From: Sphingopyxis sp. PAMC25046
GTDB taxonomy: Bacteria > Pseudomonadota > Alphaproteobacteria > Sphingomonadales > Sphingomonadaceae
Assembly (NCBI RefSeq): GCF_004795895.1
Contig: NZ_CP039250.1
Location: 2,356,001 to 2,420,000 of the forward strand
Direction of reading: 5' to 3'
Length of the DNA: 64,000 nucleotides
Part shown: positions 1-64,000 of the stretch, piece by piece
Position numbering within the stretch: position 1 is the first letter of the stretch
How the letters are laid out: the number at the start of each line of letters is the position of its first letter
Made by a program: the position numbers and the translations under genes
Notes under the pieces: model-generated
What the model was told of the DNA's origin: nothing
The model's input: only the letters and a program-made list of their open reading frames with translations
Databases searched by the model: none

Positions 1-1407
1 CGATGCCGCGACGAACGGATTGGCGAAGCGATCCTCATACTCCTTCGTGCGCTCGGCGATCTTTTCGGGGTCGCCGATGTCGCTGCGGAAGATGATCTCG
101 ACCGCGCCCTTTGCGCCCATCACCGCGATCTCGGCGGTCGGCCAGGCATAATTCAAATCGCCGCGCAGATGCTTCGAGGCCATCACGTCGTATGCGCCGC
201 CATAGGCCTTGCGCGTGATCACCGTGATCTTCGGCACCGTCGCCTCGGCATAGGCGAAGAGCAGCTTGGCGCCATGCTTGATGATGCCATTATATTCCTG
301 CGCGGTGCCGGGCAGGAAGCCCGGGACGTCGACGAAGGTGATGATCGGGATCTCGAACGCATCGCAGAAGCGGACGAAACGCGCTGCCTTCTTCGAAGAA
401 TTGATGTCGAGCACGCCCGCGAGCACCATCGGCTGGTTCGCGACGATGCCGATCGTGCGCCCCTCGATACGCCCGAAACCGCAGATGATGTTTGCGGCAT
501 GCGCCGGCTGCACCTCGAAGAAGTCGCCCTCGTCGACGGTTTTGCGGATCAACTCGTGCATGTCGTACGGCTGGTTCGCGTTGGGCGGGATCAGCGTGTC
601 GAGGCTGTCCTCGGCACGGTCGTAGGGATCGCTCGTCGGGCGCGCCGGCACGCCGCTGCGGTTATTCTCGGGCAGATAGTCGAAGAAATCGCGCGCGGCG
701 AGCAGCGCCTCGATATCATTCTCGAACGCCAGATCGGCGACCGAGCTTTTGGTCGTGTGGGTGATGGCGCCGCCAAGCTCCTCTTGCGTCACAACCTCGT
801 TCGTGACCGTCTTCACGACATCGGGACCGGTGACGAACATGTAGCTCGAATCTTTCACCATGAAGATGAAGTCGGTCATCGCGGGGCTGTAAACCGCCCC
901 GCCCGCGCACGGACCCATGATCAGGCTGATCTGCGGAACGACACCCGATGCGAGCACATTCTTCTGGAACACGTCGGCATAGCCGCCGAGCGATGCCACA
1001 CCTTCCTGGATGCGGGCGCCGCCGCTGTCGTTCAAACCGATCACCGGCGCGCCGACGAGCATCGCCTTTTCCATCACCTTGCAGATTTTTTCCGCATGGC
1101 GCTTCGAAAGCGAACCGCCGAACACCGTGAAATCCTGGCTGAAAACATAGACGAGGCGGCCGTTGATCGTGCCGCTGCCGGTAACCACGCCGTCGCCCGG
1201 AATCTTCTGGTCCTGCATCCCGAAATCGACGCAGTCATGCTCGACATAGGTGTCGAGCTCCTCGAACGAGCCTTCGTCGAGCAGCACGTCGAGCCGCTCG
1301 CGCGCGGTCAGCTTGCCCTTGGCGTGCTGCGCGTCGATGCGCTTCTGACCGCCCCCAAGGGCTGCGGCGGCGCGGCGGCGTTCCATTTCGGCGATATTGG
1401 CGGACAA
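1..1407 (-). CDS. pccB: Propionyl-CoA carboxylase beta chain, C-terminus cut by window edge
   Basis: Carboxyltransferase subunit of the biotin-dependent enzyme that converts propionyl-CoA to methylmalonyl-CoA in the cytoplasm. The 469 codons present run off the left edge without a stop; family members are about 510 residues, so roughly 40 residues are missing. Seen: [12 protein letters not shown] at about residue 125, [12 protein letters not shown] near 165 (first carboxylation/oxyanion site), and VPGFLPG followed by AYGGAYDVM around 350-410. I chose TTG at 1407, preceded by GGAGAG at good spacing, because an in-frame stop lies just upstream; ATG at 1386 is the only other option. It is divergent from an ScfR-type regulator, which is the usual context for propionate catabolism. 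Confidence 0.93.
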
Positions 1408-1462
1408 AGCGGCTCTCCATCAAATTCGAAAGCGTCGTCTGCCCGCTTCGCATCGCGGAGGC

Positions 1463-1507
1463 AAATGCGAATTTGCAAAATTGCGAAGTCCGATTTTGCA
1501 AAATTTG
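1463..1507. promoter_or_regulatory. Candidate ScfR/RamB-type operator between pccB and its regulator
   Basis: Two copies of TTTGCAAAATT start at 1472 and 1495, 23 bp apart (about two helical turns), with related TGCGAA half-sites at 1466 and 1483. They lie in the divergent promoter region, 56-100 bp upstream of the pccB start. RamB, a DUF2083 regulator of acetate/propionate metabolism in Corynebacterium, is known to bind a TTTGCAAA core. Assigning this site to the neighbouring DUF2083 regulator is inference. Confidence 0.55.
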
Positions 1508-1550
1508 TTGCGCGCGTATAAGCTCCTCATCCTTTGGGACAGCGTCGAGA

Positions 1551-1580
1551 CGCAATCGATTACGTCTCAAATCGATTGCG
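1551..1580. repeat. Perfect 11-bp inverted repeat upstream of the regulator gene
   Basis: Arms CGCAATCGATT (1551-1561) and AATCGATTGCG (1570-1580) are exact reverse complements around an 8-base loop. The repeat sits 38 bp before the regulator start codon. It could be a second operator or a 5'-UTR hairpin. There is no T-run after it on either strand, so it is unlikely to be a terminator. Confidence 0.6.
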
Positions 1581-1618
1581 CCTCGGCAACCCGCCGAAAA
1601 ACTCGAGGAAGGAATGCG

Positions 1619-3028
1619 ATGGCTCGGCAACGCATTTTTGCCGGAACCCGGCTGAAGCAGTTACGCGTCGAGCGCGGCACGATGCAGGCTGCTTTTGCGC
1701 AGCAGCTTGGTATTTCGACCTCCTATCTCAGCCAGATCGAGCACGACGACCGCCCGCTGACCCCCGCGCTTCTTGAGCGATTGCAACGCCTGTTCCCGCT
1801 CGAATGGGAAGAGGTCGCGGCCGATGCCGGCGATCGCCGGGCGGGTGCGCTGCGCGAAGCCGCCGCCGATCCTCTGTTCGCTTCGGCGCCGCTGCCGCCC
1901 GAGCAACTCGAACGCGCGGCGCTCCAGCAACCACAACTCGCCGACCAGTTCGTCGCACTCCACGCCGCATATCGCCGCGCGGGGCAGCGGCTGCAGATCA
2001 TCGACGAGGCGCTGACCGGCGGCACCGCCGAAGGCAGCCGCCTGCCGTGGGAAGAGGTGCGCGACTGGTTCCATGACGCCGGCAATTATGTCGACAGCAT
2101 TGACCGCGCGGCCGAGGCGCTCGCCGGGCAATTGCGCGGCAAGGAGTCTTCGCCCGCGATCGAGACGATAGAGCGGCGGCTCCGCGACGCGCTCGGCATT
2201 TCGATCGTCTATCAGCAAAGCCAGGTGCTACGCGATTTCGACGCAACGATGCGCCACCTCGTCATTGACCCGTCGCAACCTGCCGAAACCCGGCGCTTCC
2301 AGCTCGCGCACCAGCTTGCCGCTCTCGCGCTCGCGAAGGAGATCGCCGCGGTGGTCGAAGCTTCGCCGCTGCGCACGGCCGCCGCGCGCCAATTGCTCCA
2401 CGTTGGCCTCGCCAATTATGCCGCGGGCGCGGTGTTGATGCCTTATGCGCCTTTTCGGGCCAGCGCCCGCGCAGTGCGGCACGATATCGACCGGCTGCGC
2501 CTCGAATATGGCGTGAGCTTCGAGCAGGCGTGCCATCGCCTTTCGACCCTCCAGCGCCCCGGAGCGCGCGGCATTCCCATGTTCTTTTGCCGCGTCGACA
2601 TGGCGGGCAATATCACCAAGCGGCACAGCGCGACGCGCCTGCAATTCGCCCGCTTCGGCGGCGCCTGCCCGCTGTGGATCGTCCACGAGGCGGCGGCGAT
2701 TCCCGACCGCATATTGTTCCAGCTTGCCGAGACGCCCGATGGCCTCCGCTATGTGTCGATGGCGAAAGGACTTGTGAAACCCTCGGGCAGCTATGCGCGG
2801 AGCCCGCGCCGCTACGCCGTCGCGCTGGGGTGCGAAGCGCAATATGCCGGTGATTTCGTCTATGCGGACGGGGTCGATGTCACGGCGCCGCAAGCCGCGA
2901 CGCGCATCGGCCCGTCGTGCCGCATCTGTCCGCGCGACGATTGCGACCAGCGCGCCTTTCCGCCGAGCGACCGCCCAATCCTCGTCGATCCTGATCGGCG
3001 AGACGTTGTGCCTTATCGGATCGGCTAG
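1619..3028 (+). CDS. XRE-family regulator with DUF2083 domain (ScfR/RamB type)
   Basis: Cytoplasmic DNA-binding regulator, 469 residues. Residues 5-60 form a Cro/CI-type helix-turn-helix (TRLKQLRVERGTMQAAFAQ, then SYLSQIEHDDRPL). The C-terminal half carries the DUF2083 sensor region and ends in a cysteine cluster, CRICPRDDCDQRAFPP, at about 434-449, which is diagnostic for short-chain fatty acyl regulators (ScfR) and RamB/PrpR-like proteins. ATG at 1619 was chosen over the longer open frame because GAGGAAGGA precedes it and the helix-turn-helix follows directly. It is divergent from pccB; the likely role is sensing a short-chain acyl-CoA and controlling pccB and itself (inference). Confidence 0.88.
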   Translation: MARQRIFAGTRLKQLRVERGTMQAAFAQQLGISTSYLSQIEHDDRPLTPALLERLQRLFPLEWEEVAADAGDRRAGALREAAADPLFASAPLPPEQLERAALQQPQLADQFVALHAAYRRAGQRLQIIDEALTGGTAEGSRLPWEEVRDWFHDAGNYVDSIDRAAEALAGQLRGKESSPAIETIERRLRDALGISIVYQQSQVLRDFDATMRHLVIDPSQPAETRRFQLAHQLAALALAKEIAAVVEASPLRTAAARQLLHVGLANYAAGAVLMPYAPFRASARAVRHDIDRLRLEYGVSFEQACHRLSTLQRPGARGIPMFFCRVDMAGNITKRHSATRLQFARFGGACPLWIVHEAAAIPDRILFQLAETPDGLRYVSMAKGLVKPSGSYARSPRRYAVALGCEAQYAGDFVYADGVDVTAPQAATRIGPSCRICPRDDCDQRAFPPSDRPILVDPDRRDVVPYRIG

Positions 3029-3056
3029 CTGTAGTCCGCCAAAACGAAGCTCGCGG

Positions 3057-4403
3057 TTATTTCAGCAGCACCAGTTCCTCGGCCATGCTCGGGTGCAGCG
3101 CGACGGTGGCGTCGAAATCGGCCTTGGTCAGCCCAGCCTTCACCGCGATCGCCGCCGCTTGCAGGATTTCGGGAGCATCGGGGCCGATCATGTGGAGGCC
3201 GACGACCTGATCGGTCGCGGCGTTGACGATCATCTTGTAGAGCGCGCGCTCGTTGCGCCCCGCGAGGACATTTTTCATCGCGCGAAAATCGCTGGTGTAG
3301 ACGCGGATGCTGCCGAGCTTGTTGCGCGCCTCGGCCTCGGTCATCCCGACGGCACCGATCGGCGGGTGGCTGAACACCGCGCTCGGAACATTGCTATAGT
3401 CGACCACCGTCGGCTTTTCACCGTAGAAGGTGTCCGAAAAGGCCTGCCCCTCGCGGATCGCCACGGGCGTGAGTTGAATACGATCGGTGACGTCGCCGAC
3501 CGCGAAGATGCTCGGCACCGAAGACTGGTTGCGCTCATCGACCTTGATCGCACCCTTCTCGTCGAGCTTGACCCCGACCTCTTCGAGTCCCAGCCCCTTG
3601 GTGTTCGGCGTGCGCCCGGTCGCCATCAGCACCGCATCGGCCTCGATCGCATCGCAGCCCTCTAGATGGACCGTGAGCGTCCCGTCGTCCATCTTCTCGA
3701 TCGACTGGAACGGGGCGTTGAACTTGAAATCGATGCCCTTGGTCATCGAAATCTGGAGCAGCCGGTCGCGGATCTGCTCGTCATAGCCGCGCAGGATCGT
3801 GTCGCCGCGATTGACGATCGTCACCTTGCTGCCGAATTCGTTGAAGATGCCGGCAAACTCGTTGGCGATATAGCCGCCGCCCGCGATCACGACCCGCTTC
3901 GGCAGCTTTTCGAGATGGAAGACCTCGTTCGAGGTGATCGCATGTTCGCTGCCCGGAAATTCGGGAACGTGCGGCCAGCCGCCGGTCGCGATCAGGATGC
4001 GCTCGGCGGTGAGTTCGGTTCCGTCGGCAAGGCGTATCTTCTGCGGGCCGGCGACCGTCGCGCGCGTCTTGAGCACGGTGACCTTGTGGTTGTCGAGCGT
4101 CTGGCCATAGAGGCCCTCAAGCCGGTCGACCTCGGCGAGCACATTGTCGCTCAGCACCGACCAGTCGAATTTGCAGTCGGGGACATCCCATCCGAATTTG
4201 CGCGCATCGTGAATGTCTTCGGCGAAATGGGCGCCGTAAACGAGCAATTTCTTGGGCACGCAGCCGCGGATCACGCAGGTCCCACCGACCCGATACTCCT
4301 CCGCCACCGCAACGCGCGCGCCGTACGAGGCGGCGATGCGCGAGGCGCGGACGCCGCCTGAACCGGCGCCGATGACGAAGAGATCATAGTCGAAATCGTT
4401 CAT
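3057..4403 (-). CDS. gor: Glutathione-disulfide reductase
   Basis: FAD-dependent, NADPH-dependent reductase that regenerates reduced glutathione in the cytoplasm; 448 residues, the family length. It shows FAD-binding GAGSGG at 12-17, the redox pair C43/C48 in GTCVIRGCVPKK, a second nucleotide fold at AGGGYIANEFAG, ATGRTPNT, and the C-terminal catalytic His437/Glu442 in ALHPSMAEE. It is convergent with the ScfR-type regulator, with only 28 bp between the stops. The pgi gene upstream is on the same strand with a 107-bp gap, so co-transcription is possible but not shown. Confidence 0.96.
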   Translation of the reverse strand: MNDFDYDLFVIGAGSGGVRASRIAASYGARVAVAEEYRVGGTCVIRGCVPKKLLVYGAHFAEDIHDARKFGWDVPDCKFDWSVLSDNVLAEVDRLEGLYGQTLDNHKVTVLKTRATVAGPQKIRLADGTELTAERILIATGGWPHVPEFPGSEHAITSNEVFHLEKLPKRVVIAGGGYIANEFAGIFNEFGSKVTIVNRGDTILRGYDEQIRDRLLQISMTKGIDFKFNAPFQSIEKMDDGTLTVHLEGCDAIEADAVLMATGRTPNTKGLGLEEVGVKLDEKGAIKVDERNQSSVPSIFAVGDVTDRIQLTPVAIREGQAFSDTFYGEKPTVVDYSNVPSAVFSHPPIGAVGMTEAEARNKLGSIRVYTSDFRAMKNVLAGRNERALYKMIVNAATDQVVGLHMIGPDAPEILQAAAIAVKAGLTKADFDATVALHPSMAEELVLLK

Positions 4404-4510
4404 GGATTACCCCTGAATTGGACAGGCAGGCATTCGCGCCCGGCGCCTATGTGGTTACACGGGCGCGGCTTGCCAATCGAAATTTGCACTCAGAGTCAGC
4501 GACGAGGCCT

Positions 4511-6016
4511 TCAGTCGCCGAGCGCCGCCTGCATCAGCGCCTGCGTCGCGGCATCGAACTCGACCGTGCCCTCGGCAAGGCCTTTTGCCATCTCCTTGCC
4601 CAGCTCGACCCCGAACTGGTCGAACGGATTGATGCCGAGTAGCACGGCGTTGGCGAAGACGCGATGTTCGTAGAAAGCGATCAACGCGCCGAGGCTGCGC
4701 GGCGTCACCTGGTCGAGCAGGATCGTAGTCGAGGGACGGTTGCCCGGATAGTTGCGTGCGCGGTCCTCGCTCGCGCGCCCCGTCATCAGTGCGGCGCCCT
4801 GCGCGATGCAGTTGGCGACGAGCGTTTCGTGATGGGCATCGTCGAGCAGGTGATCGGGCTCGCGCGCGACGACGAACTCGACCGGGGTCAGATGCGTGCC
4901 CTGGTGGAGCAGTTGGAACACCGCATGCTGCGCATCGGTGCCGACCCCGCCCCAGGTGATCGGCGCGGTTTGCTGCGCCACCGCCTGCCCTTCGAAAGTC
5001 ACCGATTTGCCGTTCGATTCCATTTCGAGCTGTTGCAGATAGGAAGGCAGAAGCCGCAGCCGCTCGTCATAGGCGAAAACAGCGCGCGTCTGGCAGCCAA
5101 GGCGATTGGCGTAAATCTGGTCGGCGAAGGCCGCGAGCAGACAGATATTGTCGGCGCCGTCGGCGAGGCGGAAATGGCGGTCCATTTCGGCCGCGCCTTC
5201 GAGCAGGTCGGCGAAGGCGTCCCAGCCCAAGGCAAGCGCCGCGGGGAAGCCGATCGACGACCAGAGCGAATAGCGGCCGCCGACGGTTTCGCTGAACGGC
5301 AGGATGCGTGTCTCGTCGATCCCCCATTCCATCGCGCGCTCGGGCTTGGCGGTGAGCGCGATGAAACGGCCGACCGGATCTTCGACCCCCGCCTCGTCGA
5401 GCCATTGCAGCGCCGAATTGGCGTTGAGCAATGTTTCGGTCGTCGTGAAGGTTTTCGATGCGACCGCGACGAGCGTGTGCTCGGGGCTGAATTTGGAGAA
5501 GGCTTCGTCGAGCGCCGCGCCATCGACGTTCGACACCACCGCGACATCGTATCTGTCGCTATGACGGCCGAGCGCGTCGATGAGCAGGTCGGGGCCGAGC
5601 GCCGATCCGCCGATGCCGATGTGAAGCAAATGGCGGATCTCGCCGAACGCCCCTGCCTCGATCGCATCGATCATCATCCGCATCCGCTGATGCAGCGCCT
5701 GCGCGACATGCACCGACTCGGGTGCGCCGTCGCCGCGCTCGGCGCTATGTTCCGCTGCCCGATCCTCGGTCGGGTTGGCGATGCCGCCCGAAAAGAGCGT
5801 CTTGCGCCGCCCCGCGAAATCCTGTGCTTCGGCAAGACCCGACAGGATCGCGAGAGCCGAACCGTCGAGATGCGTCTTGGCGAAGTCGAAGCGGATGTCG
5901 GCGACATTGCGCACCAGCACCTGGAGCCGCGCTTCGGGGTCGGCGGCGACCAGATCGGTGAGTTTCTCGGGCTGCCAGTCGGAAAGCGCCTGCCAAGCGT
6001 CTGATGCGGTCGTCAT
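4511..6016 (-). CDS. pgi: Glucose-6-phosphate isomerase
   Basis: Interconverts glucose-6-phosphate and fructose-6-phosphate in the cytoplasm; 501 residues. Both family signatures are present: VGGRYSLWSSIGFP near residue 247 and NPFDQFGVELGK near 463, plus AFYEHRVF just before the second. ATG at 6016 follows AGGATATAAAACG-type sequence and is divergent from lepB, with a 124-bp shared promoter region. Sphingomonads use the Entner-Doudoroff route, where this enzyme serves gluconeogenesis and sugar-phosphate recycling (known of the group, not visible here). Confidence 0.96.
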   Translation of the reverse strand: MTTASDAWQALSDWQPEKLTDLVAADPEARLQVLVRNVADIRFDFAKTHLDGSALAILSGLAEAQDFAGRRKTLFSGGIANPTEDRAAEHSAERGDGAPESVHVAQALHQRMRMMIDAIEAGAFGEIRHLLHIGIGGSALGPDLLIDALGRHSDRYDVAVVSNVDGAALDEAFSKFSPEHTLVAVASKTFTTTETLLNANSALQWLDEAGVEDPVGRFIALTAKPERAMEWGIDETRILPFSETVGGRYSLWSSIGFPAALALGWDAFADLLEGAAEMDRHFRLADGADNICLLAAFADQIYANRLGCQTRAVFAYDERLRLLPSYLQQLEMESNGKSVTFEGQAVAQQTAPITWGGVGTDAQHAVFQLLHQGTHLTPVEFVVAREPDHLLDDAHHETLVANCIAQGAALMTGRASEDRARNYPGNRPSTTILLDQVTPRSLGALIAFYEHRVFANAVLLGINPFDQFGVELGKEMAKGLAEGTVEFDAATQALMQAALGD

Positions 6017-6140
6017 CGTTTTATATCCTCGAAGGGGGAGTGAATCGCGACCTTTCTCTAGGCCCGCCGCCCGCGCGGCGCCAGTGGCGTCCGCCGATAT
6101 TCGCTTGACGTGGCAACCTATTCATCGCCAATGCCGCAGC

Positions 6141-7034
6141 ATGACCAATGCCAGCTTTACCGCCGATGTGACGCCCCCGACGGGGCCAACGCCGCCTGCT
6201 CCAACTCCCGCGCCGGTATCCGCGAAGGAAGAGGCGGTCGATACCGTCCGCTTCCTCGCGCTGCTCGCTATCGCGGTGCTGATTTTCCGCAGCTTTTTCC
6301 TGTCGCCTTTCAACATTCCGTCGGAATCGATGCAGCCGCGGCTGCTCATCGGCGACTATCTGCTGGTGAACAAAATGGCCTATGGCTATTCGAAGTTCAG
6401 CCTGCCGTTCAGCGCGCCGCTGATCCCGGGCCGCATTTTTCCGCGCACGCCCGAGCGCGGCGACGTCGTCGTGTTCAAGGCGCCGCCGGTCAACGACAAT
6501 GACTATATCAAGCGCGTGATCGGCCTGCCCGGCGACAGCGTGCAGGTGAAGGGCGGCATCGTCTGGCTCAACGGGAAGCCGCTGAAGCGCGAAGCGATGC
6601 CTGACTTCGTCATCCCGGTGACGCCGAACATGATCGAGGCATCGCGCGCGACGGGCACCCTGCCCTGCTACGCGCCCGAGTTCGAGGAAATCGCCGCCGA
6701 CGGGACGCGCCAGTGCCGCTACAAGCAGTTCAGGGAAACGCTGCCCAGCGGCAAAAGTTATGCGATCCTCGACATCACGACGATCGCCGAGGACAACACC
6801 CCGCTCGTCGTCGTTCCCGAGGGGCATATGTTCCTGATGGGCGACAACCGCGACCGCAGCGCCGACAGCCGTTTCCCCGCGATGGAAAATCAGGGCATCG
6901 GCCTCGTCCCCGAGGAAAATCTGGTCGGCCACGCGCTCGTCGGCATGTTCTCGACCGATGGTTCGGCGAGCTGGATCAACCCGATCAGCTGGTTCACCGC
7001 CGCGCGCTGGGGCCGTATCGGGGACGGTTTTTGA
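6141..7034 (+). CDS. lepB: Signal peptidase I
   Basis: Inner-membrane serine protease that removes signal peptides from exported proteins; 297 residues. A short Pro-rich cytoplasmic N-terminus is followed by one membrane helix (about 36-54). The catalytic Ser63 lies in IPSESMQP and the general base Lys124 in [23 protein letters not shown] gives the C-terminal box. The frame stays open upstream, but ATG 6141 gives the family architecture. Its stop overlaps the TTG start of rnc (TTGA), beginning the lepB-rnc-era operon. Confidence 0.95.
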
Positions 7035-7711
7035 GCGATACGCTGGACACCGGGGCGCTCGCCGACATCATCGGCTGCACCCCGGATGATATCGCACTCT
7101 ACGACCTCGCGCTGACGCACGGCAGCACCGGGCGCGCCGATTATCAGCGGCTCGAATTCCTCGGTGACCGCGTGCTTGGGCTCGTCATCGCGTCGGAGCT
7201 TTACACGCGCTTTCCCGCCGCGAGCGAGGGCGAGATGTCGTCGCGGCTGCATGTGCTCGCATCGGGGGCGACCTGCGCCGCGATCGCGCAAAAGCTCGAC
7301 CTCACCGCGCTGATCCGTTTCGGCGCGCAGGCGCGCAACGACGGCGGCCGCTACAGCGACAATATCGCCGCCGACGCGATCGAGGCACTGATCGGCGCGC
7401 TCTATCTCGACAAGGGAGCGGAGGCGGCCCGGCAATTCATCCTGACCCATTGGAACGAGATGATCGACGGGCAGCAGGCCGCGCCGAAGCACCCCAAGGC
7501 GGCGCTCCAGGAATGGGCACTCGCGCGCAAGCGCCGCCCGCCCGAATATGAAATCGTCTCGCGCGAAGGCCCCGACCATGCGCCGCGCTTCCGCGTCGCG
7601 GTGAGCGTCGGCAAGCTCGCCCGCGCCGAGGCCGAGGGCGCCAGTAAACAGGCGGCAGAAAAGGCCGCGGCGGCGGCGCTGCTCGCCGAACTCGAAGGAC
7701 AGGAAAAATGA
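7031..7711 (+). CDS. rnc: Ribonuclease III
   Basis: Double-strand-specific endoribonuclease for rRNA and mRNA processing; 226 residues. The signature [10 protein letters not shown] is at 41-50 with catalytic Glu42 and Asp46; a second acidic site is in [12 protein letters not shown] near 115-125; residues 150-222 form the double-stranded-RNA-binding domain, with KAALQEWA and [17 protein letters not shown] take TTG at 7031 as the start because it overlaps the lepB stop by 4 bp and gives the normal N-terminus. Its own stop overlaps the era start (ATGA), so translation of the three genes is probably coupled. Confidence 0.94.
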
Positions 7712-8601
7712 CCCAGCATTGCGGTTTCGTCGCCGTCGTCGGCGCGCCCAACGCGGGCAAGTCGACCCTCGTCAATGCGCTCGTCGGCCAGAAGGTCGCG
7801 ATCGTCAGCCCAAAGGCGCAGACGACGCGCACGCGGCTGATGGGCGTCGCGATGGAAGCCGAAACCCAGATCATCCTGATCGACACGCCGGGCATCTTCG
7901 CGCCGACGCGCCGGCTCGATCGCGCGATGGTCGCCGCCGCGTGGAGCAGCCTTGAGGAGGCCGAGGCCATCCTCGTGATGATCGATGCCGCGGCGAAGCT
8001 AACGGGCCGCGTCGAGCGCGTGCTCGAAGGGATCGCGAACCGGGCCGAGAAGAAATATCTGGTGCTCAACAAGGTCGATCTGACGAAGAAGGACAAGCTG
8101 CTGACGATCGCGACCGAGCTCAACGGCCGCGTCGCCTTCGACGAAACCTTCTTCATTTCGGCAAGCAGCGGCGATGGCGTTCCCGAGCTCAAGGCGCACC
8201 TCGCCGATTTGATGCCCGAGGGACCGTGGCACTTCCCCGAGGATGAGGTCAGCGACGCGCCCGAACGCATGCTCGCCGCCGAAATCACGCGCGAGCAACT
8301 CTATCGCCAGCTTCACGAGGAACTGCCCTATCAGTCGACCGTCGAGACCGAGCTGTTCAAGACGCGCCCCGACGGCAGCGCCGAAATCCACCAGCAGATC
8401 TTCGTCGCGCGCGACAACCAGCGCGCGATCGTGCTCGGCAAGGGCGGCGCGCGCATCAAGGAAATCGGCGCCCGCGCGCGGGCCGAGCTGACCGAATTGA
8501 TGGGCCGCAAGGTCCACCTGTTCCTGCACGTCAAGGTCAAGGAAAATTGGGACGAGGACCGCAGCGTCTATCGCGACATGGGGCTCGACTGGGTCGATTG
8601 A
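7708..8601 (+). CDS. era: GTPase Era
   Basis: Essential GTPase that binds 16S rRNA and assists 30S ribosome assembly; 297 residues. Motifs: P-loop GAPNAGKST (12-20), DTPG (59-62), NKVD (121-124), and a C-terminal KH domain from about 205 with [11 protein letters not shown]. It is the last gene of lepB-rnc-era, with a 4-bp overlap with rnc. The recO gene often found next in alphaproteobacteria is absent; a broken small membrane-protein gene follows instead. Confidence 0.97.
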
Positions 8602-8626
8602 TCCAAAATTACGGGCGAAGATGTAT

Positions 8627-9068
8627 ATGGAACGGCCGAAATCGATCATCGCATTTGAGCGCATTTTTTTGGGCGTCTGTTGCTGTTGGCCTGTTGGGGG
8701 GCGTTCTCGGCTGGAACGACCTTCTGGAGATGTATCAACGCGAACCCTCGATCGCTGCGATGGGATTTGGCAGTGGGCTTCTGATCGCCATGTGGTGTAT
8801 CAGCTTAGCCTTCCAGCTGCTGTTCTGGTATCTGATTGCCCGCAAGGGTAGCAATGTGATGCGCTGGATTTACGTCGTGCTGATGGCGTTCGGCATTATT
8901 TCGGCGATAGCTACAATCGGCAACCCTGCGATGCCGGGCGGCATTTCCCAGATTACCAGCCTGGTGTCGACCGCGCTAACTGCGCTCGCCATCTTCTTTT
9001 TGTTCCGCCCCGATGCCTCGGATTGGTTCAAGAACAAGCGACAGGTCGACCCCGCAACCTTCAGCTAG
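8627..9068 (+). pseudogene. Small four-helix membrane protein, frameshifted
   Basis: Two frames together encode one protein of about 146 residues. The first frame starts at ATG 8627 (or 8621) with MERPKSIIAFERIFL. The rest, ASVAVGLLGGVLGWNDL and onward, lies in the +1 frame to the stop at 9068. The switch falls at TTTTTTTGGG (8664-8673); removing one G fuses the two frames exactly. The restored product has about four hydrophobic helices and ends FKNKRQVDPATFS. Without repair, the second frame would have to start at TTG 8655. Either this is a recent pseudogene or a homopolymer sequencing error. Function unknown; I recall similar hypothetical proteins beginning MERPKSI, but have not checked. 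Confidence 0.7.
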
Positions 9069-9070
9069 GG

Positions 9071-10195
9071 CTAAATCCGCCGGCAGTCATTCGGCGGAGA
9101 ATTGCCGTCGAAGCGCGCGGTGATCCAGTCGATCGTCTCTTGCGTACTGTCCTTGGCGCTCGCGCCATGATCGCCGGTCATCTCAATCCAGCGGGTCGGC
9201 GTACCGCGCTTGCAAACGGCTTTGGCAAACTTGCGGGTGACCGTGGGGGCCACGATCATATCCTTGCTGCTTTGTGCGATGAGCAGCGGCCCCGGCACGC
9301 GCGCCGGGTCGACGCTATTGCTGCGCGCGAACGAACCGAAGGGTTCGATCTTGCCGATATCCTTGTTCCGCGTCGCGCGGGCGACGGTGAGGATGCCGAG
9401 GATCGTGCCGAGCTTCGGTTTCTTGTTGAACGCAACACAATTATTCTGCGCAAGCCGGTTGATGATCCCCTGATTGGTGCGATTGGTGACCCCGTCCATC
9501 GAATAGCCGTAGAGCGTCGACCAACTGTGCAGCGCGAATGAGAGGAGCAGCGCGCGGGCATTTTTGTCGCCGCCTTCGCGCAGGTTGGCAGCGAGATCGG
9601 TCGGCGGCGCCGCGGCTGCGGTCGCGACGAGCATCAGGTCGGGCGCGTAGAAACGAGCCAGCACGGCCGTCCACAATGCGGCGTGCCCGCCCTGCGATTC
9701 GCCCCACACGGCGAAGCGGTTTCCGGCGGCGGCGCCCGGAATCTCTCTCGCTGCCCGCACCGCATCGAGCACCGCATTCGCGGTATCGGGACCGACGAGA
9801 AAAGGGTGCATCGTCGGGCCGCCAAGGCCGATATAGTCCGGCGCGACGACAACATAGCCGCTGCGAACGGCGTTCATTCCAGCCGAATATTCGAAGAAAT
9901 TCGGGCTGAGCGAAGGCGCGCATTTCTCCGCCACACCCCAAGCGCCATGCGTCCATGCGATCACACGGCGCGGGCGCGGTGGGATCGCCTCCATCGGCGC
10001 GGCAACGATGCCTGTGACGGTTAGGCGCTGGCCGTTACCGTTTGTCGTCCAATATTGCACGCGCCAAGCCTGTGTGCCCGGCGGTGTGTCGGTCATCGGC
10101 TGGGCCGAGATGAGGTGGCGAACCTGCTGTGCCGCAACGGGCGGCGACAGCGCAAACAGGACGGCGAGCAGGACGGCAGCAAAGAGGTGGCGCAT
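9071..10195 (-). CDS. Secreted lipase/esterase-like alpha/beta hydrolase
   Basis: A 374-residue hydrolase with a cleavable signal peptide (1-22, ending PVAAQQ). The nucleophile elbow is GESQGG with Ser167; probable partners are Asp312 (QSSKDMIVAP) and His343 (TGDHGAS). The arrangement, with HGAWGVAEKCAPS and APDYIGLGG, resembles the secretory lipase family (PF03583), known mostly from fungi and actinobacteria. The likely substrate is an ester or lipid in the periplasm or medium; the exact substrate cannot be told. It is convergent with the broken gene, 2 bp apart. Confidence 0.8.
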   Translation of the reverse strand: MRHLFAAVLLAVLFALSPPVAAQQVRHLISAQPMTDTPPGTQAWRVQYWTTNGNGQRLTVTGIVAAPMEAIPPRPRRVIAWTHGAWGVAEKCAPSLSPNFFEYSAGMNAVRSGYVVVAPDYIGLGGPTMHPFLVGPDTANAVLDAVRAAREIPGAAAGNRFAVWGESQGGHAALWTAVLARFYAPDLMLVATAAAAPPTDLAANLREGGDKNARALLLSFALHSWSTLYGYSMDGVTNRTNQGIINRLAQNNCVAFNKKPKLGTILGILTVARATRNKDIGKIEPFGSFARSNSVDPARVPGPLLIAQSSKDMIVAPTVTRKFAKAVCKRGTPTRWIEMTGDHGASAKDSTQETIDWITARFDGNSPPNDCRRI

Positions 10196-10273
10196 GGAAA
10201 TGTCTCCCCGGTGCCACCACTCTTATCATGGGTTCGGGAAGTCTGGAACGCCGGGCGTCACCCCTCCCCAATC

Positions 10274-10344
10274 CTCGTCATTCCCGCGAAAGCGCGAACC
10301 CGGTTGCGACGACTGCGGGTTCGCGCTTTCGCGGGAATGACGAG
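10274..10344. repeat. REPIN-like palindrome, copy 1
   Basis: Two 29-bp arms (10274-10302 and 10316-10344) are perfect reverse complements around a 13-base loop. Each arm begins CTCGTCATTCCCGCGAAAGC. It lies between the 5' end of the lipase-like gene and the 3' end of topA. A related palindrome is at 27311-27383. Extragenic paired inverted repeats of this type (REP doublets/REPINs) are known in proteobacteria; the match to that class is by structure only. Confidence 0.85.
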
Positions 10345-10372
10345 ATTAGAGGGCGTGCCGCTTCAGGTTCGA

Positions 10373-12925
10373 CTATTCGGCAGCCTTCTTCTTTGCCGGT
10401 GCCTTCTTGGCCGCAGGCTTTTTCGCCGCCGCCTTCTTCTTCGGCGCGGCCTTCTTCTTGCCCTTCGCCGGCCCCTTCGCGGCGCGCGCGTCGATCAGCG
10501 CGATCGCTTCTTCGAGCGTGAGCGTCGCTGGGTCGGCGGTCTTGGGCAGCGTCGCATTGGTCGTGCCGTCGGTCACGTAAGGGCCGAAACGCCCTTCCAT
10601 CAGCTTCATCTCGCCGCCGCTCGTCGGGTGTGGGCCGAAGGTGTTGAGCGGTTCGGCCTTGGTCCGCCCGCGCCCACCGCCCGCCGCCGCTTCGGCGATG
10701 CGGACGACCGCGGCATTCATCCCGATGTCGAAAATTTCGGCGGTGCCCGTCAGCTTCGCGTATTTGCCGTCATGGAGCAGATAGGGGCCATAGCGCCCCA
10801 GCCCCGCCATGATCGGCTTGCCGCTTTCGGGATGCATCCCGACCTCGCGCGGCAGGCTCAGCAGCCGCAGCGCATAGTCGAGGTCAAAATCCTCGGCCGG
10901 AATATCCTTGGGGATCGACGAGCGTTTCGCCTCCTTGCCGTCGCCAAGCTGGATGTACGGGCCGAAACGCCCGCTGCGCTTCGTCACTTCCAACCCGCTG
11001 TCGGGATCGGTACCCAGCGTCTCGGGACCGGTGTCCGCACCGTCGCTTCCGCCCGGCTGCGCGAACTTGCGCGTGAATTTGCAGTCGGGATAGTTGCTGC
11101 ACGCAATGAACGGCCCGAATTTGCCGCCGCGCAGCGCGAGCCGCCCCGTGCCGCAATTGGGGCAAAGCCTGGGATCGCTGCCGTCGCCCTTGTCGGGGAA
11201 GAGATAGGGGCCGAGGAATTCGTCGAGCGCCGCGGTGATCTCCGACGGCTTCTGCTCCATCACCTCGCCGGTGCGTGGCTTGAAATCGCGCCAGAAGCGT
11301 TCGAGCACCGCCTGCCACTGCGCGCGGCCGCCCGAGACGTCGTCGAGTTCTTCCTCGAGCCCCGCGGTGAAGTCATAACCGACATAGCGTTCAAAGAAGC
11401 GTTCGAGGAACGCCGTCAGCAAGCGCCCACTTTCCTCAGGGATGAAGCGGTTCTTCTCTACCGTCACATAGGCGCGATCCTTCAGCACCTGCAGGATCGA
11501 GGCATAGGTCGACGGGCGCCCGATACCGAGCTCCTCCATCTTCTTGACGAGACTCGCTTCCGAATAGCGCGGGGGCGGCTGCGTCTCGTGGCTTTCGACC
11601 TCGACGCCGGTCTTCGCCGGCGCATCGCCCTTCGCCATTGCCGGGAGCAGGCGCGCGTCGTCGTCTTCCGCACTATCGTCGCGGCCCTCGTCATAGAGCG
11701 CAAGGAAACCGGGGAATTTCACGACCTGTCCGGTCGCGCGCATCACCGTCTTGCCGGTGCCGTCCGAAAGGTCGACGCTCGTGCGCTCGAGCCGCGCCGA
11801 CGCCATCTGGCTCGCGAGCGCGCGCTTCCAGATCAGTTCGTAGAGCCGCGCATGATCGCCGCTTCCCGCCTTGTCCTTCGAAAAATCGGTCGGGCGGATC
11901 GCTTCGTGCGCTTCCTGCGCATTCTTCGCCTTGGTCTGATACTGGCGCGGCTGGTCGGGGACATAGCCGCCGTCGTAGCGCGTCGCGATCGCCTTGCGGG
12001 CCGCACTGATCGCGCTGCCGTCCATCTGGACGCCGTCGGTCCGCATATAGGTGATCGCGCCATCCTCGTAGAGCGCCTGCGCGATCCGCATCGTGTGGCT
12101 CGCCGAGAAACCGAGCTTGCGCGCCGCCTCCTGCTGCAGCGTCGAGGTGGTGAAGGGCGGCGGCGGGTTGCGCGTCAGCGGCTTGGTCTCGACCGTGTCG
12201 ACGGTGAAATGGCCCGCCTTCACATCGGCTTCGGCGGCGCGCGCGTCGGCTTCGTTCGTGATCGACAGCCGCTCGATCTTGTCGCCCTTCCAACGCAACA
12301 GGCGCGCCTTGAACGGCGTGCCGCCCATCTCGAACAGGCCGGTCACCGACCAATATTGCTGCGCAACAAAGGCTTCGATCTCGCGCTCGCGCTCGACAAC
12401 CAAGCGTAGCGCGACCGACTGCACGCGGCCCGCCGACTTGGCGCCTGGCAGCTTGCGCCACAGCACCGGCGACAGGGTGAAACCGACAAGATAGTCGAGC
12501 GCGCGGCGCGCGCGATAGGCATCGATCAGGTCGGTATCGAGTTCGCGCGGATGCGCCATCGCGTCGGTCACCGCCTGTTTGGTGATCGCATTGAAGGTCA
12601 CGCGATCGACCGACTGCGGCAACGCCTTCTTGCTTCGCAGCAATTCCTGCACATGCCAGCTGATCGCCTCGCCCTCGCGGTCAGGGTCGGTCGCGAGGAT
12701 CAGACGATCGGCGCCCTTGGCTGCGTCCGAAATTTCCTTCAGCCGCTTCGCCTTGTCGGGATAAAGTTGCCACTGCATCGCAAAGCCGTCGTCGGGATCG
12801 ACCGAGCCGTCCTTGGGCGGCAGGTCGCGGACATGACCATAGCTGGCCAGAACCTTGAAATCGCGGCCGAGATATTTCTCGATCGTCTTCGCCTTTGCCG
12901 GCGATTCCACAATTACCAATTGCAT
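10373..12925 (-). CDS. topA: DNA topoisomerase I
   Basis: Type IA enzyme that relaxes negative supercoils; 850 residues. It starts MQLVIVESPAKAKTIEKYLG (Toprim domain) at ATG 12925; the frame is open further upstream, but this is the conserved start. The active-site tyrosine is in AITYMRTD near residue 293. One C4 zinc ribbon is visible (CPNCGTG ... CSNYPDC, about 587-615), followed by zincless repeats with GRFGPYIQLG-like blocks. It ends in a lysine/alanine tail of about 35 residues, which probably binds DNA non-specifically. Such tails are usual in sphingomonad TopA. Confidence 0.96.
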   Translation of the reverse strand: MQLVIVESPAKAKTIEKYLGRDFKVLASYGHVRDLPPKDGSVDPDDGFAMQWQLYPDKAKRLKEISDAAKGADRLILATDPDREGEAISWHVQELLRSKKALPQSVDRVTFNAITKQAVTDAMAHPRELDTDLIDAYRARRALDYLVGFTLSPVLWRKLPGAKSAGRVQSVALRLVVEREREIEAFVAQQYWSVTGLFEMGGTPFKARLLRWKGDKIERLSITNEADARAAEADVKAGHFTVDTVETKPLTRNPPPPFTTSTLQQEAARKLGFSASHTMRIAQALYEDGAITYMRTDGVQMDGSAISAARKAIATRYDGGYVPDQPRQYQTKAKNAQEAHEAIRPTDFSKDKAGSGDHARLYELIWKRALASQMASARLERTSVDLSDGTGKTVMRATGQVVKFPGFLALYDEGRDDSAEDDDARLLPAMAKGDAPAKTGVEVESHETQPPPRYSEASLVKKMEELGIGRPSTYASILQVLKDRAYVTVEKNRFIPEESGRLLTAFLERFFERYVGYDFTAGLEEELDDVSGGRAQWQAVLERFWRDFKPRTGEVMEQKPSEITAALDEFLGPYLFPDKGDGSDPRLCPNCGTGRLALRGGKFGPFIACSNYPDCKFTRKFAQPGGSDGADTGPETLGTDPDSGLEVTKRSGRFGPYIQLGDGKEAKRSSIPKDIPAEDFDLDYALRLLSLPREVGMHPESGKPIMAGLGRYGPYLLHDGKYAKLTGTAEIFDIGMNAAVVRIAEAAAGGGRGRTKAEPLNTFGPHPTSGGEMKLMEGRFGPYVTDGTTNATLPKTADPATLTLEEAIALIDARAAKGPAKGKKKAAPKKKAAAKKPAAKKAPAKKKAAE

Positions 12926-12973
12926 TGAAAAATTCGTTCCCCGAAAACTCTTACGTACGTACGCGCGAAGGTG

Positions 12974-13017
12974 GCGGGCGCCCTGCCCCTCCGTCAAGAG
13001 GATATCGGAGCGCCCGC
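12974..13017 (-). terminator. Interrupted hairpin between the unknown secreted gene and topA
   Basis: GCGGGCG (12974-12980) pairs with CGCCCGC (13011-13017), and directly inside it CTCCG (12989-12993) pairs with CGGAG (13006-13010), leaving an 8-base bulge on one side. It lies 12 bp after the stop of the 13029-14027 gene. There is no T-run, so an intrinsic terminator is only a possibility. Confidence 0.3.
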
Positions 13018-13028
13018 GCCGGAGATCT

Positions 13029-14027
13029 TCAGCGAAGCGCGCCGAGCCGCCCGACCAGCAATGTATTTGCCAGACTCGCGGCCTTCACCGCGCCTGCTTC
13101 ATAAGCCTCGGGCTTGGCCGTGAACTGGAATTTGCGCGTCTTTCCGAAGCGCGGCAGCCCGATATTGGCGGCGGCCGCGAATCCGCCTACGACATTCGCC
13201 GTCGATTGCACCGCCTTTTCGGTGCCGGTCGAGGCGTTGGCCTTTTCGACAAACTCGCCCTCGACCGCGACCGGCGCCTTCACCGTGATGATCGATTGTT
13301 TCCCGTTCGGAGCAATCAGCGTGACGCGCGAATAGTCAGCGGTGACCGACAGGCCGCTGTTGACCTCGATCCCGCCGCCGAAGCTGAAGGCGCCCGGACG
13401 TTTCTGGTTCGAAAAGTCGATAAGGTAGGTCACATCGATCACGCCGACGCCGGCATCCCTCGCATAGTTGGCCAGCGCCATGCTTGCCTGCCCGATCGAC
13501 ATGTTCATGCCGATACCGCCAAAGCCGCCGCCGCCCGAATGGTCGCCCGGAATCATCAACAGCGACGGCAGCGCCGAGGGTTTGAAATAGGTCGCCTTGC
13601 CCTTGCTGCCCTTTTCCAGCTGGACCGAAAGCTCCAGCGGCACGCCGAGCGATTTTGTCTTTGCCAAGGCGCTGTGGCCGAACAGGGCGTCGGGCTGCTG
13701 TACAGCATAGCCCTGCGCCGACAATTGCCCGACAAAGTCGGCATAGGCGGCATCGGCGATCGATTGCATCATCGATGGCGTCACGCCGACCAGTTCGCTC
13801 TTCGCCTTGGTCGCCCCGCCAAACGCGCCCATCAACCCGCCGGTAGCGGCCTTGCTGTCGGTCGATTCGAAGATGAAGCCGACGTTGAACGCGCCGATCG
13901 CGACCGTCGTCACACCCTTGGCATTCGACGGCCCGGCAATCTTGACCGGTTCCTTTTCTTTTGCAGCAACGGCGATGGGCTGTGCCAGCAGCGCGACCAT
14001 GGCGATGCCCGACAATAATCTTTTCAT
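13029..14027 (-). CDS. Secreted protein of unknown function
   Basis: I do not recognise this 332-residue protein. It starts MKRLLSGIAMVALL with a signal peptide ending near AVAAKEKE. ATG 14027 was chosen because AGGGGAAAGACC precedes it. The mature part is rich in Gly, Ala and Val, with predicted beta-strand stretches (TTVAIGAFNVGFIFES, FSFGGGIEVNSGLSVTADYS) and no cysteines that I can see. The glycine run SGGGGFGGIGMNMS near the middle stands out. It could be a periplasmic or surface protein. It follows a gene for a secreted vWA protein on the same strand, separated by a strong hairpin. Confidence 0.75.
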   Translation of the reverse strand: MKRLLSGIAMVALLAQPIAVAAKEKEPVKIAGPSNAKGVTTVAIGAFNVGFIFESTDSKAATGGLMGAFGGATKAKSELVGVTPSMMQSIADAAYADFVGQLSAQGYAVQQPDALFGHSALAKTKSLGVPLELSVQLEKGSKGKATYFKPSALPSLLMIPGDHSGGGGFGGIGMNMSIGQASMALANYARDAGVGVIDVTYLIDFSNQKRPGAFSFGGGIEVNSGLSVTADYSRVTLIAPNGKQSIITVKAPVAVEGEFVEKANASTGTEKAVQSTANVVGGFAAAANIGLPRFGKTRKFQFTAKPEAYEAGAVKAASLANTLLVGRLGALR

Positions 14028-14100
14028 GGGTCTTTCCCCTCCGACTCCCCGCCCCGCCGGTCGACCCACCCGACCGGAAAAGGGAGTTATCGAAGCAACC

Positions 14101-14135
14101 CACGCCCCCCGCATCGGCCAGATGCGGGGGGCGTG
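14101..14135 (-). terminator. Strong GC hairpin after the vWA-protein gene
   Basis: Perfect 14-bp arms (14101-14114 and 14122-14135, core CGCCCCCCGCAT) around a 7-base loop. It begins 23 bp after the stop of the vWA gene and precedes the next gene's ribosome site by about 60 bp. No T-run follows on the minus strand, so it may act as a weak terminator or an RNA-stabilising stem. Confidence 0.55.
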
Positions 14136-14157
14136 TCAAGCCTGGGACCTCATCGCG

Positions 14158-15741
14158 TCAGCTATTCTGCCATTTGAAATCGGCAGGAAGGATACATTTG
14201 CCCGCATCATATTTGCCGACGCTGCGGATGATCTCCCGATCTTCGGGCTCGATCCGGCGGCCGCTGATCTGGCTATCGATCACGCGGCGGACAAGCGCAT
14301 CGAGCTTGGTCACGAGATAGCAGTCGACCGCCGGCGGCGCGTGCGGATTGCCCACCCCGCTGTCGTCGGTAAGGAACAGGTAGCGCGACTGGGTCGCCGC
14401 GGCCATCGCCCGCATCGCATATTCGGCCTTGTCGGCGACGCCCGACGCAGCGACGGGGGTGATATGGATGCGTTTCGCGCGCGCCGCTTCCGCCGCGGCC
14501 CATGCCCGCCCGAACCGGTCGTCGTGCGGCGGCGCATCGGCGACGAGCAGCAATGACTTCACCGCATCGGGGCGCCAGTCCTGCCCGACCGCGCGGATCA
14601 TCGCCTGGTCCATCGCTTCGGGATAATCACCGCCGCCATTGGCATCCTGCCGCGCCAGCGCGCCCTGCACGCGCCCGATGTCGCGATCGAACGCCACGGT
14701 CCGCGTAACATAATCGTCGCCCAGATCGCGGTAGAAGACAAAGCCGATCCGGATGTCGAGATCGCGATGCTTCGCAGTGATCGCGCCGATGATCGAGCGC
14801 AGTTCGGCCTGCAGATAATTGATCTCGTCGCCCATGCTGCCGGTCGTGTCGACAACGAGCATCAGGTCGAGCTTGGTCACCTTTGTCGCCGCCTGGTTTG
14901 CGGTGAGCCCGACGAGTTGCCCTCCGGCGGCGTTGGAGACGAGCACGGGCCGCGCGTCGGCGATGCTCCGCCCGGCCTTGCGCGCCGAAACGGTGATGCG
15001 CTCGCTCAACCGGTCGAGGCCAGGAAAAAAGACCGTGCTGCCGTCGGCCTGCGTCGCCATCGTGATGCTGTTGCCGTCGCTGCATGTCACGACAACGTCG
15101 GCAAAAGGGATCGGTTGGCCGTTGCGATCATTGACCTTGACCGTCACGACGCGCGTGGTGTCGACGCGTGGCAGGCTGCGCACCTCCTGCCCCAGATCGC
15201 CGCTGCGCCCCACGTAGGCGGCATAAAGCTCGGGGTTGAGCAGGTCGTCATGCTCGCCCGCGGTCAAAACGCCCGACTGCGGTTGCGGCCGCGGATAGGG
15301 ACGCGGCGGCACGACGCCGGGGACAACGCGCGAAAAGTCAGACGACGAGCCCGCCGGCGGCGCGGACGCCTCGGCGCCGGCATCGCCGGCCTCGCCGTCA
15401 ACCCGCGAACCGGTCATCACGACATCGCGCGCCGACTCCTCGTAAATCGGTGACGGTGAGGGCGGCGGCGGAGGAGGAGGAGGAGGAGGAGGAGGAGGAG
15501 GAGCCATCGTCGGCATCGCCTCGGCGCGCGTACGCTTGCTGCCCTTCGTCTTGATACCGCCGCTCGATTGCTGCTGTTGCGGCCGCGCCTCGGGCCCGAG
15601 TTGCGGCAAGGGACCGGCATTGCGGCAATAGCCTTGGTCGCCGGTCGGAGAGCTATATGCCATCGCGGCAGGTATTGGGGACGGCGCGGCGGCTATAACC
15701 GCGACCATCGTAACGCTCGTCATGAAACGGCTACGCATCAT
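14158..15741 (-). CDS. Secreted von Willebrand factor A domain protein with polyproline tract
   Basis: A 527-residue exported protein. Start at ATG 15741 (followed by a second ATG) because GGGGAG lies just upstream; a signal peptide ends near PAAMAYS. After a Gln/Ser-rich stretch comes a run of 14 prolines (about 79-93). Next is a bacterial Ig/peptidase-regulatory-like stretch (VTVKVNDRNGQPIPFADVVVTCSDG) and then a vWA domain with the metal-binding MIDAS motif DTTGSMGDE at about 297. Possible roles are surface adhesion or a metal-dependent protein interaction; no partner is evident. Confidence 0.85.
   Translation of the reverse strand: MMRSRFMTSVTMVAVIAAAPSPIPAAMAYSSPTGDQGYCRNAGPLPQLGPEARPQQQQSSGGIKTKGSKRTRAEAMPTMAPPPPPPPPPPPPPPSPSPIYEESARDVVMTGSRVDGEAGDAGAEASAPPAGSSSDFSRVVPGVVPPRPYPRPQPQSGVLTAGEHDDLLNPELYAAYVGRSGDLGQEVRSLPRVDTTRVVTVKVNDRNGQPIPFADVVVTCSDGNSITMATQADGSTVFFPGLDRLSERITVSARKAGRSIADARPVLVSNAAGGQLVGLTANQAATKVTKLDLMLVVDTTGSMGDEINYLQAELRSIIGAITAKHRDLDIRIGFVFYRDLGDDYVTRTVAFDRDIGRVQGALARQDANGGGDYPEAMDQAMIRAVGQDWRPDAVKSLLLVADAPPHDDRFGRAWAAAEAARAKRIHITPVAASGVADKAEYAMRAMAAATQSRYLFLTDDSGVGNPHAPPAVDCYLVTKLDALVRRVIDSQISGRRIEPEDREIIRSVGKYDAGKCILPADFKWQNS
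15461..15502. repeat. Trinucleotide microsatellite (GGC)3(GGA)11 in the vWA gene
   Basis: Eleven GGA units preceded by three GGC units on the plus strand encode part of the 14-proline run of the vWA protein. Slippage would change the proline number without breaking the frame. Confidence 0.95.
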
Positions 15742-15853
15742 CAATCTCCCCGCCATGTGATACAATAACATCAAGCTGTCGCCCGGCCGCTGAACCGTGG
15801 CTGAACCGCGATGAAGCGCCTATTTACGGCGAGTTACGATGCTATGCGGCGGA

Positions 15854-16939
15854 TCACAGGATCGAAATTTTTGCCCCTGCATGGCGTTCGACCCGCCCCG
15901 CCAGTTCGAGTTCGAGCAGGATCAACTGCACTGTCGATGCCGCCTGTCCCGACTGCCGAACCAACTCGTCGACCGCGACCGGGGTCGGCCCGAGCAGGTC
16001 GATCAGCGCGCGGCGCTCGCCGTCCCCGGCGTCGGACGATGGAGGCGCGCCGGCATATCGCGACGGGGGCTCGCGGACCATGCGCGTGTCGATCGGTCCG
16101 ACCGCTTCCAGCACATCGTCGACCGTCTGGATCAAGGTCGCACCCTCCCGGATCAGCAGGTTGCAGCCCTGCGCGCGCGGGTCGAGCGGCGATCCCGGCA
16201 CGGCCATCACCTCGCGGCCATAATCGCCGGCGCGCCGGGCGGTGATCAGCGACCCCGATTTCGGCGCCGCCTCGATTACTACGGTGCCGTGCGCAACACC
16301 GGCGATGATCCGGTTGCGCGAGGGAAAATGACGCGCGAGCGGTTCGGTGCCGGGCGGCTGCTCGGCGATGAGCAGCTGGTCGCTCGCGATCTTTTCCTGC
16401 AACGCGGCGTTTTCGGGTGGGAAGGCGACATCGATCCCGCTCGCAATCACCCCCGCCGTCGCGCCGCCGAGCGCGCCGATGTGCGCCGCGGTATCGACCC
16501 CGCGCGCCAGCCCGCTGACCACCGTGACGTCGCGCGCGGCGAGATCGGCGGCGAGCTGGCGCGCGAAGCGGCACGCAATCGCCGATGCGTTGCGCGCGCC
16601 GACGATCGCGACGCACGGCCGCTGGAGCATCGCGGTGTCGCCGCGCACGACGACCACGGGCGGCGCGCCTTCGACTTCGCGGAGCATCGGCGAATAATCA
16701 TCCTCGTCACTGAAGACGTGCCGCGCGCCGAGCGACGCGACGCGCTCGACCTCGCGCTCGGCGACTTCGCGCGGCGCGATCCGCGCCCGTCCCGCTCCGC
16801 CGCGCAGCACAAGGTCGGGCAGGGCGTCGAGCGCGGCCTCGCCTGACCCGAACCGCGCCATCAGCTGGTGCCAGCTGACCGGTCCGACATGCGGCGTGCG
16901 GATCAATCGCAGCCGCGCCAGCCGTTCGGCGTGGGTCAC
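15854..16939 (-). CDS. dprA: DNA-processing protein DprA
   Basis: Binds incoming single-stranded DNA and loads RecA during natural transformation; 361 residues. GTG at 16939 is taken as the start: it has AAGGAG upstream and overlaps the plsY stop (GTGA). A short N-terminal helical domain (THAERLARLRLIRT, with GPVSWHQLMARFG) precedes the Rossmann-like DprA core with VAIVGARNASA, VSGLARGVDTAAH (about 146) and KSGSLITARRA (about 228). The C-terminus holds a winged-helix DML1-like domain (about 300-361). The plsY-dprA-topA neighbourhood is common in alphaproteobacteria. Confidence 0.94.
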   Translation of the reverse strand: MTHAERLARLRLIRTPHVGPVSWHQLMARFGSGEAALDALPDLVLRGGAGRARIAPREVAEREVERVASLGARHVFSDEDDYSPMLREVEGAPPVVVVRGDTAMLQRPCVAIVGARNASAIACRFARQLAADLAARDVTVVSGLARGVDTAAHIGALGGATAGVIASGIDVAFPPENAALQEKIASDQLLIAEQPPGTEPLARHFPSRNRIIAGVAHGTVVIEAAPKSGSLITARRAGDYGREVMAVPGSPLDPRAQGCNLLIREGATLIQTVDDVLEAVGPIDTRMVREPPSRYAGAPPSSDAGDGERRALIDLLGPTPVAVDELVRQSGQAASTVQLILLELELAGRVERHAGAKISIL

Positions 16940-17538
16940 GCACGCTCCTTGCTGGCGCCGACGCGCGGCTCGGTCCCGGCGCGCAGCCGCGCGATATTTT
17001 CGCGATGCCGCCACAGCACGATCACCGCGAGCCCTGCGAGCCCGATCGCATAGACCGGATAGCCGAACGCCAGCGCGGCGATCGGTGCCGATACCGCGCC
17101 GAGCATTCCGCCCAGCGACGAGATGCGTAGAAGCAAGACCGCGCCGAGCCAGACGACCGCGAATATCAGCCCGATGGGCCAGGCGAGCGCCAGCGCCAGC
17201 CCAAGCATTGTCGCAACGCCCTTTCCGCCCCTGAAATTCAGCCACACGGGATAACAGTGGCCGATCATTGCCGCCGCGCCCGCGATCATCGCGGCATGAT
17301 CCCCGAGTGCAGGAACGAAATGCCGTGCGAGCAACACCGCGACGGCGCCCTTCGCGCCGTCGAGGATCAGGGTCGCCGCCGCCAGTTCCTTCCGTCCCGT
17401 GCGCAGCACATTGGTAGCGCCGATATTGCCCGACCCAATCTGGCGCAGATCGCCCGCACCGAACAGCCGGGTCAGGATAACGCCGAAGGGGATCGAACCC
17501 AGCAGGTAACCCGCAGCGATCAGCAAAAATATCGTCAT
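16936..17538 (-). CDS. plsY: Glycerol-3-phosphate acyltransferase PlsY
   Basis: Inner-membrane enzyme that transfers an acyl group from acyl-phosphate to glycerol-3-phosphate, the first step of phospholipid synthesis; 200 residues with about five membrane helices. Conserved motifs are GSIPFGVI with GSGNIGATNVLRTGRK (about 35-55), HCYPVWLNFRGGKGVAT (about 105) and a C-terminal RHRENIARL. ATG 17538 gives the standard start, MTIFLLIAAGYLLGS. Its stop overlaps the dprA start by 4 bp. Confidence 0.95.
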   Translation of the reverse strand: MTIFLLIAAGYLLGSIPFGVILTRLFGAGDLRQIGSGNIGATNVLRTGRKELAAATLILDGAKGAVAVLLARHFVPALGDHAAMIAGAAAMIGHCYPVWLNFRGGKGVATMLGLALALAWPIGLIFAVVWLGAVLLLRISSLGGMLGAVSAPIAALAFGYPVYAIGLAGLAVIVLWRHRENIARLRAGTEPRVGASKERA

Positions 17539-17690
17539 AAATCCCCGCTCCGTTCGGCCCCTTTTGCCGGGGTTGGAAAAAGCAATCAACGGATTCGGAC
17601 AGACGATCGCCGAAATGGACAAATCCGTCGTGTCCGAGAAGGCGGGGCGACGGGCATTGACCTGCCACCGCCGCCTGCTAGGCGACGCAT

Positions 17691-18497
17691 ATGCAATCGC
17701 CGCTCGCCAGCGCTCCTATCCTTTTCTTCGACAGCGGCCTCGGCGGGCTCACCGTGCTCGGCCCGACACGCGCGCTACTGCCGACCGCACCCATCGTCTA
17801 TGCCGCCGATTATGCCGGGCTGCCCTATGGCAGGAAAAGCGACGAGGAACTCGCCGCTCGCGTCCCGGCGCTGCTCGGCCGCCTCGTCGAGCGGTATCAA
17901 CCCCGGCTCGCCGTCATCGCGTGCAACACCGCCTCGACGATCGCACTTGGCCACGTCCGCGCCGCGCTCGACCTGCCGATTGTCGGCACCGTGCCGGCGA
18001 TCAAACCCGCCGCCGAGATGACAAAGACCGGCGTGATCGGTGTGCTCGGCACCGAAGCGACGGTCCGCCAACCCTATGTCGATGATCTGAGCGTGCGGTT
18101 CGCCGGCGGAAAGACCGTGCTGCGCCACGGCAGCCCCGGGCTCGTCACCGGCGCCGAGGCCAAGCTGCGCGGCGACGCCGTTGATCCCTCCGTCATAGCG
18201 CGCGCGATCGCGGGCCTGCGCGATCAGCCGGGTGGCGATGCGATCGACGTCATCGTCCTCGCCTGCACCCACTTCCCGCTGCTCAAAGACGAATTGCAGG
18301 CGGCGGCGGGCCTCGACGTCAACCTGATCGACGGCGCCGCGGGCATCGCAAAGCGAATCGCCTATCTCACGGATGGCCAGGCTTGGCCCGACACGCCGCC
18401 GCCCGGCGTTGCCGTCTTCACCCGCTGCGACGACCGCCCGCCCCCGCTCCTCGCCGCGCTTACGCCCTATGGTATTGGGGCAATCGAAACGATCTAG
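17691..18497 (+). CDS. murI: Glutamate racemase
   Basis: Makes D-glutamate for peptidoglycan in the cytoplasm; 268 residues. The two catalytic cysteines are Cys78 (VIACNTAST) and Cys192 (LACTHFPLL); the substrate loop FDSGLGGL is at 13-20 with Asp14/Ser15. No clear Shine-Dalgarno precedes ATG 17691. A TTGACC at 17657 with a weak downstream hexamer near 17680 would place transcription at or very near the ATG, so the message could be leaderless (weak inference). It is divergent from plsY-dprA. Confidence 0.95.
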   Translation: MQSPLASAPILFFDSGLGGLTVLGPTRALLPTAPIVYAADYAGLPYGRKSDEELAARVPALLGRLVERYQPRLAVIACNTASTIALGHVRAALDLPIVGTVPAIKPAAEMTKTGVIGVLGTEATVRQPYVDDLSVRFAGGKTVLRHGSPGLVTGAEAKLRGDAVDPSVIARAIAGLRDQPGGDAIDVIVLACTHFPLLKDELQAAAGLDVNLIDGAAGIAKRIAYLTDGQAWPDTPPPGVAVFTRCDDRPPPLLAALTPYGIGAIETI

Positions 18498-18498
18498 T

Positions 18499-19020
18499 TC
18501 ACTCTGCGCCACCGGCGCACGACGTCAGCCATGCACGATCCTCGGGCCCGGGTCCCTGCTCGCCCAGTTCGTCCGCGCGCGGCATTCCCAAGTGCCGGCC
18601 TTCGCTGGTGCAGGAGTGAAAATCGCGCCCACCTTCGACCAGCCGTCCGCCGCACAGACCCAGCTTCCGGTCGATAGCCTGCCAACCCACCTTCGCCGCG
18701 CCCGAAGGCGCGCGCCCGCTGCAATAGGTGTCGGTTTCCGACCCCGGGTCGCCACAAATCTTCTCGATATGCGCGACATTGGCATTCACTTTGCCGACAA
18801 AGCGTTGTTCATAATAAGCGTTGGTCGCGAAATAGCGCTGGACGCCGCAAAGCCGGTCGCCGCGCTGGGCGAGCATCTTATATTCACAGATTTCCGCGCC
18901 CTGATAGGTGTCGCAGCTCATCCAGCTCCCATCGAAAGGCGCTGGTGCCTGCGCGGGGGCCGGGTTCGACGCCCAAAGCGCTGCCGCAATCGGCACGATG
19001 ACGGTCATGACGAGACGCAT
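18499..19020 (-). CDS. Cysteine-rich secreted protein of unknown function
   Basis: I do not recognise this 173-residue protein. It has a signal peptide (1-23, ending NPAPAQA). The mature part contains about eight cysteines (MSCDTYQGAEICEY, DRLCGV, EKICGD, DTYCSG, LGLCGG, HSCTSEG, TSCAGG), suggesting disulphide bonds in the periplasm or outside the cell. The first block is hydrophilic and aromatic-rich. It is convergent with murI, with the two stops adjacent, and divergent from hemA across 230 bp. Confidence 0.72.
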   Translation of the reverse strand: MRLVMTVIVPIAAALWASNPAPAQAPAPFDGSWMSCDTYQGAEICEYKMLAQRGDRLCGVQRYFATNAYYEQRFVGKVNANVAHIEKICGDPGSETDTYCSGRAPSGAAKVGWQAIDRKLGLCGGRLVEGGRDFHSCTSEGRHLGMPRADELGEQGPGPEDRAWLTSCAGGAE

Positions 19021-19250
19021 AGCGGCATCCTTTCCGTTTCCACTGGACTCGCAACTAGCCGTCGCGGATCGAATCGGAGGTGCGATCGATCACAGCGATG
19101 GCGATATCAAGGCGATAGGACAATTTGCCCCAGTGCTGCGAATCGTTCGCACTGGCCTTCGGCGCTTTTCAGCGTTATTGGCCCGCATGTTAATAGCCGC
19201 CGGGGGAGCGGCACCGAACGCTTGAGCGCATCTGACTGCGGGGCTGATAC

Positions 19251-20471
19251 GTGAACTACAACGATATTTTCGCACGAGCCATCGACCGGCTGCACGAAGA
19301 GGGGCGCTACCGCGTCTTCATCGACATCCTGCGCAACAAGGGTGCCTTTCCGAACGCCCGCTGTTTCGCCGGCCACAACGGTCCGAAGCCGATTACTGTC
19401 TGGTGCTCGAACGACTATCTCGCAATGGGTCAGCACCCGAAGGTCGTCGCCGCAATGGAAGAGGCGCTGCACGATGTAGGCGCCGGTTCGGGCGGCACCC
19501 GCAACATCGGCGGCAACACCCATTATCATATCGATCTCGAGGCCGAACTCGCCGATTTGCACGGCAAGGAAGGCGCGCTGCTCTTCACGTCGGGCTATAT
19601 CTCGAACGAAGCGACGCTCGGCACGCTCGGCAAGCTGCTGCCGAATTGCATCATCTATTCGGACGAGCTCAACCACGCCTCGATGATCGCCGGCATCCGT
19701 AACTCGGGCTGCGAAAAGCGCGTGTGGCGCCACAACGACCTTGAGCATCTCGAGGAGCTGCTGGCCGCCGACGACCCCGAAGCGGCGAAGCTGATCGCGT
19801 TCGAAAGCGTCTATTCGATGGATGGCGACGTCGCGCCGATCCACGCGATCTGCGACCTCGCCGAAAAATATAACGCGCTGACCTATTGCGACGAAGTCCA
19901 TGCGGTCGGCATGTACGGCCCGCGCGGCGGCGGCATCACCGACCGCGACGAGGCGGCGCACCGCGTGACGATCATCGAAGGCACGCTGGGCAAGGCGTTC
20001 GGCGTGATGGGCGGCTATATCGCCGCCGACAAGAACATCATCGACGTGATCCGCAGCTATGCGCCGGGCTTCATCTTCACGACCAGCCTGTCGCCGGTGC
20101 TCGTCGCCGGCGTGCTCGCCAGCGTCCGCCATCTCAAGCAATCGAGCGTCGAGCGCGAAGCGCAGCAGGAGGCGGCCGCCTATCTCAAGCAGAGCTTTCG
20201 CGATGCTGGCCTGCCGGTGATGGATTCGACGACGCACATCGTCCCGCTGATGGTCGGCGACCCGGTGCGCGCCAAGAAGATCAGCGACATATTGCTCGCC
20301 GAATATGGCGTCTATGTGCAGCCGATCAATTTCCCGACCGTCCCGCGCGGCACTGAACGCCTGCGCTTCACGCCGGGTCCGGCGCATGACGAAGCGATGA
20401 TGCGCGAGCTGACGCAAGCGCTCGTCGAAATCTGGGACCGGCTCGAACTGCAGCTTCTGAAGGCGGCGTGA
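19251..20471 (+). CDS. hemA: 5-aminolevulinate synthase
   Basis: PLP enzyme that condenses glycine with succinyl-CoA to 5-aminolevulinate, the first step of haem synthesis by the alphaproteobacterial (C4) route; 406 residues. It shows the cofactor lysine Lys248 in GTLGKAFG, the glycine-rich [11 protein letters not shown], and [13 protein letters not shown]. The start is GTG at 19251 with GGGGC upstream. A 230-bp region precedes it; I saw no convincing FNR-type box there. Its stop overlaps the GTG of the nitroreductase gene (GTGA). Confidence 0.96.
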
Positions 20472-21157
20472 GGACCGCGCCCGGCTATGACGACGTTGTC
20501 GTCGGACGCCGCTCGATCCGCGGGTTCCTCGACAAGCCCGTACCCAAGGCGCTGATCGCCGAGATCCTCGAGGTCGCGATGCGCGCGCCCTCGTCGTTCA
20601 ACAACCAGTGCTGGAACTTCTCGGTCGTCACCGGCGCGCCGCTTGCAGCGATCCGCCAAGGTAATACCGACGGCATTCTCGCGGGCAAGCCCGACAGCCG
20701 CGAATTCCGCCGCTTCGACGGCATCGCCGACGACCATCGCGCGCGCCAGATCGAGATCGCCAAGCAACTCTTCGGTGCGATGGGCATCGCGCGCGAGGAC
20801 AAGGGTGCGCGGCAAGACTGGGTGCTGCGCGGTTTCCGCCAGTTCGACGCGCCCGTCAGCATCGTCGTCACCTATGACCGCGTCCTGCTCGGCAGCGACA
20901 TCGCGCCCTTCGACTGCGGCGCGGTGACCAACGCGCTGGTCAACGCCGCCTGGTCGCGTGGGCTCGGCTGCGTGATCAACAGCCAGGGGATCATGCAGAG
21001 CCCCGTCGTGCGCGAACATGCGCGCATCCCTGACGATCAGGTGATCATGATCTGTGTCGCGATGGGCTGGCCCGACGACGACTTTCCGGCGAATGCCGTG
21101 GTGTCGAACCGCAAGGGCGTTGACGAGGCGGTGCGGTTTGTCGGTTTCGACGACTGA
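20468..21157 (+). CDS. Nitroreductase family protein
   Basis: FMN-dependent oxidoreductase fold, 229 residues. The N-terminal [13 protein letters not shown] and [14 protein letters not shown] are the flavin-binding signatures; the C-terminal [10 protein letters not shown] and [13 protein letters not shown] are also typical. It reduces nitro compounds or quinone-like substrates with NAD(P)H; the natural substrate is unknown. GTG 20468 overlaps the hemA stop, so it is probably translated from the hemA message, but a role in haem synthesis is not implied by the sequence. Confidence 0.88.
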
Positions 21158-21232
21158 TTCCCGGGCGACAGCCGATTGACAAGGCGATAGGCTAAGGCGC
21201 GAATCCGACGCCGACGATCACGAAAGATTGCC

Positions 21233-22495
21233 ATGCCCGCAACGCGTTATAGCTACACCGCAATCGCGCTGCACTGGCTCATCGCGCTGTTGCTGGCGTT
21301 CCAGATTGCGCTCGGCTGGGCGCTCGAAGGGAACAACAGCCCCGAACTCTTCGCCCGATACCAGCTCCACAAATCGATCGGCATCACGATCCTGCTGCTC
21401 AGCCTCGCGCGGCTGGTAATCCGGTTCGTCCTTCCGCGCCCGCCCGCATCCGACGGTCCGGCGTGGGCGCGTATGCTTGCCGCCATCGTCCATTGGCTCT
21501 TCTACCTCGTGATGATTCTCGGCCCCCTCACCGGCTGGCTGCTCGTATCGACCGCGCGCGTACAGGTGCCGACTTTGCTCTATGGCATCGTTCCGTGGCC
21601 TCATCTGCCCGTAGGGCGCAGTTGGCACGAACTCGCCGAGAGCATCCACGGCGCGATGGCATGGCTCGCGATTGGATTGTTCGCGCTCCATATCGCGGGC
21701 GCGCTTCGCCATCAGTGGCTGCTCGGCAAGCCCGAACTCCAGCGGATGATACCCTTTGCGCGAGGCAAGGCCGTCGGCGCTGCGATCGGGGCGCTGGTGC
21801 TCGTCGCGGGCGCATTCGCCGTGGGACAGATGGTCTATCCCGAGCGGAGCCGGACTGTCGCGGAAAACGCGGCGCCGGCGCCGACCGCCGCGCCCGTCGC
21901 GCCGCCTGTGGCGCCAGCTGCTTCCGCGACCGAGGATACCAAGGCTCCTGTCGAGGATGTCGCCCAGGAGGTTCCCGCGGACACGGTCGAACCGCTCGCC
22001 GATTGGACCGTCGCACCGGGCGGCCGCCTCGGCTTTACCGCGCGCTGGAACGGCGAAGCGGTTAACGGCAGCTTCGACCGCTGGCGCGCCGCCATCCGCT
22101 TCAGCCCCGACGAGCTCGCCAGGTCGACCATTCGCGTCACCGTGGACCTCGCCTCCACCGACACCGGCGACGGGCAGCGCGACGATTCACTGAAGGGCGG
22201 CGATTTCTTCAACGTCTCGGCCCACCCGAATGCGGCCTTCACGGCGCGCGACGTCCGGCATCTTGGCGGCGACCGTTACGAAGCGCGTGGCACGCTCGAC
22301 CTGCGCGGCGCCAGCAAGCCCGCGACCGTGCGCTTCACGCTGCGCATCGACGGCGACAAGGCGCGCGTTGCCGGCACCGCGCGCATCGACCGCACGGCCT
22401 TCGGTGTAGGCCAGGGCGAATGGGCCGCGACGGACGCAATCGCCGCCGCGGTCGACGTCGATTTCTCGTTCAACGCCACCCGCCCTGCACCCTGA
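21233..22495 (+). CDS. Cytochrome b561 - YceI domain fusion
   Basis: A 420-residue two-domain protein. Residues 1-185 are a four-helix cytochrome b561 with haem-ligand histidines (ALHWLIALLL near 15, QLHKSIG near 44, SIHGAMAWL near 142 and LHIAGALRHQW near 158). A membrane helix at about 182-200 and an Ala/Pro-rich linker follow. Residues 252-420 are a YceI-like domain (WTVAPGGRLGFTARWNG, GGDFFNVSAHPNAAF), the fold that binds isoprenoid quinones in a lipocalin barrel. The fused protein probably moves electrons from the quinone pool at the periplasmic face (inference). Confidence 0.9.
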   Translation: MPATRYSYTAIALHWLIALLLAFQIALGWALEGNNSPELFARYQLHKSIGITILLLSLARLVIRFVLPRPPASDGPAWARMLAAIVHWLFYLVMILGPLTGWLLVSTARVQVPTLLYGIVPWPHLPVGRSWHELAESIHGAMAWLAIGLFALHIAGALRHQWLLGKPELQRMIPFARGKAVGAAIGALVLVAGAFAVGQMVYPERSRTVAENAAPAPTAAPVAPPVAPAASATEDTKAPVEDVAQEVPADTVEPLADWTVAPGGRLGFTARWNGEAVNGSFDRWRAAIRFSPDELARSTIRVTVDLASTDTGDGQRDDSLKGGDFFNVSAHPNAAFTARDVRHLGGDRYEARGTLDLRGASKPATVRFTLRIDGDKARVAGTARIDRTAFGVGQGEWAATDAIAAAVDVDFSFNATRPAP

Positions 22496-23158
22496 TCAGC
22501 GCGGCGGCCGCCTGTCGATCCTGAGCGACCAGGCATAGCCGCGATGGAGGCGCGCTACCGACATTCGCGCTCCGGCATCGTTCGTGACTTCGCGCGCGGC
22601 TTCGATCAGCATCGCGCGGGGTTCGACATGAAAACGCGCGAGCCAGCCGAGCAGGGCCGCGCGCCACCAGCGCGGCAAATCCTCCTGCTGGCCGAAATCG
22701 ACGATATGAAGCGACCCATGGGCCGACAGGCGGCGAAAGGCTTCACGTATCGCGCCCTGCCAATCGGGGATCATCGACAGCGTGTAGCTTTGGAAGATAC
22801 GATCGAAAGTGTCGATACCAAATAGCGCGGTCGGATCGAAATCGGTGGCATCGCCTCGCGCGACGCGAATCCTCTTAGCCAGACCGGCGCGGGCGATCGA
22901 CGTGCGCGCGCTCTCCAACATTTCTTCCGAAATATCGATGCCATAGAATCGCGCACCCGGCCAGCAACGTGCGGCCGCGATCAGGTTGCGCCCGGTTCCG
23001 CAGCCGATTTCGAGCACCCGGCCGCCGACCGGCGGTGTCAGCTCGTCGATCAGCCGGTCGCGGCCGAGCAGATAATATTTGCGGGTCAGGTCATAGATAT
23101 GACGCTGTCCCCGATAGACGCCGTCCATCAGCGCGGCATGCCCCTCCCCCCGGTGCAT
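22496..23158 (-). CDS. btaB: SAM-dependent methyltransferase BtaB (betaine lipid synthesis)
   Basis: A 220-residue class I methyltransferase. The SAM motif VLEIGCGTGRN is at 48-58, and YDLTRKYYLLGRDRL at the N-terminus is typical of BtaB. BtaB methylates the amino group of diacylglyceryl-homoserine three times to give the betaine lipid DGTS. The assignment rests mostly on its position: it starts 3 bp after the stop of a BtaA homologue. On its own it could be called only a methyltransferase. Its stop is adjacent to that of the convergent b561-YceI gene. Confidence 0.82.
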   Translation of the reverse strand: MHRGEGHAALMDGVYRGQRHIYDLTRKYYLLGRDRLIDELTPPVGGRVLEIGCGTGRNLIAAARCWPGARFYGIDISEEMLESARTSIARAGLAKRIRVARGDATDFDPTALFGIDTFDRIFQSYTLSMIPDWQGAIREAFRRLSAHGSLHIVDFGQQEDLPRWWRAALLGWLARFHVEPRAMLIEAAREVTNDAGARMSVARLHRGYAWSLRIDRRPPR

Positions 23159-23161
23159 GCT

Positions 23162-24379
23162 TCAGCCCTTCAAAACATAAAGATGGACCCCGCCATAGAT
23201 TGCGGATCGGTCGCGACGCGTATAGTCGAGCGACGCTTGTTCGCGATACGCCCAGCGGCTTAGCAAATCGTCGGGAAGCCGTCCGGGCAGCAGGCTCGGC
23301 TCGGCGGCCGTGCGGAACAGCACGCGCGCGCCGGGCCGCGCGGTGCGCGTCACCTCGGTCCACAGCGCGGCGAGCTGCGCGTCGCTCATCCAGTCCTGCG
23401 CGTCGAGGAATATATATCGGTCGAAACTGGCCGCGTCGGCAGCGGCAAGCATATCGGTCATGTTGGCATGCAGCATCGTTACGCGGTCGGCGCGCGCTTT
23501 CACCGCGGCATAGTTCGCCGCCTGCAGATAGGGCGGCAGCGGCATCGTCACGCCCTTCCCATATCCGCGCCCGAATGCCTGCCACGCAAAATAATTCTCC
23601 TCGAGCGGAAAATCGCACGCGAGCTTTTCGAGCCGCGCGCGAAGCACATCGGCCATCGGCTTGCCGGCGGCGAGCGCGTCATATTGCGCGGGCGGGATAC
23701 CGAGCCCGAACAGCGACGAACGCTGATCGGTCACCCAGCGGATGAATTTCCGGTCGAAAAAGGGCGCGAACTTGGCATCGAAGATCGCCCGCTGTTCCGC
23801 GATTGTCTTGGCTTCGAGGAACTGCCGCGGATCGACGCGGTGCATCCGCGCGACAAGGTGCGCGAGTCCGATGAAGTTTCCGAGCAGTCCGCCTTTGTAG
23901 AGCCCGCGCGCGAAGCCGTTGATGCGGCGGCGCCCGGCAAGGTCGCGGCCTTCCCAATAGCGGCGGCTCGTCTCGTCGAGATAAGGCCGGACGAACGCGC
24001 GATAATCGGCGATATTCGCGCTGCTGTCGGCATCGGCAAAGAAGCGCCGGAAGCTGAGATAGTCGGGAAGCCGCTGTATCGCGACGCGTTTCAGGTTGTT
24101 CAGCGCAACATGCGCGGTGTTGAGGTCGACCGCGACGATCTCGGCTGGGTCGGCGGTCAGATAGGAAAAGACGTTGCAGCCGCCGCTCGCGATGGTCGCG
24201 ATCCGGTTGCCCGGCTCGATCGCCAGCGCCTCCATATCGACGACCGGGTCTTCCCAGATCTGGGCGTAAACAAGTCCTTTGAATGCAAGAGCGAAAGCGC
24301 GGTCGAGCAGGCGCTGCTTTTGGTGGGCATCCTCGCGCACAACGGCGGCGGCGATCTTGCGGTTAGGCTGGCTGGCCAT
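23162..24379 (-). CDS. btaA: BtaA: SAM:diacylglycerol 3-amino-3-carboxypropyl transferase (DUF3419)
   Basis: Transfers the aminocarboxypropyl group of SAM to diacylglycerol, the first step of DGTS synthesis at the membrane. It has 405 residues from ATG 24379, with GGAG upstream; the frame is open further. Diagnostic features are KGLVYAQIWEDPVVDMEAL near 35, IATIASGGCNVFSYL (SAM site, near 60), VDLNTAHVALNNLK, FDRKFIRWVTDQRSSLFGLGIPPAQ near 210, and FIFLDAQDWM-like YIFLDAQDWMSD near 330. BtaA-BtaB is known from Rhodobacter and Sinorhizobium, where it is induced by phosphate starvation; no clear Pho box was found in the 144 bp upstream. Confidence 0.88.
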   Translation of the reverse strand: MASQPNRKIAAAVVREDAHQKQRLLDRAFALAFKGLVYAQIWEDPVVDMEALAIEPGNRIATIASGGCNVFSYLTADPAEIVAVDLNTAHVALNNLKRVAIQRLPDYLSFRRFFADADSSANIADYRAFVRPYLDETSRRYWEGRDLAGRRRINGFARGLYKGGLLGNFIGLAHLVARMHRVDPRQFLEAKTIAEQRAIFDAKFAPFFDRKFIRWVTDQRSSLFGLGIPPAQYDALAAGKPMADVLRARLEKLACDFPLEENYFAWQAFGRGYGKGVTMPLPPYLQAANYAAVKARADRVTMLHANMTDMLAAADAASFDRYIFLDAQDWMSDAQLAALWTEVTRTARPGARVLFRTAAEPSLLPGRLPDDLLSRWAYREQASLDYTRRDRSAIYGGVHLYVLKG

Positions 24380-24523
24380 GTAACGCGACTCCGGAACTGA
24401 AGGATCCGGGGCCGCGCATGGCAGGACTAGGTGCGATTCCCGCGACGTTTCGGTGACAAATCGGCGACAGGAGCGAAAAAACTTCCCCCATCCCGCCGCC
24501 GCCGAAATCACGCGCGGCGCAAA

Positions 24524-24982
24524 TCAATCGCGACAGTAACCTTCGCCTTCCTTGACGATCAGGCATTCCTTCTTGCCCGCAAGATATTTGAGCCCGGTAT
24601 CGTCGCCGTTGCCGCGGTGCAGCGACAGCTCTTCGTCGCCGCGCTTGAACTTGATGCCATGCTCGCTGTCCCAGCCATCATAGGTGCCCTTGGTATCAAG
24701 GTCCGACTGCATCTCGAGCTTGTATTTCTCGGGCGCCGCGGTGGTTATGGTGACGTACATGCCTTCCACCCCGGTCCATTTACCCGCCCAGCTTGCGAAG
24801 CGATGGGGCGCGGTGGCGGGATCGGCAGCGGCATTGCCGGTGCCGGCGGTCTCACTCGGCATCGTTTCGACCAGCACCTCTTCGGTGGTCGTCGGCTCGG
24901 CGGGCGCGGGCGCTTCGGCCTTTTCGCAGCCGGCCAGCAGCACCAGCGCCGCAGCGCTCGCCAAAATCACGCTTTTCTGCAT
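24524..24982 (-). CDS. Small lipoprotein of unknown function
   Basis: A 152-residue exported lipoprotein. The signal peptide MQKSVILASAAALVLLAGC gives a lipobox with the lipidated Cys19. An Ala/Pro/Glu/Thr-rich linker (about 20-60) follows. The globular part contains FASWAGKWTGVEGMYVTI and KYLAGKKECLIVKEGEGYC, with two cysteines near the end that may pair. ATG 24982 was chosen for the lipobox and GGAAGGAGAAG ribosome site; a longer frame upstream is a shadow of the next gene. A membrane-anchored periplasmic role is likely; function unknown. Confidence 0.8.
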   Translation of the reverse strand: MQKSVILASAAALVLLAGCEKAEAPAPAEPTTTEEVLVETMPSETAGTGNAAADPATAPHRFASWAGKWTGVEGMYVTITTAAPEKYKLEMQSDLDTKGTYDGWDSEHGIKFKRGDEELSLHRGNGDDTGLKYLAGKKECLIVKEGEGYCRD

Positions 24983-25035
24983 CTTGCTTCTCCTTCCCCG
25001 TCCAAACGCATGCCGGCGGATAAGTTTCCGCCGGC

Positions 25036-26025
25036 CTATTCGGTGATGATCTCGGCGAATTTCAGCGGGTCGACATTGCCGCCCGACAGGGTGACGAGTG
25101 TCGCGTCGGTCACAGATACCTTCCCGGCGAGTACCGCCGCGAGCGCCGCCGCACCGCCGGGCTCGACGACGAGGTGCAGCTTCTCGAACGCCAGCCGCAT
25201 CGCGTCGCGCACCTCGCTTCGCGTCACGGCCGCGCCCTTCACGCCGCGTGCCTGAAGGACCGCGAAGTTGATCGGCCAGGTCTCGGGCGTCTGGAGCGCA
25301 TCGCATTCGGTCGGGAAAGCCATGTCTTCGACCGACAGGATCCTGCCGGCGGCAAGGCTGCGCGTCACATCGTCCCAGCCCTCGGGCTCGACCGCGACGA
25401 TCTCGGCATCGGGACAGGCGAGCGCGAGCCCCGCCGACAGACCGCCCCCGCCGCAGCAGGCAATCACCTTGTCGGGACCGTCGATGCCGCGCGCTTTCAT
25501 CTGCGCCGCCGCCTCGATCCCGGCGCTGCCCTGCCCCTCGATGATCCACGGGTCGCCATAGGCGTGAACCAGAGTTCCGCCACGCTCGGCGAGCAGCTTC
25601 GCAGCGACCGCGTCGCGCGATTCTGTGACGCGGTCGTAGAGCACCACCTCGGCGCCGAGCTTGCGTGTCGCGGCGAGCTTCATCGCCGGCGCGTTGCTCG
25701 GCATCACGATCGTCGCCTTGATCCCCAGCCGCTTTGCAGCCCAAGCGACGCCTTGCGCGTGATTGCCGCTCGATACGCCGACGACGCCCTCATTCGCCTG
25801 TTCGGGGCTGAGGTCGGTCAGCCGGTGCCACGCGCCGCGGATCTTGAACGCGCCGACGGGCTGCAGGCATTCGGCCTTGCACCAGACCGTCCTGCCGTCG
25901 ACCTCGAGCGGCAACAGCGGCGTCTGCGGCAGCAATGCAGCGACTTTCGCCGCCGCGCGTTCGACCCCTGCGAGCGTCGGCGCGCGTGTCGGATCGATCA
26001 GGGTATCGGGGCTTTGCTGTGTCAT
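25036..26025 (-). CDS. Threonine/serine dehydratase-like PLP enzyme
   Basis: Fold-type II PLP enzyme of 329 residues. The cofactor lysine is Lys61 in PVGAFKIRGA; SSGNHAQGVAWAAKRLG and the phosphate-binding CCGGGGLSAG (about 190) are both present. There is no C-terminal ACT domain, so it matches catabolic threonine ammonia-lyases and serine racemases rather than the feedback-regulated biosynthetic IlvA. It probably turns threonine into 2-oxobutyrate, which feeds propionyl-CoA. Divergent from the carboxyspermidine dehydrogenase gene across 63 bp. Confidence 0.88.
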   Translation of the reverse strand: MTQQSPDTLIDPTRAPTLAGVERAAAKVAALLPQTPLLPLEVDGRTVWCKAECLQPVGAFKIRGAWHRLTDLSPEQANEGVVGVSSGNHAQGVAWAAKRLGIKATIVMPSNAPAMKLAATRKLGAEVVLYDRVTESRDAVAAKLLAERGGTLVHAYGDPWIIEGQGSAGIEAAAQMKARGIDGPDKVIACCGGGGLSAGLALACPDAEIVAVEPEGWDDVTRSLAAGRILSVEDMAFPTECDALQTPETWPINFAVLQARGVKGAAVTRSEVRDAMRLAFEKLHLVVEPGGAAALAAVLAGKVSVTDATLVTLSGGNVDPLKFAEIITE

Positions 26026-26088
26026 GGCTTCGTCCTATAGGGCCGGGCATACAACACAAGCCGCAGCATAGCGGGCAGGAGATTTTTC

Positions 26089-27297
26089 ATGAGCAAGGTA
26101 TTGGTGATCGGCGCGGGTGGCGTCGGTTCGGTCGCGGTGCACAAGATGGCGATGAACCCCGACATCTTTCCCGACATCACGCTCGCGAGCCGCCGCAAGT
26201 TCAAATGCGATGCGATCGCCGAGTCGGTGAAGGAACGCACCGGCGTCACGATCAAGACCGCCGAGGTCGACGCCGACCATATCGACGCGACCGCGGCGCT
26301 GATCCGCTCGATCGGCGCGACGCATGTCGTCAACCTCGCGCTTCCCTATCAGGACCTCACTATCATGGAGGCGTGCCTGTCGACCGGCGCGCATTATCTC
26401 GACACCGCGAACTACGAACCGCGCGACGAGGCGAAGTTCGAATATCACTGGCAATGGGCTTATCAGGACCGTTTCAAGGAGGCGGGGCTGATGGCGCTGC
26501 TCGGCTCGGGCTTCGACCCCGGCGTGACGAGCGTCTTCACCACCTGGCTTCGCAAGCATCATTTCGACCGTATCGACACGCTCGACATTCTCGACTGCAA
26601 CGGCGGCGACCATGGCCAGCATTTCGCGACCAACTTCAACCCGGAGATCAATATCCGCGAAGTGACCGCGGTCGCGCGCCACTGGGAAAACGGCGATTGG
26701 GTCGAAACCCCGCCGATGTCGGTGAAGCAGTCGTTCGACTTCGAGGCGGTGGGCCCCAAGAATATGTACCTCATGTATCATGAGGAGATCGAAAGCCTGA
26801 AGACCCACCTGCCCGAGATCAAGCGCATCCGTTTCTGGATGACCTTCGGCGACGCCTATATCCAGCACCTCACCGTGCTTCAAAATGTCGGCATGACGCG
26901 GATCGATCCGGTCATCTACGAAGGCCGCGAGATTGTCCCGCTGCAGTTCCTGAAAGCGGTGCTCCCCGAACCGTCGAGCCTTGGCGAAACCACCAAGGGC
27001 AAGACCAATATCGGCGTCATCGCGACCGGCCTCGGCAAGGACGGCAAGGAAAAAACGCTCTATCTCTACAATATTTGCGATCACGAGGACGCGTTCGCCG
27101 AAACGGGTAACCAAGCGGTGAGCTACACCACCGGCGTCCCCGCCATGATCGGCGCCGCGATGATGGTCACGGGCACCTGGTCGGGCGACGGCGTATTCAA
27201 CATGGAGCAGATGGATCCCGATCCCTTCATGGACATGCTCAACAAGCACGGACTGCCCTGGCAGGTGAAGGAACTGGACGGTCCGCTCGATTTCTGA
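26089..27297 (+). CDS. Carboxy(nor)spermidine dehydrogenase (saccharopine dehydrogenase family)
   Basis: NADPH-dependent enzyme, 402 residues. GAGGVG at 8-13 starts the Rossmann fold; HVVNLALPYQDLTIMEACL, HYLDTANYEPRDEA and GSGFDPGVTSVF are typical of this branch. It condenses putrescine with aspartate semialdehyde to carboxyspermidine. The saccharopine dehydrogenase family also acts in lysine metabolism, but a carboxynorspermidine decarboxylase gene lies 1.5 kb downstream on the same strand, which supports the polyamine role. ATG 26089 has GGGCAGGAGA upstream. Confidence 0.88.
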   Translation: MSKVLVIGAGGVGSVAVHKMAMNPDIFPDITLASRRKFKCDAIAESVKERTGVTIKTAEVDADHIDATAALIRSIGATHVVNLALPYQDLTIMEACLSTGAHYLDTANYEPRDEAKFEYHWQWAYQDRFKEAGLMALLGSGFDPGVTSVFTTWLRKHHFDRIDTLDILDCNGGDHGQHFATNFNPEINIREVTAVARHWENGDWVETPPMSVKQSFDFEAVGPKNMYLMYHEEIESLKTHLPEIKRIRFWMTFGDAYIQHLTVLQNVGMTRIDPVIYEGREIVPLQFLKAVLPEPSSLGETTKGKTNIGVIATGLGKDGKEKTLYLYNICDHEDAFAETGNQAVSYTTGVPAMIGAAMMVTGTWSGDGVFNMEQMDPDPFMDMLNKHGLPWQVKELDGPLDF

Positions 27298-27310
27298 TCG
27301 CTATTCTCTT

Positions 27311-27383
27311 TTCGTCATTCCCGCGAAAGCGGGAACCCAGTAGCGACGGTAGAACTGGGTTCCCGCTTTCGCGGGATGACGAA
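27311..27383. repeat. REPIN-like palindrome, copy 2
   Basis: Arms at 27311-27340 and 27355-27383 are reverse complements apart from one unpaired T in the left arm (CATTCCC against CATCCC), around a 14-base loop. Each arm contains its own small stem, TTCCCGC-gaaa-GCGGGAA. It sits between two plus-strand genes and ends 15 bp before the hydrolase ATG, so it would be in that message's leader. Confidence 0.85.
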
Positions 27384-27398
27384 GGGTAGTTTGAGATC

Positions 27399-28487
27399 AT
27401 GAAGCTCCATATTGCCGCGCTTGCCTTGCTCGCGGCCTTTTCCACCCCCGCCACCGCGCAAACCGACGACCCCTACGCCCCTGCCCGCGCGATTGTCGCC
27501 GACATCGGCAAGATCGTCGCCCCGAACGGCGTGCAGGAGACATTCGAAGTCACGCTCGGCGGCGCGCGGCAGGTCGTCAATGTCCGCGGATCGGACCGCG
27601 ACAATCCGATCCTGATCTTCGTCCACGGCGGTCCGGGTGCGGTCGAGATGCCCTTCGCATGGGTCTTCCAGCGGCCATGGGAAGATGTCTTCACCGTCGT
27701 CCAGTACGACCAGCGTGGCGCAGGACGCAGCTATCCGCTGAACGATCCCGCGAAGCTCGCCCCGACGATGACCCCCGAACGCTACCGTGACGACGCCATC
27801 GAGCTGATCGAGTTGCTCAAGAAGCGCTACGCCAAGCGCAAGGTCGTGCTGATGGGGCACAGCTGGGGCTCGATCGTCGGCCTGTCGGTCGCGGTGAAGC
27901 GCCCCGACCTCCTCTACGCCTATGTCGGTGTCGGCCAAGGCATCGATTTTCGCGACGGCGAGAAGGCCGGCATGGCGTGGACGCGCGCGAAAGCGCTGGC
28001 CGCGGGCAACGCCGAAGCCGTCGCCGCGATCGACGCGCTCGCGCCCTATCCAGAGGGTGAGTTCACGATCGCAAAGGCCGACGGCTGGCGCAAATATGCG
28101 ATCCCTTACGGTTCGCTCATCTACAACAAGCCCGACCTCAAATATTATTTCCAGACGCCGCGCCTCTCGCCCGAATATGGACCCGCCGACGTGCAGGCGT
28201 GGGGCAAGGGTAGCGAATTCTCGGTCACCACGCTCTGGCCGCGTCTCGCCGACGTCAGCTTCAAGTCGGTGCGCAAGATGGACGTACCGATCATCTTCCT
28301 GCTCGGGCGGCACGATTATACTGTTCCTTCGCCAGTGGCGGCTAACTGGTTCGCACAAGTCCAGGCCCCCTCGAAGAAGCTTATCTGGCTCGAACATTCG
28401 GCGCATATGCCAATGGTCGAGGAGCCGGGCCATTTCTTCGCCGCGCTGTTCCGCGACGTTCTGCCGCTGACGAAAGACCCCGAATGA
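27399..28487 (+). CDS. Exported alpha/beta hydrolase, proline iminopeptidase-like
   Basis: A 362-residue hydrolase with a signal peptide (1-20, ending TPATA). FVHGGPG (75-80) and YDQRGAGRS are the oxyanion and lid signatures of the prolyl aminopeptidase branch; the nucleophile Ser155 is in GHSWGS; an acid is in LGRHDYTVP and a histidine in EHSAHMP. The substrate is not clear: peptidase, esterase and lactonase members exist. It lies inside the polyamine region between the dehydrogenase and decarboxylase genes, with no visible tie to that pathway. Stop overlaps the next start (ATGA). Confidence 0.82.
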   Translation: MKLHIAALALLAAFSTPATAQTDDPYAPARAIVADIGKIVAPNGVQETFEVTLGGARQVVNVRGSDRDNPILIFVHGGPGAVEMPFAWVFQRPWEDVFTVVQYDQRGAGRSYPLNDPAKLAPTMTPERYRDDAIELIELLKKRYAKRKVVLMGHSWGSIVGLSVAVKRPDLLYAYVGVGQGIDFRDGEKAGMAWTRAKALAAGNAEAVAAIDALAPYPEGEFTIAKADGWRKYAIPYGSLIYNKPDLKYYFQTPRLSPEYGPADVQAWGKGSEFSVTTLWPRLADVSFKSVRKMDVPIIFLLGRHDYTVPSPVAANWFAQVQAPSKKLIWLEHSAHMPMVEEPGHFFAALFRDVLPLTKDPE

Positions 28488-28837
28488 CCGCCTATCTCGC
28501 GCCGATCGGCCTCCTGTTCGTCTCGAACATCTTCATGACCTTTGCCTGGTATGGGCAGCTTGGCGCGGTGTCGCGGCCCGTGTGGCTTGCCGTGCTGGTC
28601 GCGTGGGGCATCGCCTTCTTCGAATATTGCCTTGTCATCCCCGCGAACCGCATCGGCTATGGCGCTTACAGCGCCGCCGAACTCAAGACCTTGCAAGAAG
28701 TCATAACCCTGATCATATTCGCGGGGTTCGCGGTCTTCTGGCTCGGTGAGAAGCTGACGGTGAACCATCTCGTCGGCTTCGGTCTGATCGCGGCGGGGGC
28801 GTTCTTCATCTTCAAGGGACCGATTGCGGTCACATAG
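28484..28837 (+). CDS. DMT/EamA-like small membrane protein (DUF486)
   Basis: A 117-residue protein with four predicted membrane helices (MTAYLAPIGLLFVSNIFMTFAW, then VWLAVLVAWGIAFFEYCL, EVITLIIFAGFAVFWLG, and HLVGFGLIAAGAFFIF). The internal IPANRIGYGAYSAAELKTLQE is the DUF486 signature. The fold is like a half-size drug/metabolite transporter that works as a dimer; the substrate is unknown. ATG 28484 overlaps the hydrolase stop by 4 bp, and nspC begins 14 bp after its stop. Confidence 0.85.
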   Translation: MTAYLAPIGLLFVSNIFMTFAWYGQLGAVSRPVWLAVLVAWGIAFFEYCLVIPANRIGYGAYSAAELKTLQEVITLIIFAGFAVFWLGEKLTVNHLVGFGLIAAGAFFIFKGPIAVT

Positions 28838-28851
28838 GATATCACAGCGAC

Positions 28852-30024
28852 ATGGAAACCCGTGCCGGCGACCCCGGAGCTTTTGCCCGCTTCGACCTGA
28901 CCCGCGTTCCTTCTCCCGCCTTCGTCGTCGATGCAGCGAAAGTGCGCGCGAACCTCGCGCTGCTGCGCCACATCGGCGACGCGTCGGGCGCGCGCGTGCT
29001 TGCGGCGCTCAAGGCCTTTTCAATGTGGTCGCTCGGGCCGACCGTCGCCAAATATCTCGACGGCGTATGCGCTTCCGGCCTTTACGAGGCGAGGCTCGGC
29101 CGCAGCGAATATGGCGGCGAAGTCGCCACCTATTGCGCGGGCTACAAGGAAGCCGACCTGCCCGAGATTGCGGCGCTGTCCGATCATCTCATCTTCAACT
29201 CGCCCGGTCAGATCGCGCGTTTCCGTCCGCTGCTCGATCAGCTTCGTACGCAGGGCGCGAGGTTCGACATCGGCCTCCGCATCAACCCCATGCACAGCGA
29301 GGGCGAGGTCGCGAAATACGACCCTGCCGCGCCGTGCAGCCGCCTCGGCTTCCCGATCAGCCAGTTGCTGCCCGAACATATGGAGGGCGTCGACGGCGTC
29401 CATATGCACAGCCTGTGCGAACAGGATTTCCCGCCGCTCCAACGCACCTGGAACGCGGTGCAACCGATGCTGCGTCCCTTCTTCAGCCAGCTTAAATGGA
29501 TTAATTTCGGCGGCGGGCACCATGTGACGCGCGCTGACTATCAGGTCGACGACCTGATTGCCTTTCTGAAGCAGGTGCGCGCCGCGACCGATTGCGACGT
29601 GATGATCGAACCCGGTGAGGCGATCGCGCTCGACGCGGGCATCCTCGTCGGCGAAATCCTCGACCTGTTCGATAACGGCATGCCGATCGGCATCACCGAC
29701 ATTTCGGCGACCTGCCACATGCCCGACGTGATCGAGGCGCCCTATCGCCCGGCGATGCTCGACGAAGGGAGCGAGGGCATGCCGACGCGTCTCGGCGGCC
29801 CGTCGTGCCTCGCGGGCGACGTGATCGGCGACTATCGCCTGCCCGGCGGCGCGCGAATCGGCCAGCGCTTCGCCTTTCTCGACCAGGCACATTATTCGAT
29901 GGTAAAGACCAACACATTCAACGGAGTTCCGCTGCCGTCGATCTGGCTGTGGGATAGCGACACCGACGAACTGACGCTGATCCGCGAATTCGGTTACGAG
30001 GATTTCAAGACGCGGCTGGGGTGA
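28852..30024 (+). CDS. nspC: Carboxy(nor)spermidine decarboxylase
   Basis: PLP-dependent alanine-racemase-fold decarboxylase, 390 residues. The cofactor lysine is Lys54 in LAALKAFSMW; HSLCEQDF, NFGGGHHVTR and EPGEAIALDAG are family motifs, and DISATCHMPDVIEAPYRP supplies the active-site cysteine region. It removes CO2 from carboxyspermidine to yield spermidine (or norspermidine in vibrios). With the dehydrogenase at 26089 and the ornithine decarboxylase at 31920 this completes a spermidine route that does not need decarboxylated SAM. Its 3' end overlaps the convergent TrxR-like gene by 20 bp. Confidence 0.92.
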   Translation: METRAGDPGAFARFDLTRVPSPAFVVDAAKVRANLALLRHIGDASGARVLAALKAFSMWSLGPTVAKYLDGVCASGLYEARLGRSEYGGEVATYCAGYKEADLPEIAALSDHLIFNSPGQIARFRPLLDQLRTQGARFDIGLRINPMHSEGEVAKYDPAAPCSRLGFPISQLLPEHMEGVDGVHMHSLCEQDFPPLQRTWNAVQPMLRPFFSQLKWINFGGGHHVTRADYQVDDLIAFLKQVRAATDCDVMIEPGEAIALDAGILVGEILDLFDNGMPIGITDISATCHMPDVIEAPYRPAMLDEGSEGMPTRLGGPSCLAGDVIGDYRLPGGARIGQRFAFLDQAHYSMVKTNTFNGVPLPSIWLWDSDTDELTLIREFGYEDFKTRLG

Positions 30025-31663
30025 TCTCCGCCAGCGCCTGGTGGATGTCGCTGACCACAACCGATCCCTCGCCCACCGAAGAGGCGACGCGCTTCACCGA
30101 TCCTTTACGAACGTCGCCGACGGCATAGATGCGCGGCCAGCTCGTTTCGTAACGCGTCGGCATGCGGTCGAGCGACCAGCCCGCCTTGACGAGCTCCAGC
30201 GGCGCGATGTCGGTGCCGGTCTTTACGAAACCGCGCTCGTCGCACACCATCTCCTTGGGCAACCAGCTCGTATTCGGGCTGGCGCCGAGGAAAAGGAACA
30301 GAAAACCGCAATCGCAATGCCCCTCGTCGCCGGTATCGCGGCAACGATAGGTCAGGCCCGCCAGATGCTCTTCGCCGTGTAGCGCGATGACGTCGGTCGA
30401 CGGGATGATCTCGATATTCGGGTGCTCTTCCAGCCGCTTGACGAGATATTCGGACATGGTGTCGCGCAGGCTCGACCGGCGGAAGATGACGTAGACCTTC
30501 TTCGCGACGCCGGCGAGATAGATGGCGCCCTGCCCCGCCGAATTGCCCGCGCCGACGATCGTCACCTCGGCGTCGCTGCACAGCTGCGCTTCCATCGGCG
30601 TCGCGCCATAATAGATACCGCGGCCTTCATACGCCTCGATCCCGTCGATCGGCAGCGTCTGATATTTGGCGCCGCTCGCGACGACCACCGCCCGGCTGCG
30701 CAGTTGGCGCCCATCGGCGAGGTGGAGGCAATAGGCGTCGCCGTCGCGGTTGATCGATGCCGCACGCACGGGCGATACCAGCCGCGCTCCGAATTTCTGC
30801 GCTTGCACCGTCGCACGGCGCGCCAGCTCGTTTCCCGAAATGCCGGTCGGGAAGCCGAGGTAATTTTCGATCTTCGACGACGTGCCCGCCTGCCCGCCGG
30901 GCGCGAGCGAGTCGAGCGCGATGACAGTCAGCCCTTCGGATGCCGCATAGACGGCGGCCGCCAAGCCGCCCGGCCCGCTTCCGACGACCAGCACGTCGGC
31001 AGTCGCGCCATCGGGGAGAAGGTCGAGCCCGAGCCCCGCGGCAAGCTGCTCGGGCGTCGGTTGGACCAGCACTTCGGCCGCGCCAAGAATAGCAACCGGC
31101 AATTGATCCTCGGTCAGCCCGCGTTCGGCGAGCAGATGCGCCGCCACCGGGCCGTCGGCGGGGTCGAACCAGCGATGCGCAACGCCATGCTTCATGAGCA
31201 GGTCGCGCATCGCATAGACGCTGCGGTCCATCGCCGCGCCGATGATGATCGTGACCGCAAAGCCGCGATGCTTGCTGAACTCGCGCCGCGCCGACAGCAC
31301 GCGAATGAAGATATCAGAGAAATGGCTGTTACCCGCGATCAGCCGCTGGAAATCGGCATGGGCGATCCGCAAAATTTCCCCGTCTGCGCCCATTTCGACG
31401 CGCGAGAGGTGACGCTGCCCGGTTAGCACCGACAGGTCGCCTGCAAACTGCCCACGCTCCATCCAGCCGACGCGCTTGCGTCCTTCGTCGGTCGACGCGA
31501 AAATGTCGGTATGGCCCGACAGTGTGACGATACAGTCGGGCGCCATCTCACCCTCTTCGACGATCAGGTCGCCCGCCGCGCGCGATTCGACCGTGCCGAA
31601 CGCCCGCAACTCGACCAGCTCCGCGTCGGAAAATGTGTGATTGACCTCGGCGCGGGAAACCAT
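30005..31663 (-). CDS. cNMP-binding domain fused to thioredoxin-reductase-like flavoprotein, CxxC absent
   Basis: A 552-residue soluble protein. Residues 10-130 are a cyclic-nucleotide-binding-type domain (DLIVEEGEMAPDCIVTLSGH ... GQFAGDLSVLTGQ). A thioredoxin/glutaredoxin-like segment follows (about 135-215), then FAD-binding GSGPGGLAAAVYA near 228 and NADPH-binding GAGNSAGQGAIYL near 375. Where E. coli thioredoxin reductase has CATC, this protein has GATP (in YYGATPMEAQLC), so the usual disulphide is missing. Such fusions are known as annotated FAD-dependent oxidoreductases; substrate unknown. ATG 31663 is the start. Confidence 0.85.
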   Translation of the reverse strand: MVSRAEVNHTFSDAELVELRAFGTVESRAAGDLIVEEGEMAPDCIVTLSGHTDIFASTDEGRKRVGWMERGQFAGDLSVLTGQRHLSRVEMGADGEILRIAHADFQRLIAGNSHFSDIFIRVLSARREFSKHRGFAVTIIIGAAMDRSVYAMRDLLMKHGVAHRWFDPADGPVAAHLLAERGLTEDQLPVAILGAAEVLVQPTPEQLAAGLGLDLLPDGATADVLVVGSGPGGLAAAVYAASEGLTVIALDSLAPGGQAGTSSKIENYLGFPTGISGNELARRATVQAQKFGARLVSPVRAASINRDGDAYCLHLADGRQLRSRAVVVASGAKYQTLPIDGIEAYEGRGIYYGATPMEAQLCSDAEVTIVGAGNSAGQGAIYLAGVAKKVYVIFRRSSLRDTMSEYLVKRLEEHPNIEIIPSTDVIALHGEEHLAGLTYRCRDTGDEGHCDCGFLFLFLGASPNTSWLPKEMVCDERGFVKTGTDIAPLELVKAGWSLDRMPTRYETSWPRIYAVGDVRKGSVKRVASSVGEGSVVVSDIHQALAEITPAAS

Positions 31664-31814
31664 GACGGGTGAGTCCTTTCGGCTGTAGCTTGTCGATTAT
31701 CCCTAACGTCGCCGCGGGCCTTTGTCTCGTATTTGCCCCGCTCGGCGCGAAGAGACCCCGCTTCGGCGCGCGCGCCACGCCCGCGTTACAAAATTGCGCG
31801 ATAGGGCCTTTACA

Positions 31815-31919
31815 GGGGGGACCCCCCTCCATATATGCGCTTTCCGCTGCCCCAGGGGGACTTCCAATAACCGCAAGGCAGCCTTGGATGTTTAACTTTA
31901 CCTTTGGGGGTCCCTTGCA
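31815..31919 (+). promoter_or_regulatory. Structured 5' leader of the ornithine decarboxylase gene (speF-motif candidate)
   Basis: GGGACCCCC (31818-31826) can pair with GGGGGTCCC (31906-31914), which contains the ribosome-binding GGGGG of the downstream gene. It can instead fold locally (GGGGGG-A-CCCCCC, 31815-31827), or CCCCCT (31823-31828) can pair with AGGGGG (31854-31859). A further stem is CAAGG/CCTTG at 31874-31886. Mutually exclusive pairings that hide or free the ribosome site are typical of a regulatory RNA. A conserved 'speF' RNA motif upstream of alphaproteobacterial ornithine decarboxylases is known; identity with it is inference. Confidence 0.5.
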
Positions 31920-31950
31920 TTGCACCAGCATCATAGCGCCCACGGGCTGA
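31888..31950 (+). CDS. Possible 20-codon leader ORF overlapping the decarboxylase start
   Basis: ATG 31888 opens a frame MFNFTFGGPLHCTSIIAPTG that ends at TGA 31948-31950, 31 bases inside the ornithine decarboxylase gene but in another frame. AAGG lies about 10 bases upstream. It runs straight through the pairing region and the decarboxylase ribosome site, so translating it would open that site. It may be chance; many short ORFs are. It is listed because leader peptides control ornithine decarboxylase in enterobacteria. Confidence 0.3.
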   Translation: MFNFTFGGPLHCTSIIAPTG

Positions 31951-33113
31951 TTCAGGCACTTTCGCCGGTCGAACCTGTTACGCTTGTCCGCCCGCATGCC
32001 GCGCGGCGCGCTGCGCGTTTCTTCATCGAGCGATTTCCCGGCACGACCATGTATGCGGTCAAGGCGAATCCATCGCCCGACCTGCTGCGCGTACTGTGGG
32101 ATTCGGGTGTCACCCATTATGACGTCGCGTCGATCGCCGAGGTTCGCCTCGTCGCGCGCACGCTGCCGCAGGCGACGCTCTGCTTCATGCACCCGGTGAA
32201 GGCCGAGGAAGCGATTTCCGAAGCCTATTGGAAGCATGGCGTGCGCACCTTTTCACTCGACACGCTCGACGAGCTCGAGAAGATCGTCCGTGCGACCGAG
32301 GGTGCGCAGGATCTGAACCTGCTCGTGCGCCTGCGCGTCTCCTCCGATCATTCGAAGCTCAGCCTCGCCGCCAAGTTCGGCGCCGAGCCCGACGAGGTCG
32401 CCGAACTGCTTATGGCGACGCGCCAGGCCGCCGACGCGCTCGGCATCTGCTTCCACGTCGGCAGCCAGGCGATGACCCCGCACGCCTATGCGCAGGCGAT
32501 GGAACGTGTTCGCGCCGCGATCGTCGCGGCGTCGGTCACAGTTGACATCATCGATGTCGGCGGCGGCTTTCCCTCGTCCTATCCGGGCATGGAGCCGCCG
32601 CCGCTCGACGCCTATTTCGAGACGATCCACCGCAGCTTCGAAAGCCTGCCGATCAGCTATTCGGCCGAGCTCTGGTGCGAGCCGGGTCGCGCGCTGTCGG
32701 CCGAGTATAGCTCGCTGATCGTGCGTGTCGAAAAGCGCCGCGGCGAGGAACTCTATATCAACGATGGCGCCTATGGCGCGTTGTTCGACGCCGCGCATGT
32801 CGGCTGGCGCTTCCCCGTCACGCTGCAACGCGATGCGGGCAGCGACGCCGAGATGGTGCCGTTCAGCTTCTATGGTCCGACCTGCGACGATCTCGACCAT
32901 ATGGCGGGGCCCTTCTTCCTGCCCGCCGACATCAAGGCCGGCGATTTCATCGAGATCGGCATGCTCGGCGCCTATGGTTGCGCGATGCGGACCAAGTTCA
33001 ACGGCTTCGGCGCCGACGAGACCCATGTCGTCAGCGACGAACCCATGGCCAGCCTCTACACCGGCGAAGTCGAACAGGAACGCCGCAGCGCGACGGTGAC
33101 CAAGCTGTTCTGA
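31920..33113 (+). CDS. Ornithine decarboxylase (alanine-racemase-fold type)
   Basis: Converts ornithine to putrescine; 397 residues, the length of eukaryote-like bacterial ODC. Key residues are PLP Lys48 (YAVKANPSP), HVGSQ, DVGGGFPSSYPG, CEPGRALSAEYS and active-site Cys322 in YGPTCDDLD. The start must be TTG 31920: an in-frame stop lies at 31893 and no ATG or GTG occurs before residue 44; GGGGG is 9 bases upstream. Some relatives also use lysine, so dual activity is possible. It is followed by an intrinsic terminator and belongs with the carboxyspermidine genes functionally. Confidence 0.9.
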   Translation: MHQHHSAHGLIQALSPVEPVTLVRPHAARRAARFFIERFPGTTMYAVKANPSPDLLRVLWDSGVTHYDVASIAEVRLVARTLPQATLCFMHPVKAEEAISEAYWKHGVRTFSLDTLDELEKIVRATEGAQDLNLLVRLRVSSDHSKLSLAAKFGAEPDEVAELLMATRQAADALGICFHVGSQAMTPHAYAQAMERVRAAIVAASVTVDIIDVGGGFPSSYPGMEPPPLDAYFETIHRSFESLPISYSAELWCEPGRALSAEYSSLIVRVEKRRGEELYINDGAYGALFDAAHVGWRFPVTLQRDAGSDAEMVPFSFYGPTCDDLDHMAGPFFLPADIKAGDFIEIGMLGAYGCAMRTKFNGFGADETHVVSDEPMASLYTGEVEQERRSATVTKLF

Positions 33114-33135
33114 TCGCGACTGAATGGCGAAAAAC

Positions 33136-33175
33136 AGAGGGCCGGCCGCGCGATGCGACCGGCCCTTTTCCTTTT
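33136..33175 (+). terminator. Rho-independent terminator of the ornithine decarboxylase gene
   Basis: AGGGCCGG (33138-33145) pairs with CCGGCCCT (33159-33166) and is followed by TTTTCCTTTT. It begins 23 bp after the stop codon. Confidence 0.88.
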
Positions 33176-33202
33176 GGACGGGGGCGCTAGATTGCGCCGC
33201 CC

Positions 33203-34534
33203 ATGCAGCCCTTCCATCATCTCCTCGCCAACAACCTGATCGCCAATATCACCAATTTCACGGTGTGGTTCGCGCTGACCTTCTGGACCTTTCTCGAAAC
33301 CCAATCGGTGTTCGCGACGGGGATGATCGCGGGCATCTATCTGGTGCTCACCGCGATGCTCGGCATCTGGTTCGGCAGCCTTGTCGACCATCACGGCAAG
33401 CGCAACATGATGCTCGTGTCGAGCATCGCGTCGCTTGCGCTCTACGCCGCCGCGCTGGCGGGATATGTACTCGACCCCGACGTTCGCGGCGCGGATACCG
33501 GCAGCGTCACACTCTGGCTTTTCATCCTCGTCACGATGTTCGCCGTGATCGTCGGCAATATCCGCATGATTGCGCTACCCACGCTGGTCACGTTGCTGGT
33601 GCCGGAGGATCGCCGCGACAAGGCGAATGGCCTCGTCGGCATGGTCAGCGGCATCGGTTTCCTGACGACATCGGCGATCAGCGGCTTCCTTGTCGCGTGG
33701 GGCGGAATGGCGGGGACGCTCGCCTTCGCGATCGGCTTCACGCTGGTCGCGATTTTCCACCTGCTGTTCGTTCGGGTCGACGAGCCGCGCGATACCGAAA
33801 CGCACGACGCGCCGCGGCGCATCGACCTTGCCGGGACGCTCGGCGTCGTGCTCGGCATTCCGGGACTGATCGCGCTCATTCTTTTCACGACCTTCAACAA
33901 CCTTTTGGGCGGCGTCTTCATGGCGCTGATGGACGCCTACGGCTTGTCGCTGATGAAAGTCGAGGAATGGGGGCTGCTCTGGGCCGTCATTTCCTGCGCC
34001 TTCATCCTCAGCGGGATGGTCATCGCGCGGACCGGACTCGGCGCAAACCCCGTCCGGACGCTGCTTTTCGTCAATCTCGCGGCATGGATCGTCGCGGTAT
34101 TCTTCACCATCCAGTCGTCGATCCTGCTGCTCGCGGTCGGCTGCTTCATCTGGATGTTCCTCGGCCCCTATGCCGAGGCGGCCGAACAGACGACGCTGCA
34201 GAAGGTCGTTCCCTACGAACGGCAAGGCCGCGTTTTCCGCTTCGCCCAGTCGGTCGAGCAGTCGGCCTCGCCGCTCACCGCCTTCCTGATCGCGCCGCTG
34301 ACGCAGTTAGTCTTCGTGCCGCTGATGACCGATGGCGCCGGCGCCGCGGCGATCGGCGACTGGTACGGCCGCGGGCCCGAGCGCGGCATCGCGATAGTCT
34401 TTTCGATCGCCGGAGCTCTCGGCGTGCTCGCGACGATAGGCGCTTTCCGGTCGAAATCCTATCGCCGGATATCGACCGCCTACGCCGTCGGAGCCGGTAA
34501 CGAGGCGGGCCACCCGGCAGAACAGCCGGCCTGA
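33203..34534 (+). CDS. Major facilitator superfamily transporter
   Basis: Inner-membrane transporter, 443 residues with about twelve hydrophobic helices. The loop between helices 2 and 3 has the MFS-A-like motif GSLVDHHGKRNMM (about 59-71); a cytoplasmic loop with basic and acidic residues (VDEPRDTETHDAPRRIDL, about 190-210) separates the halves. Efflux members of this branch are common, but no substrate can be read from the sequence. ATG 33203 lies just after the ODC terminator, so it has its own promoter or reads through. Confidence 0.85.
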   Translation: MQPFHHLLANNLIANITNFTVWFALTFWTFLETQSVFATGMIAGIYLVLTAMLGIWFGSLVDHHGKRNMMLVSSIASLALYAAALAGYVLDPDVRGADTGSVTLWLFILVTMFAVIVGNIRMIALPTLVTLLVPEDRRDKANGLVGMVSGIGFLTTSAISGFLVAWGGMAGTLAFAIGFTLVAIFHLLFVRVDEPRDTETHDAPRRIDLAGTLGVVLGIPGLIALILFTTFNNLLGGVFMALMDAYGLSLMKVEEWGLLWAVISCAFILSGMVIARTGLGANPVRTLLFVNLAAWIVAVFFTIQSSILLLAVGCFIWMFLGPYAEAAEQTTLQKVVPYERQGRVFRFAQSVEQSASPLTAFLIAPLTQLVFVPLMTDGAGAAAIGDWYGRGPERGIAIVFSIAGALGVLATIGAFRSKSYRRISTAYAVGAGNEAGHPAEQPA

Positions 34535-34606
34535 CGACGAAGCCTCTTCCGTTTTACTTTGCAATCATTCTATCCTGCTCGCGAAGCATAGAGAGGATGT
34601 GCGCAT

Positions 34607-35761
34607 ATGTTGTCAGGGATCCGGATCGTCGACCTTACCACGGTCATCTTCGGCCCCTATGCAACGCAGATGCTCGCCGATCTTGGCGCCGAGGTGATCA
34701 AGATCGAAACCCCCGGCATGGGCGATATATCGCGCTATCTGGGCAACGGCGTTCCCGACCCGACGATGGGTTCGATCCACCTCACCGTGAACCGCGGCAA
34801 GCGCTCGATCGCGCTCGACCTAAAAAAGCCCGAAGACGCGGCGGTGCTACGCGACCTGATCGCGGACGCCGACGTCTTTTTCCATAATGTGCGCGGCAAG
34901 GCGATCGCGCGGCTCGGCTTCGATTATGACGGCTGCAAGGCGCTCAAGTCCGATATCATTTACGTCCATGGCACCGGCTTCGGGCAGGACGGCCCCTACG
35001 CGGACCTTCAGGCCTATGACGACGTCATTCAGGCGGCGACCGGCACCACCAGCCTGCTTCCCCGCGTCGACGGCAACCCTGCCCCGCGCTATTTCCCGTC
35101 GCTGATCGCCGACAAGATCGCGGGCCAGTTCGGCGCGCAGGCGATCCTCGCGGCGCTCGTCCACAAACTCCGCACGGGTGAAGGGCAAGAGGTCGAAGTG
35201 CCGATGTTCGAATGCTTCGCTTCATTCATGCTCACCGAACATCTGCGCGACGATACGCTCGACCCGCCGATCGGGCCCGCCGGCTATCCGCGCCAGCTCG
35301 ACCCGACGCGTCAGCCTTTCCCGACTAGCGACGGCCATCTCGCGATCGTTCCCTACACCCCCGAATCGACGGCGCGGCTGCTGAGCCTGCTGGGAAGCGC
35401 CGACCTGCTCGAAACGCCAGACTATGAAGCGGCAAAGGCAAAAGGGCAGCACATGCCGATCATCTACAGCGAGATCGCGCGCAAGACTCCGGCAAAGACC
35501 AGCGCCGAATGGCTGGAACTGTTCGCCGCCAATGACATCCCCGCGATGGCGGCGCGCGACCTTCAGGATGTCAGGGAAGACCCGCATCTGGTCGCCACCG
35601 GATTTTTCCGCGGCCGCACCCATCCCGATGTCGGCACCTTCCACGAAATGCAGCCGCCGGTGAAATATGGCGCGATGCCGCCCCGCGATCTCGGCTTCGC
35701 GCCGCGCGTCGACGGCGACGGCGCGGCGATCCGCGACGAACTCGCGGCCCGGCGTCGCTGA
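34607..35761 (+). CDS. Family III CoA-transferase (CaiB/BaiF)
   Basis: A 384-residue CoA-transferase that moves CoA between carboxylic acids through a catalytic aspartate. Asp169 in SLIADKIAG matches the conserved Asp169 of the family; GIRIVDLTTVIFGPYATQMLADLGAEVIKIE-like N-terminal sequence (1-33) and VNRGKRSIALDLKKPE follow the family pattern. Alpha-methylacyl-CoA racemases share this fold, so the exact reaction is uncertain. It stands alone between an MFS gene and two MAPEG genes. Confidence 0.9.
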   Translation: MLSGIRIVDLTTVIFGPYATQMLADLGAEVIKIETPGMGDISRYLGNGVPDPTMGSIHLTVNRGKRSIALDLKKPEDAAVLRDLIADADVFFHNVRGKAIARLGFDYDGCKALKSDIIYVHGTGFGQDGPYADLQAYDDVIQAATGTTSLLPRVDGNPAPRYFPSLIADKIAGQFGAQAILAALVHKLRTGEGQEVEVPMFECFASFMLTEHLRDDTLDPPIGPAGYPRQLDPTRQPFPTSDGHLAIVPYTPESTARLLSLLGSADLLETPDYEAAKAKGQHMPIIYSEIARKTPAKTSAEWLELFAANDIPAMAARDLQDVREDPHLVATGFFRGRTHPDVGTFHEMQPPVKYGAMPPRDLGFAPRVDGDGAAIRDELAARRR

Positions 35762-35827
35762 AATTTCACAATTGCATATCGGCGCGCCATCCCTAGCATC
35801 GCTGCCGTACGAAAAAGGGGGAGCCAT

Positions 35828-36259
35828 ATGACGCCGAACATCCTCGCGCCGGGCGCGGTGCTGATCCTGTGGACGCTCGTCATGCTTGTCTGGGTCGCGG
35901 TGACGCGTTTTCGCGCGCTCGCCAAATCGGGTATCGATCTCAAGGCAGCGCCACCAGGCGGTCGGGGCGGCGACCTCGAAGGCATATTGCCGCCCGTCAC
36001 GAACTGGAAATCGCACAATTACACGCATCTGCTCGAACAGCCGACGCTCTTCTATGCCGTCATCCTGATCCTGCACGGCGTCGGCGGCTATCCGGCCTAT
36101 GTCGTGTGGATCGCCTGGGCCTATGTCGCGCTGCGTGTCGTACACAGCGTCTGGCAGGCGACGGTGAACCGCATACCGGTGCGCTTTGCTATCTTTGCGG
36201 CGTCGACCCTGTGCCTTCTGGCGCTCGCGCTGCTCGCGGTCATCGCCACTTTGGGTTGA
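35828..36259 (+). CDS. MAPEG family membrane protein, first copy
   Basis: A 143-residue protein with four membrane helices (ILAPGAVLILWTLVMLVWVAV, YAVILILHGV, WAYVALRVVHSVW, LCLLALALLAVIATLG). The loop sequence NYTHLLEQPTLFYAVI is the glutathione-transferase MAPEG signature; the family includes membrane glutathione S-transferases. ATG 35828 has AAAGGGGGAG upstream. A second, clearly related gene follows 16 bp later with the same motif layout. Enzymatic activity is not proven by sequence. Confidence 0.85.
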   Translation: MTPNILAPGAVLILWTLVMLVWVAVTRFRALAKSGIDLKAAPPGGRGGDLEGILPPVTNWKSHNYTHLLEQPTLFYAVILILHGVGGYPAYVVWIAWAYVALRVVHSVWQATVNRIPVRFAIFAASTLCLLALALLAVIATLG

Positions 36260-36275
36260 GGGGGAAGGAAAAAAG

Positions 36276-36710
36276 ATGGACACGAACGATATCTTGGGAC
36301 CGGTCGCGGCGCTCGCGCTCTGGTCGATGGTCATGTGGGTGTGGATGTATGCGACGCGCCTGCCAGCGATGAGCCGCGCGAAAATCGATACCGCAAACCT
36401 CGTCGGGGGCACCGGACAGAATCTGGAAAATGTCCTCCCGCCGCAGGTGCAGTGGAAGGCGCATAATTATAACCATCTGATGGAACAGCCGACGGTCTTT
36501 TATGCCGTCGCGATCGCGCTTGCGGTCGGCGGAATGGGCGGAGGGCTCAACACCCAGATCGCCTGGGCCTATGTCGCCCTCCGCATCGTCCACAGCCTGA
36601 TTCAGGTGACCGTCAATCGCGTGATGTGGCGCTTCCTTGTCTTCGCGCTGGCCAGCCTCGCTTTATTCGCGCTCTGCCTGCACGCTTTCATGGGATTTGT
36701 GCTGCATTAA
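36276..36710 (+). CDS. MAPEG family membrane protein, second copy
   Basis: A 144-residue paralogue of the preceding gene: NYNHLMEQPTVFYAVAIAL replaces NYTHLLEQPTLFYAVILIL, and WAYVALRIVHSLIQVTVNR replaces WAYVALRVVHSVWQATVNR. ATG 36276 follows GGGGGAAGGAAA, which fixes the start although the frame is open upstream. The copies differ enough to be an old tandem duplication. The two may form hetero-oligomers, since MAPEG proteins are trimers (inference). Its end overlaps the convergent RNA methyltransferase gene by 4 bp. Confidence 0.85.
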   Translation: MDTNDILGPVAALALWSMVMWVWMYATRLPAMSRAKIDTANLVGGTGQNLENVLPPQVQWKAHNYNHLMEQPTVFYAVAIALAVGGMGGGLNTQIAWAYVALRIVHSLIQVTVNRVMWRFLVFALASLALFALCLHAFMGFVLH

Positions 36711-37912
36711 GCACGCCGCGTAAAGCGCGCGGCCAGTTCCACATGGGTCGACCAGCGGAACTGGCCGACGGGCTGGACCCAGTCGAGTGCATAGCCGCCT
36801 TCGACCAGCATTTTCGCGTCGCGGGCGAAGCTCGCGGGATTGCAGCTGACATAGGCGATCGCGGGCACGCTCGACACGGCGAGCTGTTTCACCTGCTCCT
36901 CGGCCCCGGCGCGCGGCGGGTCGAGGATGATCGCGCCGAAACGATTGAGCTCGGCGGGCACCAGCGGACGGCGGAACAGGTCGCGATGCTCGGTCGCGAC
37001 GAGCGCGCGGGCGCGGTTCGCGGCGCCGGTCAGCGCCACGATCGCATCGCGCGCACCCTCGGCCGCATAGACTTTGCGTCCCGCCTGCACCGACAAGGCG
37101 AAAGTGCCCACCCCGGCGAACAGGTCGGCGACCGCGCCGGCGTCGCCGATCGCCTCGGCCACCGCATCGACTAGCGCCGCCTGACCCGCCGCGGTCGCCT
37201 GCAAAAAAGCGAATGGCGGGACTTCGACCAATATGTCGGCAAAGCGCATCGTCGGCGGCTCGGGCTGCCAGAGGATTTCGAGGCCCTCGCCCTGATCGAT
37301 CGCAAAGCGCGCAAGATTGTGCGCACCGGCGAAATCCTGCAGCGCCATCGCCGCATCAAGGCCCTCGGCCTTGACGCCTTCCAATATCAACTCGACACCC
37401 TGATCGAGCATCTGGAGTTTGACTTTCACCGGGCGCCGCGGCTGTGCGATCGTTACCAGCAATTCGCGCACCGGCCCAATCAGCGCGAACAGCTCGGGAA
37501 GCAGCAACGGGCACATCCGTATGTCGACGATCTGGTTGCTCTGCGCGGCGTTGAACCCGACCGCCACCTGTTTGCCCATCCTGAGCGCGGTCAGCGCGGC
37601 GCGGCGGCGGCTTTGCGGCGGCGAAAGTTTCGCGGGACGCACGTCGCCATAGGGGACGTCCTGTCCCTCCAGCCCCCCGACAACCCGGTCGCGTACGAAA
37701 TCGGCGAGCGCCGGTTCGGCGACATGCTGCAACTGGCACCCGCCGCATTTGCCGAAGTGGCGGCACACGGGATCGGCGCGGTTCGGCCCCGGAATGATGA
37801 TGCCGTCGTCGCGCACGCGGTCGCCGGGAACGCCGCCCGCCACATGGCGACCATCGCCCGTCACGCCATCGCCGCGCGCGGCGATGCGCTCGATCAGCGC
37901 AGCTTCGCTCAT
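36707..37912 (-). CDS. RumA/TrmA-type RNA (uracil-5-)methyltransferase
   Basis: SAM-dependent enzyme that makes 5-methyluridine in rRNA or tRNA; 401 residues. The iron-sulphur cysteines are C50, C56 and C59 (CRHFGKCGGCQ) with the fourth in IRMCPLLLP near 133. The SAM site is VADLFAGVGTFAL, the catalytic region ILDPPRAGAEE and the nucleophile Cys357 in SCNPASFARD. The N-terminal TRAM domain is present in short form. Whether the target is 23S U747, U1939 or tRNA U54 cannot be decided. It follows the NnrE/NnrD gene with a 1-bp gap. Confidence 0.88.
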   Translation of the reverse strand: MSEAALIERIAARGDGVTGDGRHVAGGVPGDRVRDDGIIIPGPNRADPVCRHFGKCGGCQLQHVAEPALADFVRDRVVGGLEGQDVPYGDVRPAKLSPPQSRRRAALTALRMGKQVAVGFNAAQSNQIVDIRMCPLLLPELFALIGPVRELLVTIAQPRRPVKVKLQMLDQGVELILEGVKAEGLDAAMALQDFAGAHNLARFAIDQGEGLEILWQPEPPTMRFADILVEVPPFAFLQATAAGQAALVDAVAEAIGDAGAVADLFAGVGTFALSVQAGRKVYAAEGARDAIVALTGAANRARALVATEHRDLFRRPLVPAELNRFGAIILDPPRAGAEEQVKQLAVSSVPAIAYVSCNPASFARDAKMLVEGGYALDWVQPVGQFRWSTHVELAARFTRRA

Positions 37913-37913
37913 G

Positions 37914-39266
37914 TCAGTCCCTTATCAGATCGTCGGCTATCAAGCCGGGGCCTATACGCGCGGCCCGCGCGATATGCCAGCCCACCGCGGCGACGGCGGC
38001 GTCGAACGCGTCGCCGCCGCGCGCCAGCATCGCGCCGCACGCGCCCGCGAGCACGTCGCCCGTCCCCGCCGTCGCCAGCCAGGGGCTCCCCGGCCACGCG
38101 ACGACCACCCGGCCATCGGGGGCGGCGATCACCGTGTCGGCCCCCTTGTAGATGACGACCGCGCGCGTGCGCGCCGCGGCGGCCTTGGCCTTGTCGATCT
38201 TGCTGCCGTAAGCTTGCGGAAAGGCGCGCGCGAACTCGCCTTCGTGCGGCGTCAATATCGCCTTGCGCGGCGTTTCGGAGAGGCGCGGCAGCGCCGCGTC
38301 GATGGCCGCGGCGTCGAGCACCAACGGCTTGCCCGAATCGAGCGCCGCTTCGACGTCGAACAACAATTCGTCGCCTGCCGGAAACCCAGGCCCGATGACG
38401 ACGGCGCCGACGCGCGGATCGTCGAGCCGCTCGCCGAACTTCTCGTCACTCTCGGTAATGATCGCCGAAAAGGGTGCGCGCTCGCTGCCGTCGAGCACGA
38501 CATAGCCCGCCCCCGCGCGCAGCGCCGCCGCCGCGGCCAACCCCGCCGCACCGCGCATCGGTCCCGCAAAGACCAGCACCATGCCGCGCGTGAACTTGTG
38601 GGCGCTCGCCTCCGGTTTCGTCTCGCGCGACCTCGGCAGCGTCCGCATCGCCTTGTTCGCCGCTATGCCGATCGGCGCGAGCAGGACGCGGCCGCAGGCC
38701 GGCGCGCTCGGCAGCAGGACGTGCGCGGGCTTCAATGCCCCCAGCGCCAACGTCACATCGGCGCGAAGCGGCGGCATCCAGTCGGTGCCCCCGTCGCTAT
38801 CGACCCCGCTCGGCACATCGACCGCCAATATGCGCCGGTCCGAAAAATGCTCGAGAACCGCCGCGAGATCGTCGGCGATGGGCCGCGAAAGGCCGACGCC
38901 GAACAGCGCATCGACGATCAGGGGCGCGGGCGCGAGGCGGCCATTGACGGTTTCAACGGGGCCGCTCCACCCCGCCCACGCCGTTTTCGCCAGCGCGGTC
39001 GCGGGTTCGGCCAACGCGGCGACCCGCACCGCCGCGCCGCGCTCGGCGAGCAATCTCGCGGCCACATAACCGTCACCGCCATTATTGCCTGGGCCGCAGA
39101 GGATAAGGATCGGCGCGCCCGCCGCCATCCGCCAGGCGGTATCGGCAACGGCCGCGCCCGCAAGCTCCATCAGTTCTGAAAGCGAGGTTCCCTGCACCGC
39201 GCACGCTGCTTCGGCCTCGCGCATCGCATTGCTGGTCAAGATCGGGGCGTCAGCGGGAACGGACAT
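37914..39266 (-). CDS. nnr: Bifunctional NAD(P)H-hydrate epimerase/dehydratase
   Basis: Repairs damaged NADHX and NADPHX; 450 residues. The N-terminal epimerase half (1-215) shows LCGPGNNGGDGYVAARLL near 55 and VDALFGVGLSRPI. The C-terminal ADP-dependent dehydratase half (225-450) shows KFTRGMVLVFAGPMRGAAGLAA, VVIGPGFP, LTPHEGEFARAFP and the phosphate-binding ATAGTGDVLAGACGAML. Both halves appear intact. ATG 39266. Confidence 0.94.
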   Translation of the reverse strand: MSVPADAPILTSNAMREAEAACAVQGTSLSELMELAGAAVADTAWRMAAGAPILILCGPGNNGGDGYVAARLLAERGAAVRVAALAEPATALAKTAWAGWSGPVETVNGRLAPAPLIVDALFGVGLSRPIADDLAAVLEHFSDRRILAVDVPSGVDSDGGTDWMPPLRADVTLALGALKPAHVLLPSAPACGRVLLAPIGIAANKAMRTLPRSRETKPEASAHKFTRGMVLVFAGPMRGAAGLAAAAALRAGAGYVVLDGSERAPFSAIITESDEKFGERLDDPRVGAVVIGPGFPAGDELLFDVEAALDSGKPLVLDAAAIDAALPRLSETPRKAILTPHEGEFARAFPQAYGSKIDKAKAAAARTRAVVIYKGADTVIAAPDGRVVVAWPGSPWLATAGTGDVLAGACGAMLARGGDAFDAAVAAVGWHIARAARIGPGLIADDLIRD

Positions 39267-39298
39267 GGCTCCGCCCTATCACGATCGCGCGAACGCGC

Positions 39299-39688
39299 CT
39301 ACTTCGCGCCGCCCGTATTCGCGGGCAGGCGATAGCGGTCGTGCCCGATCGCAACCTCGATCATATTGTTGCCGACGATGTTGACCTTCGCCGGTTCGGC
39401 GCCATCGGCCGACACGACCCCGCGCCCGTCGGTGGTGATCTGCAACCTGCGGTAACCGACATTGGCGCGCCCGACGACGAGGATCGTTCCGTCCGCGCCG
39501 CTCATTTCGTCGACGGTGCAAGTGCGGTCGAACAGTTTGGCGCCCTCCAGCGCGCACTCGATACGGCCATTTTTGGCGGCCTCGCGCGACCCGCGCGCTT
39601 CAGCCTCAGCCAGATCGCCATTGTCCGGGGCTCGATCGCAGCCCGCGAGCGCGATCAGCGTCAGCAATACCCCCCCAAATCGCTTCAT
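39299..39688 (-). CDS. Small lipoprotein of unknown function
   Basis: A 129-residue protein with lipobox LIALAGC, so the mature protein begins at Cys17. The rest contains two further cysteines (RIECALEG and DRTCTVDEM), which may pair, and ends [26 protein letters not shown], likely beta strands. It is translated with ilvD: its ATG at 39688 overlaps the ilvD stop by 4 bp. I do not recognise a named family. Confidence 0.78.
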
Positions 39689-41544
39689 CCCTTGCCCTTC
39701 AGCTGCGACAGGTCGCGCACCGCTCCTCTTGCGGCGCTCGTCGTCATCGCGGCATAGGCCTGAAGTGCTACCGAAACCTTGCGCGGGCGCGCTTTCTCGG
39801 GCTGCCAGGCGGCATCGCCCTTTGCGTCCATCGCGGCGCGGCGCTCGGCAAGCACGCTGTCCGCCACCGCGAGCGTGATCGTCCGCGACGGGATGTCGAT
39901 ATTGACGAGGTCGCCATTCTCGACCAGCCCGATCGCCCCGCCCTCGGCCGCTTCGGGCGAGACATGGCCGATCGACAGCCCTGACGTGCCGCCCGAAAAG
40001 CGCCCGTCGGTGATCAGCGCGCAGGCGGCGCCCAGTCCCTTCGATTTCAAATAGCTCGTCGGATAGAGCATTTCCTGCATCCCCGGCCCGCCCTTCGGCC
40101 CTTCGTAGCGGATCACGACGACGTCGCCGGCCTCGACCTGCCCGGTGAGGATGCCCGCGACCGCGGCGTCCTGGCTTTCATAGACCTTTGCGGGCCCTGA
40201 GAATTTGAGGATGCTCTCGTCGACGCCCGCGGTCTTCACGATGCAGCCGTCGAGCGCGATATTGCCCGACAGCACCGCGAGCCCGCCGTCCTTGCTGAAC
40301 GCATGGTCGGCCGAGCGGATCACGCCGCCCTCGCGGTCAAGGTCGAGGCTGTCCCAGCGCCGATCCTGGCTGAACGCGGTCTGCGTTGGCACGCCGCCGG
40401 GCGCCGCCATGAAGAATTTCTGCACCTCGGGATCGTTGGTCCGCGAAATGTCCCATTTGTTGAGTGCGTCGCCCAGCGTCGCGCTGTGTACCGTCGGCAA
40501 ATGCGCGTGGATCAACCCCGCGCGCTCGAGCTGGCCGAGAATCGCCATGATCCCGCCGGCGCGGTGGACATCCTCCATATGCACGTCGCTCTTCGCCGGC
40601 GCGACCTTCGACAGGCACGGCACGCGGCGCGACAGCCGGTCGATGTCCTCCATCGTGAAATCGACGCCCGCCTCGAACGCCGCGGCGAGCAGGTGGAGCA
40701 CGGTGTTCGTCGATCCACCCATCGCGATGTCGAGGCTCATCGCATTTTCGAACGCCTCGAACGTCGCGATATTGCGCGGCAGCACGCTCTGGTCGCCTTC
40801 TTCATAGTGGCGCTTGCACATTTCGACGACGATCCGCCCCGCGCGCAGGAACAGCTCCTTGCGGTCGGCGTGCGTCGCGAGGGTCGAGCCATTACCCGGC
40901 AACGACAGCCCCAGCGCTTCGGTCAGGCAGTTCATCGAGTTCGCGGTGAACATGCCCGAGCACGACCCGCACGTCGGGCAGGCCGAGCGCTCGATCGCGG
41001 TCACTTCCTCGTCGCTATATTTCTCGTCGGCGGCGGCGACCATCGCATCGACGAGGTCGAGCGCGACTTCCTTGCCTTTCAGCACGACCTTGCCGGCCTC
41101 CATCGGCCCGCCCGACACGAACACCACCGGGATATTGATGCGCAGCGCCGCCATCAACATGCCCGGCGTGATCTTGTCGCAGTTCGAGATACACACCATC
41201 GCGTCGGCGCAATGCGCATTGACCATATATTCGACGCTGTCGGCGATCAGGTCGCGGCTGGGCAGCGAATAGAGCATCCCGTCATGCCCCATCGCGATCC
41301 CGTCATCGACCGCGATCGTATTGAATTCCTTGGCAACCCCGCCCGACGCTTCGATCTCGCGCGCGACCATCTGGCCGAGGTCTTTCAGGTGGACATGGCC
41401 GGGCACGAACTGGGTGAAGCTGTTCACCACCGCGATGATCGGTTTGCCGAAATCATCGTCCTTCATCCCCGTCGCGCGCCAAAGGCCGCGGGCACCCGCC
41501 ATATTGCGGCCATGGGTGGTGGTGCGCGAACGATAAGAAGGCAT
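39685..41544 (-). CDS. ilvD: Dihydroxy-acid dehydratase
   Basis: Iron-sulphur enzyme of branched-chain amino-acid synthesis, making 2-oxoisovalerate and its isoleucine counterpart; 619 residues. Cluster cysteines lie in [12 protein letters not shown] (about 121) and [17 protein letters not shown] (about 192-197). [15 protein letters not shown] and [20 protein letters not shown] sequences are typical. ATG 41544 follows AGGAAATCTCC and an AT-rich promoter region with an inverted repeat. Confidence 0.97.
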
Positions 41545-41566
41545 TTGGAGATTTCCTGATAATATT

Positions 41567-41589
41567 ATTTCATAAAATGACGATGAAAT
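41567..41589 (-). promoter_or_regulatory. AT-rich ilvD promoter region with a 7-bp inverted repeat
   Basis: ATTTCAT (41567-41573) and ATGAAAT (41583-41589) are exact reverse complements 9 bases apart, about 23 bp upstream of ilvD. The surrounding 60 bp is unusually AT-rich for this genome and contains TAATATTAT. It could be an operator or only the promoter's melting region. Confidence 0.35.
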
Positions 41590-41603
41590 GCGCCTCTACA
41601 CGC

Positions 41604-42335
41604 CTATGCACCGATGTTCAACGCCACTTTCTCGCACATCCGCGCCAGCCGCTCGGCGAACAGTGCCTGTCCCGTGGCCTCGCCAACCAGGTCCTGGCGC
41701 ATCTCGATCCCGACATAGGGGATGCCGTTCGCCTCCGCATGGCGGTTCATGGTCGCGTTGAGCAGCTTGCCCGAATAGGGTTGCTGGTCGCCGACGATCA
41801 GCCCTTCGGCCTCCAAAGCCGCGATCGCCGCTCCCGCGAGCCGGTCGTCCTCATTATAGAGCACCCCGACGTGCCACGGCCGCGCCTGATCGGGATGCGC
41901 CGCAAGCGACGGCGTAAAGCTGTGCAGCGACAGAATCATCGTCGGCCGCGCCGCCGCGATCGTCGCCGCGATATGGTCGTGATAGGGACGGAAAAAGCGC
42001 GCCAGCCGCGCTTCGCGCGCGTCGTCGTCCAGGGCATTGCCCGGCACCGCATGGCCGTCGCTCGCGATCGGGAGCACCCCCGGCGCATCCTCATCGCGGT
42101 TGCAGTCGACGACGAGCCGCGACACGCCGCCAAGGATCGCGGTATCGACCGCGCCGCTTTCGACAAGCCGCGCCGCGACCTCGGCGACGCCGATGTCGAT
42201 CGCGATATGGTTCGACAGCAACGCCGGATCGATACCCAGATCGACATCCTCGGGCACGTGGTTCGACGCGTGATCGGCGATCAGCAACAGGCCGCCCGCC
42301 CGCGCTTCGCCGATCTGCCGCCACGCTTCGCTCAC
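41604..42335 (-). CDS. N-formylglutamate amidohydrolase family protein
   Basis: A 243-residue zinc hydrolase-like protein (FGase family, PF05013). Conserved stretches are LLIADHASNHVPEDV near 25, LVVDCNRDEDAP near 88 and ILSLHSFTPSL near 145. The family cleaves N-formyl- or related N-acyl amino acids. GTG 42335 is taken as start because GGGAG precedes it and it overlaps the ispE stop (GTGA); a longer upstream frame is a shadow of ispE. There is no hut operon around it, so a histidine-catabolism role is not supported. Confidence 0.85.
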   Translation of the reverse strand: MSEAWRQIGEARAGGLLLIADHASNHVPEDVDLGIDPALLSNHIAIDIGVAEVAARLVESGAVDTAILGGVSRLVVDCNRDEDAPGVLPIASDGHAVPGNALDDDAREARLARFFRPYHDHIAATIAAARPTMILSLHSFTPSLAAHPDQARPWHVGVLYNEDDRLAGAAIAALEAEGLIVGDQQPYSGKLLNATMNRHAEANGIPYVGIEMRQDLVGEATGQALFAERLARMCEKVALNIGA

Positions 42336-43180
42336 TTCAATGCTCCCGCCATCGTCCACCAGCCCGGGTGCCGCTCTGCCAGCAAAGCCGCCGCCGCGTC
42401 GCGCTCGGCCGCCGCATCGAACAGTGCGAAGCAGGTCGCTCCCGAACCCGACATGCGCGCCAACCAAGGCAGCAGCGCACCGAGTTCGAGCAAAATGTCG
42501 GCAATCGCCGGACACTGCGCGATCGCCGCGCGCTGCAAATCGTTGCGCGCGCCGAGCAACGCCGCGCGTGGCTCGGCACCGGTGAACAGCGGTCCGCGAT
42601 CGATCCCGTCCCATGCGGCGAACACGGGCCCCGTCGCGACCGGCTGGCGTGGATTGACGAGCAGCACCGGCGCCCCGCAGAGCTGCAGTCCGGGCACGAC
42701 GCTCAATTCTTCGCCCGTGCCCATACCGAGGCAAGTCTCGCTCGCCACACAAGCGGCGACGTCGGCGCCCAGCGGGCTCATGATCCGAGCCAATGTCGCA
42801 TCGCCGATCTCGGGCAGGAAATGACGCCGCACCAGCCGCGCCATCGCCGCGGCATCGGCCGACCCGCCGCCGATCCCCGCCGCAACGGGCAGCGCCTTTG
42901 TCAGCGTCACCGCGAGCGGCGGCACGCGGTCGGCTCCGTAGCGCTCGCGAAGCAGCGCCATCGCCCGCATCACCAGATTGTCGCCGTCAGCGCTCAATCC
43001 TTCGGCGAACTCGCCATTGATCGTCAGACTGTCGGCATCGGCGAACTCCGCCGCGATCGCATCACCGCCGTCGACAAAGGCAAACAGTGTCTCGATCGCA
43101 TGATAGCCGTCGGGACGCCGCGCACGGACATGCAGCGCGAGGTTGATCTTGGCCCAGCCGGTCTCGCCGAACGCCGTCAC
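42332..43180 (-). CDS. ispE: 4-diphosphocytidyl-2-C-methyl-D-erythritol kinase
   Basis: GHMP kinase of the MEP isoprenoid pathway; 282 residues. The ATP site is LPVAAGIGGGSADAAAMARL near 90-105; WAKINLALHVRARRPDGYH is the N-terminal substrate motif and ARMSGSGATCFALF the C-terminal one. GTG 43180 overlaps the stop of the upstream TPR gene by 4 bp and gives the conserved N-terminus; a longer frame is open but unsupported. Confidence 0.95.
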   Translation of the reverse strand: MTAFGETGWAKINLALHVRARRPDGYHAIETLFAFVDGGDAIAAEFADADSLTINGEFAEGLSADGDNLVMRAMALLRERYGADRVPPLAVTLTKALPVAAGIGGGSADAAAMARLVRRHFLPEIGDATLARIMSPLGADVAACVASETCLGMGTGEELSVVPGLQLCGAPVLLVNPRQPVATGPVFAAWDGIDRGPLFTGAEPRAALLGARNDLQRAAIAQCPAIADILLELGALLPWLARMSGSGATCFALFDAAAERDAAAALLAERHPGWWTMAGALK

Positions 43181-44826
43181 GGCGCCGTCGTGGCGGGAGT
43201 CAGCCCGTCGCGCAGCTTTGCCGTCAGCCGCGTCGCCATCTCGGCCTCGGCGAGCAGCGCCGCGGCGCGCCAATTATATCGCGCCCGAAATTTCTGCCCC
43301 GCCTTCCAATAGGCGTCGCCCAGATGTTCGACGATCACCGGGTTATCGGGCTCGCCGCGCTGCGCCCTTTCGAGCAGATCGACCGCATCGTCGGTGCGTC
43401 CGGTCAGGAAATAGGCCCAGCCCAGCGAATCGCTGATGCTCGCATTCTGTGGCTCGCGGCGCCAAGCGGCCTCGATCCGCGCCAGCGATTGCGCGATATC
43501 CTTGCGCCGTTCGAGTGCCGAATAGCCGGCGAAATTCAATATCGATGCGTCGCCCGGGCGGAGCGCCACGGCGCGCTCCATCAGGGTCTCGGCCTCGTCC
43601 CACCGGCCCGTCTGCAACAGCAATTCCGCCCGCGCAATCAGCAAGGTGCCGCGTAAAGCCCGGTCGGTTTCGCCGTCGCCGAGCGACGCCTCGAGCCGCT
43701 CATAGGCGCGCGCTGCCGCCGCGGGGTCGCCCGAACGCCGCGCGATATCGGCAAGCCGGACGAGCAAACCACGCGCGGGGTTGGCATTCGCGGCGGCCTC
43801 GGCAAGCCGCGCCGCGCCCGCGAGATCGCCCGCATCGGCCATCAGTTCGGCGCGACGCATCGTAAGCGCGGCGGGCAGTTCCTGCCGCCCGCTATCGAGC
43901 AAGGCCATCGCGTCCTGGGTCTGGCCGTTGCGGTCGAGAGTCTCGACGAGCGTCGCCCGCACCGCCCAATCCTCCTCGTTGAGCCAATAGGCTGCACGCG
44001 CGAACAGCAAAGGCAGCTTCGCGCTGCCGTTCGGCGTCCGGGCAAGGCCGTCGGCCAAAATGCCGAGCCATTGCGCCACGCCCGCACGCGGCGTCGAAAC
44101 CGGCTGGTCGGGAAGCAGCAGCATCGGATCTTCGCGCTGCCCCGAAGCAAGTGCGATCCGCCCGCGCAACCGCCCCGCCGCGTCGCCTTTACCCGCCCTG
44201 TCCAGCGTGGCAGCAACCCGCACTCCCATGAGCTGGCTCGTACGGTCGGTCAGTGTGATGCCGTCGGTCAGCGACGCGGCCGAATCGGCGCGCTTCGCCG
44301 CGATCTGCACAAGTGCCACCTGGAGGGTAAGCGCCGGCTCGGGCCGGGTCGGGCTGTTCACCGCAAGCAGGTGCTGTTCGGGAAATTTCTTGCGTGCGCC
44401 GATGTCGATCCACGCATTCACCGTCGGCAAGATCAACCGCGCGATCGTGTCGGCGCCCGTCTTGTCCGTCCGCCCCGCCATATAGACGCGGGCCGCATCC
44501 CAATCCGACCGGCGCATCGCGTCGACCATCAGCACCAGCTGCGCATCGAAACGCCGGTCGCCCGCCGTCCACAGGCTCTGCGCGGCGGAGCGCGCGGCAT
44601 CGAGATCGCCCGCCTCGATCGCCTGTTCGAGCATCCGTCCGCGAATACCCGGCAGGCCCGGCGCGGCGCTGGACACCATCGTCAGCGCCGACAGTGCGAC
44701 CGCCGGGGCGGCGCTCTCTTCGGCCAATCGCGCCCGTACGAGCGCGTTGAGGACTTCGCCGCTGTCGTCGGCGGCATGCACGGGCACCGCCGCCGCAACG
44801 GCGGCGGCGACCAGAAAGAAGCGCAC
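43177..44826 (-). CDS. Exported tetratricopeptide-repeat protein
   Basis: A 549-residue protein with a signal peptide (1-18, ending AVPVHA). From about residue 230 it is built of helical TPR pairs; clear units include AYERLEASLGDGETDRALRG, RWDEAETLMERAVALRPGDA, and DSLGWAYFLTGRTDDAVDLLERAQRGEPDNP near the end. It probably acts as a scaffold in the periplasm; in alphaproteobacteria such a gene beside ispE is common. It has no enzymatic motif. Confidence 0.88.
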   Translation of the reverse strand: MRFFLVAAAVAAAVPVHAADDSGEVLNALVRARLAEESAAPAVALSALTMVSSAAPGLPGIRGRMLEQAIEAGDLDAARSAAQSLWTAGDRRFDAQLVLMVDAMRRSDWDAARVYMAGRTDKTGADTIARLILPTVNAWIDIGARKKFPEQHLLAVNSPTRPEPALTLQVALVQIAAKRADSAASLTDGITLTDRTSQLMGVRVAATLDRAGKGDAAGRLRGRIALASGQREDPMLLLPDQPVSTPRAGVAQWLGILADGLARTPNGSAKLPLLFARAAYWLNEEDWAVRATLVETLDRNGQTQDAMALLDSGRQELPAALTMRRAELMADAGDLAGAARLAEAAANANPARGLLVRLADIARRSGDPAAAARAYERLEASLGDGETDRALRGTLLIARAELLLQTGRWDEAETLMERAVALRPGDASILNFAGYSALERRKDIAQSLARIEAAWRREPQNASISDSLGWAYFLTGRTDDAVDLLERAQRGEPDNPVIVEHLGDAYWKAGQKFRARYNWRAAALLAEAEMATRLTAKLRDGLTPATTAP

Positions 44827-44830
44827 GGGC

Positions 44831-46486
44831 TTACATGTTCGGATAATTGGGGCCTCCGCCGCCTTCGGGGGTGACCCAGTTGATGTTCTGGGTCGGGTCC
44901 TTGATATCGCACGTCTTGCAGTGAACGCAATTCTGCGCGTTGATCACGAATTTCGGATCGCCTTCTTCCTCACCGACGATCTCGTAGACCCCCGCCGGAC
45001 AATAACGCTGCGCGGGCTCGTCATAGAGCGGCAGATTATAGGCGACCGGGATCGACGGATCCTTGAGTTGCAGGTGAACCGGCTGGTCTTCCTCGTGATT
45101 GGTGTTCGAAATGAACACCGACGACAGGCGGTCAAAGGTCAGCACGCCGTCGGGTTTGGGATAGTCCGGTTTCGGCATGATGTCGGCGCGATAGAGGCTC
45201 TCATTGTCCGGATGATGCTTCATCGTGAACGGGACTTTGATCTTGAACGTTTCGAGCCACATCGTCATGCCCGACAGGATTGTGCCCGCAAGATCGCCAT
45301 ATTTCTCAACGAGCGGCAGCACGTTACGGACAACGCTCAGTTCCTTCTTGACCCAGCTGTCGTCATAGGCCGCTTGATACGCCTCGAGCGTGTCGCTCGA
45401 CCGGCCCGCGGCCACCGCCGCGAAGGCCGCCTCGGCTGCCATCATCCCCGATTTCATCGAGGTGTGCGTGCCCTTGATGCGCGGGACGTTCAGGAAGCCG
45501 GCGCTGTCGCCGATCAGCGCGCCGCCCGGGAAGGCAAGTTTCGGCACCGACTGGAGCCCGCCGTCGCTGATCGCGCGCGCTCCATAGGAGACGCGTTTGC
45601 CGCCCTTCAGGATTTTCGCGATCTCGGGATGCGTCTTCCACTTCTGCATCTCCTGAAAGGGGGAGATGTGCGGGTTGCGATAATTGAGCCAGGTCACGAA
45701 GCCGAGCGCCACCTGCCCGTTCGCCTGATGATAGAGAAAGCCGCCGCCATTGGCGTTCTGGTCGAGCGGCCAGCCCTGCGTGTGGATGACGCGCCCCGGC
45801 GCATACTGCTCGGGGTCGATATCCCACAATTCCTTGACGCCGAGGCCATAGACCTGCGGTTCGCAATCGGCGTCGAGCGCGAACTGCGGCTTGAGCATCT
45901 TAGTCAGATGACCGCGCACCCCTTCGGCGAAGAAGGTATATTTCGCGTGGAGTTCGAGGCCGGGGGCGTAATCGGCCTTGTGGCCGCCGTCGCGCGCGAC
46001 CCCCATGTCGCCGGTCGCGACGCCTTTGACCGAACCATCTTCGTTGTAGAGGATCTCGGCGGCGGGAAAGCCCGGGAAGATTTCGACGCCCAGCCCTTCG
46101 GCTTGCTCGGCGAGCCAGCGGCAAAGATTGCCGAGGCTACCCGTATAGGTGCCCTCATTGTGCATGAAACCGGGCGAGATGAATTCGGGAAGGCCGAATT
46201 TCTTGTTCTTGGTCAGAATCCAGTGCTGATTGTCGTTCACCGGCACTTCGGCAAGCGGACAGCCCTGGTCGCGCCACTCCGGCAGCAGTTCGTCGAGCGC
46301 CCTGGGATCGATCACCGCCCCCGACAGGATGTGCGCGCCGACTTCGGACCCCTTTTCTAGGATGCACACCGACAATTCGCTGCCGGCCTCATTCGCCATC
46401 TGTTTCAGGCGGATCGCCGCCGAAAGCCCCGCCGGACCCGCGCCGACGATGACCACGTCATAGGGCATCGATTCCCGTTCGCTCAC
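44831..46486 (-). CDS. Electron transfer flavoprotein-ubiquinone oxidoreductase
   Basis: Passes electrons from fatty-acid and amino-acid dehydrogenases (via ETF) to ubiquinone at the inner membrane; 551 residues. FAD site VVIVGAGPAGLSAAIRL is at 11-27; the 4Fe-4S cysteines are in RYCPAGVYE and NCVHCKTCDIKD (C520, C523, C526) near the C-terminus. GTG 46486 is chosen because it gives the conserved N-terminus MSERESMPYD with AAAGG upstream; ATG 46525 would add 13 residues. A palindrome lies 83 bp upstream. Confidence 0.94.
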   Translation of the reverse strand: MSERESMPYDVVIVGAGPAGLSAAIRLKQMANEAGSELSVCILEKGSEVGAHILSGAVIDPRALDELLPEWRDQGCPLAEVPVNDNQHWILTKNKKFGLPEFISPGFMHNEGTYTGSLGNLCRWLAEQAEGLGVEIFPGFPAAEILYNEDGSVKGVATGDMGVARDGGHKADYAPGLELHAKYTFFAEGVRGHLTKMLKPQFALDADCEPQVYGLGVKELWDIDPEQYAPGRVIHTQGWPLDQNANGGGFLYHQANGQVALGFVTWLNYRNPHISPFQEMQKWKTHPEIAKILKGGKRVSYGARAISDGGLQSVPKLAFPGGALIGDSAGFLNVPRIKGTHTSMKSGMMAAEAAFAAVAAGRSSDTLEAYQAAYDDSWVKKELSVVRNVLPLVEKYGDLAGTILSGMTMWLETFKIKVPFTMKHHPDNESLYRADIMPKPDYPKPDGVLTFDRLSSVFISNTNHEEDQPVHLQLKDPSIPVAYNLPLYDEPAQRYCPAGVYEIVGEEEGDPKFVINAQNCVHCKTCDIKDPTQNINWVTPEGGGGPNYPNM

Positions 46487-46568
46487 CGCAAATACCTTTC
46501 TGCCGTCCCCGCGCCGATCATTCATCGTGTCCGGCGCTCATTCTGTCACGAATTGCGATGCCCGCCAA

Positions 46569-46584
46569 TTGACGCGTCCGTCAA
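46569..46584. promoter_or_regulatory. Palindrome TTGACG-N4-CGTCAA, candidate operator
   Basis: TTGACG (46569-46574) and CGTCAA (46579-46584) are exact inverted half-sites in the 119-bp divergent region between the ETF-QO and UDG-like genes. LiuR-type MerR regulators of branched-chain amino-acid and fatty-acid catabolism bind 16-bp palindromes of TTGACGT/TTTACGT half-sites, and ETF-QO is a usual member of such regulons. The link is inference. Confidence 0.45.
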
Positions 46585-46605
46585 CTGCCTGTTTGAAACA
46601 AAATC

Positions 46606-47394
46606 ATGGGTGGGCAAAATTCGGTCTTGCTGGCGGAAAGCTATAGCGACTGGTGGTCGCTGGCGGGTGTCGACACGCTCGTCGGCGAGGAACCCGCGGG
46701 CTGGCTCGTCGTGCCGCCGGCGAATGACGCTGCGGCCGCCAAGCCGAAACCCGCGCGCGATAACGATCCCGAGCCGCTCCCGCTCCCCGCTGCGCTCCAG
46801 CGGCAGGAGGCGCCCGAGGCACTCGAACCGAAGGGCCCGGTAGTATTTCCCGACGACTGGACCGAATTTCAAGACTGGCTGGCGACCGGCGCCGACGTAC
46901 CCGGCAGCCAATGGGACGCGCGCCGCGTGCTTCCCGTCGGCGAAGCGGGCGCGCCGTTGATGCTGCTCACCGCCTGGCCCGAAATCGACGACCAACGGGA
47001 CGGGGCGCTCTTTTCCGGTCCCGCCGGACGATTGCTCGACGCGATGCTGCAGGCGATCGGCGTGGCGCGCGTCGACTGCTACACTGCGGGCCTTGCGGTG
47101 ACGCGCCCCGCAGGCGGCCGCTGCGACGGCGAAGAGGCCGCCGAACTCGACCGCCTGCTGTGGCATCATTTGCGGCTCGCCAAACCCGAACGCTTGTTGC
47201 TGATCGGAAGCGACATCACGCGAATGGCCGCCGCGACGGCGCTGCCCGACGCGCGCGGAAGGTTACTGAATATTAACCAAGATGGCGCCAAGATGGACGC
47301 GGTGGCTGTGGCGCATCCCGCGATGTTGCTGGCCCGGCCCGCCCAGAAAGCGGCGGCTTGGGATAGCCTGAAACTGTTCAACCGGGGACGTTGA
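46606..47394 (+). CDS. Uracil-DNA glycosylase superfamily protein, degenerate
   Basis: A 262-residue protein. GALFSGPAGRLLDAMLQAIG (about 138-157) matches the family-4/5 glycosylase region after motif 1, and AHPAMLL near 240 resembles motif 2/3. But the usual motif 1 (GEAPG.. type) reads LTAWPEIDDQ, and only two cysteines are visible (DCYTAG, GRCDG), so the four-cysteine iron-sulphur site of family 4 is absent. The first 80 residues are a Pro/Ala-rich extension. It may be inactive or specialised. It is followed 3 bp later by a lytic transglycosylase gene. Confidence 0.7.
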   Translation: MGGQNSVLLAESYSDWWSLAGVDTLVGEEPAGWLVVPPANDAAAAKPKPARDNDPEPLPLPAALQRQEAPEALEPKGPVVFPDDWTEFQDWLATGADVPGSQWDARRVLPVGEAGAPLMLLTAWPEIDDQRDGALFSGPAGRLLDAMLQAIGVARVDCYTAGLAVTRPAGGRCDGEEAAELDRLLWHHLRLAKPERLLLIGSDITRMAAATALPDARGRLLNINQDGAKMDAVAVAHPAMLLARPAQKAAAWDSLKLFNRGR

Positions 47395-47397
47395 CAG

Positions 47398-49164
47398 ATG
47401 GAAAATATGACCAGAAACCTTCTCTCGGGCGCCGCAATGGCGCTTTCGCTCGCCGCTGCCGCACCGGCGTTCGCTGCCGATGCCGGCGACCGCGATTTCG
47501 CCTCGGCGCCGCAAACGGTGCCCGATATCCTGTCATCGAAGCAGAAGCAGCTTTACACGCAAGTCCTCACCGCGATCCGCGGTCAGCGTTGGGCCGAGGC
47601 CAAATCCCTGCTCGACGGTTCCGATAACGGCCCGCTCACCGACTTCCTGCGCGCCGAATTGCTCACCGCCGCGAACAGCCCGCGCGCCGAAGTCGCCGAC
47701 ATCATGCCGATCCTTTCGCGTTCGCCCTGGTTGCCGCAGGCCGCGCAGCTCGGCCGCCTCGCGACCAAGCGCGGCGCAACCGATCTGCCGACCCTGCCGT
47801 TTGAAACGCGTCTCGCCTGGGCTGGCAGCGCGCCGCGCCGGCTCGGTGCCGACAGCGTCAGCGACCCGGCGGCCTCGCGTCTTGCCGCTACGATCCCCGA
47901 CCGGATCAAGAATGACGACCCCGCAGGCGCCGAAGGGCTGCTCAATGCCGTCATCGACCAGCTCAGCCCCGCGGCGCGCGCCGAATGGACGCAAAAGGTC
48001 GCCTGGTCCTATTATATCGAGAATGACGATCAGAATGCGCTGCGCCTGTCGCTCGCCTGCACGGCAGGCGGCGGCGCCTGGGCGACGCAGGGCGCCTGGG
48101 TGCAAGGTCTCGCTTCGTGGCGGCTTCGCGATTACCGAACCGCGCTCGCCGCATTCGACCGCGTCGCCAAGGAAGCGCCCGACAGCGAACAGCGCGCTGC
48201 GGCCTATTATTGGGCATCGCGCGCCGCAGTCGCCGCCGGACAGCCCGCGCTGGTGCAACCGCGCCTGCGCGCCGCCGCCGCCAACGGGGAAACCTTCTAC
48301 GGTCTGCTCGCGGCCGAATCGCTGGGCGTCGAGGCCGCGAGTCAGCGCGAGAATGTCCGCGCCGACCGGAGCGCGTGGCGCGCGCTCGAGAAACTGCCTA
48401 ACGTCCGCGTCGCGATGGCGCTCGCCGAGATCGGCGAGGATGTCTACGCGGGCCAAGCGCTGCGGCATCAGGCCCAGATTGGCAACGCCGATCAACATGC
48501 CCAGCTGATCGCCATGGCGGGCGCGCTCAGCCTGCCCGAAACGCAGCTTTATCTCGCCCACAACACGCCGCACGGCCGCAAGCCCGCCGTGCAGGCCCGT
48601 TATCCGCAGCCGAAATGGGAACCGAATGGTGGCTGGCGCGTCGATCCGGCGCTGGTCTTTGCCCACACACTCCAGGAATCCCGCTTTCAGCGCGGCGTCG
48701 TGAGCCCGGCGGGCGCGACCGGGCTGATGCAGGTGCGCCCCGGCACCGCGCGCGACATTGTGCGCTGGGAAGGCGCGGTCGCGGCCCTCGGCGATCTCAA
48801 GACCCCCGCCGTGAACATGGATCTCGGCCAGCGTTATCTGCAATATCTTAGCCGCGACCCCGCGACTGGCGGCCAGCTCCCCAAGGTGATCGCCGCCTAT
48901 AACGCCGGCCCCGCGCCGATCGCGCGCTGGCAGACCGAAATCCGCGACAATGGCGATCCGCTGCTCTACATGGAATCGATCCCCTATTGGGAAACGCGCG
49001 GCTATGTCGGGATCGTGCTGCGCAATTACTGGATGTACGAAGCGCAGCAAGGCAAGCCGTCGGTCAGCCGTGCCGCGCTGGCGCAGGGCAAATGGCCGCG
49101 CTTTCCCGACGGGAAGGACCGCACGCGCCTGACCTATGCTGGCGATTTCGCGAATGCCGATTGA
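47398..49164 (+). CDS. slt: Soluble lytic murein transglycosylase
   Basis: Periplasmic enzyme that cuts peptidoglycan with formation of 1,6-anhydromuramic acid; 588 residues. Signal peptide about 4-25 (ending AAPAFAADA). A long alpha-superhelical part (about 60-400) precedes the catalytic SLT domain: Glu427 in [30 protein letters not shown] and [15 protein letters not shown] 47398 is 3 bp after the previous stop; ATG 47407 is equally possible. Its 3' end overlaps moaB by 11 bp. Confidence 0.93.
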
Positions 49165-49678
49165 CGAGAGCCTGGCGTTCAGGTCTGTCCGCATCGCGCT
49201 CCTGACGATTTCGGACAGCCGCAGCGCCGCCGACGACCGGTCGGGTGACAAGCTCGAGGAACTCTTGACCGGCGCCGGCCATACCCTCGCCGCGCGCGCG
49301 CTCATCAAGGACGACACCGATCTGATCGTCTCGCGTCTCCACAATTGGATCGACGACCCCGAGGTCGATGTCGTCATCACCACCGGCGGCACCGGCCTGA
49401 CCGGCCGCGATGTCACGCCCGAGGCGCTGCACCGCCTCGACGGCAAGGATATTCCGGGTTTTGGCGAGCTGTTCCGCTGGCTCAGCTATCGGACGATCGG
49501 CACCTCGACGATCCAGTCGCGCGCCTGCGCCGTCGTCGCGCGCGGTACCTATATCTTCGCGCTCCCCGGTTCGACCGGCGCGGTGACCGACGCTTGGGAA
49601 GGCATTTTGTCCACCCAGCTCGACAGCCGCCACAAGCCGTGCAACTTCGTCGAGCTGATGCCGCGCCTCACCGAATAG
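49154..49678 (+). CDS. moaB: Molybdenum cofactor biosynthesis protein MoaB/MogA family
   Basis: A 174-residue MoaB that adenylates molybdopterin in the cytoplasm. [13 protein letters not shown] near 20-33, [16 protein letters not shown] near 75-91, and [13 protein letters not shown] near 143 are the cofactor-binding loops. ATG 49154 gives the typical MPIDES start; an upstream in-frame ATG at 49136 also exists inside slt. Overlap with slt suggests one transcript. Confidence 0.92.
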
Positions 49679-49724
49679 GCTATTTGTTCTTTCTTTGTTC
49701 CGTTCGTCGCGATACGCTGCGCCG

Positions 49725-50813
49725 ATGGACTCATCGAAGCCCCCGCCCCCGATCCTGGGCCGCGGCGCCCCGACCAATTTGCGCCCGACCCGCACCGGCT
49801 CGCTCGACCGCGAAGCCGATGGCGACTGGCTCGACGCTGCAAACGAAATCGATGGCGAAGCGCCCAAATTGCGCACGACGGTGACCGTCGAGCATCCCAA
49901 GACCATCATTGCACGCAACAAATCTCCCGACATCAGCTTCGATCGCTCGATCAACCCCTATCGCGGCTGCGAGCACGGCTGCATCTATTGCTTCGCTCGC
50001 CCGACGCACGCCTTCCACGACCTGTCGCCGGGTCTCGATTTCGAAAGCAGGCTCTTCGCCAAACCCGACGCCGCGAAGCTGCTGCGCACCGAACTCGCCA
50101 AGCGTAATTACAAGCCCGCGCCGCTCGCAATCGGCACCAACACCGATGGTTATCAGCCAATCGAGCGCGAATGGGGCGTTACGCGTTCGGTGGTTGAAGT
50201 GCTCGCCGAAACGCGCCACCCACTGATCATCACGACCAAGTCCGACCGCGTGTTGCGCGACATCGACCTGCTCGCCGACATGGCGCGCGACAATCTGGTC
50301 GGCGTCGCGGTGTCGGTGACCACGCTCGATCCGGCCATTGCGCGCACGCTCGAACCCCGCGCGCCGCATCCGCGCCGCCGCCTCGCCGCGATCCGCAAGC
50401 TGATCGACGCGGGCGTTCCGACACAGGTCAATATATCGCCGATCATCCCCGCAATTACCGATCACGAGATCGAGGCGATTATGCAGGCAGCGGCCGAAGC
50501 AGGGGCAATCCGAGCGTCCTACATATTGATGCGCCTCCCCTATGAGGTTGCACCGCTGTTCCGCGCCTGGCTCGAAGCGCACTATCCCGACCGCGCCGCC
50601 AAGGTAATGCACATGGTGCAGGACATTCGCGGCGGCCGCGACAACGACGCCCAGTTCTTCACCCGCATGCGCGGCCACGGCGTCTGGGCGCAGCTCATCC
50701 GCACCCGCGTCAAGCGCGCCGCGCGCGAACATGGCATGGATAAAAGCTTCCCGCCGATCCGCAGCGACCTGTTCCGCCCGCCCGAACGCGAGGGACAGAT
50801 GGAGCTGTTTTAG
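49725..50813 (+). CDS. PA0069-family radical SAM protein
   Basis: A 362-residue radical-SAM enzyme. The 4Fe-4S cysteines are C82, C86 and C89 in CEHGCIYCF, inside NPYRGCEHGC, the signature shared with spore photoproduct lyase-like proteins (SplB). An N-terminal stretch rich in Pro and charged residues is disordered. The reaction is unknown; a DNA-repair role by analogy with SplB is only a guess. ATG 49725 is favoured over a longer start at 49695. It is convergent with the acyl-CoA ligase gene (4-bp overlap of stops). Confidence 0.87.
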   Translation: MDSSKPPPPILGRGAPTNLRPTRTGSLDREADGDWLDAANEIDGEAPKLRTTVTVEHPKTIIARNKSPDISFDRSINPYRGCEHGCIYCFARPTHAFHDLSPGLDFESRLFAKPDAAKLLRTELAKRNYKPAPLAIGTNTDGYQPIEREWGVTRSVVEVLAETRHPLIITTKSDRVLRDIDLLADMARDNLVGVAVSVTTLDPAIARTLEPRAPHPRRRLAAIRKLIDAGVPTQVNISPIIPAITDHEIEAIMQAAAEAGAIRASYILMRLPYEVAPLFRAWLEAHYPDRAAKVMHMVQDIRGGRDNDAQFFTRMRGHGVWAQLIRTRVKRAAREHGMDKSFPPIRSDLFRPPEREGQMELF

Positions 50814-52414
50814 GCCGCGGTCAGCGACCGTAGCCTGTAATCCTTGTAATCGTCGCGGATCTGGCGCTTCAAAATCTTGCCCGTCGCGGTGTGCGGCAAC
50901 TCGTCGACGAAGACAATCTCGTCGGGCAGCCACCATTTGGCAACCTTGTCCTTGAGATAGCCGACGATCGCGGCTTCGTTCACCTCGGCACCCGGCTTCT
51001 TCACGATCAGCAGGATCGGTCGCTCGTCCCACTTGGGATGATAGACGCCGACCGCAGCGGCTTCCTGCACTCCCGGCGCGCCGACCGCAGCGTTTTCGAG
51101 CTCGATCGAACTGATCCATTCGCCGCCCGATTTGATCACATCCTTCGCGCGGTCGGTGATCTGCATGACGCCGTCGGGATGCAGCACCGCGACATCGCCC
51201 GTATCGAACCAGCCGTCCGCATCGGCCGCGTCGGCATCGGCCTTGAAATAGCGCTGGATGATCCACGGACCGCGACATTGCAGCCGCCCGCTCGTCTCGC
51301 CGTCGCGCGGCAATTCCTTGTCCTCGTCGTCGACGACGCGCAGTTCGACGCCGAACGGCGGGCAGCCCTGCCGCGCGACGATGTCGACGCGCTCGTCAAA
51401 GCTCATTTCGTCCCAATTCCACGGTCTTTTGCCCATCGTTCCGATCGGCGAGGTTTCGGTCATCCCCCACGCATGGCCGACGTCGATCCCCGCCGTCATG
51501 AACCGCTCGATCATCGCGCGCGGGCACGCCGACCCGCCGATGATCACGCGGTGCAGCTTGCCATAGCCGATCCCCGTCGCGTCCATATGTGCGAACATAG
51601 CGATCCACACCGTCGGTACGCCCGCGCTGTGGGTGACGCCCTCGTCGTGCATCAGGTCGCACAGTACCTGCGCGTCGTTGGTCGCGGAAAAGACCAGCTT
51701 CGCGCCGACGGTCGCGGCGGCAAAGGGAATGCCCCAGCTGTTCGCGTGGAACATCGGCACGATCGGCAGCACCACGCTGCGGTTCGACATGTCGAACACG
51801 TCGGGCTGGATCTCGGTGATCGCGTGGATGACGTTCGAGCGATGCTCATAGAGCACGCCCTTCGGGTTGCCCGTCGTCCCGCTGGTATAGCAAAGCCCCA
51901 CCGGATCGCGCTCGTCGAGGGAAACCCATTTGAAGCTGCCGTCTTCGGCATCGATCAGGTCGCGATAGGAAAGATAGCCCTCGCGCGCCGGGGCGTCGAA
52001 CAGGATGAAATGCTCGACAGTCGGCAGTTTCGAACGCAGCCGTTCGACGATCGGCAGGAACATCGCGTCGAACAGCAGCACCCGGTCTTCGGCATGATTG
52101 ATGATATAGATCAGCTGTTCGTCGAACAGCCGCGGGTTCACCGTATGCAGCACGCCGCCCATGCCCGCAGTGCCGTACCAGCTGACCAGATGGTGGCCGT
52201 GGTTCATCGCGAGCGTCGCGATGCGGTCGCCCTTCTTCATCCCCAGTCTCACCATCGCGGCGGCGAACCGGCGCGCGTCGGTGCCGACTTCTCCCCAGTT
52301 CGATCGCGTCATGCTACCGTCCGCCCATCGCGATACGATTTCGCGACCGCTATGTTCGCGCGCGGCATGATCGATCAGGCTCGTGACGAGCAGCGGCTGG
52401 CCCTGCATTCCCAT
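50810..52414 (-). CDS. Fatty-acid-CoA ligase, AlkK-like
   Basis: Activates fatty acids to acyl-CoA with ATP; 534 residues. The AMP-binding motif is [19 protein letters not shown] near 180; [15 protein letters not shown] and [15 protein letters not shown] near 400-440 are the C-terminal acyl-activating motifs; the catalytic lysine is in [13 protein letters not shown]. The N-terminus [14 protein letters not shown] resembles medium-chain AlkK-type ligases rather than E. coli FadD. It would feed the ETF/ETF-QO electron path. The 81-bp region upstream shows no clear operator. Confidence 0.9.
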
Positions 52415-52495
52415 GGTCCGGCATCCTCAAATATATATATCGTTGCCGGCAATGGATAGGGTCGGAAACCCCCGACACGCAAGGGGGAAGGAGGC

Positions 52496-55981
<3,486 letters not shown>

Positions 55982-56020
55982 CGGATGACGCTACAGTGAC
56001 AGCGGTGATTCTGCCAAGGC

Positions 56021-56497
56021 TTAACCCAGCAGTTCCTCGATCTCTTTGCGCAATTGCTCGGGCTTCGTCGTCGGCGCGTGGCGCGACACCGTCTTGCCGT
56101 TCCGGTCGACGAGGAATTTGGTGAAATTCCACTTGATGCCGCTGCCGAGCAGGCCGGTCTTTTCCTTCTTCAGATGTTTGAAGATCGGATCGGCATCGTC
56201 GCCGTTGACGTCGATCTTGGCCATCAGCGGAAAGCTCACATCATAGGTCAGCGAACAGAAATTCCTGATTTCCTCGGCGTCCCCCGGCTCCTGCGCGCCA
56301 AACTGGTTGCACGGGAAGGCGAGGATTTCGAACCCGCGATCCTTATAGTCGCGATACAGTTCCTCCAGCCCCTCATATTGCGGGGTGAAGCCGCATTTCG
56401 ATGCGGTGTTGACGATCAGCAGCACCTTGCCGCGGTAATCGGCCAGCGACTGCGTCCCGCCGCCGGGCAATTTCGCCGAAAGATCGTAAAGCGCCAT
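56021..56497 (-). CDS. Glutathione peroxidase (Cys type)
   Basis: Reduces hydroperoxides with thioredoxin or glutathione; 158 residues. The peroxidatic Cys35 is in NTASKCGFTPQ, with Gln in FPCNQFGAQEPG near 70 and Trp in IKWNFTKF near 124 completing the catalytic triad. A second Cys (FPCNQFG) and a resolving-type Cys (RNFCSLT, about 85) suggest a thioredoxin-dependent cycle. ATG 56497. Confidence 0.93.
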   Translation of the reverse strand: MALYDLSAKLPGGGTQSLADYRGKVLLIVNTASKCGFTPQYEGLEELYRDYKDRGFEILAFPCNQFGAQEPGDAEEIRNFCSLTYDVSFPLMAKIDVNGDDADPIFKHLKKEKTGLLGSGIKWNFTKFLVDRNGKTVSRHAPTTKPEQLRKEIEELLG

Positions 56498-56524
56498 ATT
56501 CGGTCCCCTCCTGCCGGCGTCAGC

Positions 56525-57202
56525 CTACGCCTCGATATGCCCTTCGTGCAAGCGAAGCACGCGGTCCATCTTGGCCGCCAGCCGCTCGTTATGCGTGGCG
56601 ACAAGCGCCGCCGAGCCATGATCGCGCACGAGACCGACGAACTGGTCGAACACGCGGTCGGCGGTCGCCTCGTCGAGATTGCCCGTCGGCTCGTCGGCGA
56701 GCACCAGCAAAGGCCGGTTCGCGAGCGCGCGCGCCACCGCGACGCGCTGCTGTTCGCCGCCCGACAGCTTGCTCGGCTTGTGATGGAGCCGCTCGCCCAG
56801 CCCCAGCCGCCCGAGCAGGTCGGCCGCGCGCTCCTCGGCTTCCGCCTGCCCTGCGCCGCGGATCAGCTGCGGCAGCACGACATTCTCGATCGCGTTGAAA
56901 TCGGGCAGCAAATGATGGAATTGATAGACGAAGCCGATCTTCTCGCGCCGCGTCTTCGTCCGCTCGCCCTGCTCGAAGCGCGTGACGTCCTCACCGTCGA
57001 TCCGGATGACGCCCTCAAAGCCGCCCTCAAGCAGGCCGACCGCCTGTAGCATCGTCGACTTGCCCGAACCCGATGGCCCGAGCAGTGCGACGATCTCGCC
57101 GCGCCGCAGCGAGGCGTTGACGCCGCGCAGCACTTCGATCGTGACCTCGCCTTGGCGGAAGCTGCGCTTCAGCCCCACCAGTTCCAGCGCGACATCATTC
57201 AT
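56525..57202 (-). CDS. lolD: Lipoprotein-releasing ABC transporter ATP-binding protein
   Basis: ATPase that powers release of outer-membrane lipoproteins from the inner membrane; 225 residues. Walker [10 protein letters not shown] is at 42-50, the ABC signature [15 protein letters not shown] near 138, and Walker [14 protein letters not shown] near 160. Its ATG overlaps the permease stop by 8 bp (ATGAATGA), so the two are translated together. Confidence 0.95.
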
Positions 57203-58445
57203 AGCGCAGCACCTGCACGGGGTCGGTATTCGCCGCCTTGTATGCGGGATAGAGCGTCGCGAGGAAGCTGAACACGATCACCATGATCACGATCGCGGTG
57301 ATCTCGACCGGATCGGGTTTCGACGGCAATTCGGTGAGGAAGCGGATCGACGGATCCCACAGCGGCTGACCGGTCAGAAACTCGACCCCGCGCAGCACAC
57401 CCTGGCGGAAATAGAGCAAGGAGAAACCGACGATCATCCCGGCGATCGTACCCGCGACACCGATCGACAGCCCGATCGCCATGAAGATGCGCATCACCGC
57501 GTCGCGCGGCGCGCCCATCGTCCGCAAAATCGCCATGTCGCGCGTCTTGGCGCGCACGAGCATGATCAGCGACGAGATGATGTTGAACGACGCGACGAGG
57601 ATGATCAGCGACAGGATCACGAACATCGCGACGCGCTCGATCGACAGCGCCTCGAACAGGCTCGCGTTCATCGATCGCCAGTCGGAGACGACCGCGCGCG
57701 CCGCGAGCTTTTCGGCGAGCGGCTGCATGATCTTGCCTACGCGGTCAGGGTCCTCGGTCTTGACCTCTATCATCTGCACCGCATCGCCGGTGAGCAGCAG
57801 CAGCTGCGCATCCTCCATTGGCATAACGATATAGGCCTTGTCGAAATCATAGACGCCGATCTCGAAAATCGCCGTCACGCGGTAGCTGATTTCGCGCGGC
57901 ACCGTCCCGAACGGCGTCGAGCGGCCCTGCGGATTGATGATCGTGACGTTCGACCCGACCTGCGCGCCCAGATTGCGGGCGAGTTCGCTGCCGATCGCGA
58001 CATTGCCCGAACCCGCGGTCAGGGTGGCGAGGCTGCCCTGCAGGACCTTTCCGCCCAGCGTCTTGTTACTCCGGATGTCGGGCACCGTCATGCCGCGCAC
58101 CAGCACGCCCTCGACCCGCCCGCTGAAGGTCGCAAGCAAGGGCTGTTCGATCAGCGGGGTTGCCGAAACGACGCCTGGCGTCGCCTTCGCCTCTTTCAGC
58201 ACGCCCTGCCAATCGTCGATCCGCCCGCCGAATCCCTGGACGACCGCGTGGCCGTTCAGCCCGACGATCTTGTCGAACAAGTCGCTGCGCACGCCGTTCA
58301 TCACGCTCATCACCACGACCAGCGCCGCGACACCGAGCATCACCGCGGTGAAGCTGAACGCCGCCGCGACAAAGATGAACCCCTCGCCGCGCTGCGGAAG
58401 CAAATAGCGTTTGAAAATGGTGCGCTCGTATGGACGCAGGATCAT
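57195..58445 (-). CDS. lolC: Lipoprotein-releasing ABC transporter permease (LolC/LolE/LolF type)
   Basis: Inner-membrane permease, 416 residues. Four membrane helices: one near 25-45 ([23 protein letters not shown]), then three at the C-terminal side. The large periplasmic domain between them includes [15 protein letters not shown]. It starts at ATG 58445 with [15 protein letters not shown]; an upstream extension lacks a ribosome site. Alphaproteobacteria often use one permease (LolF) instead of LolC plus LolE, so the name is approximate. Confidence 0.9.
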
Positions 58446-58804
58446 GAAGCGATCGGCCTTTGCGGCGCATGTGTAGTGACACGCATAACGCCGCTTTAGG
58501 CAGGTCAAACACCGCTGGCAATGGGCGCCAGCGCTACGTCAAACCCCAAATCATTATAGGAATGTGTTGCCCATAGGTCACAGCGGCCCGCAAAATCGGG
58601 CCCAATTGGCCATGAGAGGGTGACAAAGCCGCCCCCGCGACCTACCCCAAGGCTTCTGGTTCAACGCGGCCCAAAGGCCCGGCTCCAGGGAGTGCAGGCC
58701 TTTCGCCAGGCCTGCAACAAGGGGGATGGCGATGTTCGTCACAGGCGCCCGGGTCTCGCAAAACGAGGCCCGGGCGTTGTGGTTCCGGCTGAACTTCAGC
58801 AAAC
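58446..58804. other. Hairpin-rich 359-bp intergenic region
   Basis: No convincing gene. Three stems lie in a row: GGCCCG/CGGGCC (58585-58602), a 9-bp stem TGCAGGCCT/AGGCCTGCA with loop TTCGCC (58693-58716), and a 12-bp stem with one G-T pair, GCCCGGGTCTCG/CGAGGCCCGGGC with loop CAAAA (58747-58775). The last lies 30 bp after the stop of the minus-strand protease gene and may terminate it, though no T-run follows. A small RNA or a structured 5' region of lolCD is also possible. A 74-codon TTG-start frame on the minus strand has no ribosome site. Confidence 0.5.
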
Positions 58805-60049
58805 TTACCCTGCAGCTCCATTCAGGCGCTCGCAGCCCTGCGCCTTCGAAAGCGCGGCATTAAGGGCCGTATCGCGGCCATTGCGCCAGTCTTCAATCGT
58901 CTGCTCAACCTGAAGATCGGGCATTACGGCCGTTTCGCCGACCGCGCCGAACCGATAGCGGCGCTGCGCCGCCGACACGCGCAAGCCCGAATTTGGCAGG
59001 GTGAACCATCCATTCTCCTGATATCCGTTCGGCTTCGCCCCCGCCGGCAAGCCGACGACTGTCGCTTCGGTTTCCCGGCGCATATCGGTGACATTCGTCA
59101 TCGCGGCGGAAAATGTCATGGGCCCGGTCAGGACGAACAGGCAGCCTCCCCTATTCAACTGCGATCGCTTCCACGCGGGATAAACGATATTCTGCCGTCC
59201 GGCAGGCAGCGAGCCGCCGCCATTTTTTCGAAAATCGATCACCAACGCGCGTGCCTGGGCCTTGTCGATGGCGGCCCAGACACCCGGGCTATCTTCCTTC
59301 AGCGCGTGGTAACTCGCAAAATCGAGGTAGGCGACGTCGCCCAGCATGCTGAGTTTAAGCCCGCGTGCGCCCGCGTCTACGGTCGGCTGGCCGTCGCGGC
59401 CGATCGTCACAAAGGCGGGTTGTGCCGACGGGGCGTAGGGCTCCAGCCTCAAATGCACTCGCCTATCATCCGGCGCTTCTAAGGTGAAAGTCGCACCGGC
59501 CATACGGCGCACGATACCCATGGCGTGCAAGGGCTCGGCCTGCGTCAAAAGGCCGGCGACGACATGGCGTTCATGCCAGCGATTCTCATTGCGCGGCACC
59601 AAAGCCATCAATTTTTCGACGGCCTTATCGACAGCAACGCCATCGATCGCGACCAGCCTGTCTCCGAGCCTTGCGGCGTTTGCCGAAGTCGACCGTGTGA
59701 CAAGGAAATCGCCTTCGATAAACCGAACCTCGATCGGGTAGCGAGCATAGATATTGGAAACGGCGATGAAGGTGTGACCGTCCCCTATCGCGGCAGCGAT
59801 CCTATGCAGCGCAATAAGCATCACCTGGTTTTCGGCTTTGGCCGTACGCTTCGCTTCGTCGGCAAGCCGGAGAACCTCCGCCCGCGACACGAAATTCCAG
59901 GGATCGCGATGGTTTTTCTCGAGCCCCGCAACAAGCGCATCGACATCTTCGCGCCACTGCTCGGCGGTGAGTTCGGGGATAGCTTTCGCCCAACATGGCG
60001 TGCCCAACCCGAACATTATCGATGCCACCATCAAGAGCCTAGCGAACAT
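58805..60049 (-). CDS. Exported S41-like (C-terminal-processing) protease
   Basis: A 414-residue protein with signal peptide (1-21, ending GTPCWA). Residues 70-170 look like a PDZ-type domain (DRLVAIDGVAVDKAVEKLM). The S41 signature appears as VIDFRKNGGGSLP near 275 and the nucleophile-type Ser in TGPMTFSAAMT near 311 (S41 proteases have TFSAG/A). The usual lysine partner cannot be placed with certainty, so activity is uncertain. The codon use is somewhat less GC-extreme than its neighbours. ATG 60049. Confidence 0.78.
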   Translation of the reverse strand: MFARLLMVASIMFGLGTPCWAKAIPELTAEQWREDVDALVAGLEKNHRDPWNFVSRAEVLRLADEAKRTAKAENQVMLIALHRIAAAIGDGHTFIAVSNIYARYPIEVRFIEGDFLVTRSTSANAARLGDRLVAIDGVAVDKAVEKLMALVPRNENRWHERHVVAGLLTQAEPLHAMGIVRRMAGATFTLEAPDDRRVHLRLEPYAPSAQPAFVTIGRDGQPTVDAGARGLKLSMLGDVAYLDFASYHALKEDSPGVWAAIDKAQARALVIDFRKNGGGSLPAGRQNIVYPAWKRSQLNRGGCLFVLTGPMTFSAAMTNVTDMRRETEATVVGLPAGAKPNGYQENGWFTLPNSGLRVSAAQRRYRFGAVGETAVMPDLQVEQTIEDWRNGRDTALNAALSKAQGCERLNGAAG

Positions 60050-60099
60050 CAGATACCTCCAGCCAAGCCAATGTTTTTTGGAAGACCCGGCAAACCCGC

Positions 60100-60783
60100 C
60101 TACCCCTCGCTCTCGCTAATATCCTCGAGCATCTCCGCATCGAGCACGCGCACGCGCCCCTGTTCGAGCGAGATCACCCCCGATTCCTCCCAGCTCTTGA
60201 GCTGGCGGTTGATATGCTCGCGGCTCATGCCCGCGAAATTGCCCAGTTCGGTCTGGCTCAGCTCGACGCGCTGCGACGCGTCGATATCCTTGCGAATCAG
60301 CCGTTTCAGATAGCGTGCGAGGCGCGGGCCCGAGGCATAGGCGCGGTCGCTCTCGATCGTCTGGTCGGCGGTGCGCAGCCGTCGCGCGAGCTGCTGCATC
60401 AGCGACCAGGCGAATTCGGGATGGCTTGCGGCAAAATCCTTGAGCGCGTTGCGTCCGAGCTGCAGCGCGCTGCCCGCGCTGGTCGCGGTCACCGATGCGG
60501 TGCGCTCGCCGCCGTCGAGCAGCGCGATCTCGCCGAGAACCGCACCCGGCTCGGCATAGGCGAGCACGATTTCGCGGCCGCTTGAGGTCAGCATCGACAC
60601 CCGCGCCGTGCCTTCGGTCAGGATCAGCATCATGTCGCCCGGGTCGCCCTGGACGAGCAATTCCTTGCCCTTGACGAAATTGACCTGCACCGCGCGGCGC
60701 GCGATTTCGGCCCAATCGTCGATCGTCAGGCCGGAAAAGATACTGTCGGGGCCCTGCAATTCGGCGAGTTTCGCGTGATCCAT
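60100..60783 (-). CDS. Crp/Fnr family transcriptional regulator
   Basis: A 227-residue regulator. The cyclic-nucleotide-binding-type domain spans about 15-130 (ELLVQGDPGDMMLILTEGTARV, AVLGEIALLDGGERTASV), and a winged helix-turn-helix near 165-210 contains SQTELGNFAGMSREHINRQLKSWEE. It has no FNR iron-sulphur cysteines, so it is a Crp-like or orphan member; the ligand is unknown. ATG 60783 was chosen over a longer start because GGGGTGCAGGGG precedes it and because the rest overlaps pyrG. Confidence 0.9.
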   Translation of the reverse strand: MDHAKLAELQGPDSIFSGLTIDDWAEIARRAVQVNFVKGKELLVQGDPGDMMLILTEGTARVSMLTSSGREIVLAYAEPGAVLGEIALLDGGERTASVTATSAGSALQLGRNALKDFAASHPEFAWSLMQQLARRLRTADQTIESDRAYASGPRLARYLKRLIRKDIDASQRVELSQTELGNFAGMSREHINRQLKSWEESGVISLEQGRVRVLDAEMLEDISESEG

Positions 60784-60809
60784 CTGCCCCTGCACCCCTT
60801 TACGTCGTT

Positions 60810-62441
60810 CTAAACCAGCCGGCTCTGCTTCACCGCCGCTTCGATGAATCCCGCGAACAAGGGATGCGGATCGAACGGCTTCGACTTGAGTTCCGGGTGG
60901 AACTGCACCCCGATAAACCACGGATGGTCCGGGCGCTCAACGATTTCCGGCAGCATGCCATCGGGCGACATGCCCGAAAAGACCAGCCCGCCCTTTTCGA
61001 GTTGCTCGCGATAGGCGCCGTTGACCTCGTAACGATGGCGGTGGCGCTCGCTGATGTCGTTCGCGCCATAGACGCTCGCGACATGGCTGTTCGGCGACAG
61101 CTTCGCTTCATAGGCACCGAGGCGCATCGTGCCGCCCAGATCGGTGTCGGCGCCGCGTTTCTGCAGGCCTTCGTCGCTCATCCATTCGGTAATCATGCCG
61201 ACGACGGGCTCGCCCGTTGGCCCGAATTCGGTGCTCGACGCGTCGGCGATCCCGCTGGTGTTCCGCGCGCCCTCGATGCACGCCATTTGCATGCCGAGGC
61301 AGATGCCGAAGAAGGGCACCCCGCGTTCGCGCGCGAAACGCACGCTCGAAATCTTGCCCTCGGATCCGCGCTCGCCGAATCCGCCGGGCACGAGAATGCC
61401 GTGCATCGGCTCGAGATTGGCGGCGAGATCCTCGTCGCGCTCGAACATTTCGGCGTCGAGCCAGCGGATATTGACCTTGACCCGGTGCGCCATGCCGCCA
61501 TGGACCAGCGCTTCGTTCAGCGACTTATACGCGTCGGGCAGCGACACATATTTGCCGACAACGCCGATCGTGACCTCGCCTTCGGGATGCTGCTTGCGGT
61601 CCATGATGTCGTACCAGCGCGTCAGATCGGGCGCAGGCGCGTCGTGGATGCCGAACGCATGCAGCACTTCGGCGTCGAGTCCCTCGCCATGATATTGCAC
61701 GGGCACCGAATAGATGCTGTCGGCGTCGAGCGCCGGGATCACCGCTTCCTTGCGGACGTTGCAGAATTGCGCGATTTTTGCGCGCTCGGTCTCGGGCAGC
61801 GGCTTTTCGCAACGGCAGAGCAATATATCGGGCTGGACGCCGAGCGACGCCAGTTCGCGCACGCTATGCTGCGTCGGCTTGGTCTTCAGCTCGCCGGCGG
61901 CGGCGATATAGGGTACCAGCGTGACATGGACCGAGATCGCATTGTCGCGTCCGACCTCGTTCTTGAGCTGGCGGATCGCTTCGATGAAGGGCAGCGATTC
62001 GATGTCGCCGACCGTGCCGCCGATTTCGCACAGTACGAAATCGAGGTCGTCGGTCTCGGCGCGCGCGAATTCCTTGATCGCGTCGGTGACGTGCGGGACG
62101 ACCTGCACCGTCGCACCCAGATAGTCGCCCCGGCGTTCCTTGGCGATGATGCCCTGGTAAATGCGGCCCGAGGTGACATTGTCGCTCTGCCGCGCCGCAA
62201 CGCCCGTGAAACGCTCGTAATGGCCGAGGTCGAGGTCGGTCTCGGCCCCGTCGTCGGTCACATAGACCTCGCCGTGCTGATAGGGCGACATCGTGCCCGG
62301 ATCGACGTTGAGATAGGGATCGAATTTCCGGATACGGACGCGATAGCCACGCGCCTGCAACAAGGCTGCGAGGCTAGCCGCCATCAAACCTTTGCCAAGC
62401 GAGGAGACCACGCCGCCGGTGATAAAAATGAACCGCGCCAT
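60810..62441 (-). CDS. pyrG: CTP synthase
   Basis: Makes CTP from UTP, glutamine and ATP; 543 residues. It begins [15 protein letters not shown] (synthetase P-loop) and has the glutamine-amidotransferase nucleophile in [14 protein letters not shown] near 383 and [12 protein letters not shown] near 350, with the C-terminal catalytic His/Glu region in VQFHPELKS. It is downstream of secG by 107 bp, on the same strand, in the tpiA-secG-pyrG order. Confidence 0.97.
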
Positions 62442-62548
62442 GGGAGGAAAGACTTACTCAACGGGAGGGGGACGGCGCAAGCCGTCGAATCGCTTGCCGC
62501 GGAAAATAATTCCGCCGTGCGGGTTTGGTCGGAGGCCGAAGCCGCCGG
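62442..62548 (-). other. Intergenic region secG-pyrG with two small stems
   Basis: GCGGAA/TTCCGC (62499-62504 with 62510-62515) and GACGGC-gcaa-GCCGTC (62471-62486) can form short hairpins after the secG stop. Neither is followed by a T-run. They may pause or stabilise the message between secG and pyrG. Confidence 0.35.
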
Positions 62549-62992
62549 TTATTTCTTGGCGGGGGGCGCCTGCGCGGGAGCCGGAGCGGCTTCCTGGCTT
62601 GCCGCCGCGGCGGCGGCAGCCGCCAGCGGATCGTCGCTCGCCGAGACGGGCGCCGCATTTGCGGGCGCTTGCTGTGCCGGGCCTGACAGCGACGAGGACG
62701 GGGCCGCACCGCTCGTCTGCGCCGATTTCGACAGCGAGGTGTCGATCGTCGAACCGCTGCGTCCGACCGAGGCCATCGCCGCGAGCAGAATCGAGAGGGC
62801 AACGAACGCCGTTGCGAGAACGGTCGTCGCGCGGGTCATGAAGTCCGCCGCGCCGCGCGCCGACAGCAGGCCGGCGGGGCTGCCGCCGACACCCAGACCG
62901 CCACCTTCCGACTTCTGCATAAGGATGACGCCGATCATCACCGCGGCGACAAGTGCCTGCAGAACGAGTATGAAGGTGAAAAGGCTGGACAT
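62549..62992 (-). CDS. secG: Preprotein translocase subunit SecG
   Basis: Small partner of SecYE in the inner membrane; 147 residues. Two membrane helices (about 3-25 and 51-71) flank GVILMQKSEGGGLG, the conserved loop. The C-terminal half is a long Ala/Ser/Pro-rich extension, longer than in E. coli SecG. ATG 62992 with GGGAAA upstream gives the usual N-terminus, MSSLFTFILVLQALVA. Confidence 0.92.
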   Translation of the reverse strand: MSSLFTFILVLQALVAAVMIGVILMQKSEGGGLGVGGSPAGLLSARGAADFMTRATTVLATAFVALSILLAAMASVGRSGSTIDTSLSKSAQTSGAAPSSSLSGPAQQAPANAAPVSASDDPLAAAAAAAASQEAAPAPAQAPPAKK

Positions 62993-63092
62993 CGTGATTT
63001 CCCGAACTCGCACGGCCTCACACGGACCGCGCCCGCGGCGCACATAGAGACGAAGCGGCTTGGCTTCAACCCATACGTCGCCTCGGAAACAA

Positions 63093-63174
63093 TCCGTCGC
63101 CCCCGCGAAGGCGGGGGCCGCTGGACAGGTAGCGCAAGGCCGATTGCGGCCCCCGCCTTCGCGGGGGCGACGGA
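63093..63174. repeat. REPIN-like palindrome, GC-rich variant
   Basis: Two perfect 29-bp arms (63093-63121 and 63146-63174, core CGTCGCCCCCGCGAAGGC) around a 24-base loop, between tpiA and secG. Each arm folds on itself (CCCCCGC-gaa-GGCGGGGG). The layout matches copies 1 and 2 but the core differs (GTCGCCCCCGCGAAGG in place of GTCATTCCCGCGAAAG), so it may be a second family or a diverged copy. Confidence 0.82.
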
Positions 63175-63179
63175 ATGGA

Positions 63180-63929
63180 TCAACCCACGGCCGCTCCCGC
63201 CGCCACGATCGGCACGAACTTCGCCGCCGTCAGGCTTGCCCCGCCGACCAACGCGCCGTCGACGTCGCCCGCGCCGAGCAATTCGGCGGCATTGTCGCCA
63301 TTGACCGATCCGCCATAGAGAATGCGCATTTCTTCTGCCGCTCCACCAAACCGCGCGGCCAGCGCCCCGCGGATCGCGCCGTGCATCGCGGCGACATCGG
63401 CGAGCGTCGGCACCAGCCCTGTTCCGATCGCCCAGATCGGCTCATAGGCGATGGCGAGGCGCGCCGGATCGAACGCATCGGGCACCGAACCGGCGATCTG
63501 AGCCAGGACATGCTCGATCGCCCCGCCCGATTCGCGCACCTTGCGCGGCTCACCGACGCAAAGGATCACCGCCAGTCCAGCGGCCAGCCCCGCTTCTGCC
63601 TTGGCGCGCACGTCGGCGTCGCTTTCGCCGAACCCTTCGCGCCGCTCGCTATGCCCGACGATCACCAACTGCGCGCCAATGTCGGCCAGCATCGGCGCCG
63701 CGACCGACCCCGTGAAGGCGCCCGAAGCCGCGCTGTGGCAATCCTGCCCGCCGACCGCCGCGCCCGGCGCTGCGGCGACCATCGGCCCGATCAGCGTAAA
63801 GGGCGGGCAGAGGGCGACGTCGACGCCGTCATGCTCCGCCGCCGCAGCGAAGATCGCCCGTGCCTCGGCAACGGCGTCCGACAATCCGTTCATCTTCCAG
63901 TTGCCGACCACATATTTGCGCCGCGCCAT
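63180..63929 (-). CDS. tpiA: Triose-phosphate isomerase
   Basis: Glycolytic/gluconeogenic isomerase in the cytoplasm; 249 residues. GNWKMNG at 9-15 carries the catalytic lysine (Lys12), VGHSERREG near 93 the histidine, and AYEPIWAIGTG near 165 the glutamate. YGGSVNGDNAAELLG closes the phosphate site. ATG 63929; the 71 bp left to the window edge show no feature I can name. Confidence 0.96.
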   Translation of the reverse strand: MARRKYVVGNWKMNGLSDAVAEARAIFAAAAEHDGVDVALCPPFTLIGPMVAAAPGAAVGGQDCHSAASGAFTGSVAAPMLADIGAQLVIVGHSERREGFGESDADVRAKAEAGLAAGLAVILCVGEPRKVRESGGAIEHVLAQIAGSVPDAFDPARLAIAYEPIWAIGTGLVPTLADVAAMHGAIRGALAARFGGAAEEMRILYGGSVNGDNAAELLGAGDVDGALVGGASLTAAKFVPIVAAGAAVG

Positions 63930-64000
63930 CTACTCGCCTCTCCGACTGTTCAAACCTTGGCATCGCCCCTAGCGGCGCGCGGGCGACATAGGCAAGGCGT

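Follow-up and report, generated by a model that had tools for sequence, protein, structure and literature searches.

The ornithine decarboxylase-like gene and its leader

The window, by which we mean the whole 64,000-nucleotide stretch of Sphingopyxis sp. PAMC25046 DNA that was analysed, carries on its forward strand an open reading frame (31920-33113) that begins with TTG at 31920, as the original prediction had it, and whose product scores above the cut-offs of PF02784 and PF00278; in an NCBIfam search of this frame no model reached its cut-off. By Pfam, the gene would encode an ornithine decarboxylase-like enzyme that probably makes putrescine from its presumed substrate. A CoA-transferase III gene (PF02515) is found downstream, at 34607-35761. 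A carboxynorspermidine decarboxylase-like gene at 28852-30024 (NCBIfam nspC, 381.7 bits, below the cut-off of 409.05) is separated from the ornithine decarboxylase-like gene by one gene on the opposite strand, and polyamine genes may thus be clustered at this locus. The parts of the leader and of its predicted promoter are as follows.

31809-31814, + strand: -35 box TTTACA, identical in 23/23 leaders of the genus
31815-31831, + strand: promoter spacer of 17 nt, containing GGGGGGACCCCCC, the 5' arm of the pairing put forward in the original prediction
31832-31837, + strand: predicted -10 box, TATATG
31846-31851, + strand: pseudoknot 5' strand GCUGCC, supported by pairing and compensatory changes
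31857-31867, + strand: putative anti-Shine-Dalgarno strand of helix P1, GGGACUUCCAA, largely invariant with few two-sided changes
31871-31876, + strand: loop CCGCAA, nearly invariant
31877-31882, + strand: pseudoknot 3' strand GGCAGC
31904-31914, + strand: putative 3' strand of P1, UUGGGGGUCCC, including the Shine-Dalgarno sequence
31915-31950, + strand: overlapping upstream open reading frame (uORF), UUG 31915-31917, 11 codons, stop TGA 31948-31950
31920-33113, + strand: main open reading frame, ornithine decarboxylase-like by Pfam (PF02784, PF00278), UUG start

The 23 leaders of the genus and most of 109 aligned leaders from across the family share one consensus, which runs GCUGCC - CCA(U/A/G) - GGGACUUCC - ACCGCAA - GGCAGC - variable loop - GG(A/G)GGUCCC - UUG - 2 nt - UUG. 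The 109 leaders were chosen by a pattern that required two nucleotides between the starts, so that within this set the spacing follows from the selection; not included are L043, which is missing its upstream end, L112, with a long insert, and the irregular L114. In L112, L192, L222 and L244 a long insertion separates the ribosome site from the pseudoknot strand, and all four keep the paired starts and the 11-codon frame (L112 by eye).

A conserved pseudoknot and a putative helix over the ribosome-binding site

The two strands GCUGCC and GGCAGC were compared in 108 distinct leaders, where 99.2% of 648 cells are paired. None of 500 shuffles equalled this on any of the measures and no slid register did so. 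Compensatory changes were found in L121 and L138 (U-A to A-U), in L128 (two pairs) and in L148 (U-A to C-G); L131 was misaligned in this count and, of the three pairs showing two-sided changes, one depends on L104, in which the helix is otherwise weakened. The pseudoknot is therefore supported by covariation across the aligned sequences.

The second helix, P1, would join 31857-31867 to 31904-31914, with the ribosome-binding site inside its 3' strand; over the family its strands read GGGACUUCCA(A) and (U)UGG(A/G)GGUCCC. Because MAFFT had set the G run in two registers, pairs were counted by script, with L132, which is without GGGAC, left out. The nine pairs on the base side are retained in 104-108 of 108 leaders and the two on the loop side in 80 and 57. 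In all, 92.7% of the P1 cells are paired, as against a mean of 91.3% and a maximum of 92.1% in 1000 shuffles, and these shuffles, like those of the pseudoknot, ignore the relatedness of the sequences. Pair 7 occurs as U-A (64 leaders), U-G (39) or C-G (3). Clean two-sided changes are limited to L022 and L044 at pair 7 and to L105, L136 and L146 at pair 10; covariation is thin here because P1 is nearly invariant. The support for P1 is thus of another kind, conserved pairing with few two-sided changes.

A C at pair 7 (L145) or at pair 6 (L093, L124, L129) was set aside, these cases being shifts or rearrangements and not clean compensation; in L093 and L124 there is a one-base insertion. The leaders that depart from the consensus are L104, which is weaker in both the pseudoknot and P1, and L129, L132, L145 and L147, in which the P1 strands are altered.

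The folding energy of the window's leader was no better than that of shuffled sequences (z 1.28, 0.41). Over eight folded leaders z ranged from -2.85 (L128) to 1.53 (L022), only L128 standing out, and by eye P1 belongs to the minimum-energy fold of seven of the eight. For 31844-31945 of the window the minimum-energy fold is not P1, and the centroid is P1. Beside P1, L131 and L148 have further potential hairpins, e.g. CCCCUGG-CAA-CCAGGGG in the latter, a hint that another hairpin may compete with P1.

Membership of the odc1 motif and distribution

This type of leader has already been published as the odc1 (uORF-25-1) motif (Brewer et al. 2021, RNA Biol, PMC8632094). On the layout given in the published text of that study, the leader analysed here is very probably an odc1 member, that is, a cis-acting RNA of about 70-80 nt that exerts translational control over an ornithine decarboxylase-like gene. 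The text describes a P1 stem with the ribosome-binding site in its right shoulder, to which 31857-31867/31904-31914 corresponds; a pseudoknot joining the loop to the 5' end (31846-31851/31877-31882); a UUG main start with another UUG two nucleotides upstream (31920 and 31915); and an overlapping frame of 11 residues (31915-31950). It also places the motif before ornithine decarboxylase genes of alphaproteobacteria, as here by Pfam family, and names pfam02515 among the associated genes, as in the PF02515 gene of the window. No defining difference emerged from the comparison, which was made with the published text rather than with the consensus figure. A literature search found no other work on the odc1 motif, and the available text of PMC11109978 and PMC6429828 mentions neither ornithine nor sphingomonads.

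In the same source, a reporter from S. echinoides assayed in E. coli showed that both starts work, the uORF giving about three-fold more, and that main-frame expression is lost on changing conserved residues 5' of the pseudoknot strand; reporter expression was modest and the odc1 section names no ligand (PMC8632094). From the wording of that text, mutants M4-M6 should lie in or near the CCGCAA loop.

A covariance model built from the 109 leaders matched, at a threshold of E 0.01, 162 genomes in a sample of 246 from the order, the weakest with E 0.0072. Among the matches listed every genome belongs to the genus or family of the window and, because the list follows kinship and by its end extended into other families, we read the distribution as 162/163 family genomes and 0/83 others. 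The one family miss among those listed is G418, of genus g316, with 64 further misses outside the listing. All three sampled genomes of g316 are without a decarboxylase match at E 1e-60, and 196 of 199 family genomes have one. Three genomes of one genus gave two model matches each; in the one that was inspected, L112, a long insert may split the match.

Five of 289 genomes in a sample of the class were matched: the window's own, three family members and one, G238, from outside the family (26 bits), which lacks the paired starts and was rejected as a chance match. The window's genome holds one copy of the leader at E 10. A search of named records gave at least 119 pattern stretches; among the 80 listed, 74 passed the model and six were rejected by it as chance matches. 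Carriers among the loci listed are Sphingopyxis, Sphingomonas, Sphingobium, Novosphingobium, Erythrobacter and a Zymomonas MAG, the Sphingopyxis loci encoding an N-terminus nearly the same as that of the window; S. echinoides was not found among these 80. In another family of the order, the leader L024 of an ornithine decarboxylase relative reads GGAGGTCCC-ATG-A-ATG and has a 6-codon overlapping frame; its genome, G037, gave no match to the odc1 model, and the arrangement is possibly an ancestral stage or a coincidence.

The overlapping reading frame and its fixed stop

In the window the two UUG codons, at 31915 and 31920, have two nucleotides between them. The frame opened by the first is 11 codons long in 106 of the 109 leaders and nine codons long in three (L094, L095, L111), which have gained an earlier stop and retained the later one; L114, with one nucleotide between the starts, has a 10-codon frame (by eye). 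These four differ from the published text, where peptide length is without variation (PMC8632094). A second set of 110 loci, with genomes partly shared with the first, was parsed for 102, the remaining eight being six chance matches, L177 (without the exact core) and L253 (at a contig end). All 102 have two nucleotides between the starts, and 101 have 11 codons, the last being cut off. In L115 and L222 both starts are AUG in place of UUG, as if the balance of starts matters.

All 109 leaders have a stop at the junction of main codons 10 and 11 (TAG 101, TGA 6, TAA 2), where the residue encoded by the main frame is Leu in 56, Val in 51 and Ile in 2. With these amino acids and the codon usage of the genes themselves, a stop would be expected in 5.8%. 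The codons used there are mostly the rare CTA and GTA, which in 31 complete genes account for 0.8% of the Leu codons and 2.9% of the Val codons, respectively. Among codons 2-26, compared over 192 distinct starts, bias is highest at codon 10 (5.23 bits), followed by codon 9 (2.96 bits). Stops in the uORF frame average 1.8% per codon in the 31 genes, and codon 10 is the only one with an out-of-frame stop in 31/31; codon 185 (21/31) and codon 93 (16/31) are also high and show that an isolated codon can reach a high value with no such role. As related sequences are not independent, all these figures overstate certainty.

The peptide itself varies by clade (ARWG, APTG, THGL and others), and for this reason the retained trait seems to be where translation of the frame ends, perhaps together with its final residue. 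A stop held at the cost of rare CTA and GTA codons, in a peptide that drifts, suggests that the site of termination is a functional part. The constant length of the peptide had already been noted in the published text (PMC8632094); the codon-level test of the stop and the exceptions in length are new here.

Proposed mechanism

The layout of a translational switch that was originally proposed holds up, in that a conserved leader is able to mask the ribosome-binding site of the TTG-started ornithine decarboxylase-like gene. In the most likely reading, P1 (31857-31867/31904-31914) would bury the Shine-Dalgarno sequence, and the pseudoknot (31846-31851/31877-31882) together with the CCGCAA loop would shape the fold of the leader. 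Opening of P1 would gate access, and the ribosomes would then split between the two UUG codons, decoy and enzyme: the first would yield a peptide of 11 residues, with its stop starting 28 nt into the main gene, the second the decarboxylase. A metabolite, most likely a polyamine or ornithine, may set the balance between the starts, which is a guess on our part.

With a ribosome at the uORF stop, the P site lies at a distance of 25 nt from the main start and of 30 nt from the upstream UUG. Slow termination of the uORF could, by spacing alone, exclude initiation at the main start, since both distances lie within or at one ribosome footprint. A somewhat doubtful extension is that the strictest selection acts on the end of the decoy frame and that the speed of termination, e.g. 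polyamine-dependent, could set decarboxylase output, as a bacterial analogue of the short eukaryotic uORFs that sense polyamines.

A possible, if less than probable, alternative is that the 11-codon frame is itself a sensor of termination or of the nascent peptide, in which ribosomes paused at the stop would block or promote initiation at the main start, the role of the RNA structure being limited to basal access. This would agree with a stop that all 109 leaders keep, by means of three different stop codons and over three main-frame amino acids, where 5.8% is expected, and with a codon bias that peaks at codon 10 and is second at codon 9. However, a peptide that varies between clades is unusual for an arrest peptide, three leaders have added an earlier stop, out-of-frame stops are common elsewhere in the gene (as at codon 185), and mutations 5' of the starts affect expression of the main frame in the published reporter (PMC8632094).

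An unlikely alternative to the gated choice between two starts is constitutive tuning, where P1 and the weak UUG starts just hold expression low and respond to no signal. The modest reporter expression and the absence of a ligand from the odc1 section of PMC8632094 would suit it, but low expression alone would not call for a pseudoknot and an unpaired loop that hardly varies.

The upstream complement lies between predicted promoter elements

The original prediction had the ribosome site hidden by a segment further upstream. The complementarity exists: GGGACCCCC (31818-31826) and GGGGGTCCC (31906-31914) are exact reverse complements of each other, and the sequences of the two competing folds, the local GGGGGGACCCCCC (31815-31827) and CCCCCT (31823-31828) with AGGGGG (31854-31859), are likewise in place. 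When 31780-31905 was shuffled 2000 times with dinucleotides preserved, 41 of the shuffles contained an exact 9-nt complement to some 9-mer of 31900-31919. In the 64-kb window, 6 of 1280 sampled positions were followed by an exact 9-nt complement at a distance of 12-112 nt. Such a match is unusual but not decisive.

Within the genus all nine pairs are kept in 18 of 23 leaders, eight in three, seven in one and five in one, in a segment that hardly varies in sequence. In relatives outside the genus the pairing proved not to be conserved: with 31 of the 103 leaders unscorable, none keeps nine pairs in the same register and two keep eight. Allowing any register in the 40 nt before the leader, and G-U pairs, nine pairs were found in 1/103 (L128) and eight in 14.

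This segment is flanked by what appears to be a promoter. Downstream of the invariant -35 box, TATAT (31832-31836) is kept in all 23 genus leaders except L016, and the two boxes are 17 nt apart in 22/23 and 16 nt apart in L022, the spacer holding GGGGGGACCCCCC or variants of it. Across the family a promoter-like pair of boxes occurs in 98 of 109 leaders, with a 17-nt spacer in 88 of the 98, a count that is not blind, the regular expression having been composed after the genus leaders were seen. The pair ends 6-12 nt 5' of the pseudoknot strand, and some leaders have a TTGC-type -35 instead. The transcript is predicted to start probably near 31844-31846. The 5' arm at 31818-31826 is most likely promoter-spacer DNA 5' of this start and not transcribed, because it lies between the conserved -35 (31809-31814) and -10 (31832-31837) boxes.

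That the helix 31818-31826/31906-31914 is itself the switch is therefore very improbable: an exact 9-nt match, complete in 18/23 genus members, has to be set against an arm inside the -35/-10 spacer, the loss of one to four pairs in 5/23 and a pairing that no leader of the other genera keeps in this register (0/103, 31 of them unscored). The layout for hiding the ribosome site stands and the proposed 5' partner does not, the better partner being 31857-31867. The case illustrates a trap, as promoter DNA can hold a perfect complement to a ribosome site.

The spacer sequence differs among genera, with recurrent G runs and GGGACCCCC-like stretches, and the 13-mer GGGGGGACCCCCC occurs once in the genome. 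Its place in the spacer, and the G runs that recur after the -35 box elsewhere, may reflect an operator or a spacer effect.

Relation to other leader RNAs

The assignment to the speF family (Rfam RF00518) that accompanied the original prediction is hardly tenable: the kind of target gene and the bacterial class are alike, but the speF model had no match in 31500-32200 up to E 10, Rfam 15 at gathering cut-offs matched no family in the window or in nine family loci, and sequence and layout differ. The speF RNA likewise precedes an ornithine decarboxylase gene in alphaproteobacteria but, in the published text, is a longer leader (construct -400 to +3; Corbino et al. 2005, PMC1273637), with other conserved sequence and another fold; its consensus core, ACUGAAGAGGCACACC..., has no counterpart in the leader. 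A lax Rfam scan of the leader returned just one weak, unrelated match on the opposite strand. In the class sample the speF model matched 11 of 289 genomes, nine above cut-off; in 60 relatives it matched none, in a search where the control too matched nowhere.

The E. coli speFL arrest-peptide leader also has a short frame 5' of an ornithine decarboxylase gene; there the leader peptide is longer and does not overlap, and the enzyme family is different. The spermidine riboswitch is another polyamine-related leader RNA but, according to the text of PMC10853860, consists of variants of SAM riboswitches, and the window holds no Rfam match at gathering level.

In the loci L031, L034, L036, L037 and L038, the Rfam small RNA ar45 lies directly 5' of the speF match with a gap of 7-8 nt, i.e. 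in 5/5 loci scanned, taken from the 11 speF loci; instead of being a separate small RNA, ar45 may form the 5' half of that leader.
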